Below, piece after piece: positions 1-64,000 of a stretch of 64,000 nt of DNA (position 1 is its first letter; each line of letters opens with the position of its first letter). The stretch is from Lineus longissimus. Taxonomy: Eukaryota; Nemertea; Pilidiophora; Heteronemertea; Lineidae. Where the stretch lies: the NCBI RefSeq assembly GCF_910592395.1, contig NC_088324.1:7964953-8028952 (forward strand). Reading direction: 5' to 3'. Both the position numbers and the translations under genes were made by a program. The notes under the pieces were generated by a model, which was not told the origin of the DNA, ran no database searches, and saw nothing but the letters and a program-made list of their open reading frames with translations.

Positions 1-59
1 TAAACAAACATCGTGACACGTGTGGCAACGGTGCAAGTAATCAAACACACTACTTTCAA

Positions 60-388
60 AAGGGATGACTGTATGTGCTATACTAACACAACAGTATGTG
101 CTATACTAACACAACTGTATGTGCTATACCAACACGACTGCATGTGCTATACCAACACAACTGTATGTGCTATACTAACACAACTGTATGTGCTATACTA
201 ACACGACTGCATGTGCTATACTAACACGACTGTATGTGCTATACTAACACGACTGTATGTGCTATACTAACACAACTGTATGTGCTATACCAACACGACT
301 GCATGTGCTATACCAACACAACTGTATGTGCTATACTAACACGACTGTATGTGCTATACTAACACGACTGTATGTGCTATACACTAAC
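60..388. repeat. 23-base minisatellite
   Basis: About 14 head-to-tail copies of a 23-base unit containing TGTATGTGCTATACTAACAC, differing at a few positions (ACAA/ACGA, TACT/TACC). It directly abuts the donor of golgin exon 5, in the intron. The apparent ORFs across it are by-products of the repeat. Confidence 0.9.
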
Positions 389-515
389 ATGACACATTTG
401 TCCAATTTTTTACGTACTATTTCCTTCTGGCCCACTTCTTCTTCAAACTTCAGCCGCATTTTTTCCTCATTCTGGGAATGTTCGTGTGACATCTCCTCAA
501 TTTTTCTCTCATTAT
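389..515 (-). CDS. GOLGA1: GOLGA1 exon 5, coiled coil
   Basis: Acceptor TTTTCAG above 515; donor GTTAGT below 389 is weaker. Encodes about 42 residues of charged coiled coil (NERKIEEMSHEHSQNEEKMR and on). Its donor lies at the edge of the 23-base minisatellite that fills 1-388, so the 3' border is the least certain part. Confidence 0.55.
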
Positions 516-3500
516 CTGAAAAGAACAACACTTGGATATCGAAAGGAAAAACAAAGATTTTTTTCATTAATTTGTCCATCGCGTGCATGTAGCTTCAGGG
601 ACCAGTTGGGATTACTGGCCTGGTGACTCCCTCTTTCACCACTGTTTTGAGTCAAATTCTCAGTTGTGTGTGGCAGATAAAAATAACAACAATATTTTCT
701 GATATACAGTCTCCCCACAAGGCCATTTGTCACCCTTCCTTGGCAGCTTCCTCTATAATTTTGTAAAGTGTTTCTATGGGGCCACCCTACCTTAAATTGC
801 AGGCCCACCCTACCTTGTGGTGCACACTGACAAAACTTCTTGAATATCAAGTGTACCACCCTAACTCAAGAAAACCCCTGTGGAGAACCCTGGTTATGAA
901 ATACACAATAAGATTTTGCCTGGAACAAAGTTTCTGTCCAACGTCGGCACGCGATGCTTAACATTTTGAAAACATTTCCTCGGTGAAGTGGCTACATCAA
1001 AAAGAGTGGCCTGACAGATCGCACATATCCAGTGGGTACCTTGTTGTTTTTGCCGCGACCATTTTTTTTTAGCATACCTTGTTTTTCTTTTTCTAGATTC
1101 GTTTCTAATTTTTCAATTGTCTTATTCTTCTCTTTGATGGTGGCGGCAAATTCTGAAAAAATATTTTGAGTTTATAAAACAAAAAGAATGTGCACATCAA
1201 TGAGAGTTTCCCGATTTGTGAATAATTTGAAGCAAAGTTCTATATTTTTGCATACAAGATGATGCACTTAGTATTATTTAGAACCGTCAAAAAAATTATT
1301 ATGATTCAAAAGCGTCTTCCAATTAACGAGTGCGTCATGTAAAAGACGATTTGTTTCAAACTTTAATTCAAATTATGATCACAAAGAGTCAGACTGCTTA
1401 GCGTTTCTTCTCAAAGCATCCTGGCAAATCAGTGTCGCAGTACCTACAGAAACGCCCTGGCCTCTCTCAGAGATAACGATCTGATTTGCGTGAACATTCC
1501 CACAATGCTTCATACTGTAGCCAAAAATACTGCAGCAAAATAATCCTAGAAACTCCAATGAAGCACTGCTGTCATTTTTCATACCGTTTCGACATTTGTT
1601 AATAAGCAGTGCATTTTTTAATTTATTTTAATTTATTCAGAGGCTTCCCTTTATGCATGATCACCAGATGCAACTACTCTCATTTTGATTGTAAATATCG
1701 AAATAATCATTCGCTCATCACATGATTGCACATATTGCGACATAGGCCTGCAACCAGGGCGGTGGATATGTCATCTATTGGCTCATATCGCATGTCCTTG
1801 TATCTGGTGTCTATGACACCGCAAGCAGAAGACCCCAACCAAGTGAGAAACTAGAGCAGCTTTCGTGGACTCCTCCACCTTGGACGAAAGGCCCTGGGCA
1901 AAATGGTCAATATGATGGTAATGCAAACCCCAGTCCTTTCGAATGAGACTTAAAACCAAGGTTTCTTGGATCTGGTGTCTATGAGCCGGCAAGTAAAAGA
2001 CCCCAACCAAGTGAGAAACTTGAGCAGCTTGCGTTGACTCCTCCACCTTGGACGAAAGGCCCTGGGCAAAATGGTCAATATGATGGTAATGCAAACCCCA
2101 GTCCTTCGAATGAGACTTAAAACAAGGTTCCTTGGATCTGATTACCATGCCCTGGCAAGTAAAAGAACCGAAGAAGTGAGAAACTAGAGCAGCTTTCGTG
2201 GACTCCTCCACCTTGGACGAAAGGCCCTGGGCAAAATGGTCAATATGATGGTAATGCAAACCCCAGTCCTTCGAATGAGACTTAAAACCAAGGTTTCTTG
2301 TATCTGGTGTCTATGCCCTGGCAAGCAGAAGACCCCAACCAAGTGAGAAACTTGAGCAGCTTTCGTGGACTCCTCCACCTTGGACGAAAGGCCCTGGGCA
2401 AAATGGTCAATCTGATGGTAATGCAAACCCCAGTCCTTCGAATGAGACTTAAAACCGAGGTTTCTTGTATCTGGTGTCTATGCCCTGGCAAGCAGAAGAC
2501 CCCAACCAAGTGAGAAACTTGAGCAGCTTTCGTGGACTCCTCCACCTTGGACGAAAGGCCCTGGGCAAAATGGTCAATCTGATGGTAATGCAAACCCCAG
2601 TCCTTCGAATGAGACTTAAAACCGAGGTTTCTTGTATCTAGTGTCTATGCCAGGGCAGGTTAAAGACCCCACCAGGTGAGAAAAACATGAGTAGCTTGTG
2701 TGGACTTTCCACTCCTTGGCTGAAAAGCCCTGGGCATAATGACCGGTGTCACAGTATCAACCATAACCTCACTCGAAACTCACCGCTGATTTTACCCTCC
2801 AGCTTTTTGACTTGTTCCGTCCTCTTCATGAGCAATGACAGCACTTCTTCCTTCGTCCCACCATCCTTGCTCCCGCCCTAAAAACCAAACAAAGTTTTCG
2901 CGAAATGTGAAACTGTGATGCGAAAAGTTGCTCATTCTCAATTTGTGACAGAAATGAAATGGTCTATGGACCACGAGCCCACCTTGGTTCTTACAGGGAA
3001 GTGTTATTATTGGACATCTGACGTCTTTAATAGTAATCAAAGTTGGTTATTGGCAGTCAATTGGTGATTTTTCCAACTGCTATAACACTTACACATACTT
3101 ATTGACTGCAAGGTTGGATTGGGTTACATTTGTAGTGCATTTCCTTCCTTTTGAAATGTGTTTCAAATGATGCCCTATTTTCAAAATTACCAGATGGAAA
3201 TGCGATCATTTTATGCTACCATTGCAAAAATAGCTAGTGTTTTTATTACTGGATGATTTTTGTCACAGGCCAATGTTGATCTTGGAGTATGTGACACTGA
3301 TCTCGATGGCTTAGTGGTTAAGGTGTCCGCCTCGTGAACAGAAGGTTGAAGGTTCGAGGCCCGCTGGTAACCTCTTTCCGATGTGGCTGGTTGGTTAGCC
3401 GCCAGCTAGTTAAATATTGGGAACAAACTGCCTTCTCGCCAGGCGTCTGGCATTCCAGACAGGATTTTGGAAGTAAAGATTGTCTCTGGTTGGCCCTTTC

Positions 3501-5203
3501 AGTTCCGGTGACACAATAGTAAACAAATTTCACTTTACTTCACTCCAGCATAGGATGTGACACTGTGAGTGGACATACCATCCATTTTTCATGGTGTTTG
3601 ATGCAGAATGCGGGATTTTCCTATAATTACCTCTTCCTGGGCTCCATTGGAACTAGATATGGAACTCTCCTCCCCGGATCCATTGGTATTTGCATTAAAC
3701 AGTCGTCCACTTGTCCTCCCGGATGGAGACCCAACACCTAGAAAGAGACAAGCAAATCACATTAGCACTGACTGAACACAACGCTCGTCCACCATTGGAA
3801 TTGGAGACCTCCTACCCAGACCCTGAACACTTTTGTGAATTTGAAATTCACTCGAAATGAATGACATACGTAGCGTGCTCAGGTATCTTCTGTTGATGAG
3901 GGACAGGGGTGATTATCACCTTTTTGATAGAGATGAGCTGTCGGATGCAATTACGCATCTGGCATGCGCATGAGTGGCCGCCCCACTATGTAATATATAT
4001 GTAGTTTGTTATTATACAACAGTGTTACATCTCTTATTTGTCTTGTTCAATGCACCTAATCATGTAAGCGCACAATGCACAATTTCCTGAAATGTACGAG
4101 AGTACGAGAAATAAATAAATAATAATAATAATAAAAAGCTCATTTTTCTTCTCATTCAGTGTATTATAAATGAAATTCTCTTTTATGTACAGCAACACGA
4201 GAAGTTCAGGTACATGCAACATTTAATTGAAATAACTCTCATAACCAAAAGTGCTACATTGCTATACTACCGGATCAATATGGATGTAAGTATACAATGT
4301 ACATTTCAGATGTAAACAAAGCCTACTGTAAACAGATACTGTAAAACCTCTCTAACAAGGACAACCTAGGGACTGACATGTGCTGTCCTCAATAGAGAGG
4401 TGTCATAATTGGAGAGGTCAAGTCGAATAGAATGGAAACAACCAATTTGGGAACAGAGCTAGTGTCCTTAATAGAGAGGGTGTCCTCTTTAGAGAGGTAT
4501 CCCCAAAGGATGGTTTCACTGTATCAAGATAACTCCTGAATAACAAACTGAAGGCACATTCTGCATACGTAGTTCTGTTTTTCAGATTTTCTAATCAAGA
4601 TAATATCCTGCGATACCAATGCATGTGAATGACATTACTACAGAATGTGACATAAAAATTATTAATCCATACTAACATTTATCTGATACTCAAACAGCTG
4701 GTACCAAAACATCTGCTTTTATTGCTATTTTTATTTGAGGCCAAAGAATTTCGAATTTCTGTTTCTCTTGAGCTACGAGTGTACATGTATATTTAAAGTA
4801 GAGCTTGGTTGCTTACATGCATATACATGCATATACCGGTATATACATGCATGCAACCTACTATTTGGCAGTTATACTTTCAGATGAAATTTACATTCTT
4901 GATGTTATCGTTTTAAAACACTTACATTAATAACGTCAAACCTACATATGTACCAAGTAAATGTAATTTGGCACTGGCAACATGACGTTAATGTACATTG
5001 TACGTCATTGTAATTAACAATGCATATTTGACTTTAATCTATATCGTCTCTTTTTATGAGGTTTGCGAGGTGGTATTGATATTCCGAACATGCTTACCAT
5101 CTTTCCTGACAGGACTAGCAATCCCTGGTCCAGCGGGAGAGAGGTTGGTATCTGTGGCAACACCCCCCTCCTCTTTTATCTTCTTTTTCAATTTGGCAAA
5201 CAT
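389..5203 (-). CDS. GOLGA1: Golgin-97-like (GOLGA1) gene, 5' part, five exons
   Basis: Golgin-97 is a peripheral trans-Golgi coiled-coil protein whose C-terminal GRIP domain binds ARL1 and which tethers endosome-derived carriers. Seen: on the minus strand, exons 5203-5098, 3737-3631, 2877-2784, 1152-1078 and 515-389 join in phase (phases 1, 0, 1, 1, 2) into about 169 open codons. The protein opens with MFAKLKKKI, the family's N-terminus, then a Ser/Gly/Pro-rich linker to about residue 75, then KEEVLSLLMKRTEQVKKLE and Lys/Glu-rich heptads typical of golgin coiled coils. An in-frame TGA three codons upstream of the ATG supports the start. The vertebrate protein is about 770 residues, so the remaining coiled coil and the GRIP domain should lie beyond the left edge. 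Another golgin with a similar N-terminus is possible. Exons 4 and 5 rest on splice sites, phase and coiled-coil composition only. Confidence 0.72.
1078..1152 (-). CDS. GOLGA1: GOLGA1 exon 4, coiled coil
   Basis: A 75-base phase 1-1 exon: acceptor CAG above 1152, donor GTATGC below 1078. Encodes about 25 residues rich in Lys, Glu and Leu (FAATIKEKNKTIEKLETNLE), a clear coiled-coil segment. A symmetrical exon like this could be skipped without a frameshift. Confidence 0.6.
1785..2735. repeat. 168-base minisatellite in a golgin intron
   Basis: About six copies of a unit of roughly 168 bases, each with a CTTGTATCTGGTGTCTATGC segment followed by AAGCAGAAGACCCC, GTGAGAAACTTGAGCAG and TCCACCTTGGACGAAAGG. 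The same module occurs singly at about 39840-40060 and 41930-42180, so the array looks like an expansion of a dispersed SINE-like repeat. Overlapping ORFs on both strands are spurious. Confidence 0.85.
2784..2877 (-). CDS. GOLGA1: GOLGA1 exon 3, first coiled coil
   Basis: Acceptor TTTTTAG, donor GTGAGT, phase 0 to 1. Encodes GGSKDGGTKEEVLSLLMKR and the heptads after it. This matches the vertebrate golgin-97 region in which a Ser-rich stretch leads into an LLRRNEQIRKLE-like helix. Confidence 0.72.
3300..3541 (+). mobile_element. tRNA-derived SINE
   Basis: The head resembles a tRNA gene: box A-like TGGCTTAGTGGTTAAGG near 3308 and box B-like GGTTCGAGGCC near 3351. A non-tRNA body and an A/T-rich 3' end (AACAAATTTCACTTTACTTC) follow. 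I see no convincing full cloverleaf, so it is called a SINE rather than a tRNA gene. Confidence 0.65.
3631..3737 (-). CDS. GOLGA1: GOLGA1 exon 2
   Basis: Acceptor CTTTCTAG, donor GTAATT, phase 1 to 0. Encodes the low-complexity Ser/Gly/Asn linker (residues 36-71, including GSPSGRTSGRLF), as between the N-terminus and the first coiled coil of golgin-97. Confidence 0.68.
4337..4523 (+). mobile_element. Pogo/Tigger-like MITE, diverged copy
   Basis: Ends resemble TACAGTAGAACCTCTCTA / GGAGGTTCCACTGTA, with internal TGTCCTTAATAGAGAGG modules. One of about eleven copies in the window. TA at both ends fits a TA target duplication, as for pogo/Tigger elements. This copy is the most diverged full-length one. 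Confidence 0.75.
5098..5203 (-). CDS. GOLGA1: GOLGA1 exon 1, start codon
   Basis: Start ATG at 5203-5201, donor GTAAGC just below 5098, phase 1. Encodes residues 1-35, beginning MFAKLKKKIKEEGG. TGA lies in frame three codons upstream of the ATG. Confidence 0.78.
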
Positions 5204-5913
5204 CACAGATCAGTTGAAGATGGAATCCACAGTGAACTTGGTCCTACCTGTTGATGGAACAAAAATCAGACGACGTCACCTTGTAGCAAATCGCCGCCCC
5301 ATTCCTGACCAGTGCCCCGAGAGGTGGAGCTCTGTTGAGAGGAAAATAACGGCAGGGGCCAACCTTTGAATTGATTCTATTCTAACACTAACTTCTGATC
5401 TCTCATAGGTTTTTGTTAGAACAGCAAGTAGGGTAATTTTTATGGTTTCCCAAGCTCAAAAAGACATGAAAATTTGAAACTTTGGTCCCACTCCCAGATA
5501 TGGTACGGTTTGTGCATAACAGACATGAAAACAGACATCTTAAACTTATCTCCTTCTGAGAAAACACTGCGTTGCACTCAACTGCCAACCTCATGTCCAC
5601 CTGATAATGCATGATTAGCAGTTGAGCACAACACAGTGTTCTCTTTGAAGGAGATATGCGTAAGAGGAAATGTCTGTTAGGTGCAGCTGCAAACCGTTCC
5701 ATCATCATATCCAGGACCAAAGTGTTGGACATCACAGCAAGTTAGCAACTGAATTTTTTTCCAACCTCTGCTTGGTGTAACATTCATGTAAATTCCCGAA
5801 ATAATGATTTCACGATCGAGGTTCGTAGGTGGAACACTCAAACAACTCCGCAACATGGGGTCCGGAGGATTCGACAGTCACTGACACGGGTGTGGCCCCC
5901 GGCCCATGTCCTG

Positions 5914-6117
5914 AATAGACGAATTTCGAAGAAGTTTGTTTTGGCACTGACCAGTCATGCGTTTCACCTTGAACTTAATGAACAAAGGATCGCCGTGTCT
6001 CTAGGCATTGTCCGAAGTCGGCTAAGGCCTTCTGACGTGTTCCGAGTCAGTCACCTAGTCTAGTGTGCACATTTGATTTGTTTTGGCACTGATTCGTCTT
6101 CTTCGAATTCGTCTATT
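5914..6117. mobile_element. MITE with about 21-base terminal inverted repeats
   Basis: The left end AATAGACGAATTTCGAAGAAG is mirrored by CTTCTTCGAATTCGTCTATT at the right end with a single-base gap. TTGGCACTGA also recurs inside both arms. About 204 bases, no coding capacity. Confidence 0.65.
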
Positions 6118-6441
6118 GCGCAAACAGGGCTGCCATACGCCAATAAACTAGCAGACTATGGCAATCAAACTCACCAAAGTGCACTTCTATTGGCACAGTG
6201 GAAGGATTACACATTTTGCATACATAACATGTACAGTATGCATGTATGTCAATGTGCAGTGCACAGAAAATTTCACATTTTTGACAGATTCTTTAAGATA
6301 TTTCGACATTCATAGGTTTGATTACGACCAGACTAACTTCAAAAAATGATTTGAACATAATACTCTCTCCTTATCATCTCAAATTGCAAATATGAGACTT
6401 ACATTCGATCACAAAATCGGTTTTTAAAAGCTCCTTCTTTT

Positions 6442-7774
6442 GCGATTTGTTACATCCTCGCTGTACACATTGAGGGATGTCGGAGTTGTTCTATATAGTA
6501 ATAATAGGTGACGCCACTATTAGTTCATGAGTTCATATACGCGGGAAATACGAATGCGCACGTGTGGCCTAGGTTACCCACTTTGTTGGTTACCAGTAGT
6601 TTACAGTTTTAGATTTAAAAAAAGAAATTACCCCCTGTAGGATTTCTTAAGGGGGTCCTGGGGGATGGGGGGGGGGGGGGGGGTCCAAGCCTTGGGCTTC
6701 TATTAGCCAGGATTCATACTGGTGATAAACCATTCAATGGGAACTCAGGTGAATGTGACCATCTGAGGAATCAGATATGGATTCATACTGGTGATAACTT
6801 TTTTATGTGTCTCCGTCAATATAGGATACTTCTCAATCCTACACTCTGAGCTCTAGGCCCACCATCAACATCGAGGGAAGATCATAATGCTGATGTTGTC
6901 CGCAAGTGGACTACCAGCATTATCTCATCCAGGAAGACAAGAGACCTGATCTGCCTTGAGTGAAGACCGAATTTTTGGGGACGAAGTATTGGTCTAAGGT
7001 CTCATTAGGGATTTTTTTTGTATTCATGCGTAGTTCCTAAAAAATCATTAATTTCTTGGTTTTCACAGTATGCCAGTGTTAATTTAGCAGTTGTTTTTGG
7101 AAAGACGATTTTTTTGGACTTTCTAAAATCTAGACCGCTACTCAATAGGCGGCTAACAAGAAACTACCCATTTACTATTGTTGCTGACGTATGTGTACAC
7201 TAAACTTGGGATGTGCGTTGGCCCCATCTTGAAATGCCGTCCAGTGCCATTTGGTGGGTTATTCGCTGATTAGTGCAAAATTCAACATATCTCAAAAGTT
7301 CAATGGTTGACCCTCAATTTTTTTTGATTTTTGTGTAGCGTAAGCAAATATCTTTCACGGGAGAATGGTCACTGAAAGAATTTTTCAGGAAGAAATGTAT
7401 GATAATTGGGGGTTTTCGTGATTGCCAATATTGCCATTTGGGATGGTGAACAGAGCTAGGAGCAAATACGATGCTTCTGATTTATTTAAACAAATAAAAT
7501 GCCCGATTTAACATCTTGCAGAATCAGGGGAATCGGGCGTTTCCAGTGATATACGACACAAATGGGTTGTCCTCATGCAATCACTTTGGAAACGCATTAA
7601 TCAATGTTACGTCCTGTTAATGGGGCACGTCATCATCGTGTACATTCGGGAAAAACTCCCTAACGAGACCTAAGCGGCTCGGGGCTAATTCGTATTTCCC
7701 ACGTTATGAACTAATGGTGGCGTCACCTGTTATTTCTAGCCCACGAAGTGTACATTGAGGATGTGACAAATCGC
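6442..7774. mobile_element. Fold-back element, about 1.3 kb
   Basis: The left arm (6442-6556, starting GCGATTTGTTACATCCTC) pairs with the right arm (about 7687-7774, ending GTGACAAATCGC). Matched blocks include the AGGTGACGCCACTATTAG / CTAATGGTGGCGTCACCT pair and GGGAAATACGAAT / ATTCGTATTTCCC. No transposase ORF was found, so it looks non-autonomous. It carries a zinc-finger fragment at 6714-6850. Confidence 0.65.
6714..6850 (+). pseudogene. C2H2 zinc-finger fragment
   Basis: Reads IHTGDKPFNGNSGECDHLRN, then QIWIHTGD, ending at a stop after a further 17 or so residues. HTGDKPF is the inter-finger linker of C2H2 (TFIIIA-type) zinc fingers, but the Cys pair and His spacing are incomplete. It is a decayed piece inside the fold-back element. 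The same sequence, in antisense, forms the array at 20640-21450. Confidence 0.6.
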
Positions 7775-8763
7775 CTTCCTCAACACGTCAGAAATTTCGC
7801 CATTTTTGTTGACAAGTTCTGAGTATGCGCAGCAACACTTCCGGTAGAAAATGGTTGATGATCGCAACAATCTGGAAATTTTACAAATTTGTTTTCATCT
7901 GTGACCAAAAATTGCTCGAATGATACCCAATAATTGTCACATCTTGCGAAAGTGTACGTTTTACTCTTTTTAATGGTGTAAAATATGTCACCGATGCGCC
8001 AGTAGTTTTTACGTCTGACGCGTTTTCATTTTGGTGTTTTCTGTGATTTTCACTTTTTCCCCAGTGTTGAATGGAGTGATTATTGATGCAATCAAGGTGA
8101 TGACAGGTGCTAATTAGCTCCCCAAACACCCCCAAAGCATGCCGTAACACCCAAGTGTTTGGTATCAAATTGTTCTTTGCTACGTTAAGATGCGTTTTTC
8201 ACCTTTATTTTGGAAATATTCGCATGCTTTTAGGCTTTAGGGCAAATGAAGTGAAGCCATGTCTTCCTTGTTGATTTTAATGAATGAATCGGGGATGGGC
8301 AATCATGAATGAAGCTGCTTTTTTGTCATCTCGTTGAGTCAGTGTGTCAAATAATTGTATCTTCTGTTATCGTGAGGTTATCATTGTCATTTGTATTGAG
8401 TTATTTGATGTAAGACAGTAATATTTATTTCTTTTTTAGTTTTTATAAAATGACATGTGAGTGATGTCTCTGATTCAGTTCTTTGTAATGTTATTGCAAG
8501 AGAGTGGTTGAGCGACATGAAATTGATGCCTAACTGTAGTGCCATGCAAAAATGCTCATCCACTTTACACTGGAGTTAAGGAAAGTGCCTTTGAGAATAA
8601 CACCTCCAAGTGGTGAGCAAATGCTTACAATGATGAAGAATACTTAGTTAACTCTCGTCATCAGGCTTACTCTCTACCAATGCACCCCGTTAAATAGATA
8701 ACCCTTAGGGCGTGTCCATCCTGAACCAAACCATCCGAATAATGGAACTTCATCTCTTTTCAG

Positions 8764-8802
8764 TAAACTGAAGTCTGGTGCTGTAAGATTTCATCTGTCA
8801 CC
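8764..8802 (+). other. Possible 5' UTR exon segment of the FKBPL-like gene
   Basis: A good acceptor (TCTCTTTTCAG) ends at 8763, 39 bases before the ATG, suggesting a 5' non-coding exon further upstream. The ATG sits in a favourable context (CACCATGG). Confidence 0.45.
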
Positions 8803-9924
8803 ATGGAAACCGTTGCCGAGGAAACCTCGGAACAGATGATGAGTGGCCCAGCAAAGCCAGAGGGCGTCGCAAAGAGGAAAACGAGTTTGACAAGTCTTAC
8901 AGAGCGCGATCCAATGGACGTCTATCTGCGCCCGCGTACCAGGCGTACGAGTCGGGAAGAACATGTTGATTTCAATGCAAGTCTTATTATGGGAAGTTTC
9001 GACACTGAGAGTCAGGACGACGAATATTTCGAAGAATCGACCGGAAGTGAAACCGGCGAACCGGATTCTCGTGCGCCGTTTACTAAAACTGTTATGAGTA
9101 ATGGAAAGGGCGTGGCCTGTCCACGCGAAGGTGCCAACTGTAAGGTGAAATTTGTACTCGTCGATCCCGTGTTAGCGTTAGACATTGTTGAGAACATCGC
9201 ATCGTTTCGGTTGGACCAGGAGACGGAATACCAGATCGGGCACGGTGTCACGTTCTTGTCGGAGGCGGTTGATCGCTGTCTATTGACCATGAAGCAACAG
9301 GAGATATGCGAGCTGCGCGTCAAGTATGACCCTGAAATGGAGCAGCACAACTTCAACCTGAATTTGCATATTGACGGGAAGAGTTCATTTACGTTCCTTC
9401 TAGAACTGAAGAGTTTCGAAGTCGTTCCGGCATTTTGGGAACTCAACCCGGAGAAGTTGTTTGAAAAAGCCAACAGCTTTAAGTCGAGGGGAACCGAGTT
9501 GTTTCAGAAGGAGAACATAGAGGGCGCATTTAAGATGTATAGCAAGTGTATGAAATTGTTGATTATGATGGGTCGCGAGAAGGAGTTAGACACAGCTTTA
9601 GCAATGAGTATGAGGTCGTTAAAAGTTCAGGTGTATCTGAATCTGACCGCTTGTCAAATGAAATGCGACAACTATCAAGCTGTCATCAAAAATTGTACCA
9701 AGGCTTTAGAAATTGATGAGAAAAATGTTAAGGGTTTATATCGCCGGGGCTGGGCCTACGGCCAAATCAACGACCTGGATAGTGCCAAAGCAGATCTTGC
9801 TCTCGCTATGCGCATTGATCCTTCGAGTAAGCCTGTGGCACGTGAATTGGAAAAAGTCAACCAGCGAATTAGTAAAGTTGAGAAAGAGATGGCGCGTGGT
9901 ATAAGAAAAATGTTCACGTCGTAA
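8803..9924 (+). CDS. FKBPL: FKBP-like TPR co-chaperone (FKBPL family), intronless
   Basis: FKBPL-type proteins bind HSP90 through TPRs and have lost peptidyl-prolyl isomerase activity; they stabilise client complexes. Seen: a 373-residue single-exon ORF in a strong start context. Residues 1-90 are polar and acidic. Residues 93-206 resemble an FKBP fold (KVKFVLVDP; GHGVTF; TMKQQEICELRV) without a recognisable isomerase active site. Three TPRs follow at about 222-255, 274-307 and 308-341, including YLNLTACQMKCDNY and KGLYRRGWAYG. The C-terminal tail ARGIRKMFTS closely resembles the RKMF-type end of vertebrate FKBPL (about 350 residues) and the calmodulin-binding tail of FKBP4/5. Codon use looks like a real gene, and the antisense ORF at 9012-9473 is a shadow. 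A divergent FKBP6 or FKBP5 relative is the alternative. Confidence 0.85.
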   Translation: METVAEETSEQMMSGPAKPEGVAKRKTSLTSLTERDPMDVYLRPRTRRTSREEHVDFNASLIMGSFDTESQDDEYFEESTGSETGEPDSRAPFTKTVMSNGKGVACPREGANCKVKFVLVDPVLALDIVENIASFRLDQETEYQIGHGVTFLSEAVDRCLLTMKQQEICELRVKYDPEMEQHNFNLNLHIDGKSSFTFLLELKSFEVVPAFWELNPEKLFEKANSFKSRGTELFQKENIEGAFKMYSKCMKLLIMMGREKELDTALAMSMRSLKVQVYLNLTACQMKCDNYQAVIKNCTKALEIDEKNVKGLYRRGWAYGQINDLDSAKADLALAMRIDPSSKPVARELEKVNQRISKVEKEMARGIRKMFTS

Positions 9925-9989
9925 TTTCACGTGGTAACCTCTCTCGAAGAATTTTAAATGGAAGTCAAGAGCTTTGGAACCCTTTAAGA

Positions 9990-9995
9990 ATTAAA
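9990..9995 (+). terminator. Possible poly(A) signal of the FKBPL-like gene
   Basis: ATTAAA 66 bases after the stop codon; it is the only common poly(A) hexamer variant noticed close to the gene's end. Confidence 0.35.
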
Positions 9996-10039
9996 CGGAT
10001 TTTGGTTGAGAGGGAAATGTTGTGCTGTTTTGTAGCTAT

Positions 10040-10450
10040 CTCAAAATATGTCATCTCGTGTCACGTGTCACTAAAAAGAAATGATTTTGTAGCTATTTCA
10101 ATATTTGTCACGTGATACAAAGAAGAATGTACCATTGTTTGTGTCACACAAAGATATTACATAATACTGTCGATTATATTATAATCGACAGTGTCACCTA
10201 TCACATAAAGGATAATAGCTACATTTTGGATTTGAGTATTAGTCACGTGTCACTAAAAAATTTAAGCTACATGTACTTTTCACCAAAAAAATGATCTGTA
10301 GCTATTTGAATATTTTGTCACGCGTCACAAAAAAAAAGTACCATGGCAAAGATATTACATACATTCGACAGTGTCACATGTCACGTAAAGGATAATAGCT
10401 ACATTTTGTATTTGAATATTTGTCATGTGTCACTAAAAAATTGAAGCTAC
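10040..10450. repeat. Diverged two-copy repeat of about 200 bases
   Basis: Two related halves carry, in order, TGTCACTAAAAA, TGTAGCTATTT, CAAAGATATTACATA, TCGACAGTGTCAC and AAAGGATAATAGCTACATTTTG. The first half also has a small palindrome (TCGATTATATTATAATCGA). No coding sense. Confidence 0.7.
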
Positions 10451-12589
10451 TTGTCATTTCAGCTGTATCACTTGTAACAATCAAGCTTGTGTTAATTCTG
10501 AAGGGTCAGGAGCTATCACATATATCTGGACCGAGATTTGTTAGTATTTATGTGCTATTGTGCCGCCCTCTTTTGTTGCCATGTAAGACAGAATCACTGT
10601 CTCCACGTCAAATGATCTCATATATTGTAGTCTTGTACTGTAAACCGCCGTTTTTTTGCAAAAGATAAAAATTGCGAAAAATTTATATTTTTTGTATTGG
10701 AAACATAAAAGAAGAAATTTCGAGATGTGCCAAAAGAAAAATTGCGAAAAATTTGTTAAAAAAGTTAGAAATGTCATGTGTGAATTGGAAAAAAAAAGAT
10801 TCAAGGATTCATCAAAATTTTCGGTTCACAGTATGCTCCACTGCACTTCCCTGTAGCAATAACCGGTTAATTAGGGTGTAAAACTAGATAAACTTTTCTA
10901 CAAAGTTCTGACAGATTTGTAAGCATTTATTGGTGCAGGTCGGCTTGCAGTATAGCTTAAATCATTGTTTATTTTCTGTTGACCATATTGTTACTAACTG
11001 CAAAGACATTATACTCTCCTTGTTGCTCTATGTTGAATTATTAATTACTAATTATGTTGTTACGTGCTGCCATTATTAATGAGCAGTTAATCATACAGCT
11101 CGTGGTTATGTAATTGTAAAACTGACGGGTGTCTCTTTCAAATTTTCGGTATACTTGGGAGTTTCATTTGTTGTTTGACACTTTCAGATCCATCCGATGT
11201 AGATCAGTGTCACTGTTCCAGCCGTAACCCCCCCCCCCCCTAGCCCCTTATTAATCTCTAAAAACTTCAACGTCAAAAAACACAAACGCCATCTTCAGGA
11301 TGATGAAGGAAGTGAGTCATTCAATGCGTTAAGCCAGTTGTGAAACAGTTCTGACTTCGAGAGTTAGGGAGTCGTTCTGGTCACTTCTCAACCCGAAAAA
11401 TAAAAAATTACCCCCGGTACACGAGATGGCATAGTAATCTTTTCTCTGTCGACAACAAACTGTATTGAGCTCAATGGGGTTTGGCAGTAGCATTGATGTC
11501 GAGTCCTAACGCTGCTATTGTAAGTGAAATTTACTGTAGGAGATAGCAGTTCGTTGAGGTTGTCTCTTAGGCTGATTGATCAGCCAGGCCCTGGGCGATA
11601 AAACGCATTGATATGCACTCCAATCTGAAGAGAAAATGCAGAATGACGCCTTCCAGTCCTCCCATCAATGGGAATAAAGTCTAAATTTATCAGTGCTAAA
11701 TGATTTCAGAAGTGAAAATGAAGTTTGTATCTGTTGGAGAGAAAAACTAACTTGTTGCAAAAAGCTGGATGCGTCAGTTTTTCAGAGTAGACTTTCAGAG
11801 TAGCGTTGAATTGAAGCACATATTATCACAGGCACAAAAAAATGTAGTGTCTGCCAAACTCGGTAAAGAAAAACATTTGAAGAAACTTTTGGGGGGGGGT
11901 AGCTTAAATCTCGAGGTTACTATGGCAGCCTAACTAACTACTTAACTTTTAGGTTTTGGAAAGCCCTGCAGTACGAACAAGCTTCCACCAATTTTGCTAA
12001 AAATGTGCGTCCTCAGCAGCGGTAATTTTATCACATTAGGTTTTAGGAATACTTTATGTTAGTTTGTCATTTTCATTCTTTTTTCTCCACAACAAACCTG
12101 TTAGAAGCTCAAAGTTCAATTCGGACCAGTTTCTTCCAAGAAAAGTTAAGACCCTTTATCGTTACACACTGTATAATGTGTTACACATGAACCAAAAAGA
12201 ACTTGGAAGTTTGTGATATTATGTCGACTGTTTTGTAATATCATGTAACTTTTATTAATATTCATGTAACTATTATTATATTGAATGGAGATTAATGTTT
12301 TTGTTTGGTATAATTATTAATTATTATTAAGATTTGTTTATTGATATTGTGAAATGGTACCTGTTTAAAAAAAACGTTTAGAATCTGAGCTTTAAGATAA
12401 CTTTGTAGATCATCATAAATGGCTATGAAAATTTTCACAAAAATGTGACACTTGGACAAGTTGTTGTAAAATGTAACTTCGCAGAGGTATTTACTCCAGT
12501 GGATGTGTAATGTGCAAAGTTTTATCAACACATAATGTTCCCAACTTCCCCAACATTTATCTATCCAATGTTCCCAACATTTTGACAAG
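10451..12589. other. No gene or strong repeat recognised
   Basis: AT-rich single-copy-looking DNA with a poly-C run near 11229 and a short G run near 11891. The short ORFs (for example 10541-10804 minus) are low-complexity and Phe/Lys-rich, and resemble nothing I know. The missing first exon of the esterase gene could lie here or further right. Confidence 0.4.
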
Positions 12590-12619
12590 TAAAATTAATG
12601 GAGGGTACAACAAACTACC

Positions 12620-13408
12620 AGTACTTGCAAGTAATGTCCCACAAAACTACAGTACAGTTGTAAAGTGTCCCAACTTTCAACATATTTATGTCCCAATCAA
12701 CCAGTACTTGCAAGTAATGTCCCACAAAACTGGAGTTGTAAAGTGACCCAACTTTCAACATATTTATGTCCCAATCAACCAGTACTTGCAAGTAATGTCC
12801 CACAAAACTGGAGTTGTAAAGTGTCCCAACTTTCAACATATTTATGTCCCAATCAACCAGTACTTGCAAGTAATGTCCCACAAAACTGGAGTTGTAAAGT
12901 GACCCAACTTTCAACATATTTATGTCCCAATCAACCAGTACTTGCAAGTAATGTCCCTCAAAACTGGAGTTGTAAAGTGACCCAACTTTCAACATATTTA
13001 TGTCCCAATCAACCAGTACTTGCAAGTAATGTTCCACAAAACTGGAGTTGTAAAGTGACCCAACTTTCAACATATTTATGTCCCAATCAACCAGTACTTG
13101 CAAGTAATGTCCCACAAAACTGGAGTTGTAAAGTGTCCCAACTTTCAACATATTTATGTCCCAATCAACCAGTACTTGCAAGTAATGTCCCACAAAACTG
13201 GAGTTGTAAAGTGACCCAACTTTCAACATATTTATGTCCCAATCAACCAGTACTTGCAAGTAATGTCCCACAAAACTGGAGTTGTAAAGTGACCCAACTT
13301 TCAACATATTTATGTCCCAATCAACCAGTACTTGCAAGTAATGTCCCACAAAACTGGAGTTGTAAAGTGTCCCAACTTTCAACATATTTATGTCCCAATC
13401 AACCAGTA
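12620..13408. repeat. 78-base minisatellite, open on both strands
   Basis: About ten copies of a 78-base unit containing CAACATATTTATGTCCCAAT, CAACCAGTACTTGCAAGTAA and AAACTGGAGTTGTAAAGTG. Because 78 is divisible by three and the unit lacks stops, both strands show a long repetitive ORF (26-residue unit). Copies differ by very few bases, so the array is young or homogenised. The first copy is diverged. No start context or splice support for a gene. Confidence 0.9.
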
Positions 13409-13559
13409 CATGATCATGATCAACTCAGAATCTCAAAACTTTTATCAAAACGTACTGTCCCGCATTGTGATGAGTTGTGTCCAAATATTTTATGACAATG
13501 GCCTTGACGCATCATATCCTACTGGGAATTTTCATGTTGACTTAAATTTTTCAGGCGCA

Positions 13560-14692
13560 TAAGCATTTTCTGATAGACATTGGTTAAAGTCGAGTTGGGA
13601 ATGCTCTTTTGATAAAAAGATCTGGAGTTGATACATCAGTAGGGGCATTACTGGTTCAAAGACTCACTATAGGATATTACCAATCCCACTGCCATTGCCG
13701 CACTTGTTTGTTACGGCACCAAACTTGCATTTAAGAGAATATAATAAAAAATTGTCTCAAACAGAGTCAGGGGTCTCTGACGCTATTTACTTATAACAGT
13801 TCATTCTGTGTTACTTCAACATTCCGCTTAGTTTTCCTCTGTTCTCAGGACAGTCTCCATTTAAAGATCACTGATTTTGGTCCAAAAGTGATCAATTTTG
13901 TTTAGTTTAATCTCTGTAATAAGGCCATTTCTCTGTTATGGCCAGCATTTGCCAATCCAGTGTTGTCTGTCTTATGGGCTGGCCAGGTGCACAATGAAAC
14001 TGATATCTTGGGATAACTAACCTACTACTTGGGGTCACTAGCTGAAATCTTGGAACAAGTAACTGAAATCTTGGGACAACTTACTGAAATCTTGGAAAAA
14101 CTAATTGAAATCTAGAATCGGGCAACTAAAACTTGTCTGTAATGGGTTCAATGGCCACAACAACAAGAAGAGATGTCCTCAGAATGGTATCCTTCTGGTA
14201 ATTTGTGAACATTTAGTGTGTTTTGAACGAGTTTCAGTGATTTGGACAAGTTCTAGTTTCTCAAAATATCTCGGGAGAGGTTTTTCTTTCAAATGCCTGT
14301 GCTAACCGTTTTATTTTCATAAATTGTGGGCATTCACCCCTCACTCCTGTGAGACACATCCTTATCGATTAACAGTAGAGGTTTCCATATTGTTACTTTT
14401 GTATAAAAAAACCAAACAAATGTTTCGACTAGTCAAATCTGGTCTTCTGTCGGTTATGAAACATTGTAACTGTTGTTTTGTTGTTAAAAATTATTAAGTT
14501 TCCTGATTTAATACTCATTGCATCAAACTTTGTGAATAGCTCTATTGTATCTGGAGCACTGATGTCTTATCGCCCAAAGAATTATGTCACTGAATGTCTG
14601 GAGCGATTAACAGAGACGTACATGTATTGTGCTTGTAATTTCCATGTACCAGTCCATTGTCATTGACAACAAAGAGTTCTGGCAAATCAAAA
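13560..14692. other. No gene recognised
   Basis: AT-rich sequence with a short run of the phrase ACTGAAATCTTGG repeated about four times near 14041-14110. I see nothing else in it. Confidence 0.4.
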
Positions 14693-14856
14693 TACAGTAG
14701 AACCTCTCTATTAAGGACACCCTCGGGACAGAAAAGTGTTGTCCTTAATAGAGAGGTGTCCTGATTAGAGAGGTCAAATTGAATAGAAACAACCAATTTG
14801 GGACCAAAACTAGTGTCCTTAATAGAGAGGTGTCCGCTAAGGGAGGTTCTACTGTA
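14693..14856 (+). mobile_element. Pogo/Tigger-like MITE
   Basis: Ends TACAGTAGAACCTCTCTATT and AGGGAGGTTCTACTGTA with TA at both borders. Internal arms repeat TGTCCTTAATAGAGAGGTGT in both orientations, and a central AACAACCAATTTGGGACC is shared with the other copies. Confidence 0.85.
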
Positions 14857-14913
14857 ATCATTCCGGTTTGATGTATACTTATTGATTTACACATGAATGC
14901 CTCATGAATTCCA

Positions 14914-15120
14914 GTATCTCGACTAGTGGTCAAGCGATCCCGGGTTCGATTCCCACTGTCGGCGTGAGACTGTAGGCAGGTCCCTTTGTCTTACTTGCCT
15001 CTCTGCACCCAGGTGTATAAATGGGTGCCGGTCAGAAATGCTCAGATTGAAGCGCTGGTTTAGCAGCTCATCTGAGGTGTACTGAAAGGTTTCAGGACAG
15101 ACTGGGGTTAAAGTGTAAAG
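14914..15120 (+). mobile_element. tRNA-derived SINE
   Basis: Box A-like ACTAGTGGTCAAGCG and box B GGTTCGATTCCC near 14941-14953. The body carries GCACCCAGGTGTATAAATGG, a central motif I know from several invertebrate SINE families. It lies between two pogo-like MITEs. Confidence 0.7.
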
Positions 15121-15150
15121 TAAGTTGGATGATAATCTACCAGCATATCG

Positions 15151-15331
15151 TACAGTAGAACCTCTCTATTAAGGACACCCACGGGCCTGAAACGTACTGT
15201 CCTTGATAGAGAGGTGTCCTGATAAGAGAGGTCAAATTGAATGGTAACAACCAATTTGGGACCAAAACTAGTGTCCTTAATAGAGAGGGTGTCCTTATTA
15301 GAGAGGTGTCTGCTAAGGGAGGTCTACTGTA
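15151..15331 (+). mobile_element. Pogo/Tigger-like MITE
   Basis: Same family as 14693-14856: TACAGTAGAACC at the left, GGTCTACTGTA at the right. It has the extra internal GAGGGTGTCCTTATTAGAG module that separates the ~180-base copies from the ~160-base copies. Confidence 0.85.
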
Positions 15332-16429
15332 GTTGATATCAGACTATAAACCCAAAACTTGAACTTTAAAAAATTCAGACAAGACCCCAAAAGTATTGGT
15401 AGGATTCTAAGTGTTTCCTTCTTTTTCAAAAAACTATACACAGGACAACCTTTGTACTCTCTGGCTCTTTTACATGTTTAAGATGTACATGTATTGGTGC
15501 ACATGTATATATATGGTGGTAACGGTACTTTACCTTAGGTCGTAAATCTGGAGATATTTTTACCACAAATTGGCGGCATTGTACTACATATTCTGTGTGA
15601 GTCACACTACATACTATAATCTGTTGTAATATTATCAGAACTGGGTGGCTGAAGTTAAGGTTGAGCTGAATGCGTCTATGGCCAGTATGGGACCAAATTT
15701 CTGATCTCAATATGTTTTCTTTCTCCTGACGATAGTTGATGACGTGATAAGTTGGTTCACTGGACTACACGGCTAGTCGGTGACATTTCCATTCACCAAG
15801 CGTGGAACTTGGATTGAGGGGAAAAACCCAGGTCATCACGTCATTTGTAGGATGAGGAGTGAACCGCAGATTTTGTCTAATGGACTGTTTACGACTTTGT
15901 GGCAGGTTCAAACCCTTCACGAAATTCGGCCAAAAGGAATATCCCATTGTCAAACTAGAGTGGTCTGCGGTGGGTTCGAATTTGAACCTGCTTTGTTGAC
16001 AGACTACCGGTAGATGCATTCTCCCAGCCTCCACTGCAGTCATCCGCCTAGTATCTATGCTATCTCTCCTCCGTCTTAAAGGGTGTGTGAAACCTACCAT
16101 TGTTGTGAGTCGCCTGATTAAAGTTTATCATGCAAAGTTTATCTAAATTACTATCGAAATTCGTAGGCCTATGCACTTTTAATATCGACAAGAAGTTTTG
16201 AGAAGCTCAAAAGGCAAACAAACTCTGCCAATATTAAAATTGAAAACTTGTTAACCTTGGATAATACTCGACGTTGTAATCTGACTCTTGTTTGAAAGAC
16301 GGCCCCTCAAATGATACACCGTCTTTGAAATTAGTGTCAAAGTGTTGTAATATTGTAAACTGAATTCCTTGTCACCCTAAGTTATCGTGGCGCCAAATAA
16401 TTGTTAGATGTTATCATTTCAATTTTTGT

Positions 16430-17075
16430 GGCTAGCACATGTGCTGGGTTAAAAATATGTATTAGCCAGCACATGTGGCCTGTTCTACGTTAAGATTAAG
16501 ATTTAAACATGTGACTGAAATAACACATGTGGTGAGTTGTAGTCAGCACATGTGATGTGTTATGATGGTACCAAAATCACTGTAAAACTAGCACATGTGG
16601 TGAGTTGTAGTTGTACCATAGCCGGCACATGTGACGTGTTATGACTGTACTTTAAGATTAGCTCATGTGATGAGTTGTAGTTGTACCATAGTCAGCACAT
16701 GTGGTGTATAATGACAGTACCTGAAGCTAACACATGTGATGAGTTGTAATTGTATCATAGCCAGCACATGTGATGTGTTATGACTGTACTTTATAATTAG
16801 CTCATGTGATGAGTTGTAGTTGTACCATAGTCGCCCGTGGTGTGTTATGACCTTACCTAAAGTTAGCATATGTGGTGTATTATGACAGTACCTAAAGCTA
16901 GCACAAGTGATTGTAGTTGTACCATAGCTAGCACATGTGGTGTGTTATGAATGTACCATTGCGAGCACATGTGGTGTACCCTTACCATGTGGTGTGTTAT
17001 AAATGTGATTTAAACAACACAATATGTGCTTACTTAAATGTAGGTCCTACTTAAAAACATGTGGTGTGTTCTCAA
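16430..17075. repeat. Diverged array rich in CACATGTG
   Basis: About sixteen copies of a short degenerate unit centred on the palindrome CACATGTG (variants CTCATGTGA, CATATGTGG), spaced about 30-60 bases apart and alternating with GGTGTGTTATGAC and GAGTTGTAGTTGTACCATAG. CACATGTG is an E-box core (CANNTG). Most likely a decayed minisatellite. Confidence 0.8.
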
Positions 17076-17661
17076 TGTACTAGAGTCATTCCAGCGGAAG
17101 TCTGTTTCCCCAACTAGCTTGTTTTGGCTACGTCTCAAGATATTTTGTAGATCCCTCTACCTTTTGTGTCCAGCCAGTTTGCCTTTTGCAATCAGATGAA
17201 TTGGGTGTTGTCAAGTTTCAGTGTTAGCTTGGAATCGGTGTTGCAAAAGCAACCAGAGTGTTTTGTGTTTTAAGTTTGCTTCGGACAGGTTGGGTATTCT
17301 TAAACAAAGCTTCAATTGATGAATGATATCAAGTAAGGTAAAGCATTACAATTATAGACCCTTAAGTGTAGAAATCAGCTGGCAGCACACATGAATGCAC
17401 ACAATTGTACTATGGCTATAGTTGTACCACTTGACCTTATATGTAAGTAAATGATATATTCCAAGTTTTGTTCACCTTTTAAGTGTGCTCGACTGCACTT
17501 TGAGGTGTGAATGAAGTACGGTAGTGTCAAGACTTGTACTGCTACAGTTCCGCACACAGGGCCTACTTTTATGAAAGTGATCTATTACTGAAACTTGACC
17601 TTACCTATAACTGGGTTGTTCATGATAGAATGAGTACCAAAAAAAATGCTGTGGCCATAGC

Positions 17662-17793
17662 CCAGGGCCCGGTTGTTAGAAAGCATGTTAGCTTATAACA
17701 TGATGTTGACATGTTGTTTCATGTACATCAATGCACATGTAACAACATATCAGCATGATGTTATGAGCTAACATGCTTTTTAACAATCGGATC
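17662..17793. mobile_element. Palindromic MITE
   Basis: Left arm TTGTTAGAAAGCATGTTAGC..ATAACATGATGTTG pairs with right arm CATGATGTTATGAGC..TAACATGCTTTTTAACAA around a short ATGTACATCAATGCACATG loop. No coding capacity. Confidence 0.65.
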
Positions 17794-17829
17794 CAGAGGT
17801 CATGTCCCTTGATGACAAACCACTCTGAA

Positions 17830-17888
17830 CAGTTTTTAGCTCACCTCTTAGCAGAGGTGAGCTTATCCCATACCGTGGCATCCGTCGT

Positions 17889-17974
<86 letters not shown>

Positions 17975-19015
17975 CGTCGTCGTCCGTCGTCCGTTAGCAG
18001 GGCACGTTTCGTAACTGTTAGAGCTATTGAGTTGAAACTTGGTACACATGTACCCTTATGTAATGACACCTTGGAGACCAAGTTTCGGTCCGATTCGTTT
18101 CATGGTTTGGCCACCAGGGGGCCAAACGTTAAAAGTGAAAATATGCAATATCTCCCTTAATAGTAGTCGGGAAATTTTGAAAAAAATATGGTAGGTACTT
18201 CTAGCAAAGGTGCATCATATATCCTCCGGGTTTTTGATTTGACCTCCTTTTCAAGGTCACAGAGGTCAAATGGTGTAAATTGGCCGTTAGGATGTAACGA
18301 TGGCACGTTTCTAAACTGCAATGACTATTGATACCAAATTTGGTACACATTTACCCCTTAGTCAGGTGATCTCAGGGACCGAAGTTTGGTCCAATATGAT
18401 TCACCACTTGACCACCAGGGGGCAAAATCCAAAAACCTTAAAAATGTGATTATTCCTTAACTTCTTGCCCGATTGCCACCAATTTGATATCATGGGTACA
18501 TCTAACCACCATACAGTATATGTCGCACAGGTTTTTAATTTGACCTTCTTGTCAAGGTCACAGAGGTCAAATGGCGTAAATTCGCCGTCAGGCCGTAACT
18601 ATGGCACGTTTCTTAACTGCAATGACTATTGATCACAAATTAAGGACACATGTACCACTTGGTCAGGTGATCTCAGGTACCGAAGTTTGGTGCGATCTGA
18701 TTTGCCGTTTGGCCTCCAGGGAGGGGGCCAAATCCTAAATTCTTCAAAATGCCATTATTCCTAGCAATGACTTGCCCGATTTTATATCATAGGTACATCT
18801 AATTCTAACAACCATTCAATGTGTCACCCGGGTCTTCTTTGGTTTGACCTACTTTTCAAGGTCACAGAGGTCGAATGTACTGTAAATTGGCCATTTTGGG
18901 GAAATTGTAATTGCTTGGACCTACATCAAACCTAACACTACATGACACAATACCATGCTCTTTATCCATCTTTCCTCCACATGAGGTGAGCACAATGGCC
19001 CTGGCCATTTCATTG
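17830..19015 (+). mobile_element. Interspersed repeat with (CGT)n and inner tandem units, copy 1
   Basis: Starts with a hairpin (AGCTCACCTCTTAGCAGAGG / TGAGCT), then a CGT microsatellite of about 90 bases, then about three tandem units of roughly 290 bases. Each unit has GGCACGTTTC, GCCACCAGGGGGC and a hairpin in which TTTGACCTCC pairs with CAGAGGTCAAATGG. Ends near GTGAGCACAATGGCCCTGG. A second copy lies at 55017-56465. The long Arg, Asp, Thr or Val runs in ORFs here come only from the microsatellite. Confidence 0.75.
17888..17975. repeat. (CGT)n microsatellite
   Basis: About 29 perfect CGT/GTC triplets inside the interspersed repeat at 17830-19015. Confidence 0.95.
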
Positions 19016-20640
19016 TGAGCGTACACGTCATGAAGAACCCAGATATTGCTATACAATCTCATTTATGCTGACTATGCAGCATTAAAACCACAGGGTTGTT
19101 CTGTCACTGCTCACTTAAAACCTTTTGCTACCGCAGCTGGTATTTACCTGGTTGAGGCCTACCCAACTTTGCTATCAATATTGATAAGTTTTGCTGAAAT
19201 GTCCGTTACTGCGTTGTGTCTCGCGATGTATTTCGGTGTTTTATCAAAAGTTCACCAAAACTGAGGGGACTCTTCACAAGGCCGGGCCTGCTACTTTCAA
19301 AACGTCTTATTTTCATCTCGCTTGTTAAAAGCAGCTTCCATGTAACAGGCAAACACGATGAACTTCATGTTTATCATCATCTGAAATGACAACACAGTGG
19401 ACAAGCGTACAAATCTGTATTATTGAATGGGACCGTGGAAAAGTTGTGTTCTGTATGATTTTCAGGACATGATGATGGAACGACATTGGCTTCACTAACA
19501 GGGATAGGTGGCTAATGGCATTATGTCAGACCGATATCAAAAGTAACCATCCAAGTCAATTTCCATGGCAGCAGAACATGGGGGTCAGCCTGTCACCATG
19601 ATGAAAAAGATGTATAGCTTTGTGTGCTTGTTCACTGTGACCATGTACCTATATTTAGAACCTACACCCCAGTGTCTTACTCTAACTCTATATTTGTTTT
19701 GATAGAGTTTTTCGCTCAATAGCCAGATAACCAATCATGTCGGCAATTGATCAGTTAATCGGTTTTAACCCCTTTATATCCACATGCGCTGTCAATATTT
19801 TGAAATACTGTGCCCATTAAAGTGAGCCAGGTACTTTTTGGGTGCCCTGGTGCAGTGGTAGACCATTGCCCTCATAATTAAGAGGTATCAAGTTCAACTC
19901 TCAGCCAAGTCACTGTTAGCATATGCCAGGAAAGGTTAAAGACTTGTAACCTGATGTGGACTAAATGTTACAAAGATCAGAAATTTGTTTAGAAACTCAA
20001 AATGACATTAAATACCATTATGATGTTGAATTACCAAGGGGTCTGTATTTGCTGTCTTTGGAATCGAAATGAGATACGAGATCTTTGCAGTCTTTGGATT
20101 CTGAATGTGTTTATGAGAGGGTTAACAACCAGATGCAGAATCTCTTGCCTTGTTGTTTATTTGTGAATATTCTGTGTACAAAGTCTCACAGTTGCAAATC
20201 ATTTTGTAGTATATTTTGTCTATTGGTAATAAATTTTGTGCAGTATTTGTTTACAGAAAAATCAAGAGTTTGTTTCTTTATTCCATATTACCGTTGGCCA
20301 TCACTAATGTGAAGTAATAGAGTTCCTGTGATGTCGGCAATGGGGCAGCTGTTATGACTGGGGTTGGGCAATAGGGAATTGGTCTTGGACAGGGAACAAG
20401 TAGGCCTAGGATAATCAATAAACAGTTGAAGCAGCTGGGAAAACTGGACTTGGATCAGCAACAACCAGATGGTTTAGGAAACGGGTTCCATGTGAGAGGA
20501 ATTATGTATAATGGGCTTGGATAGGCCTGGTCACATTTAGGCAGGCAGTCTTGTTACGTACAACAAGAGCAGAGAGAGAGTGATTGCATTTGGTGCTAGA
20601 AAAGTTGTACAGACTACTCGGGTTGTTGACTGCATTATCT
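19016..20640. other. No gene recognised; possible tRNA-like fragment at 19846-19935
   Basis: Short ORFs such as 19046-19264 plus resemble no known protein. At 19846-19935, CTGGTGCAGTGGTAGACCATTG followed by AGTTCAACTCTC looks like boxes A and B of a tRNA-derived SINE head. Otherwise I see nothing. Confidence 0.4.
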
Positions 20641-21450
20641 TGAGTTCCCATTGAATGGTTTATCACCAGTATGAATCCATATCCCTCAGATGACCACGAG
20701 TTCCCATTGAATGGTTTATCACCAGTATGAATCCACATCCCTCAGATGACCACATTAACTTGAGTTCCCATTGAATGGTTTATCACCAGTATGAATCCAC
20801 ATCCCTCAGATGACCACATTAACTTGAGTTCCCATTGAATGGTTTATCACCAGTATGAATCCACATCCCTCAGATGACCACATTAATGTGAGTTCCCATT
20901 GAATGGTTTATCACCAGTATGAATCCACATCCCTCAGATGACCACATTAACTTGAGTTCCCATTGAATGGTTTATCACCAGTATGAATTCATATCCCTCA
21001 GATGACCACGAGTTCCAATTGAATGGTTTATCACCAGTATGAATCCATATCCCTCAGATGACCACGAGTTCCAATTGAATGGTTTATCACCAGTATGAAT
21101 CCATATCCCTCAGATGACCACGAGTTCCAATTGAATGGTTTATCACCAGTATGAATCCATATCCCTCAGATGACCACGAGTTCCAATTGAATGGTTTATC
21201 ACCAGTATGAATCCATATCCCTCAGATGACCACGAGTTCCAATTGAATGGTTTATCACCAGTATGAATCCATATCCCTCAGATGACCACAAGTTCCCATT
21301 GAATGGTTTATCACCAGTATGAATCCATATCCCTCAGATGACCACGAGTTCCCATTGAATGGTTTATCACCAGTATGAATCCATATCCCTCAGATGACCA
21401 CATTAACTTGAGTTCCCATTGAATGGTTTATCACTAGTATGAATCCACAG
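20640..21450 (-). repeat. Minisatellite derived from a C2H2 zinc-finger linker
   Basis: About 14 copies of a unit of 56 bases (63-64 with an added ATTAACTT block). The minus strand reads ATTCATACTGGTGATAAACC, that is IHTGDKPFNGNS or, in other copies, PFNWNS. HTGDKPF is the C2H2 zinc-finger linker. Normal fingers repeat every 84 bases; here the finger core is deleted and the frame is lost from unit to unit, so it cannot encode fingers. The related fragment at 6714-6850 is longer. Confidence 0.75.
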
Positions 21451-22345
21451 AAGTCATGCTTGTAGAATATATTTAGTGCTGAATCTGACACCCAATACCC
21501 TTACTGCACATTAGTCACATAATGATTGCCAATTTAACCCCCCCCCGTCCTCTGCTCCTGCCTCCCATAGTCCCCCTTTATTGTTTACACAGCTGCAGCC
21601 ATCCTGGACCTAATGGCCTTATACTCCCTTTAAACCCAGCTTTGGGTTTAAATCTTGATATAAGATGGAAAAACCTTGGTCGTCAAGATGCTACAGGTCC
21701 TGAGAAAGATATTTGTCAAGGACTCTATGAATTGAGGGACTATCTTTTACTTTACACCATCCATGCACGTCCTCCGTGGTCATCCCCGTCTATTAATAGA
21801 CTTCAGTCCCAGTGACGTACTTACGACAAATCCCCAAACGAGGCCGTACCATAGATATATACCACAGAATGATCTGCCAACAAGCATAATGGGCTAAAAT
21901 GGAGTCCGCATCTGACGGAGTTGGCAAACTCCAACAAATACAAGAGAATATCTCACAAACGCTGTCAAATTATGACTTAACAAGGGTATGGTCTTATATA
22001 TAGCTACATGAAGAATGTTCTGAATAACAGAACTTTGATACATCAGTCTGATTTTCAGTGATAATCTGCCCGTTAACTGTTATGTCAACAGTCACTTTTG
22101 CATATGGAGCGCCATCTGCTACAAAATTTGAAAGACTAATGTCACTTTGAATGTGAAAATGGTGTTATATCTCGTTTGGTTACTGGTGTTTCATCTGGGT
22201 AAACCCTGAATCTCACTCCTTGAAGCAAGTGCCCAGTGTGGCCTTAACGCGAAGGCTCTTGCGTCTCTGTCTCGGTGTCTGTGTGTCATGTGTGAGTTGA
22301 GTACGAAAGGAATGTCAGAACAATTAAAAAAACACTTGACTTTGT
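21451..22345. other. No gene recognised
   Basis: Contains a poly-C run near 21540 and short spurious ORFs. No exon with a phase-0 donor that would fit upstream of the first placed esterase exon was convincing here. Confidence 0.4.
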
Positions 22346-22615
22346 AATAGACACCGTGCGAAAATAAATTTCGGCCATTTTGAAATGACCCTTTTTACCG
22401 CTTTTCACAGGCAACGTTTGTTTACCATGGCATAAAAGTAAAACTATACGAACTTATTCAAGCAATTTACTTCAAGTTGTCCATGCCTTTCAATGTTCAT
22501 GATATTTTGAATGCTTATGGTGATGTTCTGATTTAAAACATGACTTTTATGTCATGGTAAACTTATGCTGCCTGTGAAAAGATAACTGAAATTTATTTTC
22601 GCATACGGTCTATTG
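22346..22615. mobile_element. Inverted-repeat element upstream of the esterase exons
   Basis: The left end AATAGACACCGTGCGAAAAT pairs with ATTTTCGCATACGGTCTATT at the right; further inside, CTTTTCACAGGCAACG pairs with TGCCTGTGAAAAG. About 270 bases with arms of about 90. No ORF. Confidence 0.7.
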
Positions 22616-22848
22616 GTTATTGGTAGTGAAAATATGCATAAAGCTACAAAAAAGTAGGGTTAGCGTCAAGGTTAGCACAACCCTTTGTAACAGACTTTGG
22701 CACTCACTGATGGATTCCTGACTTGGCTCACAGTCACATTGATATAATGATAATTCAAGTCTTTATTAATTGTGGTCAAGAATTCTTGTTGGCGCCAAAA
22801 TACAGGAAAATGTTTTTAATTTAACTCTTTTGTTTGTTATTTTTCTAG

Positions 22849-22930
22849 AACATCATCATTGGCCTATTCATCGGTGCTGTTACAGCTGCTGTCATCATAT
22901 TTATTGCACTTCGCAAGATCAAAGCTAAAG
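22849..22930 (+). CDS. PNPLA6: NTE exon: membrane anchor
   Basis: Acceptor TTTTTCTAG, donor GTATGT, phase 0 to 1. Encodes residues 1-27: a single hydrophobic helix followed by basic RKIKAK, the N-terminal ER anchor of the family. It has no Met, so a short first coding exon lies upstream. Confidence 0.85.
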
Positions 22931-25900
22931 GTATGTACATTTCCTCCTCAAGTGATATGCATTACACCAAAAGTGCCAAAGAGATGGATGAGCCACATAT
23001 CTGCCAAAAGTACTTAATCAGTATAATGATGAGGGAACAATGTTAAAAATAAAACGTCTCTCTGGGTTCTATCCCTTATGCTGTTCTTGTCTGGACGAAT
23101 GAGTTCTGACCTTGTCACCTTGCGACATGTTGCCGATGTTGAAGAGAAATATGAGTTGTGAGAGCATGTTAATTTCAAAATGGTTTAGAAGCTCAAAGCT
23201 TTTGCTGGGCTGTCGATCCCCTCACCTATGCAAGACATTATGTCGGTTTCTGTAGTGTTAAAGCAACTTGGGAGTAGAACGCTTCAGAAAGGATGCTGGT
23301 CCAGCAGCATAAGCGACTTGGCAGGCCTCTCAATTACATGATTCCTACACCGTATAATGGTGTAGGCCGTACAGGATGTCCCCAAATTAGGCCTTTTTTT
23401 TTTTTTTTTTAATAATATTACCCCTGAAGCATTTTTGGACCCCTTACATAACCAAATCTCATCCAAATGGCCTAATTTTATAGTTTTATCCTAAAATTAT
23501 GATTTTTCAGGTGTATGTCATGGTGATATCAGTCACTAACTTTGATTTATGACGTCGCTGTTCAGGCAAATTGGCGCGATGAAATGTCCCCAAATTAAGC
23601 TAAAAAGCAAAAAAACATGTCCCCCAAAATAGGCTAAAAAAATACAGGGTGTAGAGGTCTCCACGTAATTGAAAGGCCTGCTTGGGAGTATAATTCCCCT
23701 TGGAAAAGATGCTGGTGTGTCGCAGGTCAACTCCTCAGGCAGGCCTGGTACCCACTTATACTCCTGGGTGGAGAGAAGTTTCCAAAAATTCGTAACGTAT
23801 ATTCAGTTCGCTGAAGTTGAGCTTGTTGGGTAGGAAGGAGGCAGATCACGGGCAATGAAAAAGGTTGTTTTCTTATTTTCAGTACTGACCAAGCTCAATG
23901 AACGGTCACAGAAACCTCGCTTCAGGAAACGAGACAAAATCGTCTTCTATGGCAAAAAGATGCTTCGGAAGGTAAGAATTGGGATTCTCCAGAGTCAGGC
24001 TCCCAGCTGCATACCAAATAGAAGGCAACTAAATAGAATGCAATTACGGATTGGTTTGCTCAGGATTAAGACTTTGAGCTTACAATATTCATAGCCTTTG
24101 TGAGCAAGCAGCTTGTAGTGTGGGCTGTACTACTGTTAACAGCTAAATGTTTGTACCTTGAGGAATCAAATCAACCTTGGTCACAAAATCTGTGAAAATA
24201 GAATTTCAGACAAATTTGGTCGTCTACATTCACTCAGCCATCCTCTGGTTCCACACCTGAGGTGGTGTGTTCCTAGAATATTTAGTTACAAGTGGTAGGG
24301 AATGTTACTTATGGACAGAACTGTAATTAATTTGTCATTTGATCATCCCACTTCCAGGTCAAATCCTTCACCAGGAAAACAATGGACCGCACCGACTCTA
24401 GCGGTCGTCGGGTCAAGAAGAGGCAGATAGTCATGAAATTCGCCAGAAGGTGGGTGCTCATTCAGTGATAAAAAATTTGTTTCAATTTTTCGTATTTTCT
24501 TCTGCTCTGCTTTTTGCATGACTAAATTGTCCTGCCCTTTTTTCGCTAGAAAAAGGAATTCAAACTCTCCAACGATAGTTAGATCAAACAAGAGTCCTTT
24601 GACACTGAACTCTCACCGGGCACCGTCTTGCTGCTTGTTCCCCGGAGGCCTGTTGGAAGTACAGTAGAACCTCTCTATTAAAGACACCCTCTTGACTGAC
24701 AAATGCTGTCCTTAATAGAGACGTGTCCTGATTAGAGAGGTCGAATTCAATGGAAACAACCAATTTGGGACCGAAACTACTGTCCTTAATAGAGAGGTTG
24801 ACCTTAATAGAGAGGTGTCCGCTAAGGGAGGTTCCACTGTAATCCTAGCTTCGATGAAACAAGCCAGCATTATCCCTGATATTAATGTGTAATCAATCTG
24901 ACTGTTTGGGACAAGTCATTGGTGGCTCAGATGGGAAGAGGTAAGCACATTTATCAAAAATGTGTCAATCCCAAAGGGCTCACTGGTCATTTGGATCATC
25001 TCAGTTAAATAAATCTTTCAGTGATGTTTCTAAGCAGTGTCTTTGGAATAAATTGCGCACATTCAGGTGAGATGCATGTCAGTGTCGGTGGCATGATTCA
25101 CGAATTTAACAACGGTTTTACAATTGGGTTGTCTATTATCATTGTCAAATCAGGAAGAAGACTATAGCGCCCTGCAAAAGAGTGATTTTTTTCGCTGCGA
25201 CCTGTGACAATCATTTCTGCAATTAGCGATATAATGATCACATGTCTGCAGATTAAATGAGTTTGATTTTGAGTGCATGTCGTTGTGATCGCTGATTTTT
25301 GGCGCAGGCATCTGCGATGGCACTGCACACAAGGGATGTTTGTTACATGTGGTCTCGATTGCTGGTTGCAGCAATAAAAATTGCTTGTTTATTTGGGTGC
25401 TTAAATATCTGTTTGCTCCGCATAGCTCATGTAAAATTTCCTGTGAAACTTTCAGCGTCTTCGGCAGTTCAAAGGGGTGAGAGGCTGTAACGTTGCGCGA
25501 TATTATATTGCCACATCTGTGTTATATCGTCATTTACGTCATGACGTTAATTCCCATTAAAAAGTGGCGATATAACGCACCATCTCCACACGACGTGGCG
25601 ATACAATATCGCGCAACATTAGTATTTGGTGTGATGATAGTTTAACATTTTCTTGATATCTAGTTGTTTGTGTGATTTCGTTACATTTTAAATCCTTAAA
25701 AACCTTTTTGAAAGTGTGAATATTTTGAAAACTTTTTGTTATAGTTTCTTTTGATAGTTCACACGATTTCGTTATCACTCCGTCAGTGGCGTTTCTCATG
25801 CAATAAAAGATTAGATTCCGCCAGCTTTTTTAACCGGTGTGCAAATAGACTCGTAGTCGTATTGTCTAGATATTTTCATCATTGCGTGATTGCGATAGCC

Positions 25901-28900
25901 ATGACCAGCACCTCTAAACCCTTGCACAGGTCACAGGTCACAGGTCCAAAGAAGCAACACAGGTCATAGGTAACAGGTCACTGGTCCAAAGAGGGAACAC
26001 AGGTCACAGGTCACTGGTCCAAAGAGGGAACACAGGTCATAGGTCACAGGTCACTGGTCCAAAGAGGGAACACAGGTCACAGGTCGCAGGTCCAAAGAGG
26101 GAACACGGCAACTTAAGCACAGCCAGCTCTATCATAGTGGACTCATCTGCACCTAGGCACCTTTAGATCAAGACTTGCAGTAACTGGTACTGTTCCCTTA
26201 AATTGTTTTTGTCTTACGATCTATCCAACACGTCCTTCAATGTCTCAACGTGCAGCACTCGCATCGGGATGGTCTTCTTTCTTCTTTGAGATGTCATTAC
26301 ACCAGAGCGCACATTTTCTCTTGGGTAAAAAACTCATTTTCAGACGATCTTTCGAGACAATGAGGGACTTCATAACCCAAAGCAGGCAGAACACAAGTGG
26401 TGAATGGTCAAATAGATGATATTCAAGCCTGAACACATACAGGCTTTCCTAACACAGAGCCTTGTCTTCAAAAATTTAATAGATTGATTTGTAGTGCCAA
26501 AAAACAAACACTGGCTCTCCCTGGACACTTCCCCCGCCTGAAAGTCAAAGAACACTCGTTTTAAAGTTGAGTAATGTTATCTTCTCCAATGCAATTTCTT
26601 TAGGTGTAGCTAATTGACTGAGCATAAAATAAAGACATTCACAAATACAGTAGAACCTCTCTATTAAGGACACTCTCAGGACTGACGAGTGCTGTCCTTA
26701 ATAGAGAGGTGTCCTGATAAGAGAGGTCAAATTGAACGGAAACAACCAATTTGGGACCAAAACTGGTGTCCTTAATAGAGAGGATGTCCCTATTAGAGAG
26801 GTGTCCACTAAGGGAGGTTCCACTGTAGATCTTTCTGGTTTTTGGTGCAAGAGTATGTTTGTTTAAGGAATTGATTAAACTTTGAATCCACCATTACACA
26901 AAACTATTTTTAACACCATGTGCATATGATGAAAAACTCATTACTTTAAAGTTAACTTTAATGTAGTGAGTTTTATGTATGAGATTGATACTTTGAAGTA
27001 ATTAGTTTTTGGCTTGTATTTGAACAGGGCAACCCAAAGGTCTGCTGGTGCAATATAAGGATGATGATTTTGGTTCATTTGGTCACAGTTCAGTAATGTG
27101 GACATTTCTCTATTACGAACAGCATATGTCAGTCCGAAGGGTGTCCTTAAAAGCAGGGTCCTACTTTACATCAAATAATAATAAAGTTATTATAAAGTTA
27201 AATTTATAAAGCGCTGTTTCCATTTGAAAATGTTCAAAAGCGCTCCCCACTATAGTTGACAGTCATTAGTTGCGTGAGAAATGTTTTCTGAAAAGCTCAG
27301 TTTTTAGAGCCTTTCTGAACTTGTTCAGAGTGTCCTCCTGGCGTAGGCCTTTGCCGAGAGAGTTCCAAGCCAATGCGGCCGCTGTGCTGAAAGCTCTCCC
27401 GCCAAAACTCGAGCTTTGGAACCGTGGGGTGTTGATACAGTGCAATTTGGTCAGAGACGAGTTTTCACCTGAAATACGGATGTTGTTCTTGCAGGCTCCT
27501 GCGCATGAGGAGAGACTCCATTCCACAGCTGGCCAATAAGGAGCCACCCCAGTCATTCCTGGAGACGGAGAGGTTGGACACGCTGTCGGGAGAAACGATT
27601 CTTCCATCTGAGGTTCTCTACATGCTCAAAAGTGTCAGGTGAGCGTGATGAAACTTAAATAAGGAAGCTGAAATGTACATCCCCGAGCACCCACCGGCTG
27701 AGGCACGGGAGAAAAGGGTCAACAATTTTTTGTGGCGTCTACAGTTTTTAACATGATGCCATTTTTGCGCTAGAGGAAATGAAAATGAGTGCATTTGTTC
27801 AGCTCTCTTCTTGACTCTTTCAAGGCGCAACACATTGTGGGTTAACTGGCTAGTAATCTTCTGTTCGAGGTCCGACTCTTGAGACAAATTACTGGAGATT
27901 TGCTAAAACATTCGTCTGATTGTGAGTTGTACCGATAGAAAAAAAAGTGATTTTTACACAGCCAAAGTTCTTCGTCAACTTGACGTTTCAAATTCAGAAG
28001 TTGGTCTGACTGCCAGAAGTTGTAGCCGACAGACTCTGATCCCACCCGTGACTTAGTCTGTAGATTCACGAGATGGGTGAAGGAGGCGATTTGGAATCGT
28101 AAAACCACCAACATGAATCGAGACGAAGGGTGCTACAGGCTAAGTCACGTGTGGGATCCGAGTCTGTCTGCTGTTACATCTAGCGGTCGGACTCACTGCT
28201 GAAGAAGAATGGTGTAACCATTTAAAACGTCAAGTTGACGAATAGTTTTGATTGTGTAAAAACGAATATTTTTTTTATCGGTACTGTAGATTTATCGTAT
28301 AATATGCCAAAACAAACGTCCTTGTGCTAAATGTATGAGATAAACTTGAAGATACACTTTCCTCCCTCTCTAACTGCTAACGCCTCCTTGTGTTTCAGAG
28401 TGTTCGGTCACTTCGAGAAACCGCTATTCATGGACTTGTGTCGCCATGTCGAATCACAGCGCGTCCAGGCTGGTGACCTTCTTTTCAAGGTCGGAGACAA
28501 GGACGATAGCATATTCGTCGTGCAGAGCGGGAAACTGAACGTCTTCGTGACAGACGCCGATGGAACGGAGATATCGATCAAAGTGGTTGAGACTGGTGAC
28601 AGTGTGCATAGTCTGCTTAGTATCTTGGACGCCATCACAGTAAGTTTCGTGGTTTGTTAAAAACGCCTATTGCCCAGGTCTTTCAGTAGAACTGCCATGG
28701 AGTGGAGTATTTCAAACAAAAATGCTTGTTAAGCCTGGCACATTCTTTTGTTCACCCCTCTTTGGGTTATTGTGAGAGAATTTCTAAAAATGTACATTTT
28801 AGCGAAAGTAATTCTTATAATAAATATATGTGACCCACCGCGACAAAATGGGTCGCATGTCGCTCAGAGCTTGACAGGTTGAGGTGGACTGGTTGTTCAT

Positions 28901-31900
28901 TTCACTGTTGTCTCCCTTTTGAGAAATCTGAGAACATCGATTTCTTCCTTTATATCTGGTGTCATTTTAGGCTCATCTTCTGTGCGACATGCGCCTGGTT
29001 TTGCTATGACGGGTCACATCTTAGCGAAAGTAATTCTTATAATAGATATATTATCATGTCTGATTTTGTCATCTTCTTTTTCTAGGGTCACTTGGCTACC
29101 TACAAAACCGTATCGGCAGTAGCAATGGTGGATTCGACAGTTCTGAGGTAAGGTCAAAACTACTGAAGTGATGTATATAGAGGGGTTGGCAATGTCTAGT
29201 GGTAAAGGTGTCGGACTGGTTTAAATTCCTGCTCCCTTATGAAGAATAGAGAGGAACACCGGCCATAGGACACTACCTCTGGGGCTCTGTGGCTTCAGAC
29301 CTGCTCCCTCATGAAGAATAGAGAGACATACCGGCCGTGGGACACCACCCTGACCACAAAGCTCTGGGGCTCTGTGGCTTCAGACCTGCTCCCTGATGAA
29401 GAATAGAGAGGAATACTGGCCATAGGACACCACCCTGACCACAAAGGTCTGGGGCTCTGTGGCTTTAGACCTGCTCCCTTATGAAGAATGGAGAGGAATA
29501 CTGGCCATAGGACACCACCCTGACCACAAAGCTCTGGGGCTCTGTGGCTTCAGACCTGCTCCCTAATGAAGAATGGAGAGGAATACTGGCCAAAGGACGG
29601 CACCCTGACCACAAAGCTCTGTGGTGGAACTCTCTAGGACAGCCGACTCCATGTGTCTCAAATATTCTGTACCCAGAAGAAGTAATTTTGAGTTGATATC
29701 TCGTGTTTCCCTTTCAGGTTACCTGCTGACGCCTTCATAAAAATCTTTGACAACTACCCGGAGAGTCTAGTCCGCGTGGTTCAGGTCATCATGGTGCGGC
29801 TTCAGAGGGTCACGTTCATGGCACTACACAACTATCTCGGTCTCAGTTCGGAGTTGATCAGAAGCGTGAGTAGGCCAACTTTGGGGTTCCGACCACAGGC
29901 CTCTTGGCTGCTCGCCAAGAATCTTATAACTAGGGAATGGGACGAGGCAAAGGACATTCTCAACCTGCCGCGACTGGTTTGACGGTATGAAATAAAAAAG
30001 TCTTAAACTAGACCACAGAGGCGCCAGATATTGTGCGGGTAACATTGCAGAGAAATCATGGGTAAATTTGGAAAATATCGTGGCTCATGCATACAGTGGA
30101 CTTCTTCTTCTTCATCAGCATTTGCTTTGCAATTGGAGGTATCATTCTCCATGGGAGTTATCCTCCTCCAGCGCGGGATGAGTGTTTTAAGGTGCCACTA
30201 CGTTTAGGTCCCAGTTGGATTCATTGGCCTAGTGATTCCATCTTCTGCCAGACAGAGTCTCCACGCATTCGGCAAGCTGCTCATGTTTCCCACTTAATAG
30301 GGTCTTTTGCTTGCCTTAGCTTATCATAGACACAAGATACAAGGTATCATTCGAAGGGCTGTGAAGAGCCAAGAATTTTAGTTCCTTATTGAAAACCACG
30401 CCTTCATCCAGAAATACAATCCTGGTTATCCCCATGATCTAACTGGGCCCCATTGCTTGGTAGGCGGTGAGCAGTGTAAACCAAGAGGGTATGAGACCCC
30501 TGTCCGGTGGACAAAATTTGGGCGTTGCAATCTCAACCCAGTTAACTTTTTGACGTTTTGCAGAGTAATCAAGTTGAGAGGTCTGCGAGTGTCAGTGGAG
30601 CCGGGCTCGGTCCAAGGATCGGCAAGGTGATGAAAGAAGCCAAGTCTAGTAGTAGTTCCGACGGAGACAGAGTCATACGGGTCGTGAATTATGACGAGGA
30701 GTCTGGTAGGTGGATAGAGTCTAGATGAACCTGTCAGGAGCAGGTTTGCTGCATCGGTGTGACTGGCTTAGGTCCCGGGATCAGCATGGTGATAAATGGC
30801 GCGTGTTACTGCTTGTGAAATATGGTGTGATTAATGCCTTTGCTACGAGTTGGCAGAAAAAAGTCCTGACCCATTCCCGCCCCAAGCCGCTTCACCACAA
30901 AACGAGACGAAGACTAAGACAACCGTCTTGTTTTTTGCTAAAACATTTCTTAACATCCATTTTCAGTTAGCAGCCAATCCGGTAGCGCGGAGGCGTCTAG
31001 ACCCATTACAATCCCCAGCCGTCTGACCACAAGACGGGGCTCAGACAGCAACAGCATAACAAGTAAGCAAAAAAACATTCGCCTTGTCGCATTGTTAATT
31101 TCTTTGGCAAGATGGACTTTAGTATGTGATTTTTTTTCAGTGAAATAGCTGAAGTTCTGTATTATTTTGCTTTGAAGATTTGGTTGCAGAGTTTATGTTG
31201 TTTTAGTGTCGGCCTGGTTCAAACATCATGGATGGTTAAATGACGGAGTCGGAAAGAAAAAAGCATCCTCCCTTAGCAGGCCTTTGATCATTCCTAAAAT
31301 GTGACCCGCTCTACCAAAACTAGGCGCTTGTCGCATCTGAACTTGACAGGTTGATACGGACTTGTTGTTCATTTCCCTATTGTAGACCTTTTGTGAAATG
31401 TGACCAAATCAGTTTGTAATAGATTTCACAAAAGGTCTACAATAGGGAAATGAACAACAAGTCCGTATCAACCTGTCGAGTTCAGATGCGACAAGCGCCT
31501 AGTTTTGGTAGAGCGAGTCACAAATGCATTCACACAATTTTGAGTGTATTTTTTTCTCCAGACGAAAGCCTGCTGTGAGAGTAGGAAAAAAACCTCTTCT
31601 GACCTTTCACTTGCTCCCCTGCTTGCTTTCATATCACTTTCCTGCTTGCTGCAGAAATTTGCCAAACCTCTGCTTTTGAAATCATAGAAAAGATAAACTT
31701 ACCGTCACAAAAATGGTGTCGATGCTTCTGTGAACTTAAAGTAACTCGTGGTGTACCGGTTTCCCAGAAGAAAGCTTTACTGGTACACGAGGCTATTCAT
31801 TATTCGAATTTCTATACTAACCTAATGAATTTCAGCTTCACCACGTAGGGGGCGTTACTTTCGTCGCCAATCGTATGTATCTGATGCCGTCATAGGTAAG

Positions 31901-34900
31901 CGGACGTCAGAATATTTTTTCTCAACAGAACAGTGTTTTCTGCACCTAATCGGCTGACTGTAAACTATAAAATTTGTTACCAGCAAAATGTTTGGAAAAA
32001 CAAATTTGTCAGACTTTTCCACCAATTGATGGATTTCTAATCATAAACTACAGTGGAACCTCTCTATCAAGGACACCCTTAGGACTGACCAGTGCTGTCC
32101 TAGAGAGGTGTCCCAATTATAGAGATAACTTTGAAAACAAAACCAGTGTCCTTGTCAGAGAGGGTGTCCTTAATAGAGAGGTGTCCGCTGACAGGTTCTA
32201 CTGTAATAGGTGGATAGTTTTGCGCATTTATTTTCAGGATTTGACTTCAAATTGTGAAAATAAATGCCTGTGATAATATCTGGATATCGCAGTTCACACA
32301 TAACCAGGGCAAATAATTAACAGTTACTGCCATAACTGTGTGGAGAACACTACACGGCTAGCTTAACGATTTTGTCTCCCGTACTACTAGATGTTGATTA
32401 TAACTGATCACTTTTGTCATCATATGTTCGTCATTTATTCATTCATCTTAGAAGTGTCAAAAATTTAAAAAACTGTTGAAAATTTGCTGGACTCTGTACA
32501 ATTTTCGTTCAGTTTTAAAAGGCCTACGTAGATTTTTTTTGGCTTTTAGTTTTGAGTTCCTATCTCTTGTGGTTACTGCTGCTATGATGTCCCCGATATC
32601 TTGATATTATGACACTGGCGATGACGTGATAAGCATCCTGCTATCAGTGTGACTAAAGGACTGTTCAGTATCGGGTACACCCATGTCTGACCCTGTGTGT
32701 GCTAAAAGAACAATGTGACTATCTACTATCAAAAGAGTTGAAACAAAATTGGAAAATGTGTCAAAGACTTTCAGGAAGTAAGGTTTTATTGCGCCAAGAT
32801 AGGAACAAAGATACTGCAGGGTAAACTGTCTGCTGCATGAAGCAGTTTTGCAGCCAATTTTGCTCCCACCACGATTATATCAACAATTTCTCCAAACTTC
32901 ATGCAAACTGTTGTGCATGTCCTGATGTGTCGTTTTAGATAGCTTGTGTTAATTTATGATGTGTGGCTTTAATGGCAATGTAGTAAATGGTGTCTGCTAG
33001 TAGAGTGCTATGCCACCATTCGCTTCTCAGGGTTTTTTCTTACGATTGAGTTGTCCAACCTTTGGTAGTGTAGACCACCGAATTTTCACCCTTCTTTAAT
33101 ATTTTAGAGATTCATGAAAATTTGTAGAGAAATTTTCACAGTTTCATCTTGGCAGATTATAAAATTTCTTTTGATTTTTCCACACTGAATATTTTTTTTG
33201 GTATTTTAAGTTTTACAAGGCGAGAAAACAAAAAAAACAGTTCCTATTTATTATTCCATCTCATCAAGTACTTGTGCTTTGAGTCCGCATTGATAACTCA
33301 TATTAACTCATATCGGTAACATTTATTACACAAGATAATGTTTAAAAACAGTCCCTAATTATTATTCCATCTCATCAAGTACTTGTGCTTTGAGATCACA
33401 TTGATAACTCATATTAACTCATATCGGTAACATTTATTACACAAGATAATGTTTAAAAACAGTCCCTAATTATTATTCCATCTCATCAAGTACTTGTGCT
33501 TTGAGCTCACATTGATAACACTTATTAAACTCATATCGGTAACTTTTATTTCACAAAGTAATGTTTTGATCGGTTATATTAATTCATACACATGCACATG
33601 GTAAATCGTCTTAAGTCATGAAGTCGTTTAGAATTTGTACGTAACTAGGGTTCATGCACTTGTGTTCTGTGCACAATGTTCTCAACAAATTTATAATTAC
33701 AATATGACTCTCAAATTTGCACAGAATTGTCTAACAATCCTTCATAATCTGGATCAAGCAACAGATAGATCCTCCATCTTGAAGTATGTCCTAGGAGGCA
33801 ATGCTGTGCCCATTTCGTGAAGATTTTCCAGTGTGGTGGGTCAAAATTCGAACTTCCAATTCTCGATTCAAGGTGTTGCACTGTCCGTTTTTGCGGAGAT
33901 TTGCCATTGTAGAGGATCCTAAATAGCAAGAAAAAGATAATTTTGGGGCTGTCGTGATTTTCGTGCTGTTAGTGATGTGCGGCGAGTTGATGTCACAGTG
34001 AGATCTGGGCAAATCTCCACCATTGTGAGGTGCTGGCAAACAAATTTCGGTGTAGGCCTTTATAGGGGAGTGAGGTACATGTAGGAGCCGAGGGCCTCCA
34101 GTTTGTAGACTCCAGGTTACTAAACAGGCCCATTAAGGGAACGAGGTCTGGTGTGACTTTGTAACAAAGATATTCCTCAGTACTGTGAGATAGTGGAGAC
34201 ACCTATTGACAACTTCGTGTTAGTTAATCTGGCCTACTGGTTCCTGCCTATAGTCTCCGTTTAACTTTAGTTTTTTACAGCAGCAAAATACCATACAGTA
34301 TATGCAAGTCAGTCACCATTTTCTCGTAGTGACTTTTTGTGGCGTCATTTATTTTTGCAGCACGACCTTCAAGACATTCGGATGAGGTCGATGGCGAGAC
34401 GGCGCCGACAGACTTCGAGGCAGCCCTGAGCCAAGCCAGGCTGACGACATTTGATGACCAAGGCGATCCACTTTCCATTGGCACTCCCCCAAGTCGACAG
34501 GTAAGTGCAATGGGTCGTGGTCTATGGAGGCCAGAAGTCCAATGCTAGCTACATGTAATCTCCGAAAGTTGAAGTCTATGTCGCAGCAGGCAACTATTGT
34601 GAGACATCGAGCCATTCAGTGTATCTGGAAAAATCAAGTCTACATCTGGCCAGACTCTACAAAAACCACGTTCATCCCTATGAATTGTAGAGCTCTTTTA
34701 AGTCCGTGAAGGTTCTACTAGTACATGTACTAGATATTCCTGTGGTTGGTACTGCCATAGTTGGTTTATTGCTGAATGTGATAACAAGTTTAGGGGAAGG
34801 CTGGTTCTGCTGGGAGTGATTTTACAAGGTTGGAATCTCTCGGACCTTACGCTGCTTTATGGAGAGGCGTCAATTTTGCTGATACGGCGAAATGAAGCTG

Positions 34901-37900
34901 ATTAACCCCTTCTGATATGTAACATCATTGTTTTACGTTACCCTCAATCAATCAAATCAAATTGTCATTTGTATAGCGCAAATGTCAAAGACAAAGAGTA
35001 CTGTTCAAGTGCGCCCTCCTATCTGTACAGTAGAACCTCTCTATTAAGGACACCCTCGGGACTGACAAGTGCTTTCCATAATAGAGAGGTGTCCTGATTA
35101 GAGAGATCAAATTGAATGGTAACAACCAACTTGGGACCAAAACTAGTGTCCTTGATAGAGAGGTTGTCCTTAATAGAGAGGTGTCCGCGAAGGGAGGTTC
35201 CACTGTACTTGGTAGTATTTTCTGTACAGTTATCTGAGCTCTTTCATGACTTAATGGGTCTGCGTCGCTCGTAGAAAAGGCTTGAAAGCGTCTTCCTATA
35301 ATTCCTGATGTCGGTTCCATTTGCAGACATTCCTGGAGTCCGATGTGAGCCCGACAAAATCTCGAACGGAGCGAAAACGAGTCAGCATCACGGAGGACGT
35401 CAGTTACATCGAGGACCAGAAACCGGAGCGCCCGGAAACCGACGAAGACATTATCCGGAAAGCAAAGTCTGACCTTCTAACCATACTGGACCTGCAGGTT
35501 TGTGATATTTCTGACGCGTTCCTGGCCCAATCACGGGGTGTCATTTGGTTTGAAGTCAGTGCAAGTCAGTGATATTTCAGGAGTTCGCCAGCCCCATCTG
35601 TGTTTAACAAATCATGAAGGGAGGTCCTAAATGTACTTACTTTTATCAATTTTAATACCCTTCCAGGATGCGAATATTTTGGACGACAAGCTCAAACTCC
35701 AGTCCTTCAGAGCAGGTGTGATTTTGACCAAGCAAGGGGATCAGGACGCCAGCCTCTACTTTGTGGTGACAGGTAACCTGCAGTGTGCTCAGCAGGTGGT
35801 CGGCCATCAGGAGAAAGAGGTAGGTTGGGTGTAATATTGACCAGGCAAGGGGATCAGGACGCCAGCCTCTACTTTGTGGTGACAGGTAACCTGCAGTGTG
35901 CTCAGCAGGTGGTCGGCCATCAGGAGAAAGAGGTAAGTTGGGCTTAATACTGACCAGGCAAGGGGATCAGGACGCCAGCCTCTACTTTGTGGTGACGGGT
36001 AACCTGCAGTGTGCTCAGCAGGTGGTCGGCCATCAGGAGAAAGAGGTAAGTTGGGTGTAATATTGACCAGGCAAGGGGATCAGGACGCCAGCCTCTACTT
36101 TGTGGTGACAGGTAACCTGCAGTGTGCTCAGCAGGTGGTCGGCCATCAGGAGAAAGAGGTAAGTTGGGTGTAATATTGACCAGGCAAGGGGATCAGGACG
36201 CCAGCCTCTACTTTGTGGTGACAGGTAACCTGCAGTGTGCTCAGCAGGTGGTCGGCCATCAGGAGAAAGAGGTAAGTTGGGTGTAATATTGACCAGGCAA
36301 GGGGATCAGGACGCCAGCCTCTACTTTGTGGTGACAGGTAACCTGCAGTGTGCTCAGCAGGTGGTCGGCCATCAGGAGAAAGAGGTAAGTTGGGTGTAAT
36401 AATGACCAGGCAAGGGGATCAGGACGCCAGCCTCTACTTTGTGGTGATGGGTAACCTGCAATGTGCTCAGCAGGTGGTCGGCCATCAGGAGAAAGAGGTA
36501 AGTTGGGTGTAATATTGACCAGGTACAGGGATTAGGGGGCCAGCCTCTACTTTGTGGTGACAGGTAACCTGCCGTGTGCTCAGCAGGTGGTCGGCCATCA
36601 GGAGAAAGAGGTAGGTTGGGTGTAATATTGACCAGGCAAGGGGATCAGGACGCCAGCCTCTACTTTGTGGTGACAGGTAACCTGCAGTGTGCTCAGCAGG
36701 TGGTCGGCCATCAGGAGAAAGAGGTAAGTTGGGCTTAATACTGACCAGGCAAGGGGATCAGGACGCCAGCCTCTACTTTGTGGTGACGGGTAACCTGCAG
36801 TGTGCTCAGCAGGTGGTCGGCCATCAGGAGAAAGAGGTAAGTTGGGTGTAATATTGACCAGGCAAGGGGATCAGGACGCCAGCCTCTACTTTGTGGTGAC
36901 AGGTAACCTGCAGTGTGCTCAGCAGGTGGTCGGCCATCAGGAGAAAGAGGTAAGTTGGGTGTAATATTGACCAGGCAAGGGGATCAGGACGCCAGCCTCT
37001 ACTTTGTGGTGACAGGTAACCTGCAGTGTGCTCAGCAGGTGGTCGGCCATCAGGAGAAAGAGGTAAGTTGGGTGTAATATTGACCAGGCAAGGGGATCAG
37101 GACGCCAGCCTCTACTTTGTGGTGACAGGTAACCTGCAGTGTGCTCAGCAGGTGGTCGGCCATCAGGAGAAAGAGGTAAGTTGGGTGTAATATTGACCAG
37201 GCAAGGGGATCAGGACGCCAGCCTCTACTTTGTGGTGATGGGTAACCTGCAATGTGCTCAGCAGGTGGTCGGCCATCAGGAGAAAGAGGTAAGTTGGGTG
37301 TAATATTGACCAGGTACAGGGATTAGGGGGCCAGCCTCTACTTTGTAGTGACAGGTAACCTGCCGTGTGCTCAGCAGGTGGTCGGCCATCAGGAGAAAGA
37401 GGTAAGTTGGGCTTAATATTGATCAGGCAAGGGGATCAGGATGCCAGCCTCTACTTTGTGGTGACAGGTAACCTGCCGTGTGCTCAGCAGGTGGTCGGCC
37501 ATCAGGAGAAAGAGGTAAGTTGGGCTTAATATTGACCAGGCAAGGGGATCAGGATGCCAGCCTCTACTTTGTGGTGACGGGTAATCTCCAGTGTGCTCAG
37601 CAGGTGGTCGGCCATCAGGAGAAAGAGGTAAGTTGGGCATAATATTGATCAGGCAAGGGGATCAGGACGCCAGCCTCTACTTTGTAGTGACAGGTAACCT
37701 CCAGTGTGCTCAGCAGGTGGTCGGCCATCAGGAGAAAGAGGTAGGTTGGGCTTAATATTGACCAGGCAAGGGGATCAGGACGCCAGCCTCTACTTTGTAG
37801 TGACAGGTAACCTGCCGTGTGCTCAGCAGGTGGTTGGCCATCAGGAGAAAGAGGTAAGTTGGGCATAATATTGATCAGGCAAGGGGATCAGGACGCCAGC

Positions 37901-40900
37901 CTCTACTTTGTAGTGACAGGTAACCTGCCGTGTGCTCAGCAGGTGGTCAGCCATCAGGAGAAAGAGGTAGGTTGGGCTTAATATTGACCAGGCAAGGGGA
38001 TCAGGACGCCAGCCTCTACTTAGTGGTGACAGGTAACCTGCCGTGTACTCAGCAGGTGGTCGGCCATCAGGAGAAAGAGGTGAGTTTGGCTTAATATTGA
38101 CCAGGCAAGGGGATCAGGATGCTAGCCTCTACTTTGTAGTGACAGGTAACGTGCAGTGTGCTCAGCAGGTGGTCGGCCATCAGGAGAAAGAGGTAAGTTG
38201 GGCTTAATATTGACCAGGCAAGGGGATCAGGATGCGAGCCTATACCTTGTAGTGACAGGTAACCTCCAGTGTGCTCAGCAGGTGGTCGGCCATCAGGAGA
38301 AAGAGGTAGGTTTCGAAGATGTGAAGAACTGATATGGAATATTCAGGAGTAGAGTGAATATTTTGTAGTTGGGTATCGCTCCTTCTAGCCCAGGCTAGAG
38401 GAAATTCCCTTTAGCTTAGTCCGTAGAGTGATGGCCAGAGGTCTTGGGTTCAATTCACTGTCAGACCTTGTTGTTTTACCTCTGTTACACGATAATGGGT
38501 GGTGTAGTACTGTTAAGGCAAGTCAGACTCCAAGTGCAACAGTAAACCGCTGACGTGAAATTGGATTTCGATGGCCTCTTTCTATTCCAGATCTCGCTTT
38601 TCTTGGCGACCCCTGGTGAGCTGGTCGGAGGTCTTGCTGTCCTGACTGGTGAGCCCTCATTCTTCACAATCCGGTCCAAAACGGAGTCTAAGTGTGTAGT
38701 CATCACTAAAAAAGACTTCTATAGGTGAGTCGGCTGTCAATTTTACCCCAAACATACGAAAATGTTTTTAAAATCTGAAGCGGTTCATCTGCTTCATAAA
38801 GATCTTGTTGACGTGTGCACAGGCTCAAACTATCGAATTCCCGAAACAAAACTTGGATGATATTAGCGACATTGAATGTGATGATAGAGAAGACCAATAT
38901 GGACAATTTAGACAACAACCAACAAGGTCTTACCTTACCCTTACACAAATATAGACTTACCCTGGGCATTGAATGCAATGTAAGCAACACGAATATAGAC
39001 TTACCCTGGCCATTGAATGCAATGTAAGCAACACGAATATAGACTTACCCTGGCCATTGAATGCAATGTAAGCAACACAAATATAAACTCACCCTGGGCA
39101 TTGAATGCAATGTAAGGAACATGAATATAGACTCACCCTGGGCATTGAATTCAATGTAAGCAACACGAATATAAACTCACCCTGGGCATTGAATGCAATG
39201 TAAGGAACACGAATATAAACTCACCCTGGGCATTGAATGCAATGTAAGCAACACGAATATAAACTCACCCTGGGCATTGAATGCAATGTAAGCAACACGA
39301 ATATAAACTCACCCTGGGCATTGAATGCAATGTAAGCAACACGAATATAGACTCACCCTGGGCATTGAATGCAATGTAAGCAACACGAATATAGACTCAC
39401 CCTGGGCATTGAATGCAATGTAAGCAACACGAATATAGACTTACCCTGGCCATTGAATGCAATGTAAGCAACACGAATATAGACTCACCCTGGCCAGTGA
39501 CTTGCAGCCTTTCAGCATAACTTACATGAATTGTGTCCTTACCTTCAGCATAATACGCGTCCAACCCAAGGTTGTCCTGAACACCTCTCATACGATTGTT
39601 AATCGGATGTCCCCGTTCGTGCGTCAGATTGATTTTGCCTTGGACTGGATGCAAATCGAAGCAGGAAGACCCCTGTACAGGTAAGGAGGCTACGACTGGC
39701 ATGGCCACGCGATGGTGACAGTGTGCTTTATAAGTGTTGCTGGCTTAACGAATGAAATTTCAGAGCCTCATAATCGAGTGATTTTAATCTTGGTCTTAAA
39801 GGACATCTGGCTAACACGCAATGAATAGAGGTATAGAAGAACCCAGGATTGTATTTCTGGAAGAAGCGGCGTGCGAACTCAAATTCCTGGCACAGTCATT
39901 CGAATGAGGTGTAAAACTGAAGTTCCCTGCATCTGTTGTCTATGCCAGGGCAAGCAGAAGACCCCACCTAGTGAGAAACATGAGTAGCCTGCGTGGACTC
40001 TACCTCTGGCTATAGACGGCGTCACTAGGTCAATAAACCCAATTGGTGCCTAACTGTAGTGGCAAACGCTGAAGGAGACGAAGACAGTTTGTACAGTATA
40101 AAAGCGCTATATAAGAACTTACATCTTTTTCGTAATGAAAATCCAAGATTTGTCCTACGAGTTATAAAGTACACGTGTCTTTTTAACTTCAAGACAAGGT
40201 GATGTATCTGTACACTTGACACGTGTCTTTTTAACTTCCAGACAAGGTGATGTGTCTGACTGCATCTACATCATCTTGAACGGACGGTTGAGGAATATCG
40301 TGAAGCGGTCCGACGGCAAGAAGGAACTAGTCGGAGAGTACGGTCGAGGCGAACTAATCGGTATTGTCGAGGTGCTTACACAGACGGAGAGAGCGACGAC
40401 TGTGCTAGCTGTCAGGTATGTAAAACTCGGGTAAAATTCGGTCAAAACTTCTCAGCATGATCAAGTGTAAACACCCCCAGGTTGCGACAAAACTTGTCCG
40501 TCTGCTTGGGAAGAGAATTCAAGGGACTTTACAAGAGACCATACTGGCAACCATTACAACTTGTTTACATAATATTGTGAGTGTTTTTGTCAGTTCAGAT
40601 GCGTGATGAACCTCCTATCTCTTTCGCAGGGACACCGAGCTGGCGAAGATTCCTTCGGAACTCCTAAACATGATAAAACACAAATACCCCCAGGTTGTGA
40701 CACGCCTCATCCATCTGCTGGGGAAGAGAATTCTTGGGACATTGCAAGAGAACAATAGATTACCCTTAAGAGGTAGGTACTAAAAACCTTGAATTTTTGA
40801 GGAAATACAAAAACAATTGTTTTTAAAAGATATTGGATAGGTCTATTGTATTTTTGTGGCAAGGTTGGGGTGGCGGGGACGCTAAGTGTGTGATGAACTG

Positions 40901-43900
40901 TTTCGAGCTGTGTTATGCTGAAATAAGTTCGTTTGTTTTTGCTAATGTGTTCCTCACCTGTAATCCTCAAGTGTCACCTGGAATGGCTGCCACTTGCTTA
41001 GATCAAGGGACAGCTTTTTTCTTTTTATCCACATGTCTCATCCAGTTTCAGGCCTACCTGGTCTGTCCCATCGGGACACACCCCTTGGCTCGTGCTTGAG
41101 CTGCTTGTATGCCGAAGGGTAGAGGTGTCTTCTAGTGCCCCGCCTCATGGGCTGCCACATTTCAACTCGAGGCAGGGCTTGCGTTTACCCCTGAAACGTG
41201 TCCATTTACTCTTCAAATTGAAAAGAGGACACTTAGAAATTGGAAATCTCTTTCAGAACTTCATCGAGGGACCCTTTGGAAATGATGTGGGCCCCTTGAA
41301 AACCCAATTTTGTGAGGGTCTAGTGAAAACCCCGCTCAGGGGAGTTATGATAATCTGAGTAAACTGACTGATAGACGTGTTCCCTTACTGTTTTACAGAA
41401 AAAGATTCCAGATCGACAGTTGCCAACCTGGCGACAGTGGCCGTCCTACCAGCCTCGGATGACGTGCCTTTAAACAACTTCACCTTGGAGCTACAATTTG
41501 CGCTCAATGGAATAGGTAACTATTCACATGTGGAAAATAAACGGCATTCATTTCTCTGTAATATTTTGCGAGAAACCTTGAAAAGTTTTAATCTTGAGTG
41601 ATGCATATTTTGAGTGGTTGGCATCGTTTTCGCCAGCGGTTCAAATTATGCAGGGAGGAATGCCATAGCCTAGCAGTTGACACTGCTGGCTTCCACGCAA
41701 TAGGGCCCGGGTTAGATCCTGGGGACAGTCTTCTCCTGGAGGAGGTTCATGCCTAGTGGTTAACACTGCTGGCTACCACCCAATAGGGCCCGGGTTAGAT
41801 CCTGGGGACAGTCTTCTCCTGGAGGAGGTTCATGCCTAGTGGTTAACACTGCTGGCTTCCACGCAATAGGGGCCGGGTTTGATCCCGGGGAGAATTGAGG
41901 ATTGTATTCCTGGCTCTTCACAGTCCTTCAAAAGAGGGAAAAACCGAGGTTCCTTGTATCTGGTGTCTATGCCAGGGCAAGCAGAAGACCCCACCAGGTG
42001 AGAAACATGAGTAGTCTGCGCGTGGAGTGTACCTCTGGCCAAAGACGGAGTCGCAAGGCCAATAAACCCAATTGGCACCTAACCATAGTGGCACGTAAAA
42101 AACGCTCGTCCCGCCTTGGAGGAGGAATACTCCCTGGAGAAAATCACCTCCAAGTGCAGAGCGAACACTAGAGGAAGAAGAAAACTAGGTAGTCACTTGT
42201 CACATCAGTCAAGTATAGACTTGGCCCGTATTTAGCCCGGAGTTATCCACACATTCATATAGCTAAGGTTATAAGCTACATTTTGATACCATTCCCATCT
42301 TTATGCTTTTTTTCCAGTTGGAGGCAGTGGCAAAATGAGTATGATAAATTGTGAGTCTGTCATTTTGAGAGAAAAATTGATCAATTTTCTTCATTATCAC
42401 TCTGATGTCTGCATGGTATCTCCTGGGCCACCCATGCTGTGTGCTGTACTTTGAGCTCTGGGGCCAATGTGACAACGACTAGGCCATATCCTCCATGGCC
42501 GACGAGTTAAGCCGAGCCATTTTAATAACTGGGGGAACAGTATGATAAGGAATCTTCATGACCAAACCTGCCAATAGGGGGCCCTGCAGGCAAGTGGACC
42601 ATGGTTGTAACGAGGAAGCCATTTCCCGGGTCAACGATTATTGAATATTTCATCCCTTAATTACTCTACATGGGGAAATAGCACCGAAAATGTTGTTTTA
42701 TTGGTCCTTAATTCTATTTTGATGAGTTTTAGGGAAAAATAAACAAAACTTAATTTTGATGGAAAATGCACTGGAAGAGTACCTTTTACTACTGGTGCTG
42801 CCGTCTGGATATTTAGTTCTGCAGGTTCCTCATTCCATCAGAGTTTCCAATGAAAAGTTACTATATGGCAATGTATTATCCCATTTTAAAAGTCATATTA
42901 AAAGGTGGCGCTGTTTTTAAGGCGTCGGCACAATGCGTTCAAAACAGTCGGGGTAGACACTGGGATATGTATGCCCAGTTTGAAATCGACAATGAGTGGT
43001 AATGATGAAATTGATCAAAATATTTTTCTAAATGATCTGCACCTGCTTGTAAACCTTTATGCAAGTATCAATTCGTGTCTTGTACCCCCCCTCCTCAAGG
43101 GTACGACACCTTATCACCCTATAACGACATCTTAAGGCTCAAGCATCACCCTTTTTTCACCAATGCTACTTTTTCTTTCGTCAAGACATCACCATCAACA
43201 ATATATCAGTTGTCACCATCATATAAAGTAACCGGACTAATTTTACTGGGTAAGGCTGTATGTTCGACAAGACATCGACACATTAGCATCCTTATTCTTT
43301 CCAGCTTCGCCAAATTTTCACTAAAGGAAAAATAAATACTACTCAAGCATCGGCAAAGATTAGTGGTGATAGCTTAACTACCCTTGAGGAGGAGGAGGGG
43401 GGGGTTACAAGAAACGAATTGATACTTGCATTAGTGATTAATCTACATCCTAAATTATCTTCAAAGATTTGGCAGCGGTAAACTTTTATGATAAAAAAAT
43501 TCCAAAATTTTCCAATACATATTCAGTTAACACCTTCCCTGCCAAATGACGTTTTTGAACGTCATCTGCATTTTGGAGCACCCTGCCAAATGACGTTTCA
43601 AAACATCATTTTCGAAAATTTGAAATTCGCGCCTTGTACTACGTTTTGTTTCCGTTCACGAATGTTCCCGGGCGCTTGTAGTCGGTTTCTAGCTGAAGAT
43701 TCGCCAATTAGTTGATGTCTAACAAACCAGGCTGTTTCCTAGAAACAGAACAATGGCGACTCCTTCAACATCGCAGCCCGGGACACCAGATATCGCTGTC
43801 GGGAGTGTAACACCCCCCTCTGCATGAACAAATGCTTTGCAGGGTATCACTCAAAGACTGTTGTATGAGGAAGAGTAGAGCAAGAGCTACAAAGACTCCA

Positions 43901-46900
43901 AGTTTCATGTATGTAGCTTTATTCAAAATATATTTTTCATACAGATGAAAAACGGTGAAATTGGTCAATTCTCTGGCCCGCGGCGTCTTATATAAGAAAA
44001 GCCTCTGGCAGGGAAGGTGTTAAGTTCTGAAAAATGAAGCCATTTGTTCAAAATGGCCGAACCAGATATATCTTTTTTTGCGGTGAAACTCTTCAAATGC
44101 CATTTTAGTGATGTGATGTGTCTCATCAAGAACTTCGGAAAATCTTTTGACTGAAACCTGATAGTTGAGGATATATTTCTGGTGTTTGGACATTTCTAAT
44201 ACTGCTGAACTTCAGGGGTTGTATTTTACATGTAGTTGGATGTAGAGTTTATCTCCTTTAAATATAGGGCCCAAAATGTATATGAGAAAATGTGCCCTTC
44301 TGCATAGAAGAGGAAATATCATGTACAGCCCAATGTACAGAGCCAGCATGTACATGATAGTTCCTCTTCTGTTTAATAGGTGGCTCCCCTAGTATTCAGA
44401 GGTCATTTTCTTGTATATCTTGTTCTTTTAAGTTGAGGCAAAGGTAGCATCTACTGTCAAATTACTTTGGTAATGATATTTAGCTGCTTTTAAATCCCCT
44501 CTTCTTTGAAAAGTTTTATCTTTACAGAAGGGTTTTAGTACGCTTCCAGTATCAGTTTAATAAAAAAAACACCAAATCGTTCTGGGCATTTTCTTTTTGC
44601 AACTAACGTAGATTTGCACAAATAACTCAGATTTGCACAAATAAAAATTGCAAAAAAAAGATTTTTTGGTTGGAAAAACTGAAAGAAATTTGGTCATCAA
44701 CAAAATAAAAATCACCACTTGGGCAGGGCGGAAAAGTCTTAGTGGAATCGGGCCTTTATTCATGTACACGACAAAATAACCACTCTTGAACAGAGCATAG
44801 TTTATGTTGCGGAAAAGTCTTAGTAGAATCGGGCCTTTATTCACGTGAAGGTCTAATTGCCTGGTTCCTTTTCAGCTTTGTAAACAGCAGCATGTGCATG
44901 TGTACTAAAGCGCCCTCTGTAAAAAGCTTAGGTAGTCGCCGTGATCAGTAACCCGAACCACTGAACACCGCCGCAGGATCCGTTTATGATACTCGCTGAA
45001 ACTCCTTCGTCTCGAACCATAATTACTGGTTTACACCGCTGAAATTAACACCGTCACAAGATCCATCTGTGGTGTGCTCACTGTTTGTTATTTCTTTGAT
45101 GTGTGTGGACTTGTCACCTGGCCTAACAAAGGAGTTGCTCGAGACTGTGTCGAGATTTCAGTTTCCAAATTCTGATTGTAATTTCTGTCAAGGTCACCCA
45201 AGCACATGGCTTTTATGATCCACGTCGGGAGTGACCTGTCTGTGAAAAAAAAATCCATTGTTTTGGCTTTTATGATCCACGTCGAGAGTGACCTGTCTGT
45301 GAAAAAAATAATCCATTGATTTGCCTTTCAAAGACGACTTCTCACGGAGAATGATTTACGCATGCCTTGGAAATTTTCGTAATCGAGTTGGTTCGAAAGT
45401 GCTAAGCAAAGGGCTTTCCTCTCAGTGCCAATTAGACAATTGATTTTGATATCATTTTCTAATATCTATTCAGGTCCAACGCTGAGACTAACAAGTGAGA
45501 TTATTCAGAAGAGACTGGGGCCAGCTGCTCTAGAAAAGTACGTTTTTCCCAGTTTGCGGTATTCGGTATTGTTCATGAAAGTAGACTATGTTCTGCACTG
45601 CTGTCAGAATTTAATGGTGTTGATGCATCAGAGTAGAAATTTTTCTGTGTCATGTTTGCCCCAAACTGATTCAACAGGGTGTGTATTTCAATTTGAGTAA
45701 GTTGCGTTTTTTTCTCAATGTTTTTCCCAGCCTCCAACTTTTCAACTTTTGTTTTTTTTCTTCCCAGTGTGAACGAATACCGCCTATCAAGTTGGCTCGG
45801 CCAGCAGGAGGATCTTCACAGGATGGTGCTGTATCAGTGTGATATGAAGATGACCGCTTGGACCCAGCAGTGTATACGCCAGGCTGATTGCATCCTGATC
45901 GTGGGCCGGGCAGACGGGGACCACTCAGTTGGAAATGTAAGTGTAGCTAGTGCTGTATCAGTGTGATATGAAGATGACCGCTTGGACCCAGCAGTGTATA
46001 CGCCAGGCTGATTGCATCCTGATCGTGGGCCGGGCAGACGGGGACCACTCAGTTGGAAATGTAAGTGTAGCTAGTGCTGTATCAATGTGATATGAAGATG
46101 ACCGCTTGGACCCAGCAGTGTATACGCCAGGCTGATTGCATCCTGATCGTGGGCCGGGCAGACGGGGACCACTCAGTTGGAAATGTAAGTGTAGCTCGTG
46201 CTGTATCAGTGTGATATGAAGATGACCGCTTGGACCCAGCAGTGTATACGCCAGGCTGATTGCATCCTGATCGTGGGCCGGGCAGACGGGGACCACCTGA
46301 TCGTGGGCCGGGCAGACGGGGACCACTCAGTTGGAAATGTAAGTGTAGTTAGTGCTGTATCAGTGTGATATGAAGATGACCGCTTGGACCCAGCAGTGTA
46401 TACGCCAGGCTGATTGCATCCTGATCGTGGGCCGGGCAGACGGGGATCACTCAGTTGGAAATGTAAGTGTAGCTAGTGCTGTATCAATGTGATATGAAGA
46501 TGACCGCTTGGACCCAGCAGTTTATACGCCAGGCTGATTGCATCCTGATCGTGAGCCGGGCAGATGGGGACCACTCGGTTGGAAATGTAAGTGTAGCTAG
46601 TGCTGTATCAGTGTGATATGAAGATGACAGCTTGGACCCAGCAGTGTATACGCCAGGCTGATTGCATCCTGATCGTGGGCCGGGCAGACGGGGATCACTC
46701 AGTTGGAAATGTAAGTGTAGCTAGTGCTGTATCAGTGTGATATGAAGATGATGGCTTGGACCCAGCAGTGTATACGCCAGGCTGATTGCATCCTGATCGT
46801 GGGCCGGGCAGATGGGGACCACTCGGGCTGTTGGAGTGGCACAGTGGAAACATCAGCACCTGTCACCTCTGAGGTCCCCGGTTCGATTCCTGGTCGGTCC

Positions 46901-49900
46901 CGGTACACTCATGTGATAGAGGGCGACTCTTTTTGACAGCGTAGGTTTCCTCCGGGTCTCTGGTTTCCTCCTACTTACCTTACAATCCCCCTGATAATGT
47001 TTATTAGTTGCCGCTCAGCTCTCAACTCTATATTTATACAGCAGAACCTCTCTATTAAGGACACCCTCGGGACTGATGAGTGCTGTCCTTAATAGAGAGG
47101 TGTCCTGATAAGAGAGGTCAAATTAAACGGAAACAACCAATTTGGGACCAAAACTAGTGTCCTTAATAGAGAGGGTGTACCTAATAGAGGTGTCCGCTAA
47201 GGGAGGTTCCACTGTAGTTGGAAACGTAACTTGGTTCATGGTAAATATCTATTTGAATGATAACTCCTAAAATATTTTTTTAAAGATTATTATCATCTTG
47301 TTACCTTCAGGTCGAGAAGCAGCTTGAAAACATTGGGGTCCGCGCCCAGAAGGAGCTGATCCTGTTACATCAAGAGGACGCAGAGAAACCAGATAAGCGG
47401 ATGACGGTGCTGTGGCTGAACGCCCGGGGCTGGTGTTCGTCTCATCATCACATACGATGTCCGAAACGTGTGTTTAGTCGGAAGAGTCAGGAGAAAGCGG
47501 TGAGCATGTCGAGAATTTCAACACGTTTAAAAACTGTGAAACGAGGGGTCCATGACCATCCCTGTCTGTGGATTAGACCGTTGTGATTGAACGTGACGTC
47601 AGTACTGTATCTTTACCGTTGCATTATCCTGACGCGTCGCAACGTGACGTTTAAACAACTTGGGTGCCGTTTGCCATTCGGTGCAAAAGTGTCGGTGTCA
47701 AAATACGGACGCTTCTGTCGTCGGGAAGATAATTCAAAGTTCACACCAGAAAGAGCCTTCAGAACGGTAAAACACCCACATCTCTGTCCATTGTTATAGA
47801 GTTGCTCCCTCTTGAATAAATGAATGAATATAAGAATTTCTATAGCGCCTGAATTAAAAGAAAAACTTAAATTCTCAGGCGCTTTACAAAGCAAAACACT
47901 CCCTGAAAAGGTGTTGTTTCAGGAGAGTTTTGAAAATGTCTATGGAACCAGCAAGCCTGATGTTGGAAGGTAGCTGGTTCCATAGAACCGGTGATGACTT
48001 GTAAAAAGAACGGTCACCAAAGGTTTTGCACTTAGTGCGAGGGACCACCAAAGTTGGAGCAATAACAGAGCGGAGATGGTAGGTGTGATCATTGGAATCA
48101 TCCCCCTTCGTAGTGTGCATCCTAAAAGACTTGCCCTCTTTATCAGGTTGCGCACTTTTACAAACCTTTCCCTCTTCATACTGGCTGACTTTTCCTCTTC
48201 AGCTCGAGTCCTACAAGAGATTATTCGAATCAACCGAGCCTGATCGCATGTCGGACTTCTCGCGTCTGGCCCGCTTCCTGACGGGGACGTCCATCGGGCT
48301 CGTTCTAGGCGGAGGTGGAGCAAGGTGAGGATTCCCACCCAAAACACTCTCCAAAGCACACATAGTGTGAATCATTATCTCCCTGCCAGTATTCGCTTCC
48401 ATCTTGTATAAGTCACTGTATATTATACATTGCGGTCACTGTGGTCGGACTGAAAATAGCCACAGTCACAGATTTGTACTATCTGCGGGGAGAGAATTAC
48501 AAAAACTTGTGTTGTTCAACAAAAAGTCCATCCATGGGCCCATCAACGATCCATGCATGGACATCTTTCCCTGTGTATACATGCCATTTCTTGCTTCTTT
48601 CAGGGGTATAGCTCACGTGGGTATGATTCGGGCCCTGCTGGAGGCGGGTATCCCCATCGACATGGTCGGAGGAACGAGTATCGGATCGATCATGGGTGGA
48701 ATCTGGGCAGAGGAGACCAATCTTACACGTTTCACGCAACGTGCCAGGGAATGGTCTAAGGTAACGTCTCATAGTGGTCAAGTGTACCCAGCTAATGGGT
48801 AGGAGAAGATCTGGCCCGACTCTTTCGAACAAGGTGGACGGCCTCCCAAATTTCCCCCAAGTTCTATCGTTCATAGGCAGTCCCTATAAGTTTTGGTTGG
48901 CTACACCTGAACAAACGAGACGGAAGTGTTGTCGTCTCGTTTTGTCAGGTGGAACCAACCAAAGTCTTAACGGGACTGTGGTGGTTTACCCATTACTGTG
49001 GGCCAGTAGTACGCAATGCACGGACGCGGTACATACCAGGTACAATAGAGAAAGAGTTAAGTAATATCAGTTTCAATCTTCCTCCTTTCTAGGACATGAA
49101 CTCCTTGTGGAAGAAGGTTCTGGACCTGACCTACCCGATCACGTCCATGATGAGTGGTAGCGCCTTCAACAAGTCAATAGAGGGCGTCTTCCGCGACCGA
49201 CAGATCGAGGATCTCTGGATTCCGTACTTCTGCGTCACGACGGATATATCCGCCTCCAAGATGCGGGTGCATACGTCTGGTTCTCTCTGGCGATATATCC
49301 GGGCAAGTATGTCGTTGTCAGGGTACCTGCCCCCGCTGTGCGATCCTGTGGACGGGCATTTACTCCTTGATGGGGGCTATGTCAACAACCTTCCAGGTGA
49401 GTGTAGCCTTGGGCAAGACACTTAGCCCTGGGTTCTCTGTTGTGGTATATCTGTGCGAGTGTGCCCATGAAGTTTTCTCCGCAGACTCTGGTTTCCTCCA
49501 GGGACTCTCGTGTCCTCCAGGGACTCTAGTGTCCTCCAGAAGCTCTAGTATCCTCCAGGGACTCTAGTGTCCTCCAGGAGCTCTAGTATGCTCCAGGGAC
49601 TCTAGTGTCCTCCAGGAGCTCTAGTATGCTCCAGGGACTCTAGTGTCCTCCAGGAGCTCTAGTATCCTCCAGGGACTCTAGTGTCCTCCAGAAGCTCTAG
49701 TATCCTCCAGGGACTCTAGTGTCCTCTGGGGACTCTGGTTTCCTCCAGGGACTCCCATTTCCACCAGGGACTCTAGTGTCCTCCAGGGACTCTAGTGTCC
49801 TCCAGAAGCTCTAGTATCCTCCAGGGACTCTATTGTCCTCTGGGGACTCTGGTTTCCTCCAGGGACTCCCATTTCCACCAGGGACTCTAGTGTCCTCCAG

Positions 49901-52900
49901 GGACTCTAGTGTCCTCCCGGGACTCTGGTTTCTCCAGGGACTCTGGTTTCTACCAGGGACTCCAGTTAATTGAGAGACTCCCATTTCCTCTAGGGATTCT
50001 GCTCTGGTTAATCCCATTAAACATTATAAATTTCCCAATTTCGTTTGTAGAGACAACAGTTTATTAGACAAGGCATGTCTCTCAACTCAATTTTAAAAAC
50101 AACTGTGTTTTTCAGCTGATATCATGAGGGGGATGGGAGCCCAGACCATCTTTGCCGTAGACGTGGGTAGCCAGGATGATGACTCGTTAGATAACTATGG
50201 CGACCAACTGTCAGGCTGGTGGCTGCTATGGAAGCGATGGAATCCATGGGCTTCTAAAGTCAAGGTAGGCTGATACGAGATCTGAGGCGAGTAGCCAGAC
50301 CTCTGAGGAACCGGGCCTAAGTACCTTATAGGCCTAGCATGGCAGTTGGCCCTCGGTCTCCCCATGATCTGATGAGCTGTTCAGTGTGGCCTTGTGGCCA
50401 GTTGCTATATTTTCCAAACTGAGCAGTCATGACCTTGGCTAAGTTACCAGGTGTCAGAGGAATCGGGCCTCTGTCCTTTACAGACTTTGTTTGGCAGTTG
50501 CCCCTTGGTCTCCCCATGATCTGATGAGCTGCTCATTTAGGCCATGTGGCCAGTTTCTCTGTTTTCTCAAAGTGGGCAGACCTGTGGAAACCTGGGCTGA
50601 GTAGCCAGGTCTCTGAGGAATCAGGCTTATATCCCTTGTAGACCTAAGCATGGCAGTTGTCTCGAGTTCCCACCAAGATCTCAAGAGCAACTTGGCAGGG
50701 CTGTTGGGTGGCCCAATGGAAATGTCAGCGCCTATCACTTCGGCAGTCCTAGGTTCAGTTGCCACAGTTGCCACATGGGGAACATATCTTGGACAAAGTC
50801 ATCATTTTCTGTCGCAGTCGGCGACGGAGTGAGGTTTTGAATGGATTAAAGGGATGGGACATGACATAAAGATTCATTTGAGGTTGGTTTAATGAAAATC
50901 CAAGAGAAATAGTGGAAATGAGAGCAGTGTGCAAGATTTCTCATCATCTGGGAGCAGACTATCGTTTGGGATTATGAATTTTGAAATTTGAACTTGCAGG
51001 TGCCGGACATGAACGAGATCCAGGGCCGGCTTGCGTACGTCTCCTGCGTGAGCCAGCTGGAACACGTCAAGAGTTCAGACTACTGCGAATACGTCCGGCC
51101 ACCTATTGATAGATATGCCACACTACAGTTTGGCGCATTTGACGAGATCCACGTGAGTTGAATTTGAGTTTAGTCTTGGCTCACCTGCGACTGGTGATAT
51201 TCAGTGGTTTTTTTCTCGCAAAGAAAAGTGCCGCCAGGCTGTTAAACGCATTGTCTAGCTGATAAACCACAAGCAGTCTTGGAAATCTATTCCAAATATT
51301 TCAGCTTCACCCATAGGCCATTATCAGTGGACTAAAATGTCTGTTCATATTGACATCATGTGACCTGTTGACTGTTGGTGGCAAGTTCCAAGCTCATCTG
51401 AGTACACTCTCGTAGAATTTTGAATTTTGAATTTTGCGTAGAATCAAGAAAAACCGAAAAAGGGACAAGTTTGGTTCAAAAATGTCCAAGGTGAATGGTT
51501 CAATAATAATAATAAGGCCATCATCTGTGGACTAAAATGTCTGTTCATATTGACATCATGTGACCTTTTGACTGTTGGTGGCAAGTTCCAAGCTCATCTG
51601 AGTACACTCACATAGAATTTTGAATTTTGAATTTTGCGTAGAATCAAGAAAAAACGAAAAAGGAACAAGTTTGGTTCAAAAATGTCCCAGGTGAATGGTT
51701 CAGTATCTTCAAATTGTGTTTCAGGACGTTGGTTACAATCACGGCAAGACCATGTTCCAGGCATGGCAGAAGACAGGCATCATCAACGAGCTGTTCAAGG
51801 AGAAGAAGAGAGAGGAGATGGATTCGGAGAGGCGGCACTCGGGCACGTCCATCAAGGGGGGCGTTGGGTCAAGGGCGCAGGTAAATCTGGGAACGATGGT
51901 TAAAAAAGTATTCAGTTCGTTCGACCGATATCAATGGGGTTATCATCTAAATTCACACTTGTAGCGCGTCTTTTGTTAGTGGAACGCCCATAGGAAGTTA
52001 TTCAGACTGAGCCGTGTCCACATTGGTGACTGATAAATACGATTTTGCTATCTGGATTTGACACTTTTGTACTGATACTCCTTCTCATGCCTTGAGGGCA
52101 CATAAGGCTTCAATCATCAGTTTCAAGTCAGTTCGGTTGGTAGCCTGTCGGTAGATCTTTGCCCACGTCCAGCTGAAGAGTTCTCCACGGGGTTTTCTCA
52201 AGGTAGGGCGGTACCCTTGTCTTGATCTTCAGGAAGTCTTCCCGTGTGCACCACAAGGTAGGATAGTAGGCCCTATCGAAACCCTTTCATAAATGTGACC
52301 CGTTCAAGCAAAACCAGTCGCATGTCGCACATAAGATGAGCCTAGATGACACCAGGAGATATTAGAAAAAATTGATGTCGTCAGATTTCACAAAAGGCCG
52401 ACAATAGTGAAATGAACAAACAGTCTGTCTCAACCTGCCAAGCTCAGAGCGACATGCGACTGGCTTTGCTGGAACGGGTCACAAATTCTAGAGCAAAGTA
52501 GGGGTGGCTCTTCCAAGGTAAAGTGGCAAGTTGTCTAGGCAGAGTGGAATCACCCGACAAGTGGCCTTGTGGAGAATACTGCATGTAAGACGAAGCTGCT
52601 TCGTCATCTTCTTGTCTCCGGTACGACGCGAGCTATCCTTTGGGCAGCCACGGTTTCTTTTCCATGTCTCGTTTATTCTGTGTATTTCAGGCTCATGCAG
52701 TCCACAACGTCCCTGTCGAGGCCTGTTTCCAAGACCTGGCCGAGTTGGTCTCACGGATTGAGAAGCCAAAGTTCTTTGTTGGATCCGATGGTAAGAAATC
52801 CAATTAAGAAAAAGTAGAACTACACGTATCTCTCTTTCTCTATGCGTTCGACATGTAGTTAAGTCAATGAGGAACCGGCGCGATTTATCCGCCGCGTGGC

Positions 52901-55056
52901 GCTGCAATCGATCATACCAAAACTCTCCATTTCCAATGCATTATCATGTTATTTCTGAGCCCGAAAACGATCGCTTATTTTCGACCGATTTCGGCGACGT
53001 TTGCATCTTCCTGTTTTGAATCTATTGAGCTATCAGTTTCTTAAGATAATTTTGCGGAAAATATGCGCGATGTCAGTTATTGGGCACGTTTTCTGTTGTT
53101 GAAATCCTGTGCAAAAATGTACGCAATGGTTTCCCGTGATTGACCTCATGCGACGTCAACAGACCAGAAAATGACGTCATGGCGTCAGAAGGTACGATCG
53201 ATTTTGGCGGCGCCACTGGCATTTATCTTAACGCCGGTTCCTCATTACGAAGTGTGGTTTTTGAAGTCGACATGTCAAGGCATGTTTTCAAGACTTTGCT
53301 CTCTGTTGGATCCGATGGTAAGAAATCCAATTAGGACAGTGGAAAGATGCTTCAGGGAAAGAAACATCTAGAAGCGTCTCTTTCCCTTTGTGTTGAAAAA
53401 TGTCGAAGAGCTGAGTGTCAACTGGGATGTTATTAGCTCTATAAACAATAGGGGGCGATTCTGTCGTAAGTAGGAGGAAACCTACAGGCTGTCGAAGTGA
53501 GTCACCCTCGCTTTCGCATGAGTGCGCCGGGACCCCCTCCCCCAGGAAGCAGCACTTACGTTTCCACTGCGTTACTCTGACAGCCTCTTGATGTCCGGCA
53601 GTAGTTTAGTCAAATATAAAGCCTGGTCTGATTTATGATGTCAACAACTGGCTCAAATTTCTTCTTATTCCCAGGGTTTCCGCCAGGATTAAATTTGAGG
53701 GGAGCAAAAAAAATGTTTTTTTTCTAAAAAAATGTTTTTTTCTAAAAAGAGTTTTTCTTAAAAAGGGTATATGACCCCTCCTGAGACGTTTTTTTTTGCC
53801 CTAAAACCGCTACAATTGGCTCCCAAATGCTCTTATTTTACATATCAAATCATGAAAATTACTCATTTGACAGTAAAACAAACTTTAGTGCTCAAAATTA
53901 AGGGGGGATATCCCCCCTTGAAATATTTTAGGGGAGGATGAATCCCCCCCATCCCCCCCTCTGGAGGAAACCCTGATTCCCCTAGTGTTTGACTGTGTTG
54001 TCTACATGTAGGTCCTCTGGCCGATTCGTAAAAAAGAAATGAACAAGTTACTTTATCGTAAACATGAACTCTTTAGTATTTTGTATCATGTTGAATTTTA
54101 ATACGTCTTGTTGTGATTTGTGCTTCTTTAACATTTGAATGTGCTTCATCTAAACATTTCTGCCCACCACAGACGCATCCCGAAACCGTCGTCTGCACCG
54201 ATTCTGGTCTGAAGGCCACAGTATACAAGGTACCCAGACTGGCACGATGTCACTGATTTCCAGTTGGCGTTGCTCTTAGAGACTGTTGATGTAAAGCATG
54301 TGGGTTCGAATGCCAAATTAACATCAACAGGGTAAGCCGTCAACTGGAGCTCAGTGGACTGTCATCCAATCATCATCCCTCATCCTGGTGTCGGTTTCAT
54401 TTTCAGAAGCGGACGCGAAATTATGCGAGTTTGCTGCAAAGTTTGGCGTCGACGCGTTAGATATATTGGACGAAGGTTATTGTGATTAAAATAACAAAAT
54501 AACGATGCGGTTTCTTTTAACATTTCACATTTATTCCCATCTGAGCTGGAAACTTTCAGTAGAAATTGCCTTTGCGGACACCTCTCTATTATGGACAACC
54601 TCTCTGTTATGGACAACCTCTCTATTAAGGACAGTAGTTTCGGTCCTAAATTGGTTGTTTCCATTGAATTCAACCTCTCTAATCACGACACCTCTCTATC
54701 AAGGACAGTGTCAGTCAGTCCAGAGGGTGTCCTTAACAGAGAGGTTCTACTGTATTTCACTAGATGATCGTTATTCAATCTCAGATATGAAGTTGGAGTA
54801 GGAGTCGGGAGGGTTTGCGACCTCTCTATGATCTCACTCACCCACTCTTCTCTTCCCCACAGCTTTTGGTTTCTTGCTTCCAGCCCGTCCCTTGTCGCCC
54901 CTTCCCCTCTTTCTCCTCAGACTGTGGGTGCTTCTCAGGTGGTGTTTGTCGGCATCCACACGCCAGTTTTTGATATGGTGAGACACCGTCAAGGCGCAAG
55001 ATTCCACTGTACATTTTTGGCTCACCGTAAGGGGAGTCTATATGATAGCGCTGTGT

Positions 55057-55120
<64 letters not shown>

Positions 55121-58100
55121 ATCCTAACAGTGGCACGTTTCTTAACTGCTAGGGCTATGAACTTGAAACTTTGTACACAGAATGCCCTAGGTCAGCTGAC
55201 CCTTGACACTGATTTTCGGTCCGATCTGATTCTCTGTTTGGCCACCAGGGGGCCAAATGTCGATATCTAAAAAGTGTGATATCTCGCTTATTAGTGACTC
55301 GTTTTCGATAAAACTTTTGTTGTAGGTACTCATAGCAAATATACATTTTATATTATACAGGTTTTTAATTTGACCTTGTTTTCAAGGTCGCAGAGGTCAT
55401 ATGGCGTAAATTGGCCATTAGAGTGTAAACTATGGCACGTTTCTTAAAAACTAAAGCTATGAACTTGAAACTTGGTACATATAACCCCCTATATCACATT
55501 GCCTCTGGTGCTGAATTTTGGTTCGATCTGATTCCTAACTTTGCCACCAGGGGGCCAAAAGTGGAAATCTAAAAAGTGTGATATCTCGCTTATAAGTGAC
55601 TTGTTTTCAATAAAATTCTTATGGTAGGTACTGTTAGGAAGAATACATCACATGTTATACGGGTTTTCAATTTGACCTACTTTTCAAGGTCACAGAAGTC
55701 ATATGGCGTAAATTGGCTGTTAGAGTGTAAACTATGGCACGTTTCTTAACCAGTAAAGCTATGAACTTAAAAGTTGGTGCATATAACCCCCTACATCAGA
55801 TAACGTCTGATGTCGAATTTTGGCCTGATCTGATTCTTTATTCGGCCACCAGGGGGCCATAACGGAAAAAGGAAGAAGTGCAATATCTTGCTTATTTGAG
55901 TGAATTCTTTTCGATAAAATTTTATGGCAGGGACTCCTAGCAAGGATACATCACAATTCCTATGATTTTTGGATTTGACCTCCTTTTCTAGGTCACAGAG
56001 GTCAAATGGCGTAAATTGACCGTTCGAGTGTAACTATGGCACGTTTCTTAACTGCTAAAGCTATGAACTTGAAAGTTGGTACATGTAACCCCCTACATCA
56101 GATAATCTCTGACACCGAATTTTGGCCTGATATGATTCTTGATTTGGCCACTAGGGGGTCAAAACTGAAAAAGTAGGACGTGCAATATCTCGCTTATTAA
56201 TGACTTTTTTTCGATGAATTTTATTGCAGGGACTCTTAGCAATCACACGATATTGATCTTATTGATATCATAGACAATTATTGGTTGGATCATAAACTTA
56301 TATATACTGCCCTGTCTTATTACTTGACATCAATACACATCTAAAAAAGTCTTCATGCCTGATTGTGTTCACCATATTCACCTCTAAACTAAGCATGATC
56401 CTGCCTACTAAAAGATGTATATACGGTGAGCACAATGGCCCCTGGCCGTTTCATTATTAGAAGCAGAAGTTCTTCCGTGGCGGGGTCAAACCCATTCTTT
56501 TGGAGAAATAAGCGTGAGATTTTCACTGATGAATAAATGATAAGTTAGAATGGGGTAATTGTAGCCCCGGTTTAATTGTAGCCCCTGCCTATGATATTGA
56601 TTGATATCCCCATGCATCAAACAATGCAGGGGCTACAAATAAACCAGGGCTACAATTACCCCATTCTACCCTACATGAACTGTATGATTGGTGAGAGAAC
56701 GTATCCCTGTGTCTTCATAAATAAGTGAAAATTCACCCGTATTGGGCGTTACTGGTTCCTGATCCTTTGTTAGTTCCTGCCGGCTGGCTATGTATCGTCT
56801 GCTGCTTATTTCACTCCGTTAAACGCACTCGAAGTCCCAGACAAAATCGACTCTATCACACGGTGCGAATCATGGCCTCCTGGCGCCAATCCATGGGCGT
56901 ATGGTCTAGAAAGAACTATTCAGTCATGGGCGTATGGTCTATCAATAAGTGGTCATTGCGTACATGTACATTCGACTATTGTGGTTTCTTCGTAGCGTGC
57001 CTGGGATAAAAAAGCTATGGTACATTGCGTGGCCGACAGTCAGCACCTGGACGTTAGCAAAAACTCATTACTTCAAAGGAAGTAATGAGGTTTGAAGTAG
57101 TGAGTTTTTGGTGTATAAAGTGTAGTAATGATGTATCTTTCTCCATTAGGTTTAGGCCAGTATAGACTTGGCACTCAAATAGACAGTGAGTCTGCATGAG
57201 GCTCGGGGTGTTTATGATTAGATTTGATAGGAAATTTGGTGCCCCTTGTAATTATTTTGAGGTGATGTACGTATTTTCTCCCCAGTTTCCGGCCGTTTGA
57301 AAATGGTGCCCATGGGAGTAAGATAGAAATATTTAGGGGTTATTCCAACTCTTGCTTGTGATAAATAACCTGTTAAAATTATTACCCTTTTTTCACCTTG
57401 CTCTTTGGTGTCTGGTCCTGCTGTCTAATGAATATATTGCATGCTATGATCAGGGGGGCTTAACATCAAACGTTTGTCGATTCAAAAACAGAGTTTTCAG
57501 GGTATTTTAAGGGTTGACCATAGGCACCCCCATTTCGGTTAGAAATTGAAACCCTAAAGCACTCAGAACGCCTTCAAAATGAAGTGAATGCCAGTATTAA
57601 GGGTTAGAGTCTGTCTTGTATAAAACAAGGAACTGACTCCCACCGTTGAATTTGGTGTATGTGAAAATAAAACAACTGCAACGATCTTTTTTCTCAGACG
57701 TTTCGTGTTCTTGGCACTTCCCACCATTGAAATTGATATTCACTTCAGTGTGAAAGAGTTCTGGTCTCTTTAGGATTTCAATTTCTAGCCAAAATGCCGG
57801 TCCCTATGGTCAACCTTTAAAACGATTATGAAAATTTACCCGATCAACTCCCTGTTTGGTGAGAGAAGCATAAAGCATGATTCCCAAATTTGGCAGAAGA
57901 TGTCACCGGTGGTCTTTGAGGGGTCAATGGATTGGTTTAGATTTTCATTTGAGTTATGCACGGAGATCCTCAATGGACCGATCGTAGCCCAATCAAGCTA
58001 TTGCCTGCCGATCAGCCTGTGTCTGTCTCACCCCATCATGTCAGGCACAGTTTGATCAGTGCGTAACTCCTCAATCAACCTGTGCCAGGTGTCGCACGGA

Positions 58101-59231
58101 AATAAATTTTGCAGATAGACTGAGCTGTTTAATTATTCTCAGCAAGGAGAAGATGTCTTCAAATCTGACATTGTTTTAAGGTTATAAACACATTTGGTAT
58201 GAGTACTGCCAATCTTCTTCACGAGAAGTGACCTTCACCTCGCGAATTATTCTATTTTTAGACGATGAATATGACGACTATTACGGCGACGAGGAAGACG
58301 GGTGCACGTCCGAGCCCGAGATGGGCAGGGAGCGCCCACTGAAGACCAGGATGTTACGCCCCCTGTCTGAGGGTGAGTCGGCGGACGACGATAGTGAGAA
58401 CACAGGTGATGACCTTGAGGTATGTAACTGATCGACGAAATTGGTGAAATCGTGAAATTGAGAACTGTATCACTCCTCCACAACTGAAGAGTGACATTGC
58501 ATAAGTTATGCATACCTAACCCGAAGAAAGGTACCTAGAGTCGCGGGCTTCGATGTGATTGGATATTGCCTAAGACAATTGACTTTGAACTTCATTCACG
58601 TGACCTTGGCTTACTGCCAAGATGGGGGAGTGATGCGACGGAGGCAATGACAAAGTTAGCAACCTCACGGCCCCAGGGTATCGATGTGTCATTACGCTTA
58701 TGATGATGCATACAGTTCACAGCATTGAAGGGGGGGGGTTGAAAGTCAGTGATTTTCTACACCGGCTTGTAGAACTTGTGCATCGGAAACATCCTCTGCA
58801 AGGGCTTTTGGGGGGCAGGAAGTTTAAATTTGATTGTTTTTCCGATAAAAAGAAAACCAAGTGACCCTTTGGCCCCAAACGAAAAATATCGTTCAATTTT
58901 GAGGTGCGATACTTTTGCTACGGTCCCTAACCTAGTCCCTCGGTCTTTGCCCAGAAGGAAAGTCCACGTAAGCTAGTCACATTTCTTATTTGTGGGGTCT
59001 TTTGCTTGACCTAGCAAAGGTCCAGATACAGAAAGCTACCATTTACGTCCAATTTGAATTACTGTGAAGAGCCGAGAATTTTAGTTCCTTGAAAGCCATG
59101 CCATTTTTGTGTTTTTAAAAAATTCCTCGTTCGTTATTTTCCAGGAATTTGACGAGGAGGACGAAGACGACTTGGAAGAAGACGATGACGACTCGACGTT
59201 ACGGCGGCGAGGAGTAAACGGCAAAATCTAA
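22849..59231 (+). CDS. PNPLA6: Neuropathy target esterase / swiss-cheese lysophospholipase, 30 exons placed
   Basis: The family is an ER-anchored serine esterase that deacylates phosphatidylcholine and lysophosphatidylcholine. Thirty exons join with consistent phases to 1375 codons plus TAA (vertebrate NTE is about 1330-1375). Numbering starts at the first placed codon. Residues 1-25: membrane helix ([20 protein letters not shown]). Residues 40-57: conserved [14 protein letters not shown]. Three cyclic-nucleotide-binding-like domains lie at about 130-255, 475-600 and 605-720. Patatin domain: oxyanion loop GGGGARG at 950-956, nucleophile GTSIG with Ser980, catalytic Asp1100 in DGGYVNNLP, so both dyad residues are present. 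Tail 1295-1375 is acidic. Exon 1, with the start Met, was not found; it must end in phase 0 upstream of 22849. Invertebrates usually have one gene for vertebrate PNPLA6 and PNPLA7, so the symbol means that pair. Confidence 0.95.
23322..23680. mobile_element. MITE with possible 5-base target duplication
   Basis: CAGGCCTCTCAATTACATG..CTACACC at the left pairs with GGTGTAG..CACGTAATTGAAAGGCCTG at the right. CTTGG flanks both sides (23317-23321 and 23681-23685), a likely target duplication. It lies about 200 bases before an NTE exon. Confidence 0.7.
23883..23971 (+). CDS. PNPLA6: NTE exon: juxtamembrane RFRKRDK segment
   Basis: Acceptor TTATTTTCAG, donor GTAAGA, phase 1 to 0. Encodes residues 28-57 with [17 protein letters not shown], nearly identical to the conserved vertebrate segment. 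Confidence 0.93.
24358..24449 (+). CDS. PNPLA6: NTE exon: basic linker
   Basis: Acceptor CACTTCCAG, donor GTGGGT, phase 0 to 2. Encodes residues 58-87, Ser/Thr then Arg/Lys-rich ([16 protein letters not shown]), like the RKKLKMLNIAKKILR region of human NTE. Confidence 0.85.
24660..24841 (+). mobile_element. Pogo/Tigger-like MITE
   Basis: TACAGTAGAACCTCTCTATT at the left, GGGAGGTTCCACTGTA at the right, TA at both borders. Confidence 0.85.
25488..25620. mobile_element. Small palindromic MITE, TA borders
   Basis: TAACGTTGCGCGATATTATA, then TTGCCAC at the left, pairs with GTGGCGATACAATATCGCGC, then AACATTA at the right. About 133 bases. Confidence 0.75.
25925..26105. repeat. Minisatellite of GGTCACAGGTCCAAAGAGGG
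   Basis: About five units of roughly 35 bases built from CACAGGTCACAGGTCACTGG and TCCAAAGAGGGAA. Confidence 0.85.
26646..26827 (+). mobile_element. Pogo/Tigger-like MITE
   Basis: TACAGTAGAACCTCTCTATT to GGGAGGTTCCACTGTA, about 182 bases. A decayed partial relative lies at 27098-27170. Confidence 0.85.
27200..27485 (-). pseudogene. LINE 3' fragment next to an NTE exon
   Basis: The minus strand reads [20 protein letters not shown], then [20 protein letters not shown], the typical end of a LINE reverse-transcriptase ORF. TTTATAAAGCGCTGTTTCC near 27205 is a 3' tail type. It ends about ten bases before the acceptor of the NTE exon at 27495. Confidence 0.8.
27495..27638 (+). CDS. PNPLA6: NTE exon: lead into the first cNMP-like domain
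   Basis: Acceptor TTGTTCTTGCAG, donor GTGAGC, phase 2 to 2. Encodes residues 88-135, ending [12 protein letters not shown], conserved in the family. The acceptor directly adjoins a LINE remnant at 27200-27485. Confidence 0.92.
28399..28639 (+). CDS. PNPLA6: NTE exon: first cNMP-binding-like domain
   Basis: Acceptor TTGTGTTTCAG, donor GTAAGT, phase 2 to 0. Residues 136-216 include [16 protein letters not shown] and [15 protein letters not shown], strongly conserved in NTE. Confidence 0.96.
28829..29018. mobile_element. Palindromic MITE with TGTGACCC ends, flanked by 31-base repeats
   Basis: TGTGACCCACCGCGACAAAA at the left, TTTTGCTATGACGGGTCACA at the right. TTAGCGAAAGTAATTCTTAT followed by AATAAATATAT (left) or AATAGATATAT (right) lies directly outside both ends (28799-28829 and 29021-29051). 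Confidence 0.75.
29086..29147 (+). CDS. PNPLA6: NTE exon: first cNMP-like domain, continued
   Basis: Acceptor CTTTTTCTAG, donor GTAAGG, phase 0 to 2. Residues 217-236, [14 protein letters not shown]. Confidence 0.92.
29205..29635. repeat. Minisatellite of about 88 bases after an NTE exon
   Basis: About five copies carrying CAGACCTGCTCCCTCATGAA, GAATAGAGAGGAATACTGGC, ATAGGACACCACCCTGACCA and CAAAGCTCTGGGGCTCTGTG. It starts about 60 bases after the donor at 29147 and is not exon-derived. Confidence 0.88.
29718..29865 (+). CDS. PNPLA6: NTE exon: end of the first cNMP-like domain
   Basis: Acceptor TTCCCTTTCAG, donor GTGAGT, phase 2 to 0. Residues 237-286 with [20 protein letters not shown] and LHNYLGL, near-identical to vertebrate NTE. 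Confidence 0.96.
30170..30400 (-). mobile_element. Dispersed SINE-like repeat, inverted copy
   Basis: CCCAGTTGGATTCATTGGCC, CTGCTCATGTTTCCCACTTA, GGGTCTTTTGCTTGCC and CATAGACACAAGATACAAGG are the reverse complement of the module at 41930-42180. Confidence 0.6.
30564..30705 (+). CDS. PNPLA6: NTE exon: variable Ser-rich linker (a)
   Basis: Acceptor GACGTTTTGCAG, donor GTAGGT, phase 0 to 1. Residues 287-333, Ser/Gly-rich. The family varies in sequence here, so support is splice sites, phase and openness. Confidence 0.75.
30967..31062 (+). CDS. PNPLA6: NTE exon: variable Ser-rich linker (b)
   Basis: Acceptor CATTTTCAG, donor GTAAGC, phase 1 to 1. Residues 334-365 with [11 protein letters not shown], a likely phosphorylation-type basic/Ser stretch. 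A symmetrical exon, possibly alternative. Confidence 0.72.
31300..31522. mobile_element. Near-perfect palindromic MITE, 223 bases
   Basis: The arms of about 100 bases are almost perfectly complementary: TGTGACCCGCTCTACCAAAA / TTTTGGTAGAGCGAGTCACA at the ends and CATTTCCCTATTGTAGACCT / AGGTCTACAATAGGGAAATG inside, with a loop of about 20 bases. It is much better preserved than its two relatives, so it is probably the youngest insertion. Confidence 0.88.
31836..31895 (+). CDS. PNPLA6: NTE exon: variable linker (c), 60 bases
   Basis: Acceptor ATGAATTTCAG, donor GTAAGC, phase 1 to 1. Residues 366-385, [21 protein letters not shown] fits a basophilic kinase consensus. Its length is a multiple of three and both phases match, so it may be a cassette exon. 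No family conservation recognised. Confidence 0.6.
   Translation, partial: LHHVGGVTFVANRMYLMPS
32049..32205 (+). mobile_element. Pogo/Tigger-like MITE
   Basis: TACAGTGGAACCTCTCTATC to GACAGGTTCTACTGTA, with part of the interior missing (about 157 bases). Confidence 0.8.
33231..33575. repeat. Triplicated segment of about 110 bases
   Basis: Three tandem copies with CAGTCCCTAATTATTATTCC, ATCTCATCAAGTACTTGTGC, TCATATCGGTAACATTTATT and ACACAAGATAATGTTTAAA. Confidence 0.88.
34361..34500 (+). CDS. PNPLA6: NTE exon: linker (d)
   Basis: Acceptor TTATTTTTGCAG, donor GTAAGT, phase 1 to 0. Residues 386-432, acidic and Ser/Thr-rich ([18 protein letters not shown]). Confidence 0.8.
35026..35207 (+). mobile_element. 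Pogo/Tigger-like MITE
   Basis: TACAGTAGAACCTCTCTATT to GGGAGGTTCCACTGTA, about 182 bases, 119 bases ahead of the NTE exon at 35327. Confidence 0.85.
35327..35497 (+). CDS. PNPLA6: NTE exon: lead into the second cNMP-like domain
   Basis: Acceptor CCATTTGCAG, donor GTTTGT, phase 0 to 0. Residues 433-489, ending [12 protein letters not shown], matching the AKQELAKLMRIED segment of vertebrate NTE. Confidence 0.9.
35667..35819 (+). CDS. PNPLA6: NTE exon 13: second cNMP-like domain, source of a 23-copy array
   Basis: Acceptor CCCTTCCAG, donor GTAGGT, phase 0 to 0. Residues 490-540 with [20 protein letters not shown]. Its last ~95 bases plus about 18-24 intron bases form the 113-base unit repeated 22 more times downstream. 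Only this first donor keeps the reading frame open; read-through meets TAA within five codons. Confidence 0.95.
35724..38315 (+). repeat. 113-base minisatellite of exon end plus 5' splice site, 23 copies
   Basis: The exon-13 end with its donor recurs at an exact 113-base step: donors follow positions 35819, 35932, 36045 and so on to 38305, 23 in all. Every copy keeps a usable-looking donor (GTAAGT, GTAGGT or one GTGAGT) after GAGAAAGAG. No copy after the first has a polypyrimidine tract or acceptor ahead of it. A few copies form sub-families (for example GTACAGGGATTAGGGGGCC at 36524 and 37312), showing block duplication. Confidence 0.97.
38405..38475 (+). mobile_element. tRNA-like SINE head fragment
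   Basis: TTAGCTTAGTCCGTAGAGTG followed by GGGTTCAATTCACTG looks like boxes A and B of a tRNA-derived SINE. No clear body follows. Confidence 0.45.
38591..38724 (+). CDS. PNPLA6: NTE exon 14: second cNMP-like domain
   Basis: Acceptor TTCTATTCCAG, donor GTGAGT, phase 0 to 2. Residues 541-584 with [20 protein letters not shown], a cNMP-fold signature conserved in NTE. Confidence 0.96.
38935..39500. repeat. 44-base minisatellite in intron 14
   Basis: About 13 copies of a 44-base unit containing GGGCATTGAATGCAATGTAA and GCAACACGAATATAGACTCA. Each unit carries a donor-like GTAAGC on the plus strand and CAGGGTGAGT on the minus strand. It is not derived from a neighbouring exon. Confidence 0.92.
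39549..39680 (+). CDS. PNPLA6: NTE exon 15: junction of second and third cNMP-like domains
   Basis: Acceptor CTTACCTTCAG, donor GTAAGG, phase 2 to 2. Residues 585-628 with [20 protein letters not shown], near-identical to vertebrate NTE. Confidence 0.96.
39840..40060 (+). mobile_element. Dispersed SINE-like repeat
   Basis: A single copy of the module behind the 1785-2735 array: GCATCTGTTGTCTATGCCAG, AAGCAGAAGACCCCACCTAG, GAGAAACATGAGTAGCCTGC and AATAAACCCAATTGGTGCC. Related copies at 41930-42180 (plus) and, inverted, near 30180-30400 and 58980-59095. Confidence 0.6.
40171..40213 (+). repeat. Duplicated intron-exon border upstream of exon 16
   Basis: ACACGTGTCTTTTTAACTTC, then the acceptor, then ACAAGGTGATGT, is present at 40171 and again, 48 bases later, at the real acceptor (40219-40254). 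The upstream copy has AAG where the real site has CAG, so it is a weakened decoy acceptor. Confidence 0.85.
40242..40415 (+). CDS. PNPLA6: NTE exon 16: third cNMP-like domain
   Basis: Acceptor TTTAACTTCCAG, donor GTATGT, phase 2 to 2. Residues 629-686 with [11 protein letters not shown] and [20 protein letters not shown], highly conserved. Confidence 0.97.
40416..40540 (+). pseudogene. Decayed copy of exon 17 at the start of intron 16
   Basis: Starting at the donor itself, the intron aligns to exon 17. It reads [17 protein letters not shown] and then [16 protein letters not shown], against [17 protein letters not shown] and [16 protein letters not shown] in the real exon. One extra base near the start breaks the frame, and exon 16 read straight on stops after YVKLG. 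It has no acceptor of its own, so it cannot be a mutually exclusive exon as it stands. Confidence 0.85.
40630..40772 (+). CDS. PNPLA6: NTE exon 17: end of the third cNMP-like domain
   Basis: Acceptor CTCTTTCGCAG, donor GTAGGT, phase 2 to 1. Residues 687-734 with RDTELAKIP and [18 protein letters not shown], matching vertebrate NTE closely. Confidence 0.97.
41399..41515 (+). CDS. PNPLA6: NTE exon 18
   Basis: Acceptor CTGTTTTACAG, donor GTAACT, phase 1 to 1. Residues 735-773 with [17 protein letters not shown] and [12 protein letters not shown], the conserved start of the region ahead of the patatin domain. Confidence 0.96.
41662..41890 (+). mobile_element. Three tandem tRNA-derived SINE heads
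   Basis: Three direct copies, about 75-90 bases apart, of GCCTAGTGGTTAACACTGCT (box A-like) followed by GGGCCCGGGTTAGATCCTGG or, in the last copy, GGGTTTGATCCCGG (box B-like). The last continues into the dispersed repeat module at 41891-42180. Confidence 0.7.
41891..42180 (+). mobile_element. Dispersed SINE-like repeat body
   Basis: Carries CCTTGTATCTGGTGTCTATG, GCAGAAGACCCCACCAGG, GAGAAACATGAGTAGTCTGC and CCAATAAACCCAATTGGC. It directly follows a tRNA-like head, so head plus body is probably one SINE family and the 1785-2735 array is an amplified part of it. Confidence 0.6.
43062..43431. mobile_element. MITE with about 45-base terminal inverted repeats
   Basis: GCAAGTATCAATTCGTGTCT, then TGTACCCCCCCTCCTCAAGG at the left, is mirrored by CCTTGAGGAGGAGGAGGGGG and AAACGAATTGATACTTGC at the right. 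No coding capacity. Confidence 0.7.
43527..44023 (+). mobile_element. piggyBac-like non-autonomous element
   Basis: TTAA at both ends, inside which TTAACACCTTCCCTGCCA is mirrored as TGGCAGGGAAGGTGTTAA. The TTAA target site and these ends are typical of piggyBac elements. The 497-base element keeps the end of a transposase gene (43752-43868). Confidence 0.85.
43752..43868 (+). pseudogene. piggyBac transposase C-terminal Cys-rich domain remnant
   Basis: In one frame, 43788-43868 reads [20 protein letters not shown], then HSKTVV and a TGA stop. CxxC..PLCxxxCFxxYH is the zinc-binding Cys-rich domain at the C-terminus of piggyBac transposases, which recognises the element ends. The catalytic core is missing, so this is a remnant. 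Confidence 0.75.
44725..44846. repeat. Direct repeat, two copies
   Basis: CGGAAAAGTCTTAGTGGAAT followed by CGGGCCTTTATTCATG occurs at 44729 and, with one or two changes, at 44811, about 82 bases apart. Confidence 0.7.
45208..45322. repeat. 57-base direct repeat ahead of exon 19
   Basis: GGCTTTTATGATCCACGTCG, then GAGTGACCTGTCTGTGAAAA, is present twice in tandem with a 57-base step. Confidence 0.85.
45474..45537 (+). CDS. PNPLA6: NTE exon 19
   Basis: Acceptor TATCTATTCAG, donor GTACGT, phase 1 to 2. Residues 774-794 with [15 protein letters not shown], matching LNSDIIRARLGASAL of human NTE. Confidence 0.94.
45768..45936 (+). CDS. PNPLA6: NTE exon 20: source of an 8-copy array
   Basis: Acceptor TTTTCTTCCCAG, donor GTAAGT, phase 2 to 0. 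Residues 795-851 with [20 protein letters not shown] and [10 protein letters not shown], strongly conserved. Its last ~110 bases with the donor are amplified downstream. Confidence 0.96.
45826..46826 (+). repeat. 124-base minisatellite of exon end plus 5' splice site, 8 copies
   Basis: Units start at 45826 (real exon), 45950, 46074, 46198, 46352, 46476, 46600 and 46724. The step is 124 bases except one of 154, caused by an internal 30-base duplication of CTGATCGTGGGCCGGGCAGA and the ten bases after it. The first seven copies keep GGAAAT followed by GTAAGTGTAG. The eighth is cut before its donor by a tRNA-derived SINE. 124 is not a multiple of three, so inclusion of further copies would break the frame. 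Confidence 0.97.
46827..46985 (+). mobile_element. tRNA-derived SINE at the end of the exon-20 array
   Basis: Box A-like GTTGGAGTGGCACAGTGG and box B GGTTCGATTCCTGG, followed by a body with TAGGTTTCCTCCGGGTCTCT. It truncates the last repeat unit. A relative lies at 50694-50835. Confidence 0.7.
47037..47216 (+). mobile_element. Pogo/Tigger-like MITE
   Basis: TACAGCAGAACCTCTCTATT at the left and GGGAGGTTCCACTGTA at the right; about 180 bases, same family as the copies at 14693 and 15151. It lies 95 bases before exon 21. Confidence 0.85.
47311..47499 (+). CDS. PNPLA6: NTE exon 21
   Basis: Acceptor TTACCTTCAG, donor GTGAGC, phase 0 to 0. Residues 852-914 with [18 protein letters not shown] and [19 protein letters not shown], matching the GWCSGHLHLRCPRRLFSR region of NTE. 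Confidence 0.96.
47820..48130 (-). pseudogene. Non-LTR retrotransposon (LINE) 3' fragment
   Basis: The minus strand reads [19 protein letters not shown], then [19 protein letters not shown] and LLKQHLF: the conserved end of the reverse-transcriptase ORF of many LINEs (..F..R.P.LWN.LP..IR...S...FK..LK..LF). The side near 47820 has ATTTCTATAGCGCCTGAATT, a LINE 3' tail type. Truncated at its 5' end, in intron 21. Confidence 0.8.
48203..48324 (+). CDS. PNPLA6: NTE exon 22: start of the patatin domain
   Basis: Acceptor TTTTCCTCTTCAG, donor GTGAGG, phase 0 to 2. Residues 915-954 with [11 protein letters not shown] and [10 protein letters not shown]; the oxyanion-hole glycine loop is split by the intron after AR. 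Confidence 0.97.
48604..48760 (+). CDS. PNPLA6: NTE exon 23: catalytic serine exon
   Basis: Acceptor GCTTCTTTCAG, donor GTAACG, phase 2 to 0. Residues 955-1007 with [18 protein letters not shown] and VGGTSIGS; Ser980 of GTSIG is the nucleophile. Confidence 0.98.
49093..49396 (+). CDS. PNPLA6: NTE exon 24: catalytic aspartate exon
   Basis: Acceptor TCCTCCTTTCTAG, donor GTGAGT, phase 0 to 1. Residues 1008-1108 with [39 protein letters not shown] and [12 protein letters not shown]; Asp1100 completes the Ser-Asp dyad. Confidence 0.98.
49485..49990. repeat. Short minisatellite after exon 24
   Basis: About 25 copies of a degenerate ~19-base unit based on TCCTCCAGGGACTCTAGTG, alternating with TCCAGGAGCTCTAGTATCC, starting about 90 bases after the exon-24 donor. 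Many units end in a pyrimidine stretch plus CAG, so they resemble weak acceptors. Confidence 0.9.
50116..50264 (+). CDS. PNPLA6: NTE exon 25
   Basis: Acceptor TGTTTTTCAG, donor GTAGGC, phase 1 to 0. Residues 1109-1158 with [20 protein letters not shown] and [13 protein letters not shown], near-identical to NTE. Confidence 0.97.
50270..50690. repeat. Diverged tandem repeat of about 150 bases in intron 25
   Basis: Two and a half related units, each with GTCTCTGAGGAATCAGGC-like, CATGGCAGTTG, TCTCCCCATGATCTGATGAG and TGTGGCCAGTT segments. Confidence 0.7.
50694..50835 (+). mobile_element. tRNA-derived SINE
   Basis: GCTGTTGGGTGGCCCAATGG and AGGTTCAGTTGCCAC correspond to boxes A and B; the head is related to the SINE at 46827. 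Confidence 0.55.
51000..51152 (+). CDS. PNPLA6: NTE exon 26
   Basis: Acceptor TGAACTTGCAG, donor GTGAGT, phase 0 to 0. Residues 1159-1209 with [20 protein letters not shown] and [10 protein letters not shown], near-identical to NTE. Confidence 0.97.
51310..51705. repeat. Two-copy repeat of about 200 bases ahead of exon 27
   Basis: The segment starting GGCCATTATCAGTGGACT, with CATATTGACATCATGTGACC, TTTTGAATTTTGAATTTTGC and CAGGTGAATGGTTCA, occurs at about 51315 and again at about 51518. The second copy ends 19 bases before the exon-27 acceptor; the first lacks an acceptor. Confidence 0.85.
51725..51880 (+). CDS. PNPLA6: NTE exon 27
   Basis: Acceptor TTGTGTTTCAG, donor GTAAAT, phase 0 to 0. 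Residues 1210-1261 with [18 protein letters not shown] (compare DVGYQYGKAVFGGWSRG in human NTE), then a charged helix. Confidence 0.96.
52294..52483. mobile_element. Palindromic MITE with TGTGACCC ends
   Basis: TGTGACCCGTTCAAGCAAAA and CAGTCGCATGTCGC at the left are mirrored by GCGACATGCGACTG and TTTGCTGGAACGGGTCACA at the right. Same family as 28829-29018 and 31300-31522. Confidence 0.8.
52691..52790 (+). CDS. PNPLA6: NTE exon 28
   Basis: Acceptor TGTGTATTTCAG, donor GTAAGA, phase 0 to 1. Residues 1262-1294 with [17 protein letters not shown], matching FTDLAEIVSRIEPP of human NTE. Confidence 0.95.
53300..53400 (+). repeat. Second copy of the exon-28 donor region
   Basis: The last bases of exon 28, its donor and the following intron (GTTGGATCCGATGGTAAGAA, then ATCCAATTA) recur about 525 bases downstream at 53308-53336. 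Weaker similarity continues for about 60 bases. The copy keeps a full GTAAGA donor but no coding frame upstream. Confidence 0.85.
53671..53975. mobile_element. Inverted-repeat element
   Basis: Ends AGGGTTTCCGCCAGGATTAA and TCTGGAGGAAACCCTG are inverted; inside are A/T- and G/C-homopolymer-rich stretches (TTAAGGGGGGATATCCCCCC). No ORF. Confidence 0.55.
54173..54229 (+). other. Candidate cassette exon of NTE (unproven)
   Basis: A 57-base segment between CTGCCCACCACAG and GTACCC, phase 1 to 1, open: [19 protein letters not shown]. It would fit between exons 28 and 29 without breaking the frame. No family resemblance recognised, so it is left out of the gene model. Confidence 0.25.
54555..54754 (-). 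mobile_element. Pogo/Tigger-like MITE, inverted orientation
   Basis: Right end AGAGAGGTTCTACTGTA and left end CAGTAGAAATTGCCTTTGCG; inside, the reverse of the family's AACAACCAATTTGGGACC. An extra ACAACCTCTCT module is repeated. Confidence 0.8.
55017..56465 (+). mobile_element. Interspersed repeat with (CGT)n and inner tandem units, copy 2
   Basis: Same family as 17830-19015: GGCTCACCGTAAGGGGAGTC, then about 60 bases of CGT repeat (55057-55120), then four units of roughly 300 bases with GGCACGTTTCTTAAC, GCCACCAGGGGGCC and the TTTGACCT..AGGTCA hairpin. Ends GTGAGCACAATGGCCCCTGG. Confidence 0.75.
56547..56672. mobile_element. Palindromic MITE
   Basis: GAATGGGGTAATTGTAGCCC pairs with GGGCTACAATTACCCCATTC; a second matched pair lies inside (TTGTAGCCCCTGC / GCAGGGGCTACAA). 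Confidence 0.75.
57511..57822. mobile_element. MITE with about 90-base terminal inverted repeats
   Basis: TTTTAAGGGTTGACCATAGG at the left pairs with CCTATGGTCAACCTTTAAAA at the right; TTAGAAATTGAAACCCTAAAG also pairs with CTTTAGGATTTCAATTTCTAG. No ORF. Confidence 0.75.
58262..58419 (+). CDS. PNPLA6: NTE exon 29: acidic tail
   Basis: Acceptor TTCTATTTTTAG, donor GTATGT, phase 1 to 0. Residues 1295-1347, rich in Asp/Glu ([27 protein letters not shown]), like the acidic C-terminal region of vertebrate NTE. Confidence 0.9.
59145..59231 (+). CDS. PNPLA6: NTE exon 30: C-terminus and stop
   Basis: Acceptor GTTATTTTCCAG, phase 0. Residues 1348-1375: an acidic run then [12 protein letters not shown] and TAA at 59229-59231. 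The end resembles SILRQRR.. of human NTE. Confidence 0.92.
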   Translation, partial: EFDEEDEDDLEEDDDDSTLRRRGVNGKI

Positions 59232-59735
59232 TTCGATCGTTTCGACGTTGAACCCTGCTTTGACGGCATGGACAGTGTCGAACGAACGCTGGACTTATGC
59301 TGAGGACATTTTGTGATGTTTGATGCCAAGTTTGCAAAGACAATTGGGGATATGAACAAAGACAAGCAAATGCTTTTACTGCAATTTTCTACAGGAAGGC
59401 CTAGTGTAAATGTACATGGAGATTTAGATAAGAGCATTTGCTAGTCCCTGTTCATATCACCCGATGACTACCGTCGATTTTGTGATGTTTGTTCCGAAAT
59501 TTGATCGAGGAACAGATAGTCTTTCATTATTATGTTATGCAGTGTGTGTTTGTTGTGAAATTAAGAAAAGGGCTGTCCTTCATGTCATGTTTTAAAGGGA
59601 CAATCTAGACAGCAGCTAGGCAGGCAAGATAAGTTACATAAAGCTGCTCTTATTGTGTATACTAGTCATTTGAAGATGGCCAAATTAGCCCCTCTCCTCC
59701 TGCCTATAGTCCCCCTTTAAGCCTAAATCAATAAA
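59232..59735 (+). other. PNPLA6: NTE 3' untranslated region with poly(A) signal
   Basis: No further ORF. AATAAA at 59730-59735 is the first standard poly(A) hexamer seen after the stop, giving a 3' UTR of about 520 bases. Confidence 0.55.
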
Positions 59736-59943
59736 CCTGTGACACGTGTCATATGTAAGCCGTGACAGGCAATAGCGTGAATCATATGTAAACCAGGCCT
59801 AAGACAGGAAGTGTGTAACTTCCTTTTCATGATGGGGTTAATTTGGCCAGGACATGTTTCCCATCATAACGACAATTTATACATGTCCGATTTATATAGT
59901 GCACCATTCAACAGTTCAGTTGCTCAAGTGCGCTTTGACATAT

Positions 59944-60145
59944 TACAGTAGAACCTCTCTATTACGGACACCCTCCGGTCTGACAAGTGCTGTCCTTAAT
60001 TGAGAGGTGTCCTGATTAGAGAGGTCAAATTGAAGAGAAACCACCAATTTGGGACCAAAACTAGTGTCCTTGAAAGAGAGGGTTGTCTTTAATAGAGAGG
60101 GTTGTCCTTAATAGAGAGGTGTCTGCTAAGTGAGATTCCACTGTA
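59944..60145 (+). mobile_element. Pogo/Tigger-like MITE
   Basis: TACAGTAGAACCTCTCTATT to TGAGATTCCACTGTA, about 202 bases; the inner GAGAGGGTTGTCCTTAATAG module is duplicated. Confidence 0.85.
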
Positions 60146-60359
60146 TTACCCTATTTTTAGGACTGTACATTCCTATTTCGAATTGCTTAAAATACTGCTA
60201 TCGCTTGAATGTTACTTACTTACTTAGGGCACATATGGCTTCAGTTTCCACCCATTTTGTGTCATTCAAACTTACCTATGGAACACTTTTGCATGTTACT
60301 CCATTTGGGCTCAAACACAAGAGTATCCCTTTAATTTTCTAAAGGGAGAACTGAGTTAA

Positions 60360-60736
60360 CAGCTCGGCCGCCAGGCGGCGCCCTGACCGATCCCGCGAGA
60401 TCGCGCCGATCTCATGCCGCCATATTCAGTCTTTACTCTTGTGCTTCTACGAAGCACATCGTTTTTTCAAAGCTGCCGTGAATTCGATTTAAAACCAAAT
60501 TCAACCAGCCAAGTCTAGACGATTTTTGGGTTCATTCACCTACGGAGTAGACCGCCAAACTTATCTTGGCATTAGTATTGTCCAGTCTATTTAATTATAG
60601 ACATTTTCTTAGCTAGCTTAGTCGACCCGGCTCCATTATTTTGATCTTGGTAGGGTAGAGTTAAGTAGGCTATTCTCCGCTCTATTGTAATGAACAAGAC
60701 TCAGATCCATTGCAATAGTGTTTAATTCAAGTAGGC
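60360..60736 (+). other. Probable 5' terminal region of the DIRS-like element
   Basis: GC-rich start (GGCCGCCAGGCGGCGCCCTG, GCGAGATCGCGCCGATCTC) quite unlike its surroundings, then AT-rich non-coding sequence up to the first gag-like ORF. DIRS elements carry terminal repeats here, but the other end is outside the window and the border cannot be fixed. Confidence 0.4.
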
Positions 60737-63026
60737 ATGTTTTCCTTTCCATTAATTATTGCGTCCTTTCTGGCCTACTTGGGGTTCCCAGTGTTTTTAT
60801 TGTCATTGGTACCATTTTTTATATGGCGTACCCCTCCGACGGCATCCTTTGTCTCACCACAAAGGAATGCGTCTGGTGGCGGGAAACGGGCCGCGAAGAC
60901 GCCTAAACCCTCTTCCGGTTCCGTTTCCGGGCATATAACCCGGAGGTCTAGCAAACCTCCCGCCACCACCCCTTCCGTCAGCCGAGTTCCGGTTCCGGCC
61001 GCGGCTGCGAAGGATGCGGGATCTGACATTATTAATGTCTGTGGTCCCAAGGGAGACTTACATCCAATAAGTCTCCAAGGGTTTAATATACCCCGGACCT
61101 CAGGGAACCTTCCGGTTCCCCTGTCGTCCGCTCCCCTGAGTACAAGCCCTTTGTACCCGCGGGAGCACCCTGCTTCCGGTCCGCCGATTGCAGTTCCGGT
61201 TACTGACGCGGGTTCCCGTTTTTTCAGTAACCGAAGACTCTACTGGGGGTTTTTCTCAGTCTTTACTGCGAAATAACCCCAGTCCTCACGGACACAGTAG
61301 AGTAGGGCCGGACCTTATAACGCCACCTCCGAAACGCCATGCGTCTTCGGTAACAGCGTTTCCGCCCTCCGTACCTCCTTCTAAAAGGGCTTCCGGTAGC
61401 TCCATACCGGCGAAGGAGTTACGGGCATTTCCGGTTTCGGACTTCGTCCTACCGGAAATGCAGGCACCTTCCTACGTTGGCCAACCTCTTGGGTGGAACC
61501 AACCGGAAGTGCCACCCCCTCCTCGTAGCAGAGGCGTCGTTCCCATGGAACGAGCTACGCAGAGAGGACATCTGAACTCTAGTTCAGAATATGGGCAACT
61601 TCCGCTTCCGGAAGACCCATTCGCCCGCACATACGGCTTCCAGGGTTCGCTTATGCGCTCACCCTCGCCTCAACCGCCCGTCGTTGAGAGAAGCCGCACG
61701 TCGGGTCCGGAACCCGAGTCGGGACAGCAACTGTCCCAGCTCATCCAGATGGTAGCAGGTCTTTCTGATAGACTCAGCCATCTGGAGCAGGGTTCCGGTT
61801 CCTCTGGTGCGCCTGGTCCCATCGGATACCCACCATCCGACTCCTCTATTTTAGAGGAATTTTCTGAGAACGAGAGTTCTCAGCCAGGCTACCGCTCCCC
61901 CAATCAGGAGGAGCTGTCACCAGAGGAGGCCAGTATCCTGTCGGATATGAGGACACTCAGATCCTTGATCAGAGCGTACCTCCCGCAGGATCTGTGCCCT
62001 ACCCCGCCGGAACTGCCAGCCTTGTCAACACCGACCTTTTCACTCTGGGGACAGGAAGTGGATCCCAATCCACAGGTTTCTCAAGGCTCCACTCGGGCAC
62101 TTGAATTCCTTCCTCCCTCCCCGTCGGTGTTAGCAGTCTCTGAACTTTTGGAGCGTACAATCAGAGACTCACAAGGCGCCCACCAACGTACTTCCATCCC
62201 TGTCCTTCCGGCAGTCGGACCGGAAGCTTGGTGTAAACCGGGGAAGTTGTTCACGGCACAACTTCCTCCCGTTAGGCAGTACCGCGCTGACTATTATCGA
62301 GTCAGCTCGGCCGGCTGTCCAGCTGCAGCATCGACTTCCATATTAAAGGACGATGTACAGCTGGACCAACTCGTGCCTAGGGTGACCTCCTCCTCGGCTT
62401 ACCGAGACCTTAGAGCACAAGAGGGTCTGGCCAAAAACACGTTAGCGGTGCTCTCCTACGCAGAGCACACTAACCTGGCCCTAGCCAGATCCCTAAAAGA
62501 TAATGAGTCACTATCTGATGACACAAAATCGCTTGTGACATCCTTGTCACATTCGATTAGGCACGCTATTGCGCTGTCCGCCAAGACCGCAGCAAATAGC
62601 GTCCTACTCCGTAGAGACGCCGCACTGGGCTCTCTCAATGTCATCAGATCCCTCCAGCTGGAAGGGGCCTTAAGAACCGCTCCTATGGACGGTTCTTTCC
62701 TGTTCGCAGATTCTGTGCAAGAGGCGGCTCAAGCACAGAAAGATTGGGACAAATTATATGCCCCCACTGCGACACAGAGGGCCAAGACCTCTCTACCTAA
62801 CGCTAGAAAGATAGAGAGGCCCCAGCAGGCATCGGGTTCAATCCCGTACGCCAGGCAGGTCCTGCCTAGGCCTACCCCGCCTAGTCAGCCTGCTCCTGCT
62901 GGATCCTTCCGACGGGAAGCGGAGGGTCGCCGGACTGGAAAGAGGAAAAATACTTCCTCTAACCAGGGTGGATCCGGTCCGACTAAGCACTCCTTTCGCC
63001 CAAGGGGTGCTGGCCGGAAGAGGTGA
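60737..63026 (+). mobile_element. DIRS-like retrotransposon ORF1 (gag-like), frameshifted
   Basis: Two overlapping open frames look like one protein. 60737-61276 encodes a Pro/Ser/Ala-rich N-terminal part. 61188-63026 (612 codons from its first ATG) continues in another frame with the same Pro/Ser-rich style, a predicted helical region (LSQLIQMVAGLSDRLSHLEQ), then the conserved-looking block RAKTAANSVLLRRDAALGSL-like at about residues 465-490 and a basic Arg/Gly/Ser C-terminus. The ORF-1 proteins of DIRS elements share the L-R-R-D-A motif and basic tail. The switch must fall at about 61190-61276; it may be a mutation, a sequencing error or a programmed shift. GC content is clearly above that of the surrounding DNA, as for a recently inserted element. 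Confidence 0.75.
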
Positions 63027-64000
63027 CTCCCCCCTCCTTTCTCCTCCCGGACGCAAAAAGGAGCCGACTCCGGTAGTCGGGGGCCGTCTGCAAAAATTTG
63101 CAGACATTTGGGACGATTGGTGCCCAAAGGGGTCCCCAGTCCCAAACATGTTGAGGTACGGAGTGAAACTAGATTTCAACCGTACCCCCCCGACTACCAT
63201 ATATCCAACCCCAGTTCAGCCACCGAAGGACCCAGTCAAGGCCTCTGCCCTCCAAGCAGAGGTCGCGACATTACTGGAGAAGCAAGCTATCCAGGTCCTT
63301 CAAGATCCATGCTCCCCCGGCTTTTACAGCCACGTTTTCTTGGTTCCCAAGAAAGCAGGGACATGGAGGCTGATCATAGACCTTTCCAGGTTAAACACCT
63401 TCTTGAATGTTCCTCATTTCAAGATGGAAACCACCAGGTCTATAGCAACGGCGATACAGCCCAACGATTGGGCGGTATCGATGGATTTAATGGATGCGTA
63501 CTTACATGTACCGATCCATCCAGACTATCAACACTTCCTTCGATTCCATTACGAAGGAAAGACGTATCAATTCAGGGCCCTGCCGTTCGGTCTGGCATCG
63601 GCACCCCTAATTTTTACGATGATAGTCACAGCCTTCGTCGCTCCCTTTCACGTGATGGGGTTCAAGCTCCATCACTACCTAGACGATTGGCTACTCCGTT
63701 GCAAATCGCGGGAACTACTACTGCAACAACTTCAGGTTCTAAAGCAAAAAGTAGTTTCCGCAGGTTGGATTATCAACGAAACAAAGTCAGAATTCATACC
63801 ATCCCAAGACTTCGTTTACGTTGGAGTTCGGTTCCTTACGGCCATAGGGAAAATGCTGCCCCCCCTAGACAGGATAAAGAAAATTCTTCATCTCGTCGCA
63901 GAATTCAGAGGAAGGACTCAAGCTCCCGCAAGGCGATGCTTGAGCCTTTTGGGACTTCTGAATTCGGCAGCAGACCAAATCCCCCTTGGCCGTCTATATA
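62815..64000 (+). mobile_element. DIRS-like reverse transcriptase ORF, cut by the right edge
   Basis: A frame open from 62815 overlaps the end of ORF1 and runs to the window edge without a stop; its first ATG is 63148. RT-like sequence already begins near 63088 (GGRLQKFADIWDDW), so translation probably does not depend on that ATG. RT motifs in order: FLVPKKAGTWRLIIDLSRLN, then SMDLMDAYLHVPIHP (first catalytic Asp), FRALPFGLASAP, and HYLDDWLL with the catalytic Asp pair near 63679-63684. YLDDWLL and the GGRL lead-in are typical of DIRS-group RTs rather than Gypsy, Copia or LINE. RNase H, the tyrosine recombinase and a methyltransferase-like domain would be expected to the right, outside the window. 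Confidence 0.88.

Follow-up and report, generated by a model that had tools for sequence, protein, structure and literature searches.

The stretch of DNA analyzed here (the window, 64,000 nucleotides of the Lineus longissimus genome) contains a gene of the NTE (PNPLA6/7) family, in which cNMP-binding, NTE P-loop and patatin domains occur together. The identity proposed from the sequence alone was confirmed by the Pfam matches (NTE_Ploop, 2.1e-19; Patatin, 2.6e-9; cNMP_binding, 9.2e-10 in exon 1) and by the frame that remains open across 17 joined exons. Twenty exons were located between 28399 and 51880, some of them from open frames and splice signals and the remaining ones by tblastn with a stretch of human PNPLA6 as the query; all exon boundaries are those predicted from the sequence. 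Joined together, exons 4–20 (17 of the 20) give an uninterrupted frame of 875 aa. The exon numbers used below count the located exons, with a gap between 3 and 4 and starting and ending inside the gene, and are thus provisional; the array exon, numbered 13 in the sequence-only reading, is exon 6 in this series. Elsewhere in the window, an intronless frame at 8803–9921 with FKBP_N_2 and TPR matches would encode an FKBP-like protein.

The features of the NTE gene considered in this work, all on the + strand, are the following:

35667..35819, +: NTE exon 6, 153 nt, phase 0 at both ends; in frame with its neighbours, weak cNMP_binding match
35714..38312, +: 23-copy array (Tandem Repeats Finder, TRF, and alignment of the 23 units); unit of about 106 exon-end and 7 intron bases
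35820..35825, +: donor 1, GTAGGT, the sole donor among the 23 with an open frame downstream
35827..36617, +: copies 2–8, first 791-bp block, with 3 mismatches to 36618–37408 over its 791 bases
35909..35932, +: 24-nt segment of copy 2, from the in-unit AG to donor 2, candidate in-frame microexon VVGHQEKE
36618..37408, +: copies 9–15, second 791-bp block, from comparison with the first
37409..38312, +: copies 16–23, more diverged (5–9 differences from the consensus unit), donors kept
38591..38724, +: NTE exon 7, the next after the array exon in the located set
40171..40258, +: acceptor-side two-copy duplication at exon 9 (40242–40415), 48-bp offset, 35/40 matches at −48
45768..45936, +: NTE exon 13, 169 nt, in the NTE P-loop domain (Pfam NTE_Ploop)
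45826..46827, +: second donor array, 124-bp unit in 8 copies (TRF and alignment); 111 exon and 13 intron bases

Structure and history of the donor arrays

The first array was reported by TRF as a 113-bp unit in 23.0 copies at 35715–38312, with 95% matches, 0% indels and a score of 4594. A pattern search for GAGAAAGAG|GT returned 23 sites, and the spacing was 113 in 22 of the 22 intervals. Hence, the claim of the sequence-only reading that the unit is repeated 23 times without any change in length was borne out, while the exonic part of the unit, described there as about 95 bases, had to be corrected to about 106. Copy 1 corresponds to the last ~106 bases of exon 6, whose own cNMP_binding match (2.5e-4) is weaker than the curated cut-off of Pfam, and the intronic part that follows is GTAAGTT or a variant of it. 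A good GT donor is present in all of the copies, as had been stated: 17 carry GTAAGT, five GTAGGT (copies 1, 8, 18, 20, and 23) and one GTGAGT (copy 21). Donor 1 was not the strongest of them. Its calculated duplex energy with U1 was −10.4, compared with −10.7 for 17 donors and −10.8 for one donor, and being no better than that of other donors it did not single out donor 1 by strength.

The same gene carries two other duplications at exon borders. Copy 1 of the second array is formed by the last 111 bases of exon 13, and the donor AAT|GTAAGT is present in seven of its eight copies, since copy 8 stops short of the donor; copy 4 contains an internal 30-bp duplication. At exon 9 the duplication affects the acceptor, AAG in the upstream copy and CAG in the real one, and splicing to the former would lengthen the protein by 16 residues, in frame and with no stop. 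In addition, the intron directly upstream of exon 10 holds, at 40433–40541, a degenerate copy of that exon (75% over 109 bases), perhaps an old duplication.

A border-specific origin of these arrays was considered and rejected. Stretches of 40 bases at the borders of the 20 located exons were scored as locally copied when at least 30 matches were found within 3 kb. This was the case at three of the 40 borders, compared with 334 of 1250 positions in 27000–52000, 307 of 1598 over the window as a whole and 315 of 947 intronic positions (151 of 779 outside the three border arrays), so that 19–33% of the sampled positions lie in locally duplicated sequence. Three or fewer copied borders would be expected with a binomial probability of 0.002 at the local rate and of 0.04 at that of the window, and Fisher's test against the window gave 0.07; these values are rough because neighbouring positions inside one array are not independent. 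It can safely be stated that exon borders are not enriched for local duplication.

The copies of the first array are not equally diverged. The 3 differences in 791 bp between copies 2–8 and copies 9–15 indicated that one block is present twice, and a single sequence is shared by eight of the 23 units. At unit columns 20–105 copy 1 is the same as these eight; it departs from them at four bases close to where the unit starts and at +4 of the donor. The simplest reading would be growth of the array by unequal exchange next to the coding copy, and the near-identical blocks suggest a recent change in length. Since copies 2–15 are largely a recent block duplication, no special maintenance is required to explain why all 23 donors are intact; they probably mirror recent amplification in the main, and no sign of a dedicated mechanism was apparent in the sequence.

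The absence of indels was likewise not supported as a mark of constraint, because other arrays of the window also show 0% indels by TRF: 29277–29621 (85 bp, 4.1 copies), 33233–33566 (111 bp, 3.0 copies) and 38943–39500 (44 bp, 12.7 copies). Tandem repeats outside the NTE gene include a 78-bp array at 12617–13409 (10.1 copies, 97% matches, 0% indels), whose unit is a multiple of three and which has one frame open on each strand. Another, at 20642–21447 (56 bp, 13.7 copies), has a minus-strand unit that, by our own reading, resembles a worn C2H2 zinc-finger linker HTGDKPF.

Within the unit of the first array, 36 variant states were found in 31 columns. The exonic variants comprised 11 synonymous, 14 nonsynonymous and two stops, and copies 8 and 15 have an in-frame stop in their exonic part. 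The synonymous share did not exceed the neutral expectation (0.28, P 0.20) and coding constraint on copies 2–23 was thus not supported. The exon end and donor varied less than the remaining columns (4/37 vs. 27/76; Fisher 0.007, for a cut set after looking, with permutation scans giving 0.022 and 0.047). In the second array this difference was absent (3/37 columns on the donor side vs. 6/87 in the rest), and donor-side conservation was rejected as a general feature. The lower variability in the first array is accordingly a weak signal.

Predicted choice of the first donor and competing explanations

Read-through past donor 1 meets TAA at 35832 as its fifth codon, a stop that is retained whichever of donors 2–23 is used. 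The earlier statement that only the first donor gives an open frame, with TAA within five codons, was therefore correct, and the frames of the second array follow the same scheme, open from donor 1 and closed from donors 2–7. That the first donor must be chosen, as had been argued, is what the predicted reading frames would require. The puzzle is nevertheless smaller than claimed, given the recent origin of the copies and because proximity across the exon already predicts donor 1, as judged from the excerpts of PMC9225289.

The array is probably a minisatellite of the type published as mirages, carried neutrally in the intron and tolerated through exon definition. It would have begun when the exon end, the donor and the first intron bases were duplicated locally in tandem, and unequal exchange, including the recent duplication of a seven-unit block, would have enlarged it while it sat neutrally inside the intron. 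The spliceosome would define the exon by matching its acceptor with the donor that lies closest on the other side of the exon, so that donor 1 (153-nt exon) would outcompete donor 2 (266 nt) and the rest, be the donor used in the RNA, and make the array tolerable. Mis-spliced products, with a stop within five codons past donor 1, would be expected to undergo nonsense-mediated decay.

The splicing data in the excerpts of PMC9225289 are consistent with this order of preference. When two identical strong donors were placed 52 nt apart in minigenes, splicing took place only at the upstream one; among human events matched for strength, the preference for the upstream donor was greater where a short intron lay before the exon and a long one after it. 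The introns flanking the two array exons have this arrangement: those directly upstream (35498–35666 and 45538–45767) measure 169 and 230 nt, and those downstream 2771 and 1374 nt. The array exons follow two of only three introns of at most 250 nt among the 18 measured (hypergeometric 0.02, a post hoc value with n = 2 and a cut of our own choosing). If the 22 extra units were absent, the intron after the first array exon would measure only 285 nt, which raises the idea, not a result, that growth of the array would itself shift the exon towards exon definition.

Several observations weigh against exon definition or limit it. In the unfiltered human events of PMC9225289 the downstream donor was favoured in ~60% in all four architecture classes, and the upstream preference emerged only after strength matching; larger exons were skipped when donors were weakened. 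These competition data are human, and the preference may not be that of the present host. Donor 23 lies 285 nt from the next exon, so a rule of intron definition would favour it instead of donor 1. The exon-9 duplication, on the acceptor side, counts against the account, and the excerpts describe a weaker effect of exon definition on that side. The lower variability of the exon end and donor in the first array is not predicted by strict neutrality. Recursive splicing through the AG|GT at each donor was set aside, since the bases ahead of it are, by reading, purine-rich.

An assembly artefact in all or part of the copy number, such as a 791-bp block doubled or two haplotypes merged, is unlikely, though less so than the other alternatives. 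It would account for the near identity of the two blocks (just 3/791 bases), and the excerpts of PMC3087553 mention one globin mirage that was aberrantly assembled in a genome draft. Copies 16–23, however, are distinct both among themselves and from the other copies (5–9 positions), so that a many-copy array would be real even if one block were false, and similar arrays occur elsewhere in the NTE gene. A functional role that maintains the array as a store of decoy or regulatory donors, with U1 sites that modulate NTE splicing, prevent premature polyadenylation or drive a regulated switch to unproductive splicing, was judged very unlikely. The 23 intact donors, the low variability of the exon end and donor (permutation values as given above) and the second donor array in the gene would fit such a store. 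Yet most copies are recent and conservation is thus cheap, the 9-base donor holds 2 of the 36 variant states, near the share expected from its length, the second array lacks donor-side conservation, and borders carry fewer arrays than introns (3/40 vs. the intronic positions).

The units could also be read as 24-nt microexons, so that NTE isoforms would differ in how many VVGHQEKE octapeptides the second cNMP-binding domain contains. The earlier claim that no copy after the first has an acceptor stands for the native acceptor, but each unit does contain a weak acceptor-like TGTGCTCAGCAG|GT or a one-base variant, with its AG 24 nt upstream of the donor. Splicing from donor 1 to the in-unit acceptor and then from donor 2 would remove an 89-nt intron and include a 24-nt exon, adding eight residues in frame in a phase-0 context. 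The segment is found in each copy, with no stop in any; the 24-mer is common to 21 of the 23 and the remaining two differ by one base. Variation in the unit is lowest across the AG, the segment and the donor, the stretch that a microexon or decoy role would need. On a matrix built from the 20 acceptors of the NTE gene, the in-unit sites scored 4.2–7.3 bits, overlapping the weakest real acceptors but at the low end of their range (4.3–12.2 when each was left out in turn), and 6% of 1440 other AGs reached the weakest real score. The polypyrimidine tract is virtually absent. Since the same site lies within the real exon in copy 1, coding sequence would explain it, and nothing in the units suggests that it was shaped for splicing. 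Microexon use is hence extremely unlikely. Equally slight is the chance that the copy number of the minisatellite sets the NTE isoform mix, with the 23 units serving as a stock of decoy donors or in-frame 24-nt microexons that can expand. Tolerance through exon definition thus remains the preferred explanation.

Relation to published mirages and significance

The comparison with amphioxus arrays, which the sequence-only reading had drawn, proved apt in form. Mirages have been published from amphioxus globins and Adh3 (PMC3087553), as well as from PGBD5 and, by citation there, TnC (PMC3902484); both papers are cited here from excerpts. As in these, the NTE arrays span an exon–intron boundary and copy the splice signal (23/23 donors in the first array, 7/8 copies in the second). 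In PMC3087553, the Adh3 data and RT-PCR of globins suggest that regular splicing is undisturbed by mirages. The globin mirages BflGb6 (acceptor side) and BflGb9 (donor side) resemble the NTE array in their boundary-spanning copies and many AG or GT sites, and concerted evolution inside and divergent edges are a further likeness; regular splicing is reported for them. Their units are longer (150–160 vs. 113 bp), two BflGb6 haplotypes hold six and three copies against 23, and the NTE gene differs from both in combining two donor arrays and an acceptor duplication. The Adh3 mirage (Canestro et al., 2002, via PMC3087553) also spans a boundary, with splicing reported as undisturbed; its units are of 10–72 bp vs. 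113 bp, and somatic length instability is reported for it. In lancelet PGBD5, repeats of 60 and 108 bp overlap splice sites like the NTE arrays, and the first 108-bp copy, close in length to the 113 and 124 bp found here, adjoins a 5′ splice site. Depending on the assembly, two or seven and three or six copies are present there, and in one gene model the repeat copies are read as an extra exon (PMC3902484).

The 23 NTE copies exceed the mirage copy numbers given for the globins and PGBD5 in these excerpts, which reach seven. The NTE array was not found in print in a literature search run without NTE or PNPLA6 as a term, and it is probably a new, large example of the published mirage kind. Earthworm metallothionein introns with minisatellites (excerpts of PMC12783039) were dismissed as a parallel, being intronic arrays with exon-4 duplications, a different thing. 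Nothing further on the array appeared in excerpts of papers on arrestin (PMC5501109) and huntingtin (PMC2206037) or in a PDB search, which returned cAMP-binding proteins only.

The array offers a natural splice-site competition in which 23 near-equal donors, with equal spacing and equal upstream exon sequence, lie in one intron and the reading frame reveals any wrong choice. The two rules of proximity are opposed cleanly, with proximity across the exon predicting donor 1 and proximity across the intron predicting donor 23. A filter on the survival of arrays is also suggested, since a duplication over a donor or acceptor would be silent if the outermost site is used, whereas one within an exon would not.
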